The position numbers were made by a program, and so were the translations under genes. Of a DNA stretch of 42,860 nucleotides, positions 1-42,860 are shown piece after piece. The stretch's first letter is position 1. Every line of letters starts with the position of its first letter. A model generated the notes under the pieces. It was not told the DNA's origin, ran no database searches, and saw only the letters and a list, made by a program, of their open reading frames with translations. The stretch comes from an uncultured Algimonas sp. (GTDB taxonomy: Bacteria > Pseudomonadota > Alphaproteobacteria > Caulobacterales > Maricaulaceae): contig CALDUL010000008.1 in the NCBI GenBank assembly GCA_937923575.1, positions 1 to 42,860 of the forward strand, written 5' to 3'.

Positions 1-1451
1 CGCGCCAAACGACGCCCGACCGCCGTCGCAACCGCGCCTCCGACGCCCTGATCGACCTCGTCAAAAACCATGACGCTCTCGTTCCGGGCAGCCAGAGCCA
101 CTTTGATGGCAAGCGCGAAGCGTGCCATCTCGCCGCCGGAGGCGATCTTATCGAGCGGGCCCAGCGGCGTGCCGGGGTTGGTTGAGACCGTATAGCGCAC
201 TTGGTCAACGCCACTGGCGGACTCCGTGCCAGGCGTGACTTCGGTCACGAAGCGCGCACGCTCCATCTTCAGCGGCGGCAACTCGGCGGCGACGGCTTTG
301 TCGAGTTGCTTGGCCGATTTCACCCGCGCCTTGGTCAGCGTGGCGGCGGCGGCGTCATAGGTCGTCTTGGCGGCATTACGCGCGCGTTTAGCGGCTTCGA
401 TATCGGCTTCGACCGTCTCGATGGAATTGATTTCGGCGGCAAATTCTGCGCGTTTGGCGACCAGCCTGTCGATGCCAACGCCGTATTTGCGCGCCGCCGC
501 CCGCAGGGAGAACAGGCGCTCCTCTACGGTTTCCAACTTGCCCGGCTCGACATCGAAGGTCTCGGCTGCGTGGCCGACGGCCTCCCGCGCCTCATTCGTC
601 TCTAGCAGAGCCCGTTCCAGCGCCTCAGACGCGGCCTTCAGCGCGAGTGCGGCACGCCCGTCCCCGTCACCAAATTTCGCGCGCACTCTATCGATACCTT
701 GCAGCGCAGCGTTGAGCCGGTCTTCGAACTCCCCGCCCTCGCCCAGCGTATCCTGAGCTGCGGTCAGCTCTGTCAGCGCGCCCTCCGCCCCCTGCAGGAA
801 CTTGCGTTCTTCGGCGAGCTGCTCGTCCTCACCCGCGCGCGGATCGAGCCGGTCGAGCTCAGCAATTGCAATCTCGAGAAACTCGCGGTCGTCGCCAGCC
901 TTCTGTTGGCGCTCCAGCAGGGCGTCCAAAGCGGACTGCGTTTCACGCCGCTTCGTCCAGGCTGCGCGCACGGCGTCCAGCGCTTTCGTATGGCCGCCGA
1001 AATTGTCGAGCATGCCCAGATGCGTAGTCGGATCGAGCAAGCCACGTCCGTCATGCTGTCCGTGGACTTCGAGCAGCATGCCGCCAATCTTTGACAGCAC
1101 TTTCACCCCGATGGGTTGGTCGTTGACATAGGCACGCGAGCGGCCATCCGCGCTGACCACGCGGCGCAAACGCAGGTCCTCGCTGGCGTCGCCGTCGATG
1201 TCATTGTCGCGCAGGAAGCGCCAGACCGGGTGAGTATCGCCAAAGGTGAAGCTCGCCGTCGTGCTCGCCTTGTCGGTCCCGGCACGGACCAGCCCCCGAT
1301 CGGACCGTGCACCCGCCGCCATTCCGAGCGCATCGAGCAGGATCGACTTACCCGCACCCGTCTCGCCCGTCAGGGCCGAAAGCCCGCGCGCGAAATCGAG
1401 GTCGAGCTGTTCGATCAGCACAACATTGCGCACGGACAGACCGCTCAGCAT
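1..1451 (-). CDS. recN: DNA repair ATPase RecN (C-terminal end beyond window)
   Basis: RecN is an SMC-like ATPase of double-strand break repair. The minus-strand reading frame opens at ATG 1449-1451 and continues past base 1, so about 484 residues are present of a family length near 555. The N-terminus has a Walker A of the form GETGAGKS at about residues 30-37, followed by an LLDALG helix and the RecN-typical EVHGQHD segment. Near the window edge are the ABC signature IASGGEMAR and a Walker B VMVFDEVD followed by QGVGG. The middle is Glu/Arg/Ala-rich, as expected for the coiled coil. It lies 45 nt downstream of bamD on the same strand, the usual bamD-recN order in Alphaproteobacteria, where ligA often follows. 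Only the last 70 or so residues are missing. Identification is secure. Confidence 0.95.
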   Translation of the reverse strand, partial: MLSGLSVRNVVLIEQLDLDFARGLSALTGETGAGKSILLDALGMAAGARSDRGLVRAGTDKASTTASFTFGDTHPVWRFLRDNDIDGDASEDLRLRRVVSADGRSRAYVNDQPIGVKVLSKIGGMLLEVHGQHDGRGLLDPTTHLGMLDNFGGHTKALDAVRAAWTKRRETQSALDALLERQQKAGDDREFLEIAIAELDRLDPRAGEDEQLAEERKFLQGAEGALTELTAAQDTLGEGGEFEDRLNAALQGIDRVRAKFGDGDGRAALALKAASEALERALLETNEAREAVGHAAETFDVEPGKLETVEERLFSLRAAARKYGVGIDRLVAKRAEFAAEINSIETVEADIEAAKRARNAAKTTYDAAAATLTKARVKSAKQLDKAVAAELPPLKMERARFVTEVTPGTESASGVDQVRYTVSTNPGTPLGPLDKIASGGEMARFALAIKVALAARNESVMVFDEVDQGVGGAVATAVGRRLA

Positions 1452-1496
1452 GGGAAAAACCCAACAGTGATGATGGGCGCAGACAGAGAAATTGCC

Positions 1497-2366
1497 CTAG
1501 AACAGACGGTCGCGCAGGCGCTCGAAATAGCCACGATCGCGCGTCTCGATCTCTTCATCCAGATCGACGCCGTATTCCTGCAGCAAGTCGTAGCTCTCCG
1601 CATACCATTCGGAATCCGGGTAGTTATAACCCAGGACGGAGCCCACCTTACGCGCCTCGCCAATGACGCCGAGCGTCACATAGGCTTCGACAAGACGGTG
1701 CATCGCTTCCTCGACCTGGCTGGTCGTGTCGTAGTCGCGCACCACGGTCTTGAACCGGATGATGGAGGCGAGCGGCTGATTCTGGCGCAGGTAGAAGCGG
1801 CCGACGCTCATTTCCTTGCCGGCGAGGTGGTCGTGGGTCAGCTCCAGTTTCAGCCGCGCGTCGCGGCCGTAATCGCTGTCGGGATAGCGGCGAACGACCT
1901 GCTGTAGTGCGTTTTCGGCATTGACCGTCGTTTCCTGGTCCCGGCCGACGTCATAGATCTGGTCATAATAGTTCAGCGCGATCAGATAGTAAGCGTATGG
2001 CGCGCTGTCGGAACCGGGGTGCAGATCGATGAAACGTCGCGCGGTGACGATGCTGTCCTCGTAGTCGGCAGAACGGTAGGACGCATAGGCGCTCATCAGA
2101 AGCGCACGGCGCGCCCATTCGGAGAACGGGTGCTGGCGCTCGACCTCTTCGAACAGGAGCTTGGCATTGCCCCAGTCGCTGCTGTCCATCTCATCAAAGG
2201 CTTGGTTGTAGATCAGCTCGGCCGGGCGTTCGATATAGGCGAGCTCTTCCTTGGTGTCTCCGCCAATACCAAGCGTAGAGCAGCCGGAGAGCAGCAGCAT
2301 GGCCGCGAGCGGCAAAGCGAAATGGCCCAAAGACATCGGAGGGCGGAGGCGTGGCAATCTGCGCAT
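1497..2366 (-). CDS. bamD: Outer membrane assembly lipoprotein BamD
   Basis: BamD is the essential lipoprotein of the BAM complex, which inserts beta-barrel proteins into the outer membrane. The 289-residue product has a lipoprotein signal ending in LLLSGC, with the lipidated Cys at about residue 29. A mature part of tandem TPR-type helices follows, including YNQAFDEMDSSDWGNAKLLF, the HPFSEWARRA segment and YPDSDYGRDA. The length fits the family. The start at 2366 is preceded by a weak GGGA. An ATG 30 nt further in (MSLGHF) would also leave a complete signal peptide, so the exact start is uncertain. It sits between lpxC and recN on one strand, the conserved arrangement. No terminator is visible on either side, so co-transcription is likely. 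Confidence 0.95.
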   Translation of the reverse strand: MRRLPRLRPPMSLGHFALPLAAMLLLSGCSTLGIGGDTKEELAYIERPAELIYNQAFDEMDSSDWGNAKLLFEEVERQHPFSEWARRALLMSAYASYRSADYEDSIVTARRFIDLHPGSDSAPYAYYLIALNYYDQIYDVGRDQETTVNAENALQQVVRRYPDSDYGRDARLKLELTHDHLAGKEMSVGRFYLRQNQPLASIIRFKTVVRDYDTTSQVEEAMHRLVEAYVTLGVIGEARKVGSVLGYNYPDSEWYAESYDLLQEYGVDLDEEIETRDRGYFERLRDRLF

Positions 2367-2485
2367 GAAAATCCCGTTTCGCGGACATTCGGACTCACCC
2401 GCCCGCTGGTTTCGGCGCTCTTAACGTGAGGAGGCGCAGCGTCAAAGTGAGAATGTCTTAACGCCGCAGTGAGGCGAACATGGCT

Positions 2486-3448
2486 TTAGGCAGGAACGGC
2501 GAGACCACGCGGGGCGCGCTTACGCATGTCCATCATCGCGATCAGGGCTCTCGCGCCCGGCAATGCGCAATATTCCCACGCATGCCGATCCGCGAACAGC
2601 GCCATCAGCAAGTCGTGGTTCAACCCGTGGCCGGATTTGTAAGTGCTGACGCGACCCAGGATCGGCCCGCCGAGATAGAGGTCGCCCATTAGGTCCAGCG
2701 CTTTGTGACGCACCATCTCGTCGTCAAACCGCAGTCCGCCGGGATTCAATACGTCGGCACCGTCCACGACCACGGCATTGTCGAATGACCCGCCCATGGA
2801 AAGCCCAGCTTCTTGCAGCGCCGCGACTTCGTGCTTGCGCGCGAATGTGCGCGCAGATGCCAAACGGTCGCGGAAAGCGCGGACATTCGGCGCGATGCGG
2901 ATAGACTGCTCGCCGATCGCTTCGTCCGGAAAATCAATAGTGACGTCCAGCTCGAGCCGCTCGGCATTGCGCGCGCAAGGCTCGATCCGTGCCCAGCCTC
3001 CCTCGCGGCCATGCCGGGAGACGACTTCGACGGAGCGCAACACACGCACGTAACGGCGCTGCGCGGCTTGGCGCTCCACGCCTGCCTCCTCGATCAACGT
3101 CAGGAACGGCTCGGCCGACCCGTCCAGTGCGGGCAGCTCCGGCCCGTCGAGTTCGAGAATGAGGTTGTCGATCCCCGCCGCGCTCAGGGCGGCCAGCAGG
3201 TGTTCGATCGTCTGGACGCTGACGCCAGCGGCATTCGTAATGGTCGTGCAGTTGCGAATACCGGAGACCGACTCTGGCCGGACGACAATCAAGTTATCGC
3301 GATCCGTGACGTCCGTACGGCGAAAGACCAGACCCGTGCCGACAGGTGCTGGCCGCAGCGTCAGCCGCGTGTCCGACCCGTCATGCAGCGAGATGCCCCC
3401 GCAAGTGGCAGGGCGCGCTAGCGTGGATTGTCGGCGAACGTTGGCCAT
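2486..3448 (-). CDS. lpxC: UDP-3-O-acyl-N-acetylglucosamine deacetylase LpxC
   Basis: LpxC is the zinc deacetylase that commits UDP-acyl-GlcNAc to lipid A synthesis. The product has 320 residues, a normal length. Zinc ligands are recognisable in TIEHLLAAL and in HKALDLMGDLYLGG (His and Asp). GHGLNHDLL near the C-terminus carries the catalytic-loop histidine. The start was set at ATG 3446-3448 because GAAGGAG lies four bases upstream. A longer frame to 3493 lacks such a site. A 37-nt non-coding stretch follows the stop before the gap to bamD. Its position between ftsZ and bamD is conserved in Alphaproteobacteria. A small hairpin in the ftsZ-lpxC gap may reduce read-through from ftsZ. Confidence 0.96.
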   Translation of the reverse strand: MANVRRQSTLARPATCGGISLHDGSDTRLTLRPAPVGTGLVFRRTDVTDRDNLIVVRPESVSGIRNCTTITNAAGVSVQTIEHLLAALSAAGIDNLILELDGPELPALDGSAEPFLTLIEEAGVERQAAQRRYVRVLRSVEVVSRHGREGGWARIEPCARNAERLELDVTIDFPDEAIGEQSIRIAPNVRAFRDRLASARTFARKHEVAALQEAGLSMGGSFDNAVVVDGADVLNPGGLRFDDEMVRHKALDLMGDLYLGGPILGRVSTYKSGHGLNHDLLMALFADRHAWEYCALPGARALIAMMDMRKRAPRGLAVPA

Positions 3449-3545
3449 GATGCTCCTTCGATTGTAGCCTACGTCCACAACGCCGAGCGGCAAGCCACGC
3501 TCCGTGACGATGTGTTACGGGCTGTAACCGACCCCCAAAACGCGA

Positions 3546-3573
3546 AATCCCGCCCTCTTTCGAGGACGGGATT
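3546..3573 (-). terminator. Possible terminator/attenuator between ftsZ and lpxC
   Basis: The arms AATCCCG (3546-3552) and CGGGATT (3567-3573) pair perfectly. CCTC/GAGG inside extends the stem around a TTTC loop. Read on the minus strand the stem is followed only by an interrupted T-run (TTTCGCGTTTT), so termination would be partial at best. It lies 43 nt after the ftsZ stop and about 100 nt before the lpxC start. Confidence 0.4.
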
Positions 3574-3615
3574 GTCGGTGACGCGGCCCGAGTACCGAGC
3601 CGGATGTTCGATCGA

Positions 3616-5097
3616 TTACCGGTTCTGCATGCGCAGGAAGCTTGGGATCTCCAGCTCGTCCTCAGCAGTGGAACCGAAGAGATCGCCGACTTGCTGCGGC
3701 GTATTGGATACAACGGGCTGCGGTGCGACGGCGCGAGGCGCTTGGACTGGAGCCTTCTTGCGGCCCCAGAACCCGCCAAAGGGACGGCGCGCGGACGGTG
3801 CAGACGGCGTTTCGGGGACCGTCGCGGGTTTCAGCATCGACGGAGCCGGTGTCGGAGCAACGGGAGCTGGCGCTTGCGCAGCACCGCCCTGGACGCGCGG
3901 TGGGTAAGGGGCTGCGGTTTGCGGATAGGGTGGAGCGGCGTTGATGGCGACAGGCGCGGCAACTGGGGCAACCTCTTCCTCCGCATCGAATCCATAGTCG
4001 GAATAGGCGGCGCGGGCTTCGGCTTCGGCGCGTTCGTGCACGCCGAGTTCAACGACCGGCGCTGGCTCCAGCGCGGGAGCGGGCTCAGGCTTGCGTGCGG
4101 GCGTGAAGCGAGCGGCAGAACCGGAGCGGATGTCGGCATCAACGCCAGTCGCGACGACGGAGACGCGGACGACGCCGTCCAGCGCCTCATCTTCTGCCGA
4201 ACCGACGATGATGTTGGCGTCGTCATCGACTTCGTTGCGGATCATCTGCGCCGCTTCGTCGACCTCGTAGAGCGTAAGATCCGTGCCGCCAGTGATGTTG
4301 ATCAGCACGCCCTTGGCGCCTTTGAGCGAGACATCGTCGAGCAGCGGGTTGTTGATGGCCTTCTGCGCGGCTTCGACTGCGCGGTTGTCGCCGGTGGCTT
4401 CGCCCGTGCCCATCATGGCCTTGCCCATCTCGTTCATCACGGTGCGGACATCATTGAAGTCGAGATTGATCATGCCCGGCACGACCATCAGATCGGTGAC
4501 ACCGCGAACGCCCGCATAGAGCACTTCGTCGGCGAGCTGGAAGGCATCGGCCATGGTTGTGCGCTCGGTCGCGACGCGGAACAGGTTCTGGTTCGGAATG
4601 GTGATCATGGTGTCCACAGACGCATAGAGATTGTCGATCCCCTGCTCCGCCAATTTCATGCGCTTGTTGCCCTCGAACATGAAAGGCTTGGTGACAATGC
4701 CAACGGTGAGGATGCCGCGCTCGCGGGCCGCACGCGCAATGACAGGCGCTGCGCCCGTGCCCGTGCCGCCGCCCATGCCGGCTGCCACGAAGAGCATATG
4801 TGCGCCGTCGAGATGCGACATGATCTCGTCGAGATTTTCTTCGGCTGACTGCTCGCCGACTTCCGGCTGCATGCCAGCGCCCAGTCCCTGGGTGACAGCG
4901 GAGCCCATCTGCACGCGGCGATCCGCCTTGGAAAGCGCCAGCGCTTGCGCGTCCGTATTGGCGACGACGAACTCGACACCGTCGAGGCCTGCTTCGATCA
5001 TGTTGTTGACAGCGTTTCCGCCCGCACCACCGACACCAATAACGACGATCCGAGGTTTCAGTTCGACAGTCTTCGGCATTTCGAAAGTGATGGCCAT
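3616..5097 (-). CDS. ftsZ: Cell division GTPase FtsZ
   Basis: FtsZ polymerises into the cytokinetic ring. The product has 493 residues. [18 protein letters not shown] opens the nucleotide-binding domain at about residue 20, and the tubulin signature [10 protein letters not shown] lies near residue 110. The T7-loop region contains [11 protein letters not shown]. After the globular domain (to about residue 320) comes a long Pro/Ala-rich disordered linker. The protein ends with the conserved tail [14 protein letters not shown], which binds FtsA, ZipA and similar partners. The long linker is typical of Alphaproteobacteria. Upstream is dksA with its own terminator rather than ftsA, so ftsZ must be transcribed from the 5098-5231 interval. 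A CtrA-like site lies there at 5116-5131. Confidence 0.97.
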
Positions 5098-5115
5098 GAT
5101 CGCGCGTCCGTTATG

Positions 5116-5131
5116 GTCAAGGGTTGGTTAA
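5116..5131 (-). promoter_or_regulatory. CtrA-like binding site upstream of ftsZ
   Basis: Read on the minus strand the sequence is TTAACCAACCCTTGAC, which fits the CtrA consensus TTAA-N7-TTAAC except for one base (TTGAC). It ends 18 nt upstream of the ftsZ start codon. In Caulobacter, CtrA is known to control ftsZ transcription, so the location makes sense. A second TTAACC lies slightly upstream, near 5150. The match could be chance: only nine specified bases are involved and one is wrong. Confidence 0.35.
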
Positions 5132-5224
5132 GAGCCCTCTTCGCCGGAAAGGGTTAATGGGCGGTAACGGTCAGGGGATTTGTCATGCGAAAGCACAGGG
5201 GCGCTGCGAAAGACGTTTGGAGGC

Positions 5225-5262
5225 ATAGAAAAACCCCTCCGCCCGAGTGGAACGAAGGGGTT
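5225..5262 (-). terminator. Rho-independent terminator of dksA
   Basis: The arms AACCCCT (5232-5238) and AGGGGTT (5256-5262) form a stem. On the minus strand the stem runs into GGGGTTTTTCT, a good T-tract. It lies about 60 nt after the dksA stop and well before ftsZ, so it separates the two transcription units. Confidence 0.75.
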
Positions 5263-5323
5263 GTTCGCGGGATCAACCCACAGAAGTCGACCTACAGAGA
5301 TCGACCGAAGTCGTGTCTCGCGA

Positions 5324-5755
5324 CTAGCCCGCGCGCTGGCGTTCCCCGCGCTCTTTCATCTCTTGGGCTTCGATGGAGAGCGTTGCAATCGGACGTGCGC
5401 AGAGACGAGCCGTACGGATTGGGTCGCCCGTCTCCTCGCAATAACCATAGGTGCCGTCTTCGATCCGGACGAGTGCGCCATCGATCTTGCGGACCAGCTT
5501 GCGCAAACGGTCCTTGGTGCGCAGCTCCAGCTGACGCGTGGCATTATAAGTGGCCACATCCGTCGGATCGGGATGGCTGACCCGCTCGCCTTGCAGATAT
5601 TCGACAGCGCCGCGCATTTCGCGGGAAATGTCGGCCTTCCAATTCACCAGCTTTTGGCGAAAATAGGCCGTCATCAGCGGGCTCATGAAGGGTTCGCTGT
5701 CGGTTGGCGTGTAGTTCGCTGGCACGACGATATCTTTGGTCGCTGCTTTGGTCAT
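5324..5755 (-). CDS. dksA: RNA polymerase-binding transcription factor DksA
   Basis: DksA binds in the RNA polymerase secondary channel and with ppGpp resets rRNA and amino-acid promoters. The coiled-coil tip motif DxxDxA is present as DPTDVA, followed by RQLELRTKDRLRKLVRKI and the globular part GTYGYCEETGDPI. In the zinc-finger region only one of the four E. coli cysteine positions is kept (YCEET), with Ser and Ala at the second pair (TLSIEAQE). An extra Cys occurs in RLCARPIATL where Glu or Asp is usual. Loss of zinc ligands is common in alphaproteobacterial DksA. The start was taken as the second of two nearby ATGs (5753-5755) because GGGGA lies six bases before it. The first ATG (5761) would be too close. 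The product is 143 residues and is divergent from the MoxR gene. Confidence 0.93.
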   Translation of the reverse strand: MTKAATKDIVVPANYTPTDSEPFMSPLMTAYFRQKLVNWKADISREMRGAVEYLQGERVSHPDPTDVATYNATRQLELRTKDRLRKLVRKIDGALVRIEDGTYGYCEETGDPIRTARLCARPIATLSIEAQEMKERGERQRAG

Positions 5756-5988
5756 GGTCATTCCCCGAATCTGTTTTCCATAACGGCGCGGTCGGACCTT
5801 TGGTCTCTGTCCCGCATCCTGCCCGGCTCCCCTGCCTGACGCCCGCTCTTTAGGAATAGCGGGCGAGTCGGACAAGCGCCAAGCGCTGCGCATAGTTGAT
5901 AAACAGCAGCTTACCCTTGCAATGGTTTAAGTTCGGTGGTCTCCGCACCACAAGAACACTCCCTGCTCCTCAACCAGAAGAGAATCGC

Positions 5989-6831
5989 ATGCGCTTTGAA
6001 GGCACTGACAACTACGTCGCAACGAAGGATCTGATGATGGCCGTCAATGCGGCTATCACTCTGGAGCGACCGCTGCTGATCAAGGGCGAGCCTGGGACCG
6101 GGAAGACCGTGCTGGCCCATGAGATCGCGAAGGGGTTGGGTGCGCCGCTGCTGGAGTGGAACATCAAATCGACCACCAAGGCGCAGCAGGGTCTATATGA
6201 ATACGATGCTGTCGCCCGCCTGCGCGACAGCCAGCTGGGCGATGACCGCGTTCACAACATCTCCAACTACATCAAGCGCGGCAAGGTGTGGGATGCCTTT
6301 GCATCGGAACAGCGCCCGATCCTGCTGATCGACGAGATCGACAAGGCCGATATCGAGTTCCCGAACGACCTCCTGCACGAGCTCGATAAGATGAGTTTCC
6401 ACGTTTATGAAACCGGCGAAACGGTGACGGCCAAACAGCGCCCGATCATCATCATCACCTCCAACAACGAAAAAGACCTGCCCGACGCCTTTCTGCGCCG
6501 CTGCTTCTTCCACTACATCCAGTTCCCGGACGAGAAGACGATGGCCGACATTGTCGAGGTCCACTACCCCGACCTCAAGCCTCGCCTGCTGTCCGCTGCG
6601 CTCAAGCGTTTCTTCGAAGTCCGCGCCATGCCGGGCCTCAAGAAGAAGCCGTCGACATCAGAATTGCTGGACTGGCTGAAGCTGCTGCTGGTCGAGGATA
6701 TCGATCCGGAAACGCTGCGCGAGACCGACAAGACCAAGATGATCCCGCCCCTGCACGGCGCATTGCTGAAAAACGAGCAGGATGTGCACCTTTTCGAACG
6801 CCTCGCCTTTCTGACGCGACGGGAGGGCTAG
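5989..6831 (+). CDS. MoxR-family AAA+ ATPase
   Basis: The product is a 280-residue AAA+ protein of the MoxR/CoxD type. These ATPases act as chaperones that insert metals or activate partner complexes, usually with a von Willebrand factor A protein encoded next to them. Walker A is GEPGTGKT near residue 30, Walker B is ILLIDEIDKAD near residue 110, and sensor 1 is IIITSNNEKDLPDAFLRRC. The start ATG 5989 follows an AGAAGAGAA ribosome site. An upstream extension to 5896 lacks similarity to the family. Unusually, no VWA gene follows. About 220 non-coding bases with a hairpin and then the F0 ATPase operon come next, so any partner must be elsewhere. The substrate cannot be told from sequence. Confidence 0.9.
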   Translation: MRFEGTDNYVATKDLMMAVNAAITLERPLLIKGEPGTGKTVLAHEIAKGLGAPLLEWNIKSTTKAQQGLYEYDAVARLRDSQLGDDRVHNISNYIKRGKVWDAFASEQRPILLIDEIDKADIEFPNDLLHELDKMSFHVYETGETVTAKQRPIIIITSNNEKDLPDAFLRRCFFHYIQFPDEKTMADIVEVHYPDLKPRLLSAALKRFFEVRAMPGLKKKPSTSELLDWLKLLLVEDIDPETLRETDKTKMIPPLHGALLKNEQDVHLFERLAFLTRREG

Positions 6832-6962
6832 AGCGCCCTTCGGCCTCCGAGTCAGCCGCCGCCGCGAGCCGAGTCGTCCCGGAGGCGCAAAAACTACAGG
6901 ACTGCGGCTGACCATGCCCAAAACACCTGTCATTTCAGACCCTTGCGTCCGCACCGCATTTG

Positions 6963-6991
6963 TTGACTTCGCAATCCGGCGCGGATAGGTA
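6963..6991 (+). promoter_or_regulatory. Candidate sigma-70 promoter of the F0 ATPase operon
   Basis: TTGACT at 6963-6968 is a near-perfect -35 box. After 16-17 bases comes ATAGGTA, a weak -10 of the kind seen in GC-rich alphaproteobacteria. Initiation near 7000 would give a leader of about 55 nt before atpI. This is the best promoter candidate in the 6832-7053 gap. It is assigned by eye only. Confidence 0.35.
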
Positions 6992-7009
6992 GGGCGCGCT
7001 TTGCAGGGG

Positions 7010-7030
7010 CGGCCGTTCGGGCCGTTTTTT
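7010..7030 (+). terminator. Intrinsic-terminator-like hairpin in the atpI leader
   Basis: CGGCC (7010-7014), loop GTTCG and GGCCG (7020-7024) are followed directly by TTTTTT (7025-7030). This is a textbook Rho-independent terminator form, placed only 23 nt before the atpI start codon and downstream of the candidate promoter at 6963-6991. It could terminate read-through from the MoxR gene, which ends 178 nt upstream. It could also act as an attenuator of the F0 operon. Confidence 0.55.
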
Positions 7031-7053
7031 GTTGGGCGGATCGCTTGGTTTTC

Positions 7054-7428
7054 ATGCCGGAACAGAACGGACAATCCGACCCCTCCACATCGTCCACCGA
7101 CCTCGAAAAACTCGAGGCCAAACTGGCAGCCGCGCGAGCGCGGCACGCACCAGAGGATGACACGAAGGGCAAGTCGGACGGCACGCTTCTGGGAATGGCA
7201 TGGCGGCTTAGCACGGAGCTCCTCGCTTCGGTCCTTGTTGGGTTTATGCTCGGTTATGGAGCGGACGTCCTGTTTGGATCAGAACCGTGGGGCATGCTTG
7301 TCGGGCTGGGGCTCGGCATTGCGGCAGGGTTCATGAGCGTCTTTCGCACGGCTTCGGCCATGGATGCGGAAAATGCCGATGTCCCCCTCGGCGATGCCAT
7401 GCCACTCGCGCCCGACGAGGACGAATAA
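7054..7428 (+). CDS. atpI: ATP synthase accessory protein AtpI
   Basis: AtpI is a small membrane protein that assists assembly of the c-ring or magnesium supply of F-type ATP synthase. The 124-residue product has a charged N-terminal third (LEKLEAKLAAARARH) and then two membrane helices, LSTELLASVLVGFMLGYG and GMLVGLGLGIAAGFMSVF, with an acidic tail. This is the architecture of the proteobacterial AtpI/AtpQ family. ATG 7054 was chosen over a TTG nine bases upstream. It begins the F0 operon: atpB starts 11 nt after its stop. A terminator-like hairpin lies just upstream. Confidence 0.88.
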   Translation: MPEQNGQSDPSTSSTDLEKLEAKLAAARARHAPEDDTKGKSDGTLLGMAWRLSTELLASVLVGFMLGYGADVLFGSEPWGMLVGLGLGIAAGFMSVFRTASAMDAENADVPLGDAMPLAPDEDE

Positions 7429-7439
7429 GGGAGCGGGAC

Positions 7440-8186
7440 GTGGCAGGCCCCATGGAACAGTTCGAGATCGACAGTAAAGTCGATCTCTTTGAAATCGCTG
7501 GTCAGCAGATCTCGTGGACGAACTCCGCGTTCTGGATGGTCGTGACCGTGGCCGCCATCATCGGCTTCTTCCTCCTCACCATGCGCGGCAAACTCATCCC
7601 GGGCCGGATGCAGTCCATGGGCGAGCTGTCCTATCAATTCATCGCCGACATGGTGCGCGACACCGTCGGCCCCGAAGCCATGCGCTTCCTACCCTTCGTC
7701 TTCGCGCTGTTCTTCTTCATCCTGTTCGCCAACCTGATCGGCATGAACCCTTACGCCTTCACCACGACGTCGCATCTGGCGGTGACGGCGGCCTTGTCCT
7801 TCTTCACCATCTTCATCGTTATCATCGCCGGAATCTGGAAGAACGGCTTCAAGTGGTTTGGCATCTTCGCGCCGTCCGGACTTCCCATCGCCATTATGCC
7901 GCTCATCATCTTGATTGAGATCGTCTCCTTCGTCGCGCGCCCCGTCACCCTGGCCGTCCGGCTTTTTGCGAACATGGTTGCTGGACACGTCATGCTAAAG
8001 CTGTTCGCGATTTTCGCGGCCTATCTGGTGACAAAGGGCGGCGTTACCGCGCTCGGCGCTGTTCTGCCCGTTGTCGGCACGATCGGGATCATCGCTCTGG
8101 AGTTTCTGGTCGCAGCCCTTCAGGCCTTCGTTTTCGCGATCCTGACCTGCATCTACCTCAACGACGTCTATCACGTCGATCACTAG
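7440..8186 (+). CDS. atpB: ATP synthase F0 subunit a
   Basis: Subunit a forms the proton half-channels facing the c-ring. The 248-residue product has several hydrophobic helices. The helix with the essential arginine is seen as TLAVRLFANMVAGHVML, and the C-terminal helix is FLVAALQAFVFAILTCIYLNDV, both highly typical. The start was set at GTG 7440-7442, giving MAGPMEQFEI, which matches the usual N-terminus of alphaproteobacterial AtpB. GGGAGCGGG precedes it. A later ATG at 7452 is the alternative. It is separated from atpE by a 54-nt gap. Confidence 0.96.
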   Translation: MAGPMEQFEIDSKVDLFEIAGQQISWTNSAFWMVVTVAAIIGFFLLTMRGKLIPGRMQSMGELSYQFIADMVRDTVGPEAMRFLPFVFALFFFILFANLIGMNPYAFTTTSHLAVTAALSFFTIFIVIIAGIWKNGFKWFGIFAPSGLPIAIMPLIILIEIVSFVARPVTLAVRLFANMVAGHVMLKLFAIFAAYLVTKGGVTALGAVLPVVGTIGIIALEFLVAALQAFVFAILTCIYLNDVYHVDH

Positions 8187-8240
8187 TCACCCTCTCACCA
8201 CCACCTGAATTCAGGCATTCCATCTACAGGAGACCCCATC

Positions 8241-8468
8241 ATGGAAGCAGAAGCAGCAAAATATATCGGCGCCGGCATTGCAGGCCTGGCCCTTCTCGGC
8301 GCCGGCCTCGGCATCGGTAACATCTTCGCCAACTTCCTTTCGGGCGCACTGCGCAACCCGTCGGCTGCCGCTGGCCAGCGCACCAACCTGCTGCTCGGTT
8401 TCGCACTCTGCGAAGCGACCGGCCTGTTCGGTTTCGTGCTCGCCATGATCATCCTGTTCGCAGCATAA
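8241..8468 (+). CDS. atpE: ATP synthase F0 subunit c
   Basis: Subunit c is the proteolipid of the rotor ring. The product has 75 residues in two helices. The glycine-rich first helix contains GAGLGIGN (residues 20-27), the polar loop is RNPSAAAGQR, and the proton-carrying Glu58 is in ALCEATGLFG. There is no sodium-site signature around it, so a proton-driven enzyme is expected. A good ribosome site (AGGAGACCCC) lies before ATG 8241, in keeping with the high translation needed for this multi-copy subunit. Confidence 0.97.
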   Translation: MEAEAAKYIGAGIAGLALLGAGLGIGNIFANFLSGALRNPSAAAGQRTNLLLGFALCEATGLFGFVLAMIILFAA

Positions 8469-8492
8469 TCACCTAAACCGGAGACGCGAACC

Positions 8493-9014
8493 GTGGCTGA
8501 AACCACTTACGAAGGCGCGGACGCCGCGTCAGGCGGGCTGCCGCAGCTCGACGTCTCCACTTGGGGGAGCCAGATCTTCTGGCTCGCCCTCACCTTTGCA
8601 GTGCTCTATTTTGCGCTGTCCCGCTTCATTCTGCCGAACCTGCGCGACACCATTGCCAATCGTTCGGACCGGATTGCGGATGATCTCGACGCCGCCTCGC
8701 GCATGCAGCGCGAAGCCGAAGAGGCGGAGAAGGCCTATGAAGCCGCGTTGAAAGACGCGCGGGCCAAGGCATCCAATGTCGCCGAAACCACGCGCCAGAG
8801 CCTCGACGCCGAAATCCAAAAGGAACTCGACGCCGCCGACGCTGAAAGCGAAGCCCAAGCCCTTGTGGCCGAAGGCCGTATTCGCGACATCAAGACGGCC
8901 GCCCTGTCCAATATCGACAATGTTGCCTCCGACGTGGCCGGAACCCTCGTCCGCGAGTTGACCGGAAAGTCCGTCACTGACGCGAAAATCCGCGCGGCTC
9001 TGGCGAAAGGCTGA
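8493..9014 (+). CDS. atpF': ATP synthase F0 subunit b' (second stator stalk)
   Basis: The 173-residue product has one N-terminal membrane helix (IFWLALTFAVLYFALSRFIL, about residues 28-47) and then a long Ala/Glu/Arg-rich helix. It is the b' member of the heterodimeric peripheral stalk found in Alphaproteobacteria and photosynthetic bacteria. A GTG start at 8493 follows a CCGGAGACG ribosome site. Gene order c, b', b is standard. The N-terminus before the helix (about 27 residues, acidic) is longer than in the b subunit, as usual for b'. Confidence 0.92.
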   Translation: MAETTYEGADAASGGLPQLDVSTWGSQIFWLALTFAVLYFALSRFILPNLRDTIANRSDRIADDLDAASRMQREAEEAEKAYEAALKDARAKASNVAETTRQSLDAEIQKELDAADAESEAQALVAEGRIRDIKTAALSNIDNVASDVAGTLVRELTGKSVTDAKIRAALAKG

Positions 9015-9019
9015 TCAGC

Positions 9020-9550
9020 ATGATTTCGACAATGCTCCCCATTTTCGCGGCGAAAGACGTTCCCTTCTATCAAGACAGCACCTTTTGGGTGTTGGTCCCG
9101 CTGCTGATCTTCTTCGCCTTTCTGATATACAAAGGCGTCTTCTCATCTGTCGGCAAAACGCTCGATGCACGCGCCAATGTTATACGAGAGGAACTCGACG
9201 AGGCCCGTCGTCTGCGCGAGGAAGCGCAGAAACTTCATGCCACCTATCAGCGCAAACAGGCCGAAGCCGAAGCGCAGGCCGTCGAGATTGTCGAGAAAGC
9301 CCGCCGCGATGCCGAAGCCATGGCGACAAAATCGCGCGCCGATCTGGCTGAGCGTCTAGAACGTCGCGCCGCACAAGCCGAAGCCAAGATCGCCTCCGCC
9401 GAGGCGCAAGCCCTGGCCGAAGTGAAAGCGCGTGCTGCCGACCGTGCCGTCGATGCCGCCGAAGCGCTGCTGCGGTCCGAACTCACGGCCGCCGACAAGA
9501 CCAAGCTGTTCAAATCCGGCCTGTCGCAACTCGGCAACGCGCTGAACTAG
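9020..9550 (+). CDS. atpF: ATP synthase F0 subunit b
   Basis: The 176-residue peripheral stalk subunit has a single membrane helix near the N-terminus (FWVLVPLLIFFAFLIYKGVF, about residues 22-41) and a long coiled-coil region (ARRLREEAQKLHATYQRKQA onward). It starts 5 nt after the b' stop. It is the last gene of the F0 operon. A short stem at 9565-9580 (GGCGG/CCGCC) lies after the stop but has no T-run. F1 genes are not in the window, as expected for Alphaproteobacteria, where F0 and F1 operons are separate. Confidence 0.94.
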   Translation: MISTMLPIFAAKDVPFYQDSTFWVLVPLLIFFAFLIYKGVFSSVGKTLDARANVIREELDEARRLREEAQKLHATYQRKQAEAEAQAVEIVEKARRDAEAMATKSRADLAERLERRAAQAEAKIASAEAQALAEVKARAADRAVDAAEALLRSELTAADKTKLFKSGLSQLGNALN

Positions 9551-9664
9551 GCTTTGCTTGCGCGGGCGGGAAACTCCGCCTTCGCGCTGCCCGTAACCAA
9601 GCTCTCAGACGGCGACGGCGCGTCTGCATTTGGGCACGCGCTATGCGTGTGGTAGGGTGAGCAC

Positions 9665-10822
9665 ATGACTCGAAATCTAGCATTGTCTCTGACCGGCGCC
9701 GCCTTGCTCCTGGGCAGCGTGACAGCGGCAAGCGCGCAAAGCCCCCTCACCGCTCGCACAACAGCGACGCCCACGGTCATACAGCCGTCGTCGTCCCTCG
9801 ACATCTTTACGCCTCGCCCTAGCCGCCGAACGACGCTGGAATATGACGTCTGGGACGAGTTGCTCAAGGAGATGGTGTTCTACAGCGGCCCGAGCCTGCG
9901 TAAAACCGCTCCGCGCCCCGCTAACTTTACCGGAACGCGGGTGGCCCACGGCCATACGTCGAGCTACCGACTCGAAGGCAACAAAATCGTTTTCGAATCC
10001 ATGGAGGAGGAGTTTGCCGGAATCGTCGGGAGCTACGCGCAAGATCTCGTTGATATCGCCAACCGCTTGGACATCGCATCGCTGCCACGGAACGAACAGC
10101 TCGCTTTCTGGCTGAACTTGCACAACGCCTTGGCGATCAAGTCCATCGCGGATGTCTACCCGCGGTCCAAGCCGTCGACCGCGAAAGGGCCGGACGGCCT
10201 GCCCTTCCATGATTCAAAGCGCGTGACGATCCGCGGCGTTGCGCTCTCCCTGCGCGATATCCGCGAGGGTATCGTCTATGCCAATTGGAAGAACCCGAAC
10301 GTAATCTACGGATTTTTCCATGGAGACATCGGTGGACCGTCGATCCAGCGCGCCGCCTTTACGGGCGGAAACGTGGGTGGACTGCTCGAGTTCATCGGAG
10401 ATGAATATGCCAACTCGATGCGTGGCTATCATTCGGCCAATCGGACGGCGCGCGTGTCCAAGCTCTACAAGGATGCTGCGCCCTGGTTCTTTCCTGACTT
10501 TGACGCCGACGTGCGGAGGCACTTGATCAGTCTGCAACGCCCGGAGGTCGCGAAAGATCTGCGGAAGACAGCGGGTCCAGTACGTGTGCTAGCCTATGAG
10601 ACATCCATCGCCGATCTCACGCGTGGCGAGCCGATGTACAACTCGCCTTCGCAGGTCCAGACGAACGGAAGTCAGCTGGCGCGCCCTCTTATCCAGCAAG
10701 CGCTCCGCGAGCAGGCCGAGAAGTTCAGGGAACTTCGCAAGCGCGGCCAAGGCGGCACAGTCATCATCGAGGATATCGATACCACCGACCCGGACAAGCG
10801 GGTCGGTGCGGAGGTGGAATAA
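9665..10822 (+). CDS. Exported DUF547 protein
   Basis: The product has 385 residues with a clear signal peptide (LALSLTGAALLLGSVTAASA, cleavage near residue 25). The DUF547 core is recognised by NEQLAFWLNLHNALAIKSI (about residues 141-159) and by the later DIREGIVYANW and HGDIGGPSI segments. DUF547 proteins are widespread and periplasmic or secreted, and their biochemical role is not established. Some resemble papain/transglutaminase-like folds, but no catalytic assignment is made here. An AGGGTGAG ribosome site precedes ATG 9665. The C-terminal 60 residues are charged and probably extended. It stands alone between atpF and a convergent small membrane gene. Confidence 0.85.
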   Translation: MTRNLALSLTGAALLLGSVTAASAQSPLTARTTATPTVIQPSSSLDIFTPRPSRRTTLEYDVWDELLKEMVFYSGPSLRKTAPRPANFTGTRVAHGHTSSYRLEGNKIVFESMEEEFAGIVGSYAQDLVDIANRLDIASLPRNEQLAFWLNLHNALAIKSIADVYPRSKPSTAKGPDGLPFHDSKRVTIRGVALSLRDIREGIVYANWKNPNVIYGFFHGDIGGPSIQRAAFTGGNVGGLLEFIGDEYANSMRGYHSANRTARVSKLYKDAAPWFFPDFDADVRRHLISLQRPEVAKDLRKTAGPVRVLAYETSIADLTRGEPMYNSPSQVQTNGSQLARPLIQQALREQAEKFRELRKRGQGGTVIIEDIDTTDPDKRVGAEVE

Positions 10823-10835
10823 TCGGGCTCGCCCG

Positions 10836-10988
10836 CTAGACCTTCTTGATCATATTTAGGACGAAGAAAATGACAGCGACGACAAGACAGGCACCTGCCG
10901 CATATGTCGCGATCGGCGCGACACCGCCGATGCCGAGCGCGCCCGCCACGATAGCGATGATGAAAAATATGATGGCCCAGCGAAGCAT
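10836..10988 (-). CDS. DUF1328 small membrane protein
   Basis: The 50-residue peptide beginning MLRWAIIFFIIAIVAGALG has two hydrophobic helices separated by IGGVAPIATYAAG. This is the signature of the DUF1328/YtjA family of tiny inner-membrane proteins, often induced by stress. The start at ATG 10986-10988 is supported by GGGAGAGAG just upstream. A longer frame to 11042 is not. It converges on the DUF547 gene (13 nt between stops) and diverges from the SRPBCC gene. Function unknown. Confidence 0.85.
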   Translation of the reverse strand: MLRWAIIFFIIAIVAGALGIGGVAPIATYAAGACLVVAVIFFVLNMIKKV

Positions 10989-11045
10989 GGCTCTCTCCCA
11001 GTTATGGCGGACTATATTGTCCTTGGCTGAAGAACGCGGCACCGC

Positions 11046-11558
11046 ATGAGATCGTTCCGTTGCATTATTTTTGCGTTCGGATCGCTCTCGCTCGCCGCGC
11101 CAGCTTCCGCACAGCTACGTCCCATGGTCTATGCGGAGACGACGGTTGAGGCCTCGCCAGAACAGGTTTTTGAAGATTGGACGTCGGAGGACGCGCTGAC
11201 ACGTTTCTTTGCCAAGAGCGCCCAGATCGAGGCCGAGCCCGGTGGCACCTATAAGCTCTGCTTTGCGGAGGACGCGCCGCAGGGGTCGTGCGGGAATGAC
11301 AACGGGCGCATCATGGCGCTGCAGGACGGTCGCATGCTGGCCTTCACTTGGGCCATGCCGCCCTATATGCCGGAAATCCGCCCTCACCTCACCAGCGTAC
11401 AGCTCCGGTTTGAGCCTGCCGGTCTGGAGCGCACGCGCGTGCGGCTCTACCACACGGGCTTTGGCGATAGCGCGGCATGGCGCGAGGGGGAACGATATTT
11501 CGAGACGACCTGGCCCGCCGTGCTGCAAGCCTACCGTGAGGACGTCAGCGCGCGTTAG
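11046..11558 (+). CDS. Exported SRPBCC/AHSA1-like protein
   Basis: The 170-residue product starts with a signal peptide (CIIFAFGSLSLAAPASA). A START/Bet v 1-like domain of the activator-of-Hsp90 homology type follows, with TTVEASPEQVFEDWTSEDALTRFF at the start and a C-terminal helix RYFETTWPAVLQAYRED. Such domains bind hydrophobic ligands. Export is unusual for the cytosolic AHSA1 branch but is seen in some marine Alphaproteobacteria. A Cys pair (LCFAEDAPQGSC) could form a disulfide in the periplasm. The stop overlaps the stop of the convergent exbD-type gene by four bases. Confidence 0.75.
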   Translation: MRSFRCIIFAFGSLSLAAPASAQLRPMVYAETTVEASPEQVFEDWTSEDALTRFFAKSAQIEAEPGGTYKLCFAEDAPQGSCGNDNGRIMALQDGRMLAFTWAMPPYMPEIRPHLTSVQLRFEPAGLERTRVRLYHTGFGDSAAWREGERYFETTWPAVLQAYREDVSAR

Positions 11559-11953
11559 GGTATCTCGACCCGGATAGAGATCGGAATATCCGCCTGATAA
11601 AAGCGGTCTTTCAGCATGACAACAGCATCGACGCTGGCCTGAGGCGCGGCGGCCAGCACAACGGAGCCGTCAGGCTGCATCGCGCGCAGGGCTTCGATGC
11701 GCGGCAGCACGCCGGTCAAAGAGACACGCCTGCCCTCGACCACAGCCTGATCATCGGCATCGAGCGAGACGAGAAAGCTCTTGGACAGCGGGGGTGCGCT
11801 CTCGTCGAGCGGCGGCTCGGTAAAGTCCATGCCCTGCTCGTCCAGAAAGACGGAGGCGACGATAAAGAAGATCAGCATGATGAAAACGATGTCGAGCATC
11901 GGCGTCATGGCCACCTCGGCGTCGTATCCGGCCCGTCGTCGTGGTCTGCGCAT
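11555..11953 (-). CDS. ExbD/TolR-type biopolymer transport protein, solo
   Basis: The 132-residue product has the ExbD/TolR layout: a short basic cytoplasmic N-terminus, AEVAMTPMLDIVFIMLIFFIVAS with the proton-carrying Asp in the single membrane helix, and a periplasmic domain ending near VMLKDRFYQADIPISIRV. With an ExbB/TolQ partner such proteins use the proton gradient to power TonB-dependent uptake or Tol-Pal. No exbB, tonB or tolQ is adjacent. GGAGAGG before ATG 11951-11953 sets the start. A strong AT-rich dyad 15 nt upstream of the start codon suggests dedicated transcriptional control. Confidence 0.85.
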   Translation of the reverse strand: MRRPRRRAGYDAEVAMTPMLDIVFIMLIFFIVASVFLDEQGMDFTEPPLDESAPPLSKSFLVSLDADDQAVVEGRRVSLTGVLPRIEALRAMQPDGSVVLAAAPQASVDAVVMLKDRFYQADIPISIRVEIP

Positions 11954-11967
11954 CGCCCTCTCCAATC

Positions 11968-12006
11968 GTGTTATATTATACTATACCATAGTGGATAATA
12001 TAACAC
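11968..12006. promoter_or_regulatory. AT-rich inverted repeat, probable operator of the exbD-type gene
   Basis: Perfect 12-bp arms GTGTTATATTAT (11968-11979) and ATAATATAACAC (11995-12006) flank a further ACTAT/ATAGT pairing with an ACC centre. The segment is AT-rich in a GC-rich genome. It sits in the 73-nt gap between the serS stop and the exbD start. The left part TGTTATATTATACTA resembles the zinc-uptake regulator core TGTTATANTATAACA, matching about 12 of 14 fixed positions. It could equally be a Fur-type or other metalloregulator site. As an RNA it could form a hairpin, but it lacks a T-tract as a serS terminator. Confidence 0.6.
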
Positions 12007-12026
12007 AATGTTAAGCGCGAGCCGCG

Positions 12027-13292
12027 TTAGCCGATGATTTCGGCCCCGCCCATATAAGGCACCAGCGCCTTGGGTACATCGATGCGTCCGTCCTCGCGCT
12101 GGTAGTTTTCCAGCACGGCGACGAGCGTGCGTCCGACGGCCAGACCGCTACCGTTCAGCGTATGGACGAAGCGATTGTCCTTCTCGCCGGCCTTGTAGCG
12201 CGCAGCCATGCGGCGAGCCTGGAAGTCGCCGCAATTGGAGATCGAGCTGATCTCGCGGTAGGTGTCCTGGCTCGGCAGCCAGACTTCCAGATCATAGGTT
12301 TTGCGCGCGCCAAATCCGAGATCGCCGGTACACAGCTCCATGACGCGGTAGGGCAGCTCGAGCCGTTGCAGCACGGCTTCGGCGCAGCGCAGCATGTTCT
12401 TGTGCTCGTCATCCGATTGCTCAGGCGCGCAGATGCTGACCAGCTCGACCTTGTTGAACTGATGCTGCCGGATCATCCCCTTCGTATCGCGCCCGGCCGA
12501 TCCAGCCTCGCTGCGGAAACACGGCGTATGCGCCGTCATGCGTTTGGGGAGCGCATCGACAGGCAGAATGCTCTCGCGGACGGTGTTGGTCAGCGAAACT
12601 TCGGCGGTGGGGATGAGGAAGTGCTCCGCAGTGCTGTAGCTGTCTTCTGCGAATTTCGGCAGCTGTCCCGTGCCTTCCATCGCTTTGGGCCAGACGAGCA
12701 GCGGCGGCGCAGTCTCCTCGAACCCCTCCCCCGTCTGCATGTCCAGCATCATCGCCGCCAGCGCTCGGTCGAGGCGCGCCAGCTGCCCGCGCAGCACGAC
12801 AAATCGAGACCCGCTCATCTTGGCGGCCGTCTCGAAATCCATCTGACCCAGCGCTTCGCCGAGATCGTCATGCGCCTTCGGCGTGAAATCGAAGCTGCGC
12901 GGCTCGCCCCATTTGGCGAGCTCGACATTGTCCTCTTCGCCTGCGCCGTGGGGCACATCGTCGGCGGGCAGGTTCGGCAGGCCGGAGAGCATATCGTGCA
13001 GCTCTCGCTGTTCTCCCTCCAGCTGTGTACCCAAGGCGGCGATCACATTCTTCGCCCCGGCCACTTCGGCTTTCAGCTTTTCCGCGTCGTCCTTGCGCCC
13101 TTCGCGCATGGCCAGGCCGATCTGCTTGGACGCGGCGTTGCGGGCGGCCTCGGCCTCCTGGACCATGCCCTTTGCTTTTCTAATGAGCTGATCGCGCTCG
13201 AGAATACGCGCGGTCTGCGGCTCCACCCCGCGACGCGCCCAGGCATCGTCAAAGGCTTTCGGGTTCTCTCGGATGGCTTTGATATCGAACAT
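12027..13292 (-). CDS. serS: Seryl-tRNA synthetase
   Basis: SerS charges tRNA-Ser and is the first enzyme of selenocysteinyl-tRNA formation where that exists. The 421-residue product has the N-terminal coiled-coil tRNA-binding arm (about residues 25-105) and a class II catalytic core. Motif 2 is seen as [20 protein letters not shown] and motif 3 as [19 protein letters not shown]. The start at ATG 13290-13292 ([11 protein letters not shown]) is the family N-terminus. The longer frame to 13364 has no support. It is divergent from sixA with 77 nt between starts. Confidence 0.97.
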
Positions 13293-13369
13293 GGCGCGGC
13301 CATAAGCGGGCGGGCGGAAGAGGTAAAGCCGACGTTGCGCACGATACGGTTTGCGGGCAGTCAAGGCCC

Positions 13370-13864
13370 ATGCTGACCCATCTGCTATTGATGCGACATG
13401 CGAAGTCCAGCTGGTCGGACCCAGACCAGACGGATCACGAACGCCCGCTCAATGAGCGCGGCCAGCGCGCGGCAACAGCGGTGGGTGCGGCGCTGCATGC
13501 GCGCGGTTACGCCCCACAAACGATCTGGAGCAGCGACGCCACGCGGACGCGGCAGACGGCGATGCGGCTGATACGCGCCATTCCAGGCGCGCAGGCGGTC
13601 CACTACCTGCCGGAGTTCTATCACGCCTCGGCAGAAGAGGTGATGCGCGTTACAGCTAACCAAGGAGAGCCGGAGTGCGAGCGCCTGATGCTGTTGGGTC
13701 ACAATCCTGGTTGGGGTGCACTGCATTCGCGCTTTGCCGGCCGGACTCATGCCTTTCCAACGGGCGCGTGCTCCGTGCTCGCCCGCGCGGGTGATGGGGA
13801 TTGGCTGGAGCCAGACAGTTGGCGGGCGGTCGACCTAATCCTGCCGCGAGAGCTGGACGCATAG
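13370..13864 (+). CDS. sixA: SixA-type phosphohistidine phosphatase
   Basis: The 164-residue product is a histidine phosphatase superfamily member of the short SixA type. The catalytic RHAKSSW motif is at residues 9-15 and the second catalytic histidine is in LGHNPGWG. SixA removes phosphate from histidines of phosphorelay or phosphotransferase proteins. Other small histidine phosphatases look alike, so substrate is inferred only. The gene is followed by a structured, gene-free interval. Confidence 0.85.
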
Positions 13865-13867
13865 GCC

Positions 13868-13990
13868 GCAAAGAAAAGGCGCCCGCGGTTGTCACAACCG
13901 GGGCGCCGTAAAGGGATCCGGGCACGTCCCGGGATAGGGTCTGACGTCAAGGGACCGAAGACGTCTTCCAACGAATTTTACGGGGCATGT
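13868..13990 (-). ncRNA. Candidate small RNA ending in an intrinsic terminator
   Basis: Seen directly: four adjacent dyads. The first is a near-perfect stem GGCGCCC..CGGTTG with CAACCGGGGCGCC (13878-13907, one bulge). The second is CCGGG-CACGT-CCCGG (13918-13932). The third is the 12-bp palindrome GAAGACGTCTTC (13957-13968). The fourth is a closing pair CCGTAAA/TTTACGG (13906-13912 with 13977-13983), which competes with the first stem. On the minus strand the first stem is followed by TTTTCTTT, so a minus-strand transcript would end there. No protein gene is close upstream on that strand: the nearest starts at 14654 and stops at 14259. It may instead be the 3' leader end of that gene. No family is recognised. 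Confidence 0.35.
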
Positions 13991-14258
13991 GTCGGACAGG
14001 TTTGCCACGCTCGGCCGGAAATCTCGGCATCAACCGATCGTTAACCACGGCTGCACTTCTGGTAGAACGACCCTACCATTCCCCTTCTGGTTGTGTATAT
14101 GCGATTGCAACGACAGAGTGTGTTCATCCCATCATCGCTTCTGTCGTTGCGTCGTCCCAAACCCCACGCGGGGCGCACGTGACGGTGGGCTGGTCATTGG
14201 CCTCACATTCCTCATCCCATGAGGTCAGCGACCAGCCGCCAATCACGCATCGAGACGA
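13908..14258. other. Gene-free interval between sixA and a membrane-protein gene
   Basis: About 350 bases without a credible protein gene: open frames here have no family features. It holds the structured segment described at 13868-13990. It also holds a perfect 11-bp inverted repeat GCAACGACAGA (14107-14117) / TCTGTCGTTGC (14140-14150). A TTAA-N7-TTGAT arrangement on the minus strand at 14029-14044 weakly resembles a CtrA site. The small reading frame MPRKIRWKTSSVP on the minus strand near 13985 has no ribosome site. Confidence 0.5.
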
Positions 14259-14654
14259 CTACTTGCCGATAGACAGCAGCGTGTCCTCGTCGCGCAGCAC
14301 ATAGAGCAGCCCCATCGCGGCCGCGGCTGGAATAGCGGCGAGAAACAGCTGGTTATAGGCTTCTACACCCGGAATATAGGACGGCAGCGCGAGGATGATT
14401 GCGCCCGTGTGGAGCAGAAAGACCAGCCCGTAGCTGATGCGCTTCTTGAAGCCCGTGAGAAACGCCAGCAGCAGCACGATCCAGAACACACCGATAATCA
14501 TGGCGACCGACCCGGTCAGGCCTGGCAGGTGGTAGTACTTCTTCGCGATACCGTCGGCGGCTTCGGGCCGGACGAATCGCATGATCTGCCACGGCAGCAG
14601 GAAATAGAAGATGGAAAGCCGCGTCAGAAAGAGCGGCAGGCGGAGTTTGGTCAT
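14259..14654 (-). CDS. Small integral membrane protein next to crtI
   Basis: The 131-residue protein has four predicted membrane helices: LTRLSIFYFLLPWQIMRF, GSVAMIIGVFWIVLLLAFL, ISYGLVFLLHTGAIILAL and LFLAAIPAAAAMGLLYVL. The arrangement resembles DoxX-like four-helix proteins, but no diagnostic motif is certain. A GAGG ribosome site lies eight bases before ATG 14652-14654. It lies downstream of crtI on the same strand with an 87-nt gap that contains a hairpin (14670-14693), so it may be co-transcribed with the carotenoid genes. Function unknown. Confidence 0.65.
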   Translation of the reverse strand: MTKLRLPLFLTRLSIFYFLLPWQIMRFVRPEAADGIAKKYYHLPGLTGSVAMIIGVFWIVLLLAFLTGFKKRISYGLVFLLHTGAIILALPSYIPGVEAYNQLFLAAIPAAAAMGLLYVLRDEDTLLSIGK

Positions 14655-14669
14655 TGGGGCGTCCTCGTT

Positions 14670-14693
14670 TCGCCGTAGCCTGTGGCACGGCGA
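14670..14693. other. Hairpin between crtI and the membrane-protein gene
   Basis: TCGCCGT (14670-14676) pairs perfectly with ACGGCGA (14687-14693) around a 10-nt loop. No T-run follows on either strand, so it is not a convincing terminator. It may be an mRNA processing or stability structure between crtI and the downstream gene. Confidence 0.4.
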
Positions 14694-14741
14694 GACCCAG
14701 ATTTCGAATCTCGCGATTTCACATCAGCGTGAGACGCGGCG

Positions 14742-16286
14742 CTATTTCGGCAGCAGCGCTCGGAAGTCGTCCTGAACTACACCCGCCGTCGCCTTGGCTG
14801 CACCAACCACCCCCGGAACCCCTGCACCCGGATGGGTGCCCGCGCCGACGATGTAGAGATTGTCGATGACGTCGTCGCGATTATGCGGACGGAACCAGGC
14901 ACTTTGCGTCAGGATCGGCTCGACCGAAAAAGCGGAGCCCAGATGCGTATTCATCTCGTCGCGGAAACCGTAGGGCGTCAGCGTCTTTTGAACAACCAGA
15001 TCGCGGCGCAGGTTCGGAATGGAGTGTTCTTCGAGATAGTCGAGAATCTTGTTGGCATAGGCCGGACCAATCTGGTCCCAATTGACGTCGGCATGGCCCA
15101 GATGCGGCACGGGGCTGAGCACGTAATAGGCCGAGCAGCCCTCCGGAGCCATGGACGGATCGGTCACGCTGGGCGCGTGCAGGTAGAGCGAGAAGTCTTC
15201 GGGCAGCTTTCGGCCCTTGCCGAAGATCTCGCCGATGAGTTCCTTGTAGCGCTGACCCAGCAGAATGATGTGGTGCTTCATGTCGGGGTGCTGCGTCTTC
15301 AGCCCGAAGTAGAGCACGAAGAGCGACATGGAGTGCGACTTCTTGGTAAGCTTATTGCCATAATCGCGCCCACGCGCGTGATCGCGCAGCAGGTGCTTAT
15401 AGGTGTGCACGACGTCGGCATTGCTGGCCACGAGGTCGGCATTCATCGACCAACCATCGGCCGCCTCGACACCCGTCACGCGGTCTCCGTCGGAGCGGAT
15501 GTCGGTGACTTCGGTCGATAGCCGGACCGTGCCGCCCAGGTCTTCGAACAGTTTCACCATGCCGCCCACCAACGCGCCCGTGCCGCCCTTGGCGAACCAG
15601 ACGCCGCCCTTGCGTTCCAGCGCATGGATGAGCGCGTAGATAGAGCTGGTTTTAAACGGATTACCGCCGACGAGCAGGCTCTGGAAAGAGAGCAGCTGGC
15701 GGATGCGGTCATGCTTCACGAACTTGCTGACCATGGAATAAACGCTTTTATCCGCACGCAGACGAACAAGTTGCGGTGCCGCCTTGAACATCTGGCTCAT
15801 CTTCAAGAACGCCGTTGTGCCCAGCTTTTCATAGCCCTCGCGGTAGAGATCCTGCGAATAGGCGAGAAACTTGCGGTAGCCCTTCACGTCCTCGGGATTC
15901 TTCTTTGCAATCTCCGCTTCGAGCGCGTCCTGATCGGCCCAATAGTCGAGCACGTCGCCGTCTTCCCATTGCAGGCGGTAGAACGGATCGACCGGCAGCA
16001 GGGTGACGTAGTCGTCCATTTCCCTTCCCGCGATCTCGAACAGTTCGCGCAGGCAATTGGGATCGGTGATGACCGTCGGCCCGCCGTCGAATTTGAAGCC
16101 CTTTTCCTCATAGACATAGGCGCGGCCGCCGGGCTTATCCCGGTTATCGATCATGGTGACGTCAAAGCCCATGACTTGCAGGCGGATGGCGAGCGCGATC
16201 CCGCCAAAGCCCGCGCCGATAACGATGGCGGTCGGTTTGGAGGTCGCGCCGTTGGAAACAGTCGCCGGATCAACTTGAATGTTCAT
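14742..16286 (-). CDS. crtI: Phytoene desaturase CrtI
   Basis: CrtI uses FAD to desaturate phytoene stepwise, normally to lycopene. The 514-residue product has the dinucleotide-binding motif IVIGAGFGGIALAIRLQ at residues 21-37, then PGGRAYVYEEKGFKFDGGPT. The C-terminal carotenoid-oxidoreductase signature is YIVGAGTHPGAGVPGVVGAAK. Length and both ends match bacterial CrtI. Its start overlaps the end of crtY by 17 bases, indicating one transcript, crtY-crtI. Phytoene synthase (crtB) and modifying genes such as crtZ or crtW are not in the window. The number of desaturation steps cannot be judged from sequence. Confidence 0.95.
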   Translation of the reverse strand: MNIQVDPATVSNGATSKPTAIVIGAGFGGIALAIRLQVMGFDVTMIDNRDKPGGRAYVYEEKGFKFDGGPTVITDPNCLRELFEIAGREMDDYVTLLPVDPFYRLQWEDGDVLDYWADQDALEAEIAKKNPEDVKGYRKFLAYSQDLYREGYEKLGTTAFLKMSQMFKAAPQLVRLRADKSVYSMVSKFVKHDRIRQLLSFQSLLVGGNPFKTSSIYALIHALERKGGVWFAKGGTGALVGGMVKLFEDLGGTVRLSTEVTDIRSDGDRVTGVEAADGWSMNADLVASNADVVHTYKHLLRDHARGRDYGNKLTKKSHSMSLFVLYFGLKTQHPDMKHHIILLGQRYKELIGEIFGKGRKLPEDFSLYLHAPSVTDPSMAPEGCSAYYVLSPVPHLGHADVNWDQIGPAYANKILDYLEEHSIPNLRRDLVVQKTLTPYGFRDEMNTHLGSAFSVEPILTQSAWFRPHNRDDVIDNLYIVGAGTHPGAGVPGVVGAAKATAGVVQDDFRALLPK

Positions 16287-17457
16287 GGGGTCCCTTAGTG
16301 CGGCGGTGCCGCCGGATAAACGCCGTTTCCGACATATTCGCGATGGCCTTGTTTACGGGCACGGGCGGCTTTCCGATTAGGATTCTCGCCTTGTCCCGCA
16401 GCGTTAGCCCGTTGCGATAGAATCGCCGGATCAGCCCCTCTCGCAATCCATAGAATCGCTGCAACACGATATAACGCTTTTCGGGCGACGCCGCGCGGAA
16501 GAACATGCGGTTCAGCAGTCGTGCGTAGCGTTCTCGGCGCAGATGCACGCGCCGAAAGTCGGCGACTGCGCCCGGCGCTGCCACGACGCCTCCGCGCTTC
16601 ACCGCTTGGGCCACGACGTCGGCCAGCTCCACCGCATGCGGCACGGTAAATCCCGTTGCTGCGACCGCGAAACCACCGCGCAGACCGATCTGCGCGCTAC
16701 GCTCGTCCCGGTCCGTCGCCATCATCATCGGGAGCACACCTTTCTCGGACCGTAATACCCGGTGATCAGACCAGCCCTTGTCACGAATATAGTCGTCTAT
16801 CCGCGCGCCGATTTCATTCTCCGACAAATTTGAGGAATCCGAAAAATAGGTATCCTCGACCAGCATCTCGGTTTCTGAGTAGGGCAGCAGATAGAAAAAG
16901 CGGTAGCCGTCGACCTGCTCCACCGTCGCGTCCATGATCACAGGGTGTTTCACCCCATGCGGCTCGGCCGTCTTGATCACGCGCCCGACGAATTTCTGCC
17001 AGCCCGGAAGCTCGTCATCGCGCAGCTCATATCCGCGCGCATCGAGCACGGCGCGTCCGGGAAAATCCTCCGGCGCGGCGGTGCGGCCCAGCTCCAAGAC
17101 CAGCCGACCACTCTCGATTAGCGGCGCAACGCTCGCGCGCAGGCCTTCGCTCCCGCCTGTGCAATAGCCAATGTTCAGCGTGCGTTCGCGCCTTGGGAAA
17201 CGCACATCATAGCGGTCCCAACGATGAGCGATGAACGGCGCGAGCCATGCGAGCAACTCTGGCGTGATGTCGCTATCGTTGAACGACCAGGTATGGTCTC
17301 CGGCGATGCGGCCCGACTGTTCTATGACCCGCACGGTCACGTCCGGGTTCACATCCAGCACACGCCAAGCGGTCAGCAGGCCAGACAGTCCCGCGCCCAG
17401 AATGAGGAGTTCGCGTTCGGACGTTACCGTAACAGGAGATTGCGCTTGCGCTGCCAT
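16270..17457 (-). CDS. crtY: Lycopene beta-cyclase CrtY
   Basis: CrtY cyclises the ends of lycopene to give beta-carotene. The 395-residue product has LLILGAGLSGLLTAWRV at the N-terminus (FAD-binding), the family motif DHTWSFNDSDI, LPYSETEMLVEDTYFSD in the middle and GLRGGFAVAATGFTVPHAVELA towards the end. All of these are typical of proteobacterial CrtY. The start at ATG 17455-17457 gives the normal length. A frame extending to 17583 runs into the divergent amidohydrolase gene and is not used. It is upstream of and overlapping crtI. Confidence 0.94.
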   Translation of the reverse strand: MAAQAQSPVTVTSERELLILGAGLSGLLTAWRVLDVNPDVTVRVIEQSGRIAGDHTWSFNDSDITPELLAWLAPFIAHRWDRYDVRFPRRERTLNIGYCTGGSEGLRASVAPLIESGRLVLELGRTAAPEDFPGRAVLDARGYELRDDELPGWQKFVGRVIKTAEPHGVKHPVIMDATVEQVDGYRFFYLLPYSETEMLVEDTYFSDSSNLSENEIGARIDDYIRDKGWSDHRVLRSEKGVLPMMMATDRDERSAQIGLRGGFAVAATGFTVPHAVELADVVAQAVKRGGVVAAPGAVADFRRVHLRRERYARLLNRMFFRAASPEKRYIVLQRFYGLREGLIRRFYRNGLTLRDKARILIGKPPVPVNKAIANMSETAFIRRHRRTKGPHEHSS

Positions 17458-17505
17458 TGCGCCGCGCTTTAGCGCCCTTGCATCACGACTTCCACAGGTG
17501 CCGCC

Positions 17506-18786
17506 ATGAAACGTCTTGCACTCACTGCGATTGCCACTCTGCTCGCCGCGCCAGCCTTTGCGGGTGATGTCACCGTCATTCACGCCGGAAAGCTCGTCGA
17601 CACTGAAGCCGGGCGCGTGCTGGACAATCGCTTCATCGTGATCGAGGACGGATTGGTGCGCGAGGTGTTGGGCGCCAAGGACGTGGCGAAGTTGGATGAG
17701 CCGGATGAGTTCATCGACCTATCGGATATGACAGTTCTGCCCGGACTATCAGATGCCCATGTTCACCTGATCGGCAAGGCGGCAAGCTACGGCTATGACA
17801 GCTTGGCCGAGAGCACGCCGCGCGCAGCCATCGCCGGTGTCGCCAATGCGCGAAAGACGCTGGAGGCGGGCTTTACGACCGTGCGCAATGTCGGCGCGCC
17901 GGGCTTTGCGGATGTCGATCTGCGCGATGCGATCAATGAAGGAGAGGTCCCGGGACCGCGGATCATCCCCGCCGGTCGGTCCATCGGCATCACGGGCGGA
18001 CATTGCGACAGCAACCTTTTGCCATTCGAATATGCCGACATGGCCGGCGGTGTGGCGGATGGACCATGGGCAGTGCGAGCAAAGGTTCGCGAGAACAAGA
18101 AATACGGCGCGGAAGCGATCAAATTCTGCGGCACGGGCGGGGTGCTGTCCAAAGGCACGACCATCGGCGCGCAGCAGTTCACGCTCGAGGAAATGCAGGC
18201 CATCGTCGACGAAGCGCATCAGCTCGGCATGAAGGTCGCCGTCCATGCTCATGGCACGAAGGGCATCAAGACAGCCATCGAAGCGGGGGTTGATTCGGTC
18301 GAACACGCCTCGCTCATCGATGCGGACGGTATCCGTATGGCCAAGCGCAACGGCACGGCGCTCTCGATGGACATCTACGTTTCCGATTTCATCCTGTCCG
18401 AGGGCGAGGAAGCCGGCATCCTGCCGGAGAGCTTGGAGAAGGAACGCCAGGTCGGACGGCTTCAGCGCGAAAACTTCCAGAAAGCGGCACGCGCCGGCGC
18501 GACCATCGCCTTTGGCAGTGACGCGGGCGTCTATCCGCATGGCCAGAACGGCCGCCAATTTGCTTACATGGTCGAATGGGGCCTCTCGCCCATGCAGGCC
18601 ATACAGGCCGCCACCACCATAAATGCCAAACTGTTTGACCGCGAGGGCAAGATCGGTGTCATCAGGCCCGGTGCGTTTGCCGACATCATCGCCGTAGACG
18701 AAGACCCGCTTGAGGACATCAGCGCGCTGGAGGAAATTGATTTCGTCATGAAGGGCGGCAAGGTTTTCAAAGAAACCGATTCGTGA
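17506..18786 (+). CDS. Exported metal-dependent amidohydrolase (prolidase-like)
   Basis: The 426-residue product has a signal peptide (LALTAIATLLAAPAFA). The amidohydrolase superfamily metal site is complete: HVH (His85, His87), a probable carboxylated Lys206 in GAEAIKFCGTGG, His247/His249 in VHAHG, His267 in SVEHASL and Asp339 in FGSDAGVYPHG. This pattern and the GGH segment near residue 165 match the group of secreted imidazolonepropionase/prolidase-like enzymes, several of which hydrolyse Xaa-Pro or Xaa-Arg dipeptides. The exact substrate is inference. It is divergent from crtY with 48 nt between starts. Confidence 0.88.
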   Translation: MKRLALTAIATLLAAPAFAGDVTVIHAGKLVDTEAGRVLDNRFIVIEDGLVREVLGAKDVAKLDEPDEFIDLSDMTVLPGLSDAHVHLIGKAASYGYDSLAESTPRAAIAGVANARKTLEAGFTTVRNVGAPGFADVDLRDAINEGEVPGPRIIPAGRSIGITGGHCDSNLLPFEYADMAGGVADGPWAVRAKVRENKKYGAEAIKFCGTGGVLSKGTTIGAQQFTLEEMQAIVDEAHQLGMKVAVHAHGTKGIKTAIEAGVDSVEHASLIDADGIRMAKRNGTALSMDIYVSDFILSEGEEAGILPESLEKERQVGRLQRENFQKAARAGATIAFGSDAGVYPHGQNGRQFAYMVEWGLSPMQAIQAATTINAKLFDREGKIGVIRPGAFADIIAVDEDPLEDISALEEIDFVMKGGKVFKETDS

Positions 18787-18896
18787 GCCGCGAAGAGAGC
18801 TCCGTCGGTGCAAAATAGGTTAAGCTGGCGCTCCACATCCTCAGACTGCGCCTCGCCGCACACGTGTACTGCATTTGCATACCACCCCTATCGGAC

Positions 18897-18947
18897 TGTT
18901 TAACTTCATTATTTGTGCAAATTCACAAAACTTTTAACAGTTAAACA
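18897..18947. repeat. Nested AT-rich inverted repeats
   Basis: TGTTTAAC (18897-18904) and GTTAAACA (18940-18947) are the outer arms. TTTGTG (18912-18917) and CACAAA (18924-18929) form an inner dyad. TTTAAC-a-GTTAAA (18933-18945) is a third palindrome sharing the right outer arm. The recurring GTTTAAC/GTTAAAC word looks like repeated protein-binding sites or competing RNA stems. Confidence 0.5.
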
Positions 18948-18988
18948 CTCCCAAGAACGTATCTACATTGTCATAGACGGTAAGCTTG

Positions 18989-19054
18989 TTAACGCAGGCT
19001 AGGCGAACGGCGCGGTTGCCCCACATCAGCCAACCCGTTCGCCGACTGCGTTAA
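18989..19054. repeat. Long interrupted hairpin downstream of ccmE
   Basis: Three successive paired blocks share one axis: TTAACGCAG (18989-18997) with CTGCGTTAA (19046-19054), GGCGAACGG (19002-19010) with CCGTTCGCC (19035-19043), and GTTG (19015-19018) with CAAC (19031-19034). In all 22 base pairs form around a short loop. Neither strand has a T-run after it, so a classical intrinsic terminator is unlikely. It lies 10 nt from the ccmE stop and may protect convergent 3' ends or belong to a small RNA. Confidence 0.6.
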
Positions 19055-19063
19055 GCCACCCCC

Positions 19064-19531
19064 TTATCCGGAAATTTCGTCCTGATAGTCGATCTTCGGC
19101 TGGTACTTCTCGTCGTGCTTGGCCAGCACTTCGGTCGCGACAAATTCCGCCTCCCCGATCATGCGCCCCGACACGACGACGCCCTGGCCCTCGCGGAACA
19201 GATTGGGCAGCTGTCCGGTGTAGCTCACGGCGATACGCCGATCGACGTCGCGTTCGAAATCGGAAACATCGAAAGTCGTTGTCAGGCCGCGTGTGGTCAC
19301 GGAGCCGTCGACGACCAACCCACCAATCTTGAACGTCTCCGACGCGGGCTCGAACCCGGCGGCGAGCACATCGGCTGGATTATAGAAGAATTGCGTGTTC
19401 TCATTAAGCGCCGTCAGAATCAGCGTCATTCCACCCGCGAGCAGCACGCCTATCACCGCGATCCAGGCCAGACGCCGGTTTCGATTGGGAGGGCGAATGC
19501 GCGGCGCGGGCTGTGGAGTGTTTTGGGTCAC
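19064..19531 (-). CDS. ccmE: Cytochrome c maturation haem chaperone CcmE
   Basis: CcmE binds haem covalently in the periplasm and passes it to the CcmF/H ligase for attachment to apocytochrome c. The 155-residue product has one N-terminal membrane anchor (LAWIAVIGVLLAGGMTLILTAL) and an OB-fold domain. The haem-binding His139 and Tyr143 lie in VLAKHDEKYQP. It is transcribed divergently from ccmA (75 nt between starts). No ccmF or ccmH follows it, although in many Alphaproteobacteria ccmE is in a ccmIEFH operon. Confidence 0.95.
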   Translation of the reverse strand: MTQNTPQPAPRIRPPNRNRRLAWIAVIGVLLAGGMTLILTALNENTQFFYNPADVLAAGFEPASETFKIGGLVVDGSVTTRGLTTTFDVSDFERDVDRRIAVSYTGQLPNLFREGQGVVVSGRMIGEAEFVATEVLAKHDEKYQPKIDYQDEISG

Positions 19532-19606
19532 GTCCAGACAGCTAGTGACTCAGCCGAGATTGCGCAACGTCGTGACACGGGCGAACCGTCGCGCCATAGG
19601 GTGCGC

Positions 19607-20224
19607 GTGGCTGATACATCGCTCACCCTGGCATTGCTTGACGTCGCGCTATCGCGCGGCGGGCAGCCGCTTGTCGGCGGTCTCGATGTGACGGTCGGCG
19701 GCGGCGAAGCACTCTGGCTGACCGGCGCAAACGGAGTCGGAAAGACCACGCTACTGCTCGCATGCGCCGGGCTGATCACGCCGGATGAGGGCCGCATCGA
19801 ATGGTCGGTCGACGGCGCATTGCGATCGCCTCCAGAGGTCGCGTCCTACGCAGCCCACCGCGGACCGGAGCGCGATGGTCTGAGCCTCGGAGAGGAACTG
19901 GCCTTTTGGCAACGTGTTTCCAGCGATACTGCATCGCTTGGGGACCGGCTCGCCACGGTCGGGCTGACGGGACGCGAGAACACGCCCGTTGCGGGCCTCT
20001 CCGCCGGACAGCGCCGACGGCTCAGCCTCGCGCGGCTCATGGCGGCATCTCGCCCCGCCTGGCTGATGGACGAACCGCTGGCCGGCCTCGACGCACGCGG
20101 CCGCGCCTTGGTCGAGCGCAGCGTTGCGGAGCATATCGGCGCGGGCGGTCTCGCCGTCATCGCCTCGCACCACCCGGTCGCCCTGCCCGGCATTTCCGCG
20201 CGCAGGCTGGTGCTCTCAGCATGA
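19607..20224 (+). CDS. ccmA: Haem exporter ATP-binding protein CcmA
   Basis: CcmA is the ABC ATPase of the CcmABCD complex that releases holo-CcmE. The 205-residue product shows Walker A GANGVGKTT, the signature LSAGQRRRLSLARL and Walker B AWLMDEPLAGLD. The start was set at GTG 19607-19609 (ADTSLTLALLDVAL), which gives the family length. GTG 19601 in the same frame is possible. A much longer frame from 19115 is antisense to ccmE and rejected. The stop overlaps the ccmB start (ATGA), so translation is coupled. Confidence 0.93.
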   Translation: MADTSLTLALLDVALSRGGQPLVGGLDVTVGGGEALWLTGANGVGKTTLLLACAGLITPDEGRIEWSVDGALRSPPEVASYAAHRGPERDGLSLGEELAFWQRVSSDTASLGDRLATVGLTGRENTPVAGLSAGQRRRLSLARLMAASRPAWLMDEPLAGLDARGRALVERSVAEHIGAGGLAVIASHHPVALPGISARRLVLSA

Positions 20225-20877
20225 TCGGCGCACTGATCAAACGCGAGTTGCGCCTGTCTTTGCGCCGGGGATCCAGCGTCGTGCTGCCACTCACCTTTAT
20301 GGCGCTCTTCGTGCTGCTCTGCGGATTGGCGCTGGGCGGCAGCCGCCCCGAGCTTGGCCCCGGCCTGCTCTGGCTCGCCGCAACGCTCTCGGTCCTGCTT
20401 GGTCTGGAGCGCCTTTACCAACCCGACCAAGCCAGCGGCGCACTCGCGCAGCTGCACCTCGCGGGCATCAGCAGCGTCTCCATCGCCGTCGCCAAAGCCT
20501 GCGCCTTTGCGATTTCCACCCTCCTCCCGCTGCTGCTCGCCGCGCCTCTGCTCGCGTTGATCCTGGGCATGAGCGGCGGTCAGATCACGGGCGCGATGCT
20601 CTCGCTCGTCATCGGCGGACCCGCGCTGATCGCTTACGCCTCCGTCTCGGCCGCCTTGCTCTGCGCTCAGAGGGGCAGCGCCGTCCTGTCGGTCCTGCTG
20701 TCTGCACCGCTGCTCATTCCCGTGCTTATTTTCGGTGTCGAAGCCGCACAAAGCTATCCGACGCTCGGCCTGGGTGCGGTGCAATTTCGCATCCTTGCGG
20801 GTTTGAGCCTGCTCGCGCTCGCGCTAGGGGGACCGGCAACCGCCGCTGCCATCAGCGCTAATAGAGGCCCCGCCTGA
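20221..20877 (+). CDS. ccmB: Haem exporter membrane protein CcmB
   Basis: CcmB is the membrane subunit paired with CcmA. The 218-residue product begins MIGALIKRELRLSLRRGSSV and has six hydrophobic stretches, including LTFMALFVLLCGLALGG and LLLAAPLLALILGMSGG. The conserved segment LLWLAATLSVLLGLERLYQPDQASGALAQL is diagnostic of CcmB. ATG 20221 overlaps the ccmA stop by four bases. The ccmC start follows the stop without a gap. Confidence 0.93.
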   Translation: MIGALIKRELRLSLRRGSSVVLPLTFMALFVLLCGLALGGSRPELGPGLLWLAATLSVLLGLERLYQPDQASGALAQLHLAGISSVSIAVAKACAFAISTLLPLLLAAPLLALILGMSGGQITGAMLSLVIGGPALIAYASVSAALLCAQRGSAVLSVLLSAPLLIPVLIFGVEAAQSYPTLGLGAVQFRILAGLSLLALALGGPATAAAISANRGPA

Positions 20878-21612
20878 GTGCTCACCCGCTTCGCCAATCC
20901 CCAGCGTTTTGTCCGGCTCGCCAGCTGGCTCACGCCCGTGCTCGGCATCAGTGCAGGCATCGCGCTCGCGCTCGGTATCTGGCAGTCCTTCGCCTCCCCG
21001 CCCGACGCCGAACACGGCGAGACCGTGCGCATCATGTATGTCCATGTGCCAGCCGCTTGGAGCGCCATGGCCGCCTATACCGGGATCGCCGTGGCGAGCC
21101 TTATTAGCTTCGTTTGGCGCCACCCGCTGGCCGACATCGGCGCGCGCTCGCTCGCCCTGCCGGGTGCGGCGATGACGGCGCTGTCGCTGATCACCGGATC
21201 GCTCTGGGGCAAGGCGGATTGGGGCACGTATTGGCAGTGGGACGGACGCATGACGTCTGTGCTGATCCTACTCTTCATCTACATCGGCTATATGGCGATT
21301 TGGCAGGTGGTGAGCGACCGCAAGCGCGCGGCACGCCTCGCTGCGATCACGGCCATGATCGGTTGGATCAATATTCCGATCATCAAGTTTTCTGTCGATT
21401 GGTGGAACAGCCTGCACCAGTCCGCGACGGTCAGCAGTCCCGGCGCGCCCGGTCTCGCGCCCGAATTTCTCGCACCGCTCATGACCATGGCGCTGGCCTA
21501 CACGCTGCTCCTCGCCTGGTTCGTGATGCGCAACATGCAGGCCGAAGTCGCCGCCATGCGTCGCGCGCGCCGTCCCGCACCGGTCGCAACAGCCACGATC
21601 GAGGCCATGTAG
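20878..21612 (+). CDS. ccmC: Haem-handling protein CcmC
   Basis: CcmC loads haem onto CcmE. The 244-residue product has six membrane helices, periplasmic histidines (YVHVPAAWSAM) and the tryptophan-rich haem-handling stretch WGTYWQWDGRMTSVLILLF. Both flanking features are standard. A GTG start lies directly after the ccmB stop (TGAGTG). The C-terminus is Arg/Ala-rich. The ATG of ccmD follows the stop immediately. Confidence 0.95.
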   Translation: MLTRFANPQRFVRLASWLTPVLGISAGIALALGIWQSFASPPDAEHGETVRIMYVHVPAAWSAMAAYTGIAVASLISFVWRHPLADIGARSLALPGAAMTALSLITGSLWGKADWGTYWQWDGRMTSVLILLFIYIGYMAIWQVVSDRKRAARLAAITAMIGWINIPIIKFSVDWWNSLHQSATVSSPGAPGLAPEFLAPLMTMALAYTLLLAWFVMRNMQAEVAAMRRARRPAPVATATIEAM

Positions 21613-21711
21613 ATGGGACCGCATGCTGTCTTCATCTGGGGTAGCTACGGCGTGTCGGCTCTCGTGCTCGGCGCGCTGGTCATCCGCGCGCTGATGCAGC
21701 CCAAGCCGTGA
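21613..21711 (+). CDS. ccmD: Haem exporter protein CcmD
   Basis: A 32-residue peptide begins MGPHAVFIWGSYGVSALVLG and continues through one membrane helix to RALMQPKP. Small size, one helix, the FIWGSYG motif and position after ccmC identify CcmD, which stabilises the CcmABCE complex. It starts directly after the ccmC stop, and its TGA overlaps the GTG of mazG (GTGA). It is shorter than most CcmD proteins, which have a longer basic tail. Confidence 0.85.
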   Translation: MGPHAVFIWGSYGVSALVLGALVIRALMQPKP

Positions 21712-22451
21712 CGGGTCTCCCCACCGAACATTGGTCTAGGCTGAAAGGCCTGATGGACCGTCTGCGCACGGACTGTCCGTGGGACCGCGCGCAAACTCAT
21801 CAGACCATCGCGCCCTACACCATCGAGGAAGCCTATGAGGTCAAGGAGGCCATCGACCGCGAGGACATGGCGGAGCTGAAGAATGAGCTCGGCGACCTGC
21901 TGTTCCAGGTTCTGTTCCAGAGCCGCATCGCGAGCGAGAGCGGGCATTTCGATCTCGACGATGTCGCGGACGGCCTGGTCGAGAAGATGGTCCGCCGGCA
22001 TCCGCATGTCTTCGGCGATGCGGAAAAGCCCGACTGGGACGCGATCAAGGCAGCGGAGCGTGGCCATAGCGCGAACGCCCGAACGCTTGACGGAGTCGCG
22101 CTCGCCCTGCCCGCACTGATGCGGGCGCAAAAACTGCAGAAGCGCGCGGCCCGCGTCGGCTTTGATTGGCCGAGTGCGGACGGCGCCTATGAGAAAATCG
22201 CCGAAGAAGCGGCCGAGTTGCGCGACGCACCAGTCGACCAGCAACACGAAGAGGCGGGCGACCTGCTCTTCTCCGTCGTCAATCTGCTGCGAAAGCTGGG
22301 CATTGATTCGGAAGCGGCCTTACGTGAAGCCAATGCGAAGTTCACGCGGCGGTTCGAGGGCGTCGAGGACGCCGCTGGCGGATCGCTGGACGAGCTGTCG
22401 CTCGACGAGATGGAGGCTCACTGGCAGGCCGTAAAACGCAGCGAGCGCTAA
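21708..22451 (+). CDS. mazG: Nucleoside triphosphate pyrophosphohydrolase MazG
   Basis: MazG hydrolyses NTPs and dNTPs to monophosphates, cleaning the pool and lowering ppGpp responses. The 247-residue product has two MazG domains. The first has CPWDRAQTHQTIAPYTIEEAYEV and the magnesium-binding ELKNELGDLLFQVLFQSRIA. The second has EEAAELRDAPVDQQHEEAGDLLFSVVNLLRK. The GTG start overlaps the ccmD stop, so it rides on the ccm operon. It converges on hflX with overlapping stop codons (CTAA at 22448-22451). Confidence 0.94.
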   Translation: MTGLPTEHWSRLKGLMDRLRTDCPWDRAQTHQTIAPYTIEEAYEVKEAIDREDMAELKNELGDLLFQVLFQSRIASESGHFDLDDVADGLVEKMVRRHPHVFGDAEKPDWDAIKAAERGHSANARTLDGVALALPALMRAQKLQKRAARVGFDWPSADGAYEKIAEEAAELRDAPVDQQHEEAGDLLFSVVNLLRKLGIDSEAALREANAKFTRRFEGVEDAAGGSLDELSLDEMEAHWQAVKRSER

Positions 22452-23782
22452 TTCACTAGCTCCGCATATTTTGCCCGAAACTTGCCCGCATCGGTCTCGC
22501 TCAGCCGGACCGTCATATCGACCTGTCCCGCATCGCCGGCATCTTCCGCGAGGACGTGCCCGTTCTGGTGCAGCCAGGCGTGGGCGGCGAATGTCTTGGG
22601 CGTGACAGTGACATCGATGACTTCGTCACCGCGGGTCAGCGCTTCCTCGATACCTAGCAATAACGCGTCGATGCCGTCGCCGGACAGGCAGGAAACGACA
22701 TAGGCATCGGTTAGTGACGCCTCGGTCCGCGCGCGCTCGGCTAGGCTCGATAGATCCTCATGGCGAGAGCCCGGCAGCAAGTCGGCCTTGTTCCAGACCT
22801 CGATAATCTCCTGCCCGGCTTCCTCGCCCGCACCGATCTGCTGCAGAACCTGCATCACCTCCTCGCGGCGGCGACCGGTCAGCGGATCGGAGATGTCGCG
22901 CACATGCAGAAGTACGTCGGCTTCGAGCGTTTCTTCCAGCGTCGCGCGGAAGGCGGTGATGAGCTGTGTTGGCAGATCGGAGATGAAACCCACCGTGTCA
23001 GAGAGAATTCCGTTTTGCCCACTTGGCAATGGCAGGATGCGGTGAGTGGTGTCGAGCGTGGCGAACAACATGTCCTTGGCCAACACACCGCCCGTCGTGA
23101 GCCGGTTGAAGAGTGTGGACTTCCCCGCGTTGGTATAGCCGACTAGCGCAACGATCCGGTCGCCGGAACGCTTGCGCTTGACGCGCTGGAGATCGCGCGT
23201 GCGTCGCACGTCTTCGAGCTGCTTCTTGAGCTTCAGGATCTTGTCGAAGAGCTGCCGACGGTCGCTTTCGATCTGCGTCTCGCCCGGCCCTGAGAGGAAA
23301 CCCTGGCCGCCGCGCTGACGCTCCAGGTGCGTCCAAGTGCGCACCAGCCGGGAGCGCTCATAGTTCAGCCGCGCCAGCTCAACCTGCAGACGGCCTTCCT
23401 TGGTCGCGGCGCGCAGCCCGAAAATTTCGAGAATCAGCCCTGTCCGGTCGATGACCTTGACCGAGAGCGCTTTCTCCAGATTGCGCTGCTGGATCGGGGT
23501 CAGCTCACCATTGACGACGACCATGGAGAGCTGTTGCCCCGCAATTGCGGCGGCCATGTCGGCGATCTGGCCAGAGCCGAAGAAATTGCTGACCTGCACC
23601 TCGCGGATCGGCACGATGCGCGCTTCGCCGACCTCTGCGCCCAGCGCTTCGGTCAGGCCAACGGCCTCTTCCAGATCGTAATCGGCGTCTCCGGATCGTT
23701 TGTCGGAGAATCGCGGGTGCGCGACGAGTGCGCGCTCTACGCGCACGTCATGTTCAATGGTCGAGATCGGTATCGTCCTCAT
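22448..23782 (-). CDS. hflX: Ribosome-splitting GTPase HflX
   Basis: HflX rescues stalled ribosomes by splitting them. The 444-residue product has the N-terminal HflX domain ([20 protein letters not shown]), a helical linker [12 protein letters not shown], and the G domain with G1 [14 protein letters not shown]3 [10 protein letters not shown] and G4 VWNKADLL. The start was set at ATG 23780-23782 ([15 protein letters not shown]), which overlaps the end of hfq by 29 bases. The hfq-hflX order is conserved in Proteobacteria. No separate ribosome site is visible, so translation is probably coupled to hfq. Confidence 0.94.
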
Positions 23783-24008
23783 CGGGGTCGTGGAGATTGA
23801 CGGGGCCGGAAGGCACCACCGTGGAGATGGCGTGCTTATAGACCAGTTGTGATGTGCCATCGCGACGCAGCAGCACACAAAAATTGTCGAACCAGGTCAG
23901 CACGCCCTGCAGCCGCACACCGCTGGACAGGTAGATCGTTAGCGGCATCTTCTGCTTACGCACTGCGTTCAGAAACGCATCTTGGAGGTTCTGTTTCCGG
24001 TCGGCCAT
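23754..24008 (-). CDS. hfq: RNA chaperone Hfq
   Basis: Hfq is the hexameric Sm-like protein that pairs small RNAs with targets. The 84-residue product shows Sm1 ([24 protein letters not shown]) and Sm2 ([13 protein letters not shown]), with the proximal-face [12 protein letters not shown] helix at the N-terminus and a short acidic tail. The start at ATG 24006-24008 is preceded by AAGAGACGA. A 13-residue longer frame lacks support. It is 90 nt downstream of trkH. Its presence makes trans-acting small RNAs plausible, including the candidate near 13.9 kb. Confidence 0.97.
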
Positions 24009-24098
24009 TCGGTCGTCTCTTCTTATTGGCAGCCAACACGGCCGCATCCCACAAATTCATGTTGTAACCAGAGGTTCCCGGCGTTCAACGAAAAACGT

Positions 24099-25538
24099 TT
24101 ACTGCCGCCAAGTTGAAGGCAGGATGAGCGACAGCGCGACCAGCACTTCGACCCGCCCAACCAGCATGAGCACGGTGGAAATCACCATCTGCGGCGCGGT
24201 GAAGTCGGCATAGCGCAGGCCGGAAGCCGGCAGGGTCATGTCCAGCAGTGGCCCGATATTGGCGAGGGACGCGGCGGCCGTGGTCAGACTGTCCTCCAGC
24301 GCGAGCCCGGAGGCGCTCATCGCGACACCGCCAAAGGCAAAGCAGAGCATATAGCCGAAGAAATACATCCAGATGGACAGAAAGCTGCCGTCGTCGATGA
24401 TGGATTTGCGAAAGCGCACCGGCACGATGCGCGACGGATGGGATAGCCGCGCGACGTCGGTTCCAAGATGGCGAAAGAGCAGCAGCAGCCGGATGATCTT
24501 GATCCCGCCGGCTGTGGACAACGCCGAGCCACCGATCAGCGCCAGCATAATCAGCAGAGGCGACGGCACCATATCCAGGCTGATGACATCGTATTGATAG
24601 CCCGCCGTACTGACGAAAAAAACCGCGTCCAGGATCGCCGGACCGATGTTGTAAAGGCTCGCAAAGAAGACCGTGACCAGCACCAGCGCGCCGATCATCA
24701 CGAACAGGCCGCGATGTTCGACATGGGTGAACAGGCGGTAGGCTTGGCGGATGCGGCGCTGCCGCAGCGCTTCCCAGACGATGGAGACATTGAACGCCCC
24801 GAAGAGGCAAAGGACCGCCAGCACGATCGCGGAAAACGGTGACAGGATGGTGGACAGCGGCCCCGACTGCGGCTGCAGCCCGCCTGTGGCGATACCGGAC
24901 AGCGCTAGGCAGAGCGCGTCGAACGTGTCGGTTCCACCCAGCAACATCAGCACAAACGCCACGGCTGCGAGCAGGAGGTAGACGGCAGCGATTAGACGAC
25001 CGATCCCGACCATCCGCGGGAAGAGCTCGCCCGTGCGGAAAGTGAAAAGCGTACTGCGGTGAACACCTGTGCCGGTCAGGTTGAGTGCAGCGAGGATGAC
25101 GACTGCGAATGTGGCCGCGCTGACGCCGCCGAAATACTGCAAAAGCGAGCGCCAGAAACGCAGCGTGTACGACAACTCCTCCGGCTCCAAACGGCTCGCA
25201 CCCGTCGTGGTCATGGCGGAAACCCCCTCGAACATGGCGCTGATCGGGCCGGGCGACGCACCCAGCACATAGAAGGGCGCGCTGCAGATGATGGGTACAA
25301 CCGTCCAGAAAAGCATGAGAAACAGGATGGCTTCCGCCGCACTTTCCTGCGTTGATGCGCGAAAACTCGCCGTGACGAATAGGACCCCGATGAGCCCTGT
25401 CACCGCGGCCAGCACAGCGAGAAGCCCGGCTTGCTGAAACTCCAAATTGGCCAAGCCCACCAGCGCGGCGGTCGCCAACAACACGGCGGTCGCCACCAGC
25501 GAGTAGCCCAGCCACAGGAGTATGCGTACCAGGCCCAT
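24099..25538 (-). CDS. trkH: Potassium uptake channel protein TrkH
   Basis: TrkH is the ion-conducting subunit of the Trk potassium transporter, gated by TrkA. The 479-residue product is hydrophobic throughout, with four repeated M1-P-M2 units. Selectivity-loop segments include SAMTTTGAS, SGIATGGLQP and STAGYQYDVISL, the last followed by the GGSALSTAGGIKIIRLLLLF intramembrane loop. ATG 25536-25538 was chosen to give the family N-terminus. The AGGG before it lies inside the foldback element 25541-25805. Unlike the usual operon, trkA upstream is separated from it by that element. Confidence 0.93.
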   Translation of the reverse strand: MGLVRILLWLGYSLVATAVLLATAALVGLANLEFQQAGLLAVLAAVTGLIGVLFVTASFRASTQESAAEAILFLMLFWTVVPIICSAPFYVLGASPGPISAMFEGVSAMTTTGASRLEPEELSYTLRFWRSLLQYFGGVSAATFAVVILAALNLTGTGVHRSTLFTFRTGELFPRMVGIGRLIAAVYLLLAAVAFVLMLLGGTDTFDALCLALSGIATGGLQPQSGPLSTILSPFSAIVLAVLCLFGAFNVSIVWEALRQRRIRQAYRLFTHVEHRGLFVMIGALVLVTVFFASLYNIGPAILDAVFFVSTAGYQYDVISLDMVPSPLLIMLALIGGSALSTAGGIKIIRLLLLFRHLGTDVARLSHPSRIVPVRFRKSIIDDGSFLSIWMYFFGYMLCFAFGGVAMSASGLALEDSLTTAAASLANIGPLLDMTLPASGLRYADFTAPQMVISTVLMLVGRVEVLVALSLILPSTWRQ

Positions 25539-25540
25539 TA

Positions 25541-25805
25541 GGCCCTGTTTCCCGTGCTCGGACCGGTTTTGATCGCGATGAGCGTGCTCTGGGTTAGGAG
25601 CAACGCTGCAGGCATGCGTCCGCACGGCAAAGCGGCGCGACGACGTCCCAGGGCGCGCTCATGGCGACCGCAAAGCGGCGACTCTGGGGCGCTCCGTGGA
25701 CATCGTTGCGGCTCTTGCCAAGGCCGACGCATTGCCAGCGACCCGCGCCCAACCACGAACCGCCTCAGAGCCGTCAAAACTGGTCGAAGCACGGGATACA
25801 GGACC
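25541..25805. repeat. 265-bp imperfect palindrome (foldback/MITE-like element) between trkA and trkH
   Basis: The outermost 32 bases (25541-25572 and 25774-25805 inverted) agree at 27 positions, sharing TCCCGTGCT and GTTTTGA. Similarity continues inward, for example GGCATGCGTC against GGCAATGCGTC and GGCAAAGCGG against GGCAAGAGCC. The apex is CCGC-AAA-GCGG at 25668-25678, centred on 25673, the exact midpoint of the outer ends. Two bases separate it from the trkH start and three from the trkA stop. A minus-strand frame of 89 codons (GTG 25805-25807 to TAA 25538-25540) crosses it and abuts both genes. It contains the direct repeat GCAAAGCGGCG (25627 and 25670). No transposase is present and no clear target duplication was found. 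Confidence 0.7.
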
Positions 25806-25808
25806 ACA

Positions 25809-27182
25809 CTAATAGAGCTCGACGCCGACGCGGAAGAGCTTCTCTATGTCCTTGAGTGCGTCCTTTTCGGCCATCAGGACGACGCGGTCTCCGGGGGTGA
25901 GAATTTGCGAATCGTCGGGCATCATCACCGTGCCGTCGCGGATGATGGCGCCAATCGCGACGCCGTCATTGAGCGAGGCTTCGCGCAGTGTCTTGCCCGC
26001 AAAGGATGATGTCTCCAGCACTTCGCCTTCGAGCACTTCTGCCTGCCCCTGCGCCAGCGTGTAGACATCGAGAATACGGCCGCGGCGGACGTGGCGCAGG
26101 ATGGACGACACAGTCGAGGCCCGCGGGTCTATGACCATGTCAATATTCAGGTCGCGCTGCAGCTCCTGCATCGGGCGTTCATTGAGCAGTGCAATCGTGC
26201 TGGAGGCCCCGAGACGCTTGGCAAGAACGGAGGAGAGAATGTTGATCTTGTCGTCATTGGTCAGGGCGATCACGACGTCCGCGGTGTTCACGCCCGCCTC
26301 GTCCTGCACGGCCGAATCCATCGCGTCGCCATGCAGGATTACAGTGCGGGTCAGCGTGGCGGCGGCGAGTTCGGCCTGTTGCTTGTCCGCCTCGATCATG
26401 CGCACGCGCACGCCGGATTGGTCCTCGAGCGCCTCCGCCACGTAGCGACCGATGGAGCCGCCGCCGATGATGACGACGTGCCGCGCGCGCGTTTCGCGTG
26501 TGCCCACGACTTCCAGCAGCCGCGTGGCGTGCTCGGCCTTGGTCACGAAATAGGCATCGTCACCGACTTCCAGCGGGTCATCGAGATTGGGCGCAAAGAC
26601 CTGACCCTCTCGCCGAATACCGACGATGGCGGCGTGGAGTCCGGTGAAGAGGTCCGGAATCTGGCGGATGGGCGTTTCGATAATGGGGCAGTCTTCGCCA
26701 ATGCGCACGCCGAGAAACTGCACACGGCCATCTCCAAAAGGTACGACGTTGAACGCGCCCGGCGTTGAAAGCCGGCGCAGGATGGCCTTGCCGATCTCGA
26801 CTTCCGGGGAAATGATGATGTCGATCGGCATGTTCTGGCGCGAATAGAGATCGTTATAGCGCGCCATGAGGTAGCTCTGCGCGCGCACCCGCGCGACCTT
26901 GGTCGGCACGTCGAAGAGCGAATGCGCAATCTGGCAGGCGACCATATTGACCTCATCCGCATAGGTCACGGCGATGATCATATCGGTGTTTTCGATGCCC
27001 GCGCGAACCAGCACGTCGGGGTGGGAGCCGTGGCCGATGACGCCGCGCACATCCAGATCGGTCGTGATGTTCCGGATCAACTCCGGGTTCGTGTCGACCA
27101 CGGTGACGGTATTGTTTTCGATGGCGAGGCGCGAGGCGAGGCCGTAGCCGACGCGCCCGGCGCCGCAGATAATCACTCGCAT
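25809..27182 (-). CDS. trkA: Trk potassium system peripheral regulator TrkA
   Basis: TrkA is the cytoplasmic NAD(H)-binding ring that gates TrkH. The 457-residue product has two RCK units, each a Rossmann fold plus a TrkA-C domain. The first begins MRVIICGAGRVGYGLASRLA. The second begins near residue 232 with HVVIIGGGSIGRYVAEAL. Each is followed by an acidic-strand motif (VVDTNPE, MIEADKQ). An AGAGGG site precedes the ATG. It lies 28 nt downstream of ntrX, the common ntrYX-trkA arrangement of Alphaproteobacteria. Confidence 0.96.
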   Translation of the reverse strand: MRVIICGAGRVGYGLASRLAIENNTVTVVDTNPELIRNITTDLDVRGVIGHGSHPDVLVRAGIENTDMIIAVTYADEVNMVACQIAHSLFDVPTKVARVRAQSYLMARYNDLYSRQNMPIDIIISPEVEIGKAILRRLSTPGAFNVVPFGDGRVQFLGVRIGEDCPIIETPIRQIPDLFTGLHAAIVGIRREGQVFAPNLDDPLEVGDDAYFVTKAEHATRLLEVVGTRETRARHVVIIGGGSIGRYVAEALEDQSGVRVRMIEADKQQAELAAATLTRTVILHGDAMDSAVQDEAGVNTADVVIALTNDDKINILSSVLAKRLGASSTIALLNERPMQELQRDLNIDMVIDPRASTVSSILRHVRRGRILDVYTLAQGQAEVLEGEVLETSSFAGKTLREASLNDGVAIGAIIRDGTVMMPDDSQILTPGDRVVLMAEKDALKDIEKLFRVGVELY

Positions 27183-27210
27183 GGTGCCCTCTTATCGGCG
27201 GTGGCGGCGG

Positions 27211-28593
27211 CTACCCGCTACTGGTGTTCAAACCTAGCGACTTGAGCTTCCTATGCAAGGCGGAACGCTCCATGCCGACGAAGGCGGCTGTGCGCGAAAT
27301 ATTGCCGCCAAAGCGGTCGATCTGCGCCTGCAGATATTCGCGCTCGAAATGCTCGCGCGCATCCCGCAGCGGCATGCCGATCATGCGCTCGCTGCTCTGC
27401 TCCGAGCCGCCGCCCCTGACCACTGAGACCTCCGGCGGAAGGGTTGACAGCGTGATCGGCTGACTTGCATCGCCTGTCGCGAGAATGAGCAGCCGCTCCA
27501 CATTGTTGCGCAGCTGGCGGACGTTGCCCGGCCAGTCATGCGCCTGCAGCGCGGCCATGGCGTCAGGCCCGATAGTGCGCGCGGGGAGCCCGGTCGAGCC
27601 GGCCAGCTGAGTGATGAAGTGACCCACTAGCGCCGGAATATCGTCGCGGCGCTCTGATAGTGAAGGCGCTTCCAGTGGCATGACGTTGAGGCGGTGAAAC
27701 AGATCTTCGCGAAAGCGCCCCAACCCGACCTGCTCCATCAGGTCGCGCGAGCTGGAGGTGATGACGCGCACATCCACCTGCACATCGTCCTGTCCACCGA
27801 GGCGCTGGAATCGCTGCTCGACGAGCAAGCGCAGCAGCTTGCCTTGCGTTTCCAGCGGCATGTCCGCGACTTCGTCCAAATAGAGCGTTCCGTTATGAGC
27901 CCGCTCCAGCAGGCCGGATTTGACGGCGCCGTTACTGGTTTCCGTTCCGAACAGCTCTGCCTCGACCCGCTCCGGGACCATGGACGCCGCATTGACCGCA
28001 CGGAAAGGCCCGCCGGCCCGCGTACTGTGGCGATGGATCAGCCGCGCGATCAACTCCTTGCCCGTGCCCGACGCACCGCTGATCAGCACGCGCGAATTGG
28101 TCCCAGCGATGCGCAGGATTTTGGCGCGCAGCTGCGCCATCTGCGGGCTCTCGCCGATCAGCGTGTCGACGACCGGTGTCTTGTCCTTCAGCTCCCGGTT
28201 CTCGCGCCGCAGCTGCGCGGCCTCGAGCGCGCGGGTGGCCGTCACGATCAGCTTGTCCGCCTTGAATGGCTTGACGATGTAGTCATAGGCGCCCTTGCGG
28301 ATGGCGGAGACGGCCGTCTCCACCGTCCCGTGGCCGGAAATAATGATGACCGGCAGGTCCGGCGCGCTCTGCTTTAACGTGTCGAGCAATTCGATCCCGT
28401 CCATCGAGCTGCCCTTGAGCCAGACATCGAGAATGACGAGGTTGGGCGCGCGCGAACGAACAGACGCCAGCGCTTCGTCTGATGTCGCCGCTTCTCGTGT
28501 CTCGAAACCTTCGTCCTGAAGGATGCCCGCCATCATCGTGCGAATGTCCACCTCATCTTCGACGATCAGGATGTCATGTGTGCTCTGGCTCAT
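27211..28593 (-). CDS. ntrX: Response regulator NtrX
   Basis: NtrX is the partner of NtrY, controlling nitrogen, redox and envelope functions. The 460-residue protein has a receiver domain (phospho-acceptor Asp56 in LVILDVWLK, Lys108 in IVKPF), an AAA+ domain with Walker A SGASGTGKE and Walker B LYLDEVADMP, and a C-terminal Fis-type helix-turn-helix (NISRTAAFVGMERSALHRKL). The sigma-54 contact loop GAFTGA is not present. Its place (about residues 218-230) reads ETSNGAVKSGLLE, as is usual for NtrX. The start overlaps the ntrY stop (ATGA). Confidence 0.95.
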   Translation of the reverse strand: MSQSTHDILIVEDEVDIRTMMAGILQDEGFETREAATSDEALASVRSRAPNLVILDVWLKGSSMDGIELLDTLKQSAPDLPVIIISGHGTVETAVSAIRKGAYDYIVKPFKADKLIVTATRALEAAQLRRENRELKDKTPVVDTLIGESPQMAQLRAKILRIAGTNSRVLISGASGTGKELIARLIHRHSTRAGGPFRAVNAASMVPERVEAELFGTETSNGAVKSGLLERAHNGTLYLDEVADMPLETQGKLLRLLVEQRFQRLGGQDDVQVDVRVITSSSRDLMEQVGLGRFREDLFHRLNVMPLEAPSLSERRDDIPALVGHFITQLAGSTGLPARTIGPDAMAALQAHDWPGNVRQLRNNVERLLILATGDASQPITLSTLPPEVSVVRGGGSEQSSERMIGMPLRDAREHFEREYLQAQIDRFGGNISRTAAFVGMERSALHRKLKSLGLNTSSG

Positions 28594-30911
28594 GGATTAT
28601 CCTGTGTTGAGAGGGGGAGGGAGACTGTAACCTGCGCGCCCGGGCGGCCGTCATCGCGGGTCATCAGAGACAGTCGACCGCCGTGATCCTCGACGATGCG
28701 CTTCACGATGGGCAGGCCAAGCCCCGTGCCGCCGTCGCGCGACGTCACATAGGGTTCGAGCAGGCGGTCAATGTCGCTGTCCGGGAAGCCGGGGCCGTTG
28801 TCGCGCACGACGATCTCTATTTGGTCCGTACGGCGGCGCAGGCTGGTCTCTACGCGCCCCTCCCAGCTATCTGGCTGCTGGTCGGCATTGCGCATCACGG
28901 CTTCCGCGGCGTTTTTGTAGATATTGGTGAGCGCCTGGATCAATAGCCGCTCATCGGCGCGCACGGGCACCGCGCCGGGCCAATCGCCCACGCGACGGAA
29001 GGCGACATTCGGAAAGGCCACGCCCTGCTCAAACAGCACGTCTGCGAGCACGTCCGCAAGATCTTCATTCTCGAACTCCGGCTGAGGCATGCGCGCGAAG
29101 GCGGAAAAAGCGTCCACCATGCGTTCCAGCGAGCCGACCTGTCGCACGATGGTCTGCGTGCAATTGTCGAACACCTCACGGTCCTCGGTAAGGACTTTTC
29201 CGTATTTTCGCGACAATCGTTCGGCCGAGAGCTGGATCGGCGTCAGCGGGTTCTTGATCTCGTGAGCGATCCGGCGCGCGACCTCGCGCCAGGCGGAATG
29301 GCGCTGCGCGGCGACAAGGCGCGTCATGTCGTCAAAGGTTACCACCCAGCCTGTGTCTTGCCCACGCGTCTGCCCACGACCATTCGCGGCGGCACGGTAA
29401 GCGGCGATCCGCAGGTCGATATTCATCGAGCCGTCGTCCGTTTCAAAGGTGATCTGGTCTTCGGCCGTACCCATGACGCTCTCGCGCGCTCTCGCAAACG
29501 CCGCACCGAACTCAGGTAGCGCTTCGGCAATCGACCGACCTACGAGCGCGCCGGACGACAGGCCGAGCAGACGTTCGGCCGATGCGTTCATGAGCGTGAT
29601 CTTGCCCTTCTCGGTCAAGCCGAGCACGCCCGCGCGCACGCCGGACAGCACGGCCTCGGAGAACTGACGGCGTTCTTCCGACACATCGTGCTCTCGCACC
29701 AGCGCGTCGCGCTGGCTGTTGAGCTGCTGGCTCATTCTGTTGAAAGCAGAGCCGAGGTCGGAAATCTCGCCCCACTCACCGGAGACCGACACCCGCGCAC
29801 CCATGTCCCCGCCGCGAATGCGCTCCGCTGCATCGATGAGCGAGGACAGCGGGCTGATGATCCGGTTCGCAAGCACGAGGCCAAGCAGCGTTGCTGCGAT
29901 GAGCAGGAGCAGGACTGTTTCGATAAAGGTTAGCGCGAAGATGCGGTTCATCCGCGCTTGAGACGCCGTGAAGCCGTCGATCCGGCGCGAGGCCTCATCG
30001 ATACCGCGAATATTGGACAACACCTCGGAAGACGATCGCAGCATCCGCCCAGTGTAGAGCAATGTGTCGGAGTCGGGCGCGAGGCGGGCCAGTCCGATGA
30101 TGTAGTTGCTCTCGTCATTCTGCATGAATTCGACATTCTCGGCGCTGACGGTCTGCAGCATCTCCGGGCGCGGCACCTCGAACGCGGGCGCACGCGGACC
30201 CAAGGCCTGCGCCAGAACCTGCCCATCATCGCGCAGCAAGATGATGGCATCGAGATCCCTCACCCGCGCGATGAATTGAAGCTCGGCAGTCAGGGAAATG
30301 CGGTCGGCGATGCCGGTCTCGCGATTGCTCAACCCGCTCAGCACCACGCTGGTGTCGGACGTCAGATCATCGACCTCCTGGTCGTAATAATCCGACAGCA
30401 CGACTCGCGCGGCTTCCATGTTGTCCCGCACACCGGCGCCGAAAAGGCCGTTGATATTGCGGGAGATCAGCGATGCCGAGAAAGCGCCAATGATGATGGC
30501 AGGCACGAGCGCCGCAAAGCTGAAGATGGCCACGAAGCGGCGGTGTAGTAGCGGCGCGGAGCCGCCATGGCTCGGCGCGAACAGATTGATGTAGATGCGG
30601 TAGCCAAGATAGGCCGCCAGAAGCGCAATGACGAAAAGATTGGCGCGCAAAATGTCATAGGCGAGACCGATCTGCGCCTCGCTATTCGAGAAGCTCAGCG
30701 TCGCGCCCATCACCGTCAATACGATGGCGGAACTGAAGATTACGCCGAACAGGGCGGACCTCGCGATACGCGGCAAGGTCGACGGGGCTGACGGGGTGGG
30801 TTCGCGCAGAATGATATCGCGCGTATTTGTGCGCGCCCGATCGCGCAGACCGTCACGCGCGGATTCGCCGGGTGAATCAGACGGCAGGCTGTCGGGCGTA
30901 ATCACGACCAT
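28590..30911 (-). CDS. ntrY: Sensor histidine kinase NtrY
   Basis: NtrY is the membrane kinase paired with NtrX. The 773-residue protein has several N-terminal membrane helices (ALFGVIFSSAIVLTVMGATL, ANLFVIALLAAYLGYRIYI, FVAIFSFAALVPAIIIGAFS), a periplasmic sensor region and another helix near residue 310. A HAMP domain (NRIISPLSSLIDAAERIRGGD), a PAS domain, HisKA with HEIKNPLTPIQLSAERLSR, and a HATPase domain with NIYKNAAEAV, DNGPGFP and GGTGLGLPIV follow. The motifs are intact. It begins 119 nt after the ntrC stop and probably has its own promoter there. Confidence 0.95.
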   Translation of the reverse strand: MVVITPDSLPSDSPGESARDGLRDRARTNTRDIILREPTPSAPSTLPRIARSALFGVIFSSAIVLTVMGATLSFSNSEAQIGLAYDILRANLFVIALLAAYLGYRIYINLFAPSHGGSAPLLHRRFVAIFSFAALVPAIIIGAFSASLISRNINGLFGAGVRDNMEAARVVLSDYYDQEVDDLTSDTSVVLSGLSNRETGIADRISLTAELQFIARVRDLDAIILLRDDGQVLAQALGPRAPAFEVPRPEMLQTVSAENVEFMQNDESNYIIGLARLAPDSDTLLYTGRMLRSSSEVLSNIRGIDEASRRIDGFTASQARMNRIFALTFIETVLLLLIAATLLGLVLANRIISPLSSLIDAAERIRGGDMGARVSVSGEWGEISDLGSAFNRMSQQLNSQRDALVREHDVSEERRQFSEAVLSGVRAGVLGLTEKGKITLMNASAERLLGLSSGALVGRSIAEALPEFGAAFARARESVMGTAEDQITFETDDGSMNIDLRIAAYRAAANGRGQTRGQDTGWVVTFDDMTRLVAAQRHSAWREVARRIAHEIKNPLTPIQLSAERLSRKYGKVLTEDREVFDNCTQTIVRQVGSLERMVDAFSAFARMPQPEFENEDLADVLADVLFEQGVAFPNVAFRRVGDWPGAVPVRADERLLIQALTNIYKNAAEAVMRNADQQPDSWEGRVETSLRRRTDQIEIVVRDNGPGFPDSDIDRLLEPYVTSRDGGTGLGLPIVKRIVEDHGGRLSLMTRDDGRPGAQVTVSLPLSTQDNP

Positions 30912-30970
30912 GCGGCTCTGCTCTCCCTGCTGCGCTCCGGAAGTCGGAAATACGCGCCCTACCCTGTTGC

Positions 30971-30999
30971 ATCTTTATCACGGTGTGACCCGTATTCAA
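30971..30999 (-). promoter_or_regulatory. Weak candidate promoter of ntrYX
   Basis: On the minus strand TTGAAT (30999-30994) is followed after 16 or 17 bases by TAAAGAT (30977-30971). The ntrC-ntrY gap of 118 nt is the only sizeable non-coding stretch in the dusB-ntrX block, so a promoter here is reasonable. The match is modest. Confidence 0.3.
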
Positions 31000-31029
31000 C
31001 AGTCTTGGGCAGGGCTCCTATCGGGAGAC

Positions 31030-32349
31030 TTACGACACACCCAAGGCTTTCAACCGCGTGCGCAACGTGTTGCGGTGAATACCGAGCAGGTCGGCCGCCT
31101 TAGCTCTGTTGCCTCCCGTCAGCCGCAGCGCTTCGGTGATGAGTGGTTGTTCCACCCAACCCAATGCCGTGGTGTAGCGCGACCCATCATCGCCCTCATA
31201 ATCGGATGCCAGCAAGGATCGGCAGGCCGCCTCCAACGACTTGTCCAAAGCGCTCCCGCTTCCGGCGTCGCCTGCATCTGCGGGGCGAATGTCCTTTGTG
31301 AGCTCTTGAAGCACCATCGGACCGGAAATAACATCATCCGAATAGAGCACGGCGAGACGGCGCACGATATTCTCCAGTTCCCGCACATTTCCGTTCCAAT
31401 CATGGCGATGGAGGATTTCCAGAGCTTCGGCGGAAAAGCGCCGTGTTTGATGCGGGCTGGCGAGCGAGAGAAAGTTCTCGGCCAGTTCGACCGTGTCCCG
31501 GTCGCGCTCTGAGAGTGACGGAATGCGGATTTCCGCGACATTGATACGGAAGAGCAGATCGTCCCGAAATTCGCCTGTCTCTACGCTCGCTCGCAAATCC
31601 TTGCGCGTGGCACAGATCAGGCGCGGACGCTCCGACGCCGGGATCAGCTCGGCCTCCGTTAGAAATGTGAGCAGATACTCCTGCTGTTCTGATGAGAGCT
31701 CCGCGACCTCGTCGACATAGAGATCGCCGCCATTGACCTTTTGCAGCGTCAGCGAAGTATTGGCAAAATCGGTTGTGCGCAGGAAGGGTCGGTCACCCCG
31801 CGGCCCGCCGTCATGCAACAGCTGCGCGACCAGATCCTTGCCCGTTCCGACCGGGCCCTGAATCAGAACGGGCAGGTTGGCGGCTGCGAAACGCGACACG
31901 GCGCGGAAGACGGGCTGCATGGCGGCAGAGCGCCCGATCATCGGCAAGCCCTTGCGATTGCTCGCCGGCTTGGCGCGACGCGGCCCGACCGACTGCCCGG
32001 CGCGCATGATGGCCGAAGTGACCTCGTCCAGATCGAATGGTTTTGGCACATATTCGAACACGCGGTGCTGTCCGGATTTAAGTGCGGTGTTGACCGTGTT
32101 GTTCGCAGAAATGACCACGACCGGCAGCTTCGGGCGCAGCTCCGTCATGCGCGGCAGGTGCTCGAAAATCTCGGAGCCGCTCATCATCACATCGGTGAGA
32201 ACGATGTCACCTGCGCCGGCTTCGACCCACTTCATCAGAGTATGAGGATTGTCGGTGGCGCGAACGCTGTGTCCGGCGCGGGTCAGAGCCTTGGACAGCA
32301 CGAGCCGGATGCTATCATCATCATCGGCAAGCAGGACGTCGTACTTCAT
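31030..32349 (-). CDS. ntrC: Nitrogen response regulator NtrC, lacking the GAFTGA loop
   Basis: NtrC with NtrB controls nitrogen assimilation genes. The 439-residue protein has a receiver domain (Asp53 in LTDVMM, Lys103 in YVPKPF), an AAA+ domain with Walker A IQGPVGTGKD (about 163-172) and Walker B GDLYVDEVAEL (about 208-218), and a Fis-type helix-turn-helix (NRAKAADLLGIHRNTLRTRL). Between the Walker motifs only about 36 residues remain. The usual ELFGHEKGAFTGA stretch that contacts sigma-54 is missing, replaced by a short TTDFANTSLTLQKVNGG. The same loss is known in Rhodobacter and Caulobacter NtrC, which act without sigma-54. The start overlaps the ntrB stop (ATGA). Confidence 0.93.
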   Translation of the reverse strand: MKYDVLLADDDDSIRLVLSKALTRAGHSVRATDNPHTLMKWVEAGAGDIVLTDVMMSGSEIFEHLPRMTELRPKLPVVVISANNTVNTALKSGQHRVFEYVPKPFDLDEVTSAIMRAGQSVGPRRAKPASNRKGLPMIGRSAAMQPVFRAVSRFAAANLPVLIQGPVGTGKDLVAQLLHDGGPRGDRPFLRTTDFANTSLTLQKVNGGDLYVDEVAELSSEQQEYLLTFLTEAELIPASERPRLICATRKDLRASVETGEFRDDLLFRINVAEIRIPSLSERDRDTVELAENFLSLASPHQTRRFSAEALEILHRHDWNGNVRELENIVRRLAVLYSDDVISGPMVLQELTKDIRPADAGDAGSGSALDKSLEAACRSLLASDYEGDDGSRYTTALGWVEQPLITEALRLTGGNRAKAADLLGIHRNTLRTRLKALGVS

Positions 32350-33395
32350 GGCGAAACCTCGGATGCTGGAAGGGGAGCGGGAAGAAGAATGGAGACGGTG
32401 GTCTTGCCGGGCCGCGAATGGACTTCGACCAGACCGCCATGCGCCTGCGCGACTTTGGACACGAGCGAGAGGCCAAGCCCCTGACCGGACGGCTTGGTCG
32501 TAACAAACGGCTGGAAAATCTGATCCTGCAGCTCCGGTGGAATACCTGGGCCGTTGTCGGTGACGCGAATTTCTATCGGAAGATTACGCCGCACATGATT
32601 ATCACCCTGCCGTCCCGTCACGCCGGAACGGTAGGTCGTTGTCAGCGTGATCTCGGGCGCCTCTGTGTTTTCTAGGGCCTCCTGCGCGTTCTTGATCAGA
32701 TTCAGCAGCGCCTGTTGCAGCGTGTCCGCATCGCCCGAAGCATGAGGGAGCGATGGGTCATAGCGCTCCGTGAACGAGATGCGCGGCTCGGCAGACCCAA
32801 TGATGCGGCGGGCCTGTCGCAGCAGTGCGTGAACGTTGACGGGCTGCCCGCCTTCCGGATCGTGGTCGCCCAGCGTCTCCATCCGATCGGCCAGACGGCG
32901 AATGCGGTCGATCTCCGAGCTGATGAGTTCGAGCAGCGCGCGCCCCTCCTCGGTCTTCACATCATCGGACAGGAGTTGGGCGGCGCCCTTTATCCCGGCG
33001 AGCGGGTTCTTCAGCTCATGCGCGATCATGCGCCCCATGCCCGTAACGACAGCGCCGCCGACACTCGCTTGCCTCGGCCTCGGACCCGCCAGCCAGAGCG
33101 ATACGCCCAACCCGTCCTCGACCGGGTAGATAGTAACGTGACAGGTGCGTTGTTCGCCGCGCCCCGTGCTGACGGTGCAGTCGCGCGTCGTCAGAGCCGT
33201 TCCGCTCTCGCGCACCTTATTGATCTGATCCGAGAGCGACGGCTCGGCTTTCACGAAAGTGTCGAGCGATTGCCCACGCAGCTTTCGCGCCGCTTCGCCC
33301 GTCCATTCCTGCGCGGCGAGATTGGCGTAAGCCACCGCGTCGCCGGAGAGTTTGAACAGCGGAAACGGCCAGTCTTCGATCAGCGGATCATTCAT
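32346..33395 (-). CDS. ntrB: Nitrogen sensor histidine kinase NtrB
   Basis: NtrB is a soluble kinase/phosphatase for NtrC, governed by PII in known systems. The 349-residue protein has an N-terminal PAS domain (FPLFKLSGDAVAYANLAAQE), HisKA with MIAHELKNPLAGIKGAAQLL, and a HATPase domain with LLNLIKNAQEAL, DNGPGIPPELQ and SGQGLGLSLVSK. There are no membrane helices. It lies between dusB and ntrC with four-base overlaps at both ends, so the three genes form one tightly coupled unit. That order is typical of Alphaproteobacteria (nifR3-ntrB-ntrC). Confidence 0.95.
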   Translation of the reverse strand: MNDPLIEDWPFPLFKLSGDAVAYANLAAQEWTGEAARKLRGQSLDTFVKAEPSLSDQINKVRESGTALTTRDCTVSTGRGEQRTCHVTIYPVEDGLGVSLWLAGPRPRQASVGGAVVTGMGRMIAHELKNPLAGIKGAAQLLSDDVKTEEGRALLELISSEIDRIRRLADRMETLGDHDPEGGQPVNVHALLRQARRIIGSAEPRISFTERYDPSLPHASGDADTLQQALLNLIKNAQEALENTEAPEITLTTTYRSGVTGRQGDNHVRRNLPIEIRVTDNGPGIPPELQDQIFQPFVTTKPSGQGLGLSLVSKVAQAHGGLVEVHSRPGKTTVSILLPAPLPASEVSP

Positions 33396-34384
33396 GCTGC
33401 AGCCCTCCGCGGAGAGAACAGTGTTGCGAGTAGCTCGCGCACTTCGTCGGGATCCGTGCTCCGCGCGAGCGTGCGCCGCGTCGGATCGTCATCAGAAAGC
33501 CCGGCGCTGTCGCAATAGCCCAGCAGGTGTTTGCGCGCGATCCGCACGGCCTTGCGCTCTGGATAGAAGGCGAGAATTTCGGCGTAGTGATCGAGCGCGG
33601 TCTGCGTCTTCTCGGAAGCCGTTGGCGCGGCGGGGAGAGCCGTTCCGTCGACCTCTGCCATGATCGGATGCAGCGCCCAGGGTTTTCCGATCAGCGAACG
33701 ACCAACCATGACGCCGTCTGCGCCGGACGCCTCCATCGCCGAGCGTGCCGACGCCCCGTCCGCGACATCACCATTGACGAAGAGCGGCACATCGACGGCG
33801 TCTCGCGTTGCCTTCACCGCGTCCCAATCCGCCGCCCCCTCATAGAACTGACAGCGCGTCCGGCCGTGAACCGTCACCGCCTGAGCTCCGACTTCGACCG
33901 CATCCCGCGCGATGTCCGGCGCGTTCAAGCTGTCGTCGTCCCAACCAAGCCGCATCTTGACCGTCACGGGTACGTCAACCGCGGCCACAACAGCCGCCAC
34001 AATGCGCTTCGCCAAAGCGGGTTCACGCATCAGCGCAGACCCGCTCATCCCGGTGACGACCTTGCGCGCCGGGCAACCGAAATTGATGTCGATAAGCTTG
34101 GCGCCCGCTTCCTCCAGCTTCACCGCGCCGCGACCCATCCAGTAGGGATCGCGCCCGACCAGCTGCACCGCCATGGGGGTGATGTCTTCGGCCCCGGCCG
34201 CGCGAGCGAGACCGACCGGGTCGCCCTTCGCCATGCCCTCACCGGCAACCATCTCGGACACGACAGCGCCGGCGCCATAGCGAGACAGGATCCGGCGGAA
34301 CGGCAAATCGGTTACGCCGGACATGGGCGCCACGAGGACGCGAGACCTGAGCGCAAGCTTGCCGATATGAAGAGCCTTTGGCAT
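33392..34384 (-). CDS. dusB: tRNA-dihydrouridine synthase DusB (NifR3)
   Basis: DusB reduces specific uridines in tRNA with FMN and NADPH. The 330-residue product has VLVAPMSGVTDLPFRRIL at the N-terminus, the catalytic cysteine in INFGCPARKVV, VTVHGRTRCQFYEG and the FMN-binding VFVNGDV-like segment PLFVNGDVADG. It is the first gene of the dusB-ntrB-ntrC unit. It is divergent from ispDF with 61 nt between starts, so promoters of both lie in that short gap. Confidence 0.94.
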   Translation of the reverse strand: MPKALHIGKLALRSRVLVAPMSGVTDLPFRRILSRYGAGAVVSEMVAGEGMAKGDPVGLARAAGAEDITPMAVQLVGRDPYWMGRGAVKLEEAGAKLIDINFGCPARKVVTGMSGSALMREPALAKRIVAAVVAAVDVPVTVKMRLGWDDDSLNAPDIARDAVEVGAQAVTVHGRTRCQFYEGAADWDAVKATRDAVDVPLFVNGDVADGASARSAMEASGADGVMVGRSLIGKPWALHPIMAEVDGTALPAAPTASEKTQTALDHYAEILAFYPERKAVRIARKHLLGYCDSAGLSDDDPTRRTLARSTDPDEVRELLATLFSPRRAAA

Positions 34385-34445
34385 GAACGAGACTTAGGCG
34401 AGGCTCAGACCACGCACAATAATTCAGCAGCAGGCGGACGCCGTT

Positions 34446-35579
34446 TTGACAGTGCGCGCACTCATTTTGGTCGCTGCCGGGCGTGGAGAACGCGCGGGCG
34501 GCGGAATACCAAAGCAATACAGGGTGGTAGCGGCAAAACCCCTGCTGCAACACACCATCAACGCTGCACTGTCTTTAGGCTTGTTTGACAGAATGGTGAT
34601 CGTCGTTGCATCGGGCGACACGCGCGTTGCACAGCTGTCCGGCGAATTCACGACTGTAATCGGCGGTGCCAGCCGTACGGCATCTGTACGCGCAGGGCTA
34701 GATTCGTTGCGCGGAACACAGGTGGACGAGGTCTTTATCCATGACGGCGCGCGCCCGTTCCTGACGCGTGCACTTGTCGATCCGCTGATCGAGGCGTTGC
34801 GCACCCACGATGGAGCAGTTCCGAGCCTTGCCATCGTCGATGCCATCAAGGGCGAGGACTTCGCCGCGGTTGACCGTGACCGGCTAAAACGCGTGCAAAC
34901 ACCGCAAGCCTTTCGCCTGCCTGCCATCCAGCGCGCCTTTGACGCCCTGCCCGCGGACGCCAGCGCCCATGACGATATTGCAATCGCGCGCGATGCGGGT
35001 CTGAGCCTTGCCTTCACACCCGGCTCGGAAACCAATTTCAAAGTGACAGTGCCGTCCGACTTCGCCAAGGCGGAGGGCATGCTGTCTGGCCCATCCATCT
35101 CCGTCTCCGGTTCCGGATTCGATGTTCACCGGCTGGAGACGTCAAACAAACCGCTGATGATCTGCGGCGTCGAGGTCGATAGCCCGCTGGCGCTCGTCGG
35201 CCATTCGGACGCCGATGTGGGATTGCACGCATTGACCGACGCGATTCTCGGCGCCGTTGCGAAAGGCGATATTGGCGATCACTTTCCGCCGTCCGATCCG
35301 CAGTGGAAGGGCGCGAGTTCGGACCGCTTTCTCGCCCATGCCGTAGCGCTGGCAAATGAAGCGGGGGCGGCACTCATCCATGCCGACATCACTCTGATCT
35401 GCGAGCGGCCCAAGGTGAAGCCTTACCGCGAAGCGATGCGCGCGAAGGTCGCTGATATTACCGGCCTCCCACTTGCCCGCGTCTCCGTCAAAGCGACGAC
35501 AACCGAAGGCCTCGGCTTCACCGGACGCCGCGAGGGCATTGCGGCCCAGGCCATCGCAACGGTCGAGATCCCCCGATGA
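34446..35579 (+). CDS. ispDF: Bifunctional IspDF (MEP pathway)
   Basis: This fused enzyme catalyses two steps of isoprenoid synthesis: cytidylyltransfer to methylerythritol phosphate (IspD) and formation of the cyclic diphosphate (IspF). In the 377-residue product the IspD part occupies about residues 1-218 (LILVAAGRGERAGGGIPKQYR, HDGARPFL, KRVQTPQAF). The IspF part follows from GSGFDVHRLE, with HSDADVGLHALTDAILGA and TEGLGFTGRREGIAAQA. The fusion is typical of Alphaproteobacteria. The start is TTG 34446 or GTG 34452. Neither has a strong ribosome site. The products feed the carotenoid pathway represented here by crtI and crtY. Confidence 0.95.
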   Translation: MTVRALILVAAGRGERAGGGIPKQYRVVAAKPLLQHTINAALSLGLFDRMVIVVASGDTRVAQLSGEFTTVIGGASRTASVRAGLDSLRGTQVDEVFIHDGARPFLTRALVDPLIEALRTHDGAVPSLAIVDAIKGEDFAAVDRDRLKRVQTPQAFRLPAIQRAFDALPADASAHDDIAIARDAGLSLAFTPGSETNFKVTVPSDFAKAEGMLSGPSISVSGSGFDVHRLETSNKPLMICGVEVDSPLALVGHSDADVGLHALTDAILGAVAKGDIGDHFPPSDPQWKGASSDRFLAHAVALANEAGAALIHADITLICERPKVKPYREAMRAKVADITGLPLARVSVKATTTEGLGFTGRREGIAAQAIATVEIPR

Positions 35580-36082
35580 CCGACCCGATTCTCGCCGATC
35601 TTTTCAAGCGCTCTGCGGATTGTCTTGAGGCGGCCAAGGCGGCCGGCGTGACCATCGGGGTTGCGGAGAGCTGCACGGGCGGGCTGCTGGGCGCGGCCAT
35701 CACCGCCATGCCGGGGAGCTCCGCCGTGTTCGAAGGCGGGGTGCAGACCTATTCCAATCGGCTGAAAACCGAGCTGCTCGGCGTGCCAGACGCCCTGCTG
35801 GAAGCGCATGGAGCCGTCAGCGAAGCCGTGGCCCACGCCATGGCGGCAGGCGCGCGGGAACGGCTCGGCGTCGATATTGCGCTATCGATCACTGGAATTG
35901 CAGGTCCCGGCGGCGGCACGAAGGACAAGCCAGTCGGCACGGTCTGCTTCGGACTAGCCAGTGCGCAAGGCGTCATTTCCATGCGCAAGGTCTTTGAAGG
36001 TCATAGCCGCAACCGCGTGCGCGACCACGCTGTGCTACACGCACTCAAACTGCTGACCGAGACAGCGCGCGGTCTAAGCTAG
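35576..36082 (+). CDS. pncC: Nicotinamide-nucleotide amidase (CinA C-terminal domain)
   Basis: PncC deamidates NMN in the pyridine nucleotide cycle. The 168-residue stand-alone CinA-C domain has GVAESCTGGLLGAAITAMPG with the catalytic Ser, GGVQTYSNRLKTELLGV, and SITGIAGPGGGTKDKPVGTV. The N-terminal CinA domain is absent, as in most proteobacterial PncC proteins. ATG overlaps the ispDF stop (ATGA). Its 3' end overlaps the convergent RatA-type gene by nine bases. Confidence 0.9.
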   Translation: MTDPILADLFKRSADCLEAAKAAGVTIGVAESCTGGLLGAAITAMPGSSAVFEGGVQTYSNRLKTELLGVPDALLEAHGAVSEAVAHAMAAGARERLGVDIALSITGIAGPGGGTKDKPVGTVCFGLASAQGVISMRKVFEGHSRNRVRDHAVLHALKLLTETARGLS

Positions 36083-36580
36083 GCTGACCCCTGCCGCGCG
36101 GGCTTCCGCGAGTAGGTCGATCTCTGCCGTAGACGGCGCAATCTGTTCACAATGTGTCCGCGCCTGTTCGACGAAGACATCGCGTATCATCTTCTTGGCT
36201 TGATCGAATTTCTGCCGCAGCAGCGATTCCAGCGGAAAGACCAGCCGCACCTCGACATGGAAATCGACCAGTGTCGAACCGTCTGAGAGCGCGTGGAATT
36301 TCCAGCTGTTTTTTAGCGCTTTGACCGGACCGCCGCGCTGCGCTTTCTCCACGATGACCGTGCGTGCGTCGTGATCGATGGTCACACGCGAGGCGAAACT
36401 CTCACGAATGCCTTTATAGGCGATCATCGCTTCGGCTTCGAAACCGTCGGGCAGATCCCGCGTCTTGCGCAAAGCCGACATGGCAGGAACGAAATCTGGG
36501 TAGCGCTCTACATCGGTGACGAGCCCCATCACGCAATCGGGCGCGTAAGGAATGCGCTCGGCAAAATGCGTGCTGGGCAT
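36074..36580 (-). CDS. RatA/COQ10-type START domain protein
   Basis: The 168-residue product belongs to the polyketide cyclase/START family represented by RatA and mitochondrial COQ10: FAERIPYAPDCVMGLVTDVERYPDFVPAM at the N-terminus, then LVDFHVEVRLVFPLESLLRQKFDQA. COQ10 proteins bind ubiquinone and support respiration, while E. coli RatA has been described as a translation inhibitor. The ubiquinone role is the likelier one here, but this is inference. Its start overlaps the lipA stop by one base (TAATG). The lipA-COQ10 pairing is common in Alphaproteobacteria. Confidence 0.85.
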   Translation of the reverse strand: MPSTHFAERIPYAPDCVMGLVTDVERYPDFVPAMSALRKTRDLPDGFEAEAMIAYKGIRESFASRVTIDHDARTVIVEKAQRGGPVKALKNSWKFHALSDGSTLVDFHVEVRLVFPLESLLRQKFDQAKKMIRDVFVEQARTHCEQIAPSTAEIDLLAEARAAGVSLA

Positions 36581-37530
36581 TAGTGACCGAGCTTTAGCAG
36601 ACGCGCGGCGCGAAGCTCCGCAAAGTCGCTATCGGCGTGATAGCTCGAGCGGGTCAGCGGGCTGGCCGAAACCATGAGAAATCCCTTGGCGCGTGCGATA
36701 GTCTCGTAGGCTTTGAACTCATCCGGCGTCACAAACCGTTCCAGTTTCGCATGACGGCGGGTCGGCTGCAGATATTGGCCAATGGTCAAAAAATCGATGC
36801 CGGCGGCGCGCATGTCGTCCATGACCTGCATCACTTCCTGCTTAGTCTCGCCGAGGCCGACCATCAGGCCGGATTTTGTGAACTGGCTCGGATCGCGCTC
36901 CTTCACTTTTTCCAGCAGGCGCAGGCTGTGATAGTAGCGCGCGCCCGGCCGGATCGAGAGATAGAGACGCGGCACAGTTTCCAGATTGTGGTTGAAGACG
37001 TCGGGCTTTGCGTCGATCACGGCTTCTGCTGCGCCGTCCTTGCGCAGGAAATCGGGCGTCAGAATTTCAATCGTCGTCTTCGGAGAGGACGCCCGGATCG
37101 CGTTGATCACATCGACGAAGTGCTGTGCGCCCCCGTCCGGCAGATCGTCGCGGTCGACGGACGTGATGACCACGTGCTGAAGTTCCATCTCGCGCACGGC
37201 TTCGGCGATCTTGGTCGGCTCATAGGCATCAACGGCCTGCGGCAGACCGGTCGCGACATTGCAGAAGGCGCAGGCACGGGTGCAGACCTCACCCAGGATC
37301 ATGAAAGTCGCGTGCGACTTTTCCCAGCACTCGCCAATGTTCGGACAAGCCGCCTCTTCGCAGACCGTGACCAGTCCCTTGTCCTTCACCAGCTTGCGCG
37401 TTTTGGCATAGCCTTCAGACGTCGGAGCCTTGACCCTGATCCATTTGGGTTTGCGCAAGACCTCGGTTTCGGGCCGATTGACCTTCTCCGGGTGGCGCGG
37501 GCGCTTTTGGATGTCGATGAGGGTAGCCAT
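36580..37530 (-). CDS. lipA: Lipoyl synthase LipA
   Basis: LipA is a radical-SAM enzyme inserting sulfur into octanoyl groups on lipoyl domains. The 316-residue product has the auxiliary cluster cysteines [14 protein letters not shown] and the radical-SAM motif [10 protein letters not shown]. The C-terminal [10 protein letters not shown] segment carries the conserved serine. ATG 37528-37530 ([16 protein letters not shown]) gives the family N-terminus. It has no good ribosome site, and a TTG-start frame to 37617 is possible. Its substrate, the lipoyl domain of PdhC, is encoded about 4 kb away in this window. Confidence 0.95.
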
Positions 37531-37739
37531 TGGAGAGACGATGTGGCCCGCGCGCCGGAGATTCACAAGTGTGCAGTTGCATGGCTGCCCTGACGGATTG
37601 CCGCGCAGACTGAGCAAAATTGGCGCCGGGCGGAGAGGTCTGAACGCTTCGATTTTCTAACTGCGGCAAAACTGGCGCGTGATTTGCAGAAATCATCACG
37701 ACCTTAACCTTGTTAGGGCATGTGGAGAAGGTGAATCCG

Positions 37740-38846
37740 ATGCAACAGGACAACTATGCCGTGCGAGTTCGCGACGGCCACGACAATTTCTTCACGCCCT
37801 TGAGGCTGGTCTTTGCCGTGCTCGTCATGCTTGGTCATGCCTTTGGCATTGCGCTGCGCGATGCCAGTCAAGAGCCGCAGATCTTTTTCCATTACACTTT
37901 CAGCTATCTGGCGGTGAACCTGTTCTTTGTGGCAAGCGGATTTCTTGTCACGAAATCAATGCTTTACCGCGGAGACGCGGCGGGATTTGCGGCGGCGCGC
38001 ATCCTGCGAATCTTTCCAGCACTCATTGTGCATGTCGCCTTTATCCTGCTTATCATCGGGCCGCTGGCGACCAATCTGACAGCGTGGGAGTATTTTACCC
38101 ACCCCGAGACGCTGATGCAGCCGCTTTGGGTGCTGACGTTTTTCGAGACCAATATGAGCCTGCCAGGCATCTTCGCGACCAATGCGGAGCAATTCGGCTC
38201 AGTGCCGCTGTGGACACTGCGCTTTGAGGTGCTGTGCTATATCGCGACGCTGCTCGCCTTCTCGCTGGGATTGCTGCGCAAGAAGTGGATGGTTCTGGCG
38301 CAGTTCGCCCTGCCCTCTTGCGCGTGGATCGTCGGCCAGTCAGTCGGCTTCTTCGACAACATGCCCGGGACGATCACAAACATGGTGCGCTTTGGCATTG
38401 CCTATGGTCTTGGCGCGACGATTTATGCCTATCGCGATCGCGTGAACTTTTCCTGGGCGGCGCTGCCCGTGCTGTTGGGGCTCTGCTGGATCTTCAGCAA
38501 GACGACCGTGATCGAGGTCGCGATGAACATGCTGATGGCGTGGCTGGTGATGTTCGTCGCTTATGTGCGCGTGCCCAAACTGCGCGTCCTGCAGTCGCTC
38601 GACGACATTTCCTACGGCATTTACATCTATCACTGGGCCATATTGCAGCTGGTCTTCTACTGGCTGCCGGAGCTCGGAGTGACGAGCCTGTTTATGCTAT
38701 CCCTACCCGTCACCGTCTCGCTGGCGTGGCTGTCATGGATCTATGTCGAAAAGCCCATGCTTTCCAAGAAGACGGCTTTCGCCGCATGGCTCCGCCGTGG
38801 CCGCGCGCCACGGGCCTATAATCCGGCGACTGCCCTGCTCGACTAG
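37740..38846 (+). CDS. Acyltransferase 3 family membrane protein
   Basis: The 368-residue product has about ten membrane helices. It begins with the family signature FFTPLRLVFAVLVMLGHAFGIALRD, whose His is needed for catalysis, followed by FFHYTFSYLAVNLFFVASGFLV. Such proteins (OafA/ExoZ type) acetylate or acylate surface polysaccharides or lipids. The target is unknown. ATG 37740 is preceded by GGAGAAGG. An upstream in-frame start at 37710 is less likely. The stop codon lies in the first copy of an 18-bp tandem duplication (38832-38865) shared with the end of lpdA. Confidence 0.88.
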   Translation: MQQDNYAVRVRDGHDNFFTPLRLVFAVLVMLGHAFGIALRDASQEPQIFFHYTFSYLAVNLFFVASGFLVTKSMLYRGDAAGFAAARILRIFPALIVHVAFILLIIGPLATNLTAWEYFTHPETLMQPLWVLTFFETNMSLPGIFATNAEQFGSVPLWTLRFEVLCYIATLLAFSLGLLRKKWMVLAQFALPSCAWIVGQSVGFFDNMPGTITNMVRFGIAYGLGATIYAYRDRVNFSWAALPVLLGLCWIFSKTTVIEVAMNMLMAWLVMFVAYVRVPKLRVLQSLDDISYGIYIYHWAILQLVFYWLPELGVTSLFMLSLPVTVSLAWLSWIYVEKPMLSKKTAFAAWLRRGRAPRAYNPATALLD

Positions 38847-38865
38847 ACCGCCCTGCTCGACTAGA
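38832..38865. repeat. 18-bp tandem duplication at convergent stop codons
   Basis: GCCCTGCTCGACTAGA occurs at 38832-38847 and again at 38850-38865 (period 18). The first copy holds the TAG of the acyltransferase gene. The second holds, on the other strand, the TAG of lpdA, both within the CTAG core. A local duplication has left a few bases between the two genes. Confidence 0.85.
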
Positions 38866-40261
38866 AATGGATGACGCGGTCGTAGGCCGACAGGGTCGCT
38901 TCATGCATCATTTCTGACAGGGTCGGATGCGGGAAGACCGTTTCGATCAGCTCGTGCTCCGTCGTCTCCATCGTCTGGGCGATCGTGTAACCTTGGATCA
39001 GCTCCGTCACTTCCGCGCCGATCATATGCGCGCCGAGCAGCTCTCCGGTGCCCGCATCAAACACGGTCTTCACGAACCCTTCCGGCTCGCCCAGCGCGAT
39101 GGCCTTGCCATTGCCGATAAAGGGGAAATTGCCGACCTTGACCTCATGGCCCGCCTCTTTCGCCTGAGCTTCGGTCAAGCCGACGCTGGCGACCTGCGGG
39201 TGGCAATAGGTGCAGCCCGGAATCCGGTTGGTGTCGAGCGGATGAGGATTCTGACCCGCTATCTTCTCGATGCAGATAATGCCCTCGTGTGACGCTTTGT
39301 GCGCGAGCCAAGGCGCGCCTGTGACATCACCAATGGCATAGAGACCGGGCACGCCGGTGCGCGAAAAGCCGTCGGTTTCGATATGCGTCCGGTCGATTTT
39401 CACTCCAAGGTCTTCCAGACCCATATCCTCGACATTCCCGACAATACCGACCGCGAGGATGACGCGGTCAAACTCCGCCGTGCTGGTCTTGCCGTCCTTG
39501 GTGAAGGTCGCCGTGACGCTATTGCCATCTGTCTTTAGCGAGGCCTGTGTGCCGAGCATGAAATTGAGGCCACGCTTTTCGAACGACTTCTTGGCGAAGG
39601 CGGAGACTTCCGCATCTTCCGCCGGCAGGATCCGGTCCATCATTTCGACAACGGTCGTGTTGGCGCCAAATGCGGAGAAGAAGCTCGCAAATTCCATACC
39701 GATCGCGCCGGAGCCGATGACGAGCAGACGCTCTGGGATGGTGTCGGGCACCATAGCTTCGCGCGCGGTCCAGATCAGCTTTCCATCGGGTGCTAGACCC
39801 GCCTGCGGAATGACGCGGGCGCGCGCCCCGGAGGCGACGATCACGTGATCCGCCGAGTAATCCTTGCCGTCCACGACAACGATAGGCGCGGGTTTTCCAG
39901 CTTTCAGCGAAGCGTGACCACCAATGATGGTGATCTTGTTCTTCTTCATCAGGTGCTTCACGCCAGCCGAGAGCTGGGCCGCGATATTGCGTGAACGCTT
40001 GACGATCTTCGCCAAGTCGTAGCTTGGCTCTGCGCTTAGCCCATACGCGTCGGCGTGCTGCATATTGTGAAAGACTTCGGCAGAACGGAGCATCGCCTTG
40101 GTCGGGATACAGCCCCAATTCAGGCAAACGCCGCCGAGGTCCGCCTTCTCGACGATGGCGACTTTCATGCCGAGCTGCGCACCGCGAATGGCCGTGACAT
40201 AGCCACCGGGACCGGAGCCAATGATGATGACGTCGAAGTCGGACATGGTAGTTTCAGCCAT
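38861..40261 (-). CDS. lpdA: Dihydrolipoyl dehydrogenase (E3)
   Basis: E3 reoxidises dihydrolipoyl groups of 2-oxoacid dehydrogenase complexes with FAD and NAD. The 466-residue product has IIIGSGPGGYVTAIRGAQLG, the redox disulfide GGVCLNWGCIPTKAML, an NAD-binding VIGSGAIGMEFASFF, and the C-terminal catalytic His in HPTLSEMMHEA. Two ATGs (40261 and 40246) are possible starts and neither has a free ribosome site: an AAGG before the first lies in a hairpin (40266-40302). Proximity to pdhC suggests it serves pyruvate dehydrogenase. Confidence 0.94.
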   Translation of the reverse strand: MAETTMSDFDVIIIGSGPGGYVTAIRGAQLGMKVAIVEKADLGGVCLNWGCIPTKAMLRSAEVFHNMQHADAYGLSAEPSYDLAKIVKRSRNIAAQLSAGVKHLMKKNKITIIGGHASLKAGKPAPIVVVDGKDYSADHVIVASGARARVIPQAGLAPDGKLIWTAREAMVPDTIPERLLVIGSGAIGMEFASFFSAFGANTTVVEMMDRILPAEDAEVSAFAKKSFEKRGLNFMLGTQASLKTDGNSVTATFTKDGKTSTAEFDRVILAVGIVGNVEDMGLEDLGVKIDRTHIETDGFSRTGVPGLYAIGDVTGAPWLAHKASHEGIICIEKIAGQNPHPLDTNRIPGCTYCHPQVASVGLTEAQAKEAGHEVKVGNFPFIGNGKAIALGEPEGFVKTVFDAGTGELLGAHMIGAEVTELIQGYTIAQTMETTEHELIETVFPHPTLSEMMHEATLSAYDRVIHF

Positions 40262-40265
40262 GGGG

Positions 40266-40302
40266 TAGACCTTGCGCGAAAGGGTAAGACCCGCGCGGTC
40301 TA
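40266..40302 (-). promoter_or_regulatory. Hairpin covering the lpdA ribosome site
   Basis: On the minus strand TAGACC (40302-40297) and GCGCG (40296-40292) pair with GGTCTA (40271-40266) and CGCGC (40278-40274), with AA bulged between. The only Shine-Dalgarno-like sequence before ATG 40261 is AAGG, formed by the bulge and the lower stem. Translation of lpdA could therefore depend on opening the stem. Alternatively it may be a weak terminator for the upstream gene, but no T-run follows. Confidence 0.45.
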
Positions 40303-40333
40303 TGCCAATTTGCCCAATCCCGAAAGACCCGGA

Positions 40334-41428
40334 TTAGCGGTGGCGGCGGCCTTTATCGACATGAGCGGCAGCGCGGATCAGCTCCAGCCGTATTGGATCG
40401 GCCAGCTCTGACACTTCCAGCTCGTCGATCAGCGCAAACGCCGCTTCCAAATGGCCTGCCTTGGCGTGGGCGATGCCGATACGCTGGCGCGCGATGTCGC
40501 GCAGATCGGGCGTCGACAGCCGGTCCACCAGCTCTTCGGCGCGCTCGAAATCATCATTCGCATTGGCGAAATCGATGATGTTGATATAGGCATCGTCGCG
40601 CATATCGTCGATTTCGAGCTTCTTCGCCTCGTCCAGCAGAATGGCATAGGTCTCACCCGACGCGCCGCTGTCGACTGAACGCAGGCTTTTCATCAGCGCG
40701 TCAATATCATCGCCCGTCGCCATATCGTCCTTGCGCAGGATGATCGTCGTCTTTCCGTCACCTTCGCGGATGCGCAGTCGGCTGGTCGCCTTGCCCTGGC
40801 CGGGCTCCAACTCGATGTCGCTATCGATCGTCTCGATGGTCGTGCGTGTGGGCGAGGTGTCGCGTGTGATTCTGTCCATCGTCTTGCGGCTGGAGTCGTC
40901 CGACGGCTTCGCGTCATCGCTATCGCGAGATTTCAGATAGTCGTCCAACCATGCGCGACGCGGTTTGCTGTCGGAGGTTTCGTCCGGCTTGGACTCGATC
41001 ATCATCGATGGCTTTGCTGCCGTCTCGTCATGCGCCTCTTCGCCGTGACCGCTGCCATAGCTCGGACCGATATCTTCCGACGTGGTTTCGTATCGGCGGG
41101 TCGTCTTCGCATCCTCGGATTTTGTGTCCCCGGAGTTTGTGTCCCCGGGCTTAGTCTCCTTGGGTTTGGACCGCATCATCTTGTCGACGGTCGAGCGCGA
41201 GTCGCTCGGCGCACTCCGGTCGCTATCCATCTCGCGGCGCGTCACGCGCGGCGAGTCGGATTTTACCTCGGTCCTAGTTTTGGTCTCGGGCTTGGTATTC
41301 GAGTCCTTGTCATGCGGATGATCCGCACTGTGAAGGGTGCCGAGAGCACCCGAGTCGGCACCCGCCCAGACCGCTCCACCCGCTAGCGCAGCGGAAATGG
41401 CTCCGGCGATGAGATATTTTGCGACCAT
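40334..41428 (-). CDS. Exported hypothetical protein with charged low-complexity region and helical repeats
   Basis: No family was recognised. The 364-residue product begins with a signal-like or anchor segment (MVAKYLIAGAISAALAGGAVWAG). Residues about 35-200 are very rich in Asp, Ser, Lys, Thr and Glu and probably disordered, with a short internal repeat SGDTK/PGDTN. This corresponds to a 15-bp tandem duplication at 41121-41150. A strand-rich patch (TTIETIDSDIELEPGQGKAT) follows. The last 115 residues look like paired helices of the TPR type (YINIIDFANANDDFERAEEL, RIGIAHAKAGHLEAAFALID). It lies between pdhC and lpdA on the same strand, where alphaproteobacteria normally have no gene or unrelated ones. 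A role with the complex is not implied, since the protein seems to be exported. Confidence 0.7.
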   Translation of the reverse strand: MVAKYLIAGAISAALAGGAVWAGADSGALGTLHSADHPHDKDSNTKPETKTRTEVKSDSPRVTRREMDSDRSAPSDSRSTVDKMMRSKPKETKPGDTNSGDTKSEDAKTTRRYETTSEDIGPSYGSGHGEEAHDETAAKPSMMIESKPDETSDSKPRRAWLDDYLKSRDSDDAKPSDDSSRKTMDRITRDTSPTRTTIETIDSDIELEPGQGKATSRLRIREGDGKTTIILRKDDMATGDDIDALMKSLRSVDSGASGETYAILLDEAKKLEIDDMRDDAYINIIDFANANDDFERAEELVDRLSTPDLRDIARQRIGIAHAKAGHLEAAFALIDELEVSELADPIRLELIRAAAHVDKGRRHR

Positions 41429-41528
41429 GGCGCGCTCCTTCTCTACAGGGTTAACGTAGAGTTTATGCGCGCGTTCCTCAAGCCGGCTCGCCCGGCACGC
41501 GAATTACTTCGCGGTCACAACGTCCCGG

Positions 41529-42860
41529 CTAAAGCATCATCGTCAGCGGCGTTTCCACCAGCTTACGGAAGTGCTGCAGCCAACGCGCGCCAGCCGCGCC
41601 GTCCACCACGCGGTGGTCGCAGGTCAACGTGACCGTCATGACCGTCGCAATCGCCAGCGCACCCTCCTTCACCACGGGCCGCTGCGTGCCTGCCCCGACC
41701 GACAGGATCATGCCGTGCGGTTCGTTGATGATGGAACCGAACTCGCGAATGCCCATCATGCCGAGGTTGGAAATCGAGAACGTGCCGCCCTGATATTCCT
41801 GCGGCTTCAGCTTGCCCTCGCGCGCCCGGCCCGCGAGATCTTTCATCTCGGACGAAATGACCGAGAGACCCTTGTTCTCCGCCTCGCGCACGATCGGCGT
41901 GATCAGCCCGCGTTCAGACGCGACGGCCACGGCGACATCGGCATTGTTGTGATAGGCGATGCCAGTGGTCGTGTAGCTCGCATTGGTGTCCGGGTTCGCC
42001 TTGAGCGACAGCGCGCAGGCCCGGATCAGCATGTCGTTGACGCTGACTTTCACGCCTTCGGGCGCCTGCGCATTCAGCTCCTTGCGCATGGCGAGCAGCG
42101 CGTCGATCTCGCAATCGATGGTGAGCGGAAAGTCCGGCACATTGACGTTGGAGCTCGTCAGGCGGCGCGCGATGACCTTCTGCACGCCGTCCAACGGCTC
42201 CAGACGGTAGGTCCCCGGCTCGATGCCCATCTTGGCGAGCTCTTCGGCGCCGCCGCCTCTTGGAGCGCCAACTTCGGTGGTCGTGGCTGCGGGTGCGGCG
42301 GTCGCTTGAGGGGCCGCTTTCGGCGCTTCGGCCTTGGGAGCCGACTTGGCCTTCTCCACATCCGCTTTCACGATCCGGCCGTTCGGCCCGGTGCCCGTGA
42401 TGGACGCAAGGTCCAGCCCAGCCTGCTCGGCGAGACGCTTGGCCAGCGGCGAGGCAAACACGCGGTCGCCCGATCCGGTCGCAGGGGCTGACTTCGGCTC
42501 GGCCGCGTAGCGCGTCTGCCGCGCATCAGCGGCAGCGGTGTCGTCCTTCGCTCCGCCCTTGGTCGCGCCGTCCGGCGTCTGCGGCGCGGCTTCGGCCGTC
42601 TTGCCCGCTCCGCCTGCGGAGTAGCCGTCCAGCGCGCTCGCATCCTCGCCGTCTTCCAGCAGCAGCGCGATCGGCGCATTGACCTTCACACCTTCCGAGC
42701 CGTCCGCGACCAGCAGCTTCGCCACCGTGCCTTCGTCCACGGCCTCGACCTCCATGGTCGCCTTGTCCGTCTCGATCTCGGCCAGCACGTCGCCGCTAGC
42801 GACGGTGTCTCCCTCCTTGACGAGCCATTTGGCAAGCGTCCCCTCCTCCATCGTCGGAGA
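41529..42860 (-). CDS. pdhC: Pyruvate dehydrogenase E2, dihydrolipoamide acetyltransferase (N-terminus beyond window)
   Basis: E2 is the core of the pyruvate dehydrogenase complex, transferring acetyl groups to CoA. At least 443 residues are present. The reading frame is open through base 42860 with [14 protein letters not shown], so the true start lies just outside, about ten residues further. One lipoyl domain has the lipoylated Lys in [14 protein letters not shown] long Ala/Pro/Thr-rich linker, the E1/E3-binding domain ([33 protein letters not shown]) and the catalytic domain ending in [17 protein letters not shown] follow. The motif order and the ALSPTMEEG-type start point to pyruvate rather than 2-oxoglutarate dehydrogenase. 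Confidence 0.93.

Follow-up and report, generated by a model that had tools for sequence, protein, structure and literature searches.

Between trkA and trkH in an uncultured Algimonas sp., a long palindrome fills the intergenic gap to within a few bases, and the question raised by the 42,860-nucleotide stretch of DNA analyzed here (the window) is whether this palindrome is a mobile element and, if so, how it moves and what keeps its two arms matched. We found that it is an insertion and that it belongs to a family of related copies; taken as a whole, with the mechanism set out below, the explanation that we regard as probable is a non-autonomous palindromic mobile element, mostly 262–334 bp long, whose insertion point is the trkA stop or lies no more than four bases from it.

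The palindrome and its fold

Consistent with the first-pass annotation, the outer 32 bases are inverted repeats (27 of 32 agree), the apical CCGC-AAA-GCGG occupies 25668–25678 and is centered on 25673, and the palindrome lies two bases from the trkH ATG (25538–25536, minus strand) and three from the trkA stop (25811–25809, minus strand). A repeat-finding tool placed the arms at 25541–25601 and 25745–25805, with 72% complementarity. As had been claimed, such a repeat is not accounted for by chance: as RNA, the minus strand folds at −161.1 kcal/mol as compared to −115.5 ± 5.4 kcal/mol for 200 shuffles (z −8.4), none of which was as stable. The proposed extent of 265 bp holds for the matching arms (25541–25805), but from TA to TA the element measures 269 bp (25541–25809), and its trkA-side end is uncertain by four bases, ACAC, which are without counterpart at the ends of other copies and could be element or flank. 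Similarly, the single long hairpin envisioned at first is borne out as a very strong fold, but what is conserved across copies is a fold with an outer stem and two hairpins, A and B, that flank a small hairpin at the center. The features of the locus are as follows.

25539–25540, no strand: TA next to trkH, presumed to be one copy of the target (31 of 41 copies have TA on both sides; the nth site shows an exact duplication of TA)
25541–25572, plus: outer stem, left arm (palindrome arms, copy alignment)
25573–25667, plus: hairpin A, inverted relative of hairpin B (copy alignment)
25587–25653, minus: apical core of hairpin A (model R2 match, E 1.3e-13; the copy is among the model's own 21 sequences)
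25668–25678, plus: small central hairpin CCGC-AAA-GCGG (sequence, fold)
25679–25773, plus: hairpin B (copy alignment)
25693–25759, plus: apical core of hairpin B (model R2 match, E 6.7e-16; the copy is among the model's own 21 sequences)
25774–25805, plus: outer stem, right arm (palindrome arms, copy alignment)
25806–25809, plus: ACAC, four bases that separate the palindrome from the TA in the trkA stop and may belong to the element or to its flank (sequence, copy ends)
25810–25811, no strand: TA on the trkA side, with which the trkA stop TAG begins (minus strand), presumed to be the other copy of the target
25809–27182, minus: trkA, intact (match to TrkA above the curated cut-off)
24099–25538, minus: trkH, intact, its ATG two bases from the palindrome (match to TrkH below its own cut-off)

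Copies, empty sites, and the insertion target

The suggestion that this is a mobile, MITE-like palindrome was upheld by further copies, by empty sites in relatives, and by one clean TA duplication. Nucleotide searches recovered copies in the window's own genome and in related ones. The own genome holds three full copies, including that of the window (the second was found by blastn and the third by a search with a relative's copy), and three other genomes of the genus hold seven readable copies, two of them shortened, plus one cut by a contig end; these lie in G011 (six), G012 (one), and G009 (one, short). G011 carries the name Hellea sp. MAG-189; the genus Hellea is assigned by NCBI to Maricaulales, Robiginitomaculaceae. 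Among 60 genomes, the own genome included, with at most 12 candidates scored per genome, copies were present in at least G011 and G012 besides; the short G009 copy was added when the 18 genus genomes were searched later. An insert of about 15 nt is common to hairpin B of two copies in G011 (L013 1432–1712 and L014 1429–1635), the second of which lacks most of hairpin A.

We recovered trkA in 17 of the 18 genus genomes (all except G010), and because the 16 other than the window's own all lack the element at the junction with trkH, including the closest relative (TrkA 98% identical), the palindrome in the window is an insertion. The same pattern recurs elsewhere: purC was found in 17 of 18 genomes (not in G000), of which G011 is filled between purC and purS and the 16 others are empty, and a maoC-like gene could be located in 16 of the 18, of which G012 is filled between maoC and ribF and the 15 others have no insert after the gene (one of these, G017, has a different next gene). 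The purC–purS and maoC–ribF copies sit exactly at the stop of the upstream gene, as the window copy does to within four bases of the trkA stop.

Beyond the genus, model R1, built on hairpin B, matched three genomes of another genus among 137 genomes of the family, and with model R2, built on the core, matches were obtained in 21 of the 398 genomes of the order, belonging to 13 of 59 genera; these core models contain copies that they are judged on. Most of the R2 matches among those listed sit in TA-ended palindromes; weak ones may be false, as may L121, L130, and L135, which have no palindrome over the match. From these searches we picked by hand 41 copies in 19 genomes, wherever both ends were readable as a palindrome, of which 38 measure 262–334 bp and three are shorter (134, 170, and 205 bp); left out were contig-end copies in G139 and G263, eight matches (L121, L123, L125, L130, L135, L136, L142, and L145), solo hairpins (L110, L165), and short palindromes (L163, L164). 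The solo hairpins, of about 104 bp and with the family core, directly adjoin tRNA-Val genes (L165 938–1041 on contig C86 of the own genome; L110 184–285 in G011). The short palindrome, with ends TATACTCAGGATAC, lies in two places on one contig of G027 (L163 918–1081, L164 942–1113) and overlaps core-model matches. In G139 (contig C28, L224 134–195), a second inverted copy of the terminal bases lies at 180–195, about 40 bp outside the element end GCTCTA (134–139), and is possibly a solo or nested end. A Chloroflexi candidate from a pattern scan (L033) was rejected as it had no R1 match at E ≤1; blastn with the window element found nothing in plasmids and phages, and an exact pattern scan found nothing in viral contigs.

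The copies point to TA as the target: 31 of the 41 have it at both ends, and the neighboring base is C or T before the left TA (36 of 38) and G or A after the right TA (32 of 34). Target duplications had been proposed as a test, and one site, nth in a second genus, is clean: empty G140 reads GACTAGCC and filled G027 reads GACTA-element-TAGCC, an exact duplication of TA. The window, purC, and maoC copies, each with one altered end, are not clean in this respect. At the nth site of the empty genomes G140 and G137, the TA is common to the stops of two convergent genes, the far strand being open for 325 and 327 codons, and in filled G027 both convergent stops are still TAG.

Stop codons are a recurrent setting. 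Among the 41 copies there are 21 with an end that exactly closes an ORF of 100 codons or more, and four of these do so at both ends; among control sites at the same loci, required to lie at least 320 bases inside the locus, an ORF was closed at 9 of 53 CTAG, 35 of 272 YTAR, and 88 of 1925 TA sites (Fisher p 7e-4, 1e-7, and 7e-17, respectively, versus 21/41). The window copy falls outside the 21 because of the four extra bases at its trkA end. This excess may reflect targeting of TA together with loss of harmful insertions. For trkA itself, frame and stop are intact; the distance from its stop to the conserved TrkH motif is 282 nt, versus 15–81 nt in 16 relatives. Judged by this spacing, trkH must start without the short distance of its relatives, and a loss of translational coupling is plausible.

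Matched arms and the level at which they are kept

The eight full copies, aligned in one orientation, run from outer stem to hairpin A, small central hairpin, and hairpin B, hairpin A being an inverted relative of hairpin B with a core common to both; this alignment used eight of the 11 copies then known, without the shortened L014 and L019 and the contig-cut L015. Behind the TA comes a short motif fixed per subgroup, then a stem that is free in sequence but matched between arms, and then the two inverted hairpins with the conserved core. The first bases are GGTC, GAGC, GGGTC or GGGCC, GGCC, GGCTC, and GCAGG by group.

The outer stems vary between copies and match within them. In the eight-copy alignment, 47 of 101 pairs have changed on both sides and 92.6% of cells are paired, which none of 500 shuffles reached. 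In the 17 GAGC copies (G143c, starting GTGC, left out), the arms agree at positions 5–20 in 95% within a copy and in 39% between copies; picking copies by their palindromes raises the first figure and not the second, and copies were assigned to the group by their first bases. Among twelve pairs of related copies (of 16 reaching 80% identity, with both folds counted and the pairs not independent), there are 87 Watson-Crick double changes as compared to 7.8 expected from independent arms. In the same pairs, single changes (190) outnumber double ones (87 matched, 9 not), and the two closest pairs (97.5 and 98.2% identical) differ by 8 and 3 single changes, respectively, without any double change. 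The transition/transversion spectrum of the double changes was tried as a sign of arm copying and dropped, since the ratio for RNase P was similar (28 transversions to 29 transitions among distinct changes).

One could envision that pairing is kept because the transcript works as a terminator, a stabilizer, or an RNase III site, and the very strong fold, the covariation, and the copies between co-directional genes (e.g., trkA–trkH, purC–purS, and maoC–ribF) would all suit such a structured RNA. If pairs were kept by an RNA function, G-U would be expected to be much better tolerated than A-C. GT and AC counts in two alignments of the element (8 and 11 copies, the latter drawn from the 17 GAGC copies), however, were 15:21 and 19:26, together 34:47, as compared to 41:4 for RNase P RNA from all 18 genus genomes by the same method (Fisher p 2e-8; two RNase P subsets of eight gave 25:2 and 23:6). 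Mismatches within copies told the same story over all 41 copies (GT:AC 53:61), in the mRNA sense (26:25; 18 copies), and in the A-first sense (20:23; 14 of 41 copies orientable). Strand stability, considered as a test of selection on the transcript, gave mixed results, as the mRNA-sense strand folds better in three of four operon copies and is clearly worse folded in G000c, and the sole Rfam match (E 0.34, far below the gathering score) was at chance level. A structured RNA is thus an improbable explanation. Because wobble preference is absent, unlike in RNase P RNA, pairing appears to be kept at the DNA level, with the qualification that decayed copies would look even too, so that neutral decay of dead copies could account in part for the even counts. 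That an RNA hairpin uncouples expression of trkA and trkH, as the first-pass annotation envisioned, stands as a proposal only, and the pairing of the element shows no sign of RNA-level selection.

Alternatively, and this is the main rival, the element could be an otherwise ordinary TA-inserting MITE whose arms are matched in place by quasipalindrome correction, i.e., template switching at replication. Such correction would produce Watson-Crick double changes free of wobble bias, and it would require neither a special transposase nor any role of matched arms in transposition. Copies do, however, carry arm mismatches (complementarity of the Hellea outer stem averages 0.85 with a minimum of 0.58), and with single changes only in the two closest pairs, correction in place would be incomplete at best. 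We regard this rival as a substantial minority possibility.

Relation to known elements and a possible mode of movement

Membership in either family named at first is not supported. At 269 bp the window element compares with about 127 bp for ERIC (only lengths were compared), and RPE lie in frame inside ORFs, whereas here the stop that ends an ORF is formed at the element in 21 of 41 copies (a comparison by description). Correia/NEMIS, RUP, and ERIC elements are described as short, palindromic, TA-ended, and mostly intergenic (PMC2229807, PMC10969869); the present element is likewise palindromic, with TA at its ends, and mostly between genes, but it is longer, contains two internal inverted hairpins, and has a terminal repeat that is largely free in sequence and matched within the copy. 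The alphaproteobacterial CIR of Caulobacter and Brucella are intergenic, with two arms, TA ends, a length of about 110 bp, a linker, and GANTC in the loop (PMC2229807). The element shares with them its alphaproteobacterial host, intergenic position, two arms, and TA ends; unlike CIR, whose arms are joined by a linker without an outer stem, it has an outer stem and is longer, and the GANTC that CIR conserve in a loop is, by number of sites, not conserved in it (20 sites in 41 copies; 1.78 per kb versus 1.25 in the flanks). We found no description of the family in the literature searched, which is weak evidence as subscription papers lay mostly outside the search.

REPINs and GTAG/CGTC REP dimers consist of two hairpins in inverted orientation that carry a conserved motif, some dimers lying inside longer palindromes and one kind being TA-ended (PMC3733652). 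The present element is also an inverted hairpin pair with a conserved motif and ends that can give TAG; in contrast, its hairpins measure about 95 nt rather than 20–40 nt, and it shows no association with Y1 and a duplication of TA. Its core often holds CGTC, but in stems and loops it differs from the GTAG/CGTC hairpins described. A REPIN-like element moved as single-stranded DNA by a RAYT/Y1 tyrosine transposase would account for the two inverted hairpins with their conserved core, and it has been reported that ORFs can receive TAG stops from REP ends (PMC3733652). The distribution of Y1 speaks against it: PF01797 (E ≤1e-8) was detected in three of 21 element-positive genomes (G133, G307, and G358), about the background of 44 in 398 genomes of the order, and it was not reported for G000, G012, G139, or G143. 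Furthermore, to our knowledge TA duplication is not expected of this class. We thus consider movement by RAYT/Y1 very unlikely. The element is of the MITE/REPIN-like kind already known, in a new variant form; as in MITEs, it is short, has terminal inverted repeats, and contains no transposase gene.

To return to the preferred reading of a non-autonomous mobile element, a member of the family would insert into TA, which would thereby be duplicated, and as most copies begin with G, a TAG stop would be restored, so that the upstream gene need not be harmed. Duplication of TA suggests that a DDE transposase of a TA-inserting type would act in trans to move the element. Transposases of the IS630 or IS5/IS427 kinds are candidates; by eye, no transposase or autonomous relative was noticed in the ORFs around the matches or on four element-ended contigs (L224–L227). 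The stem, free but matched, has a fixed tip on one side and the conserved core on the other, an arrangement that suggests recognition and re-matching of folded DNA in movement. The element may thus move as a cruciform or hairpin, recognized by its shape and core, and correction of mismatches from arm to arm would keep each stem matched while its sequence drifts; we hold the chances that it moves and is corrected in this way to be about evenly balanced. Only tentatively would we go further and envision a class of TA-inserting transposons whose ends are known by the shape of folded DNA and not by sequence, in which the free-sequence stem is compulsory and the arms are re-matched in each cycle.

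An insertion that duplicates TA can sit in stop codons, even one common to two convergent genes, and leave both proteins unchanged. The family offers a natural set of insertions from across a single bacterial order; their common stem has been rewritten from copy to copy and still pairs. It thereby becomes testable whether long bacterial palindromes persist through RNA function, replication errors, or the way in which they move.
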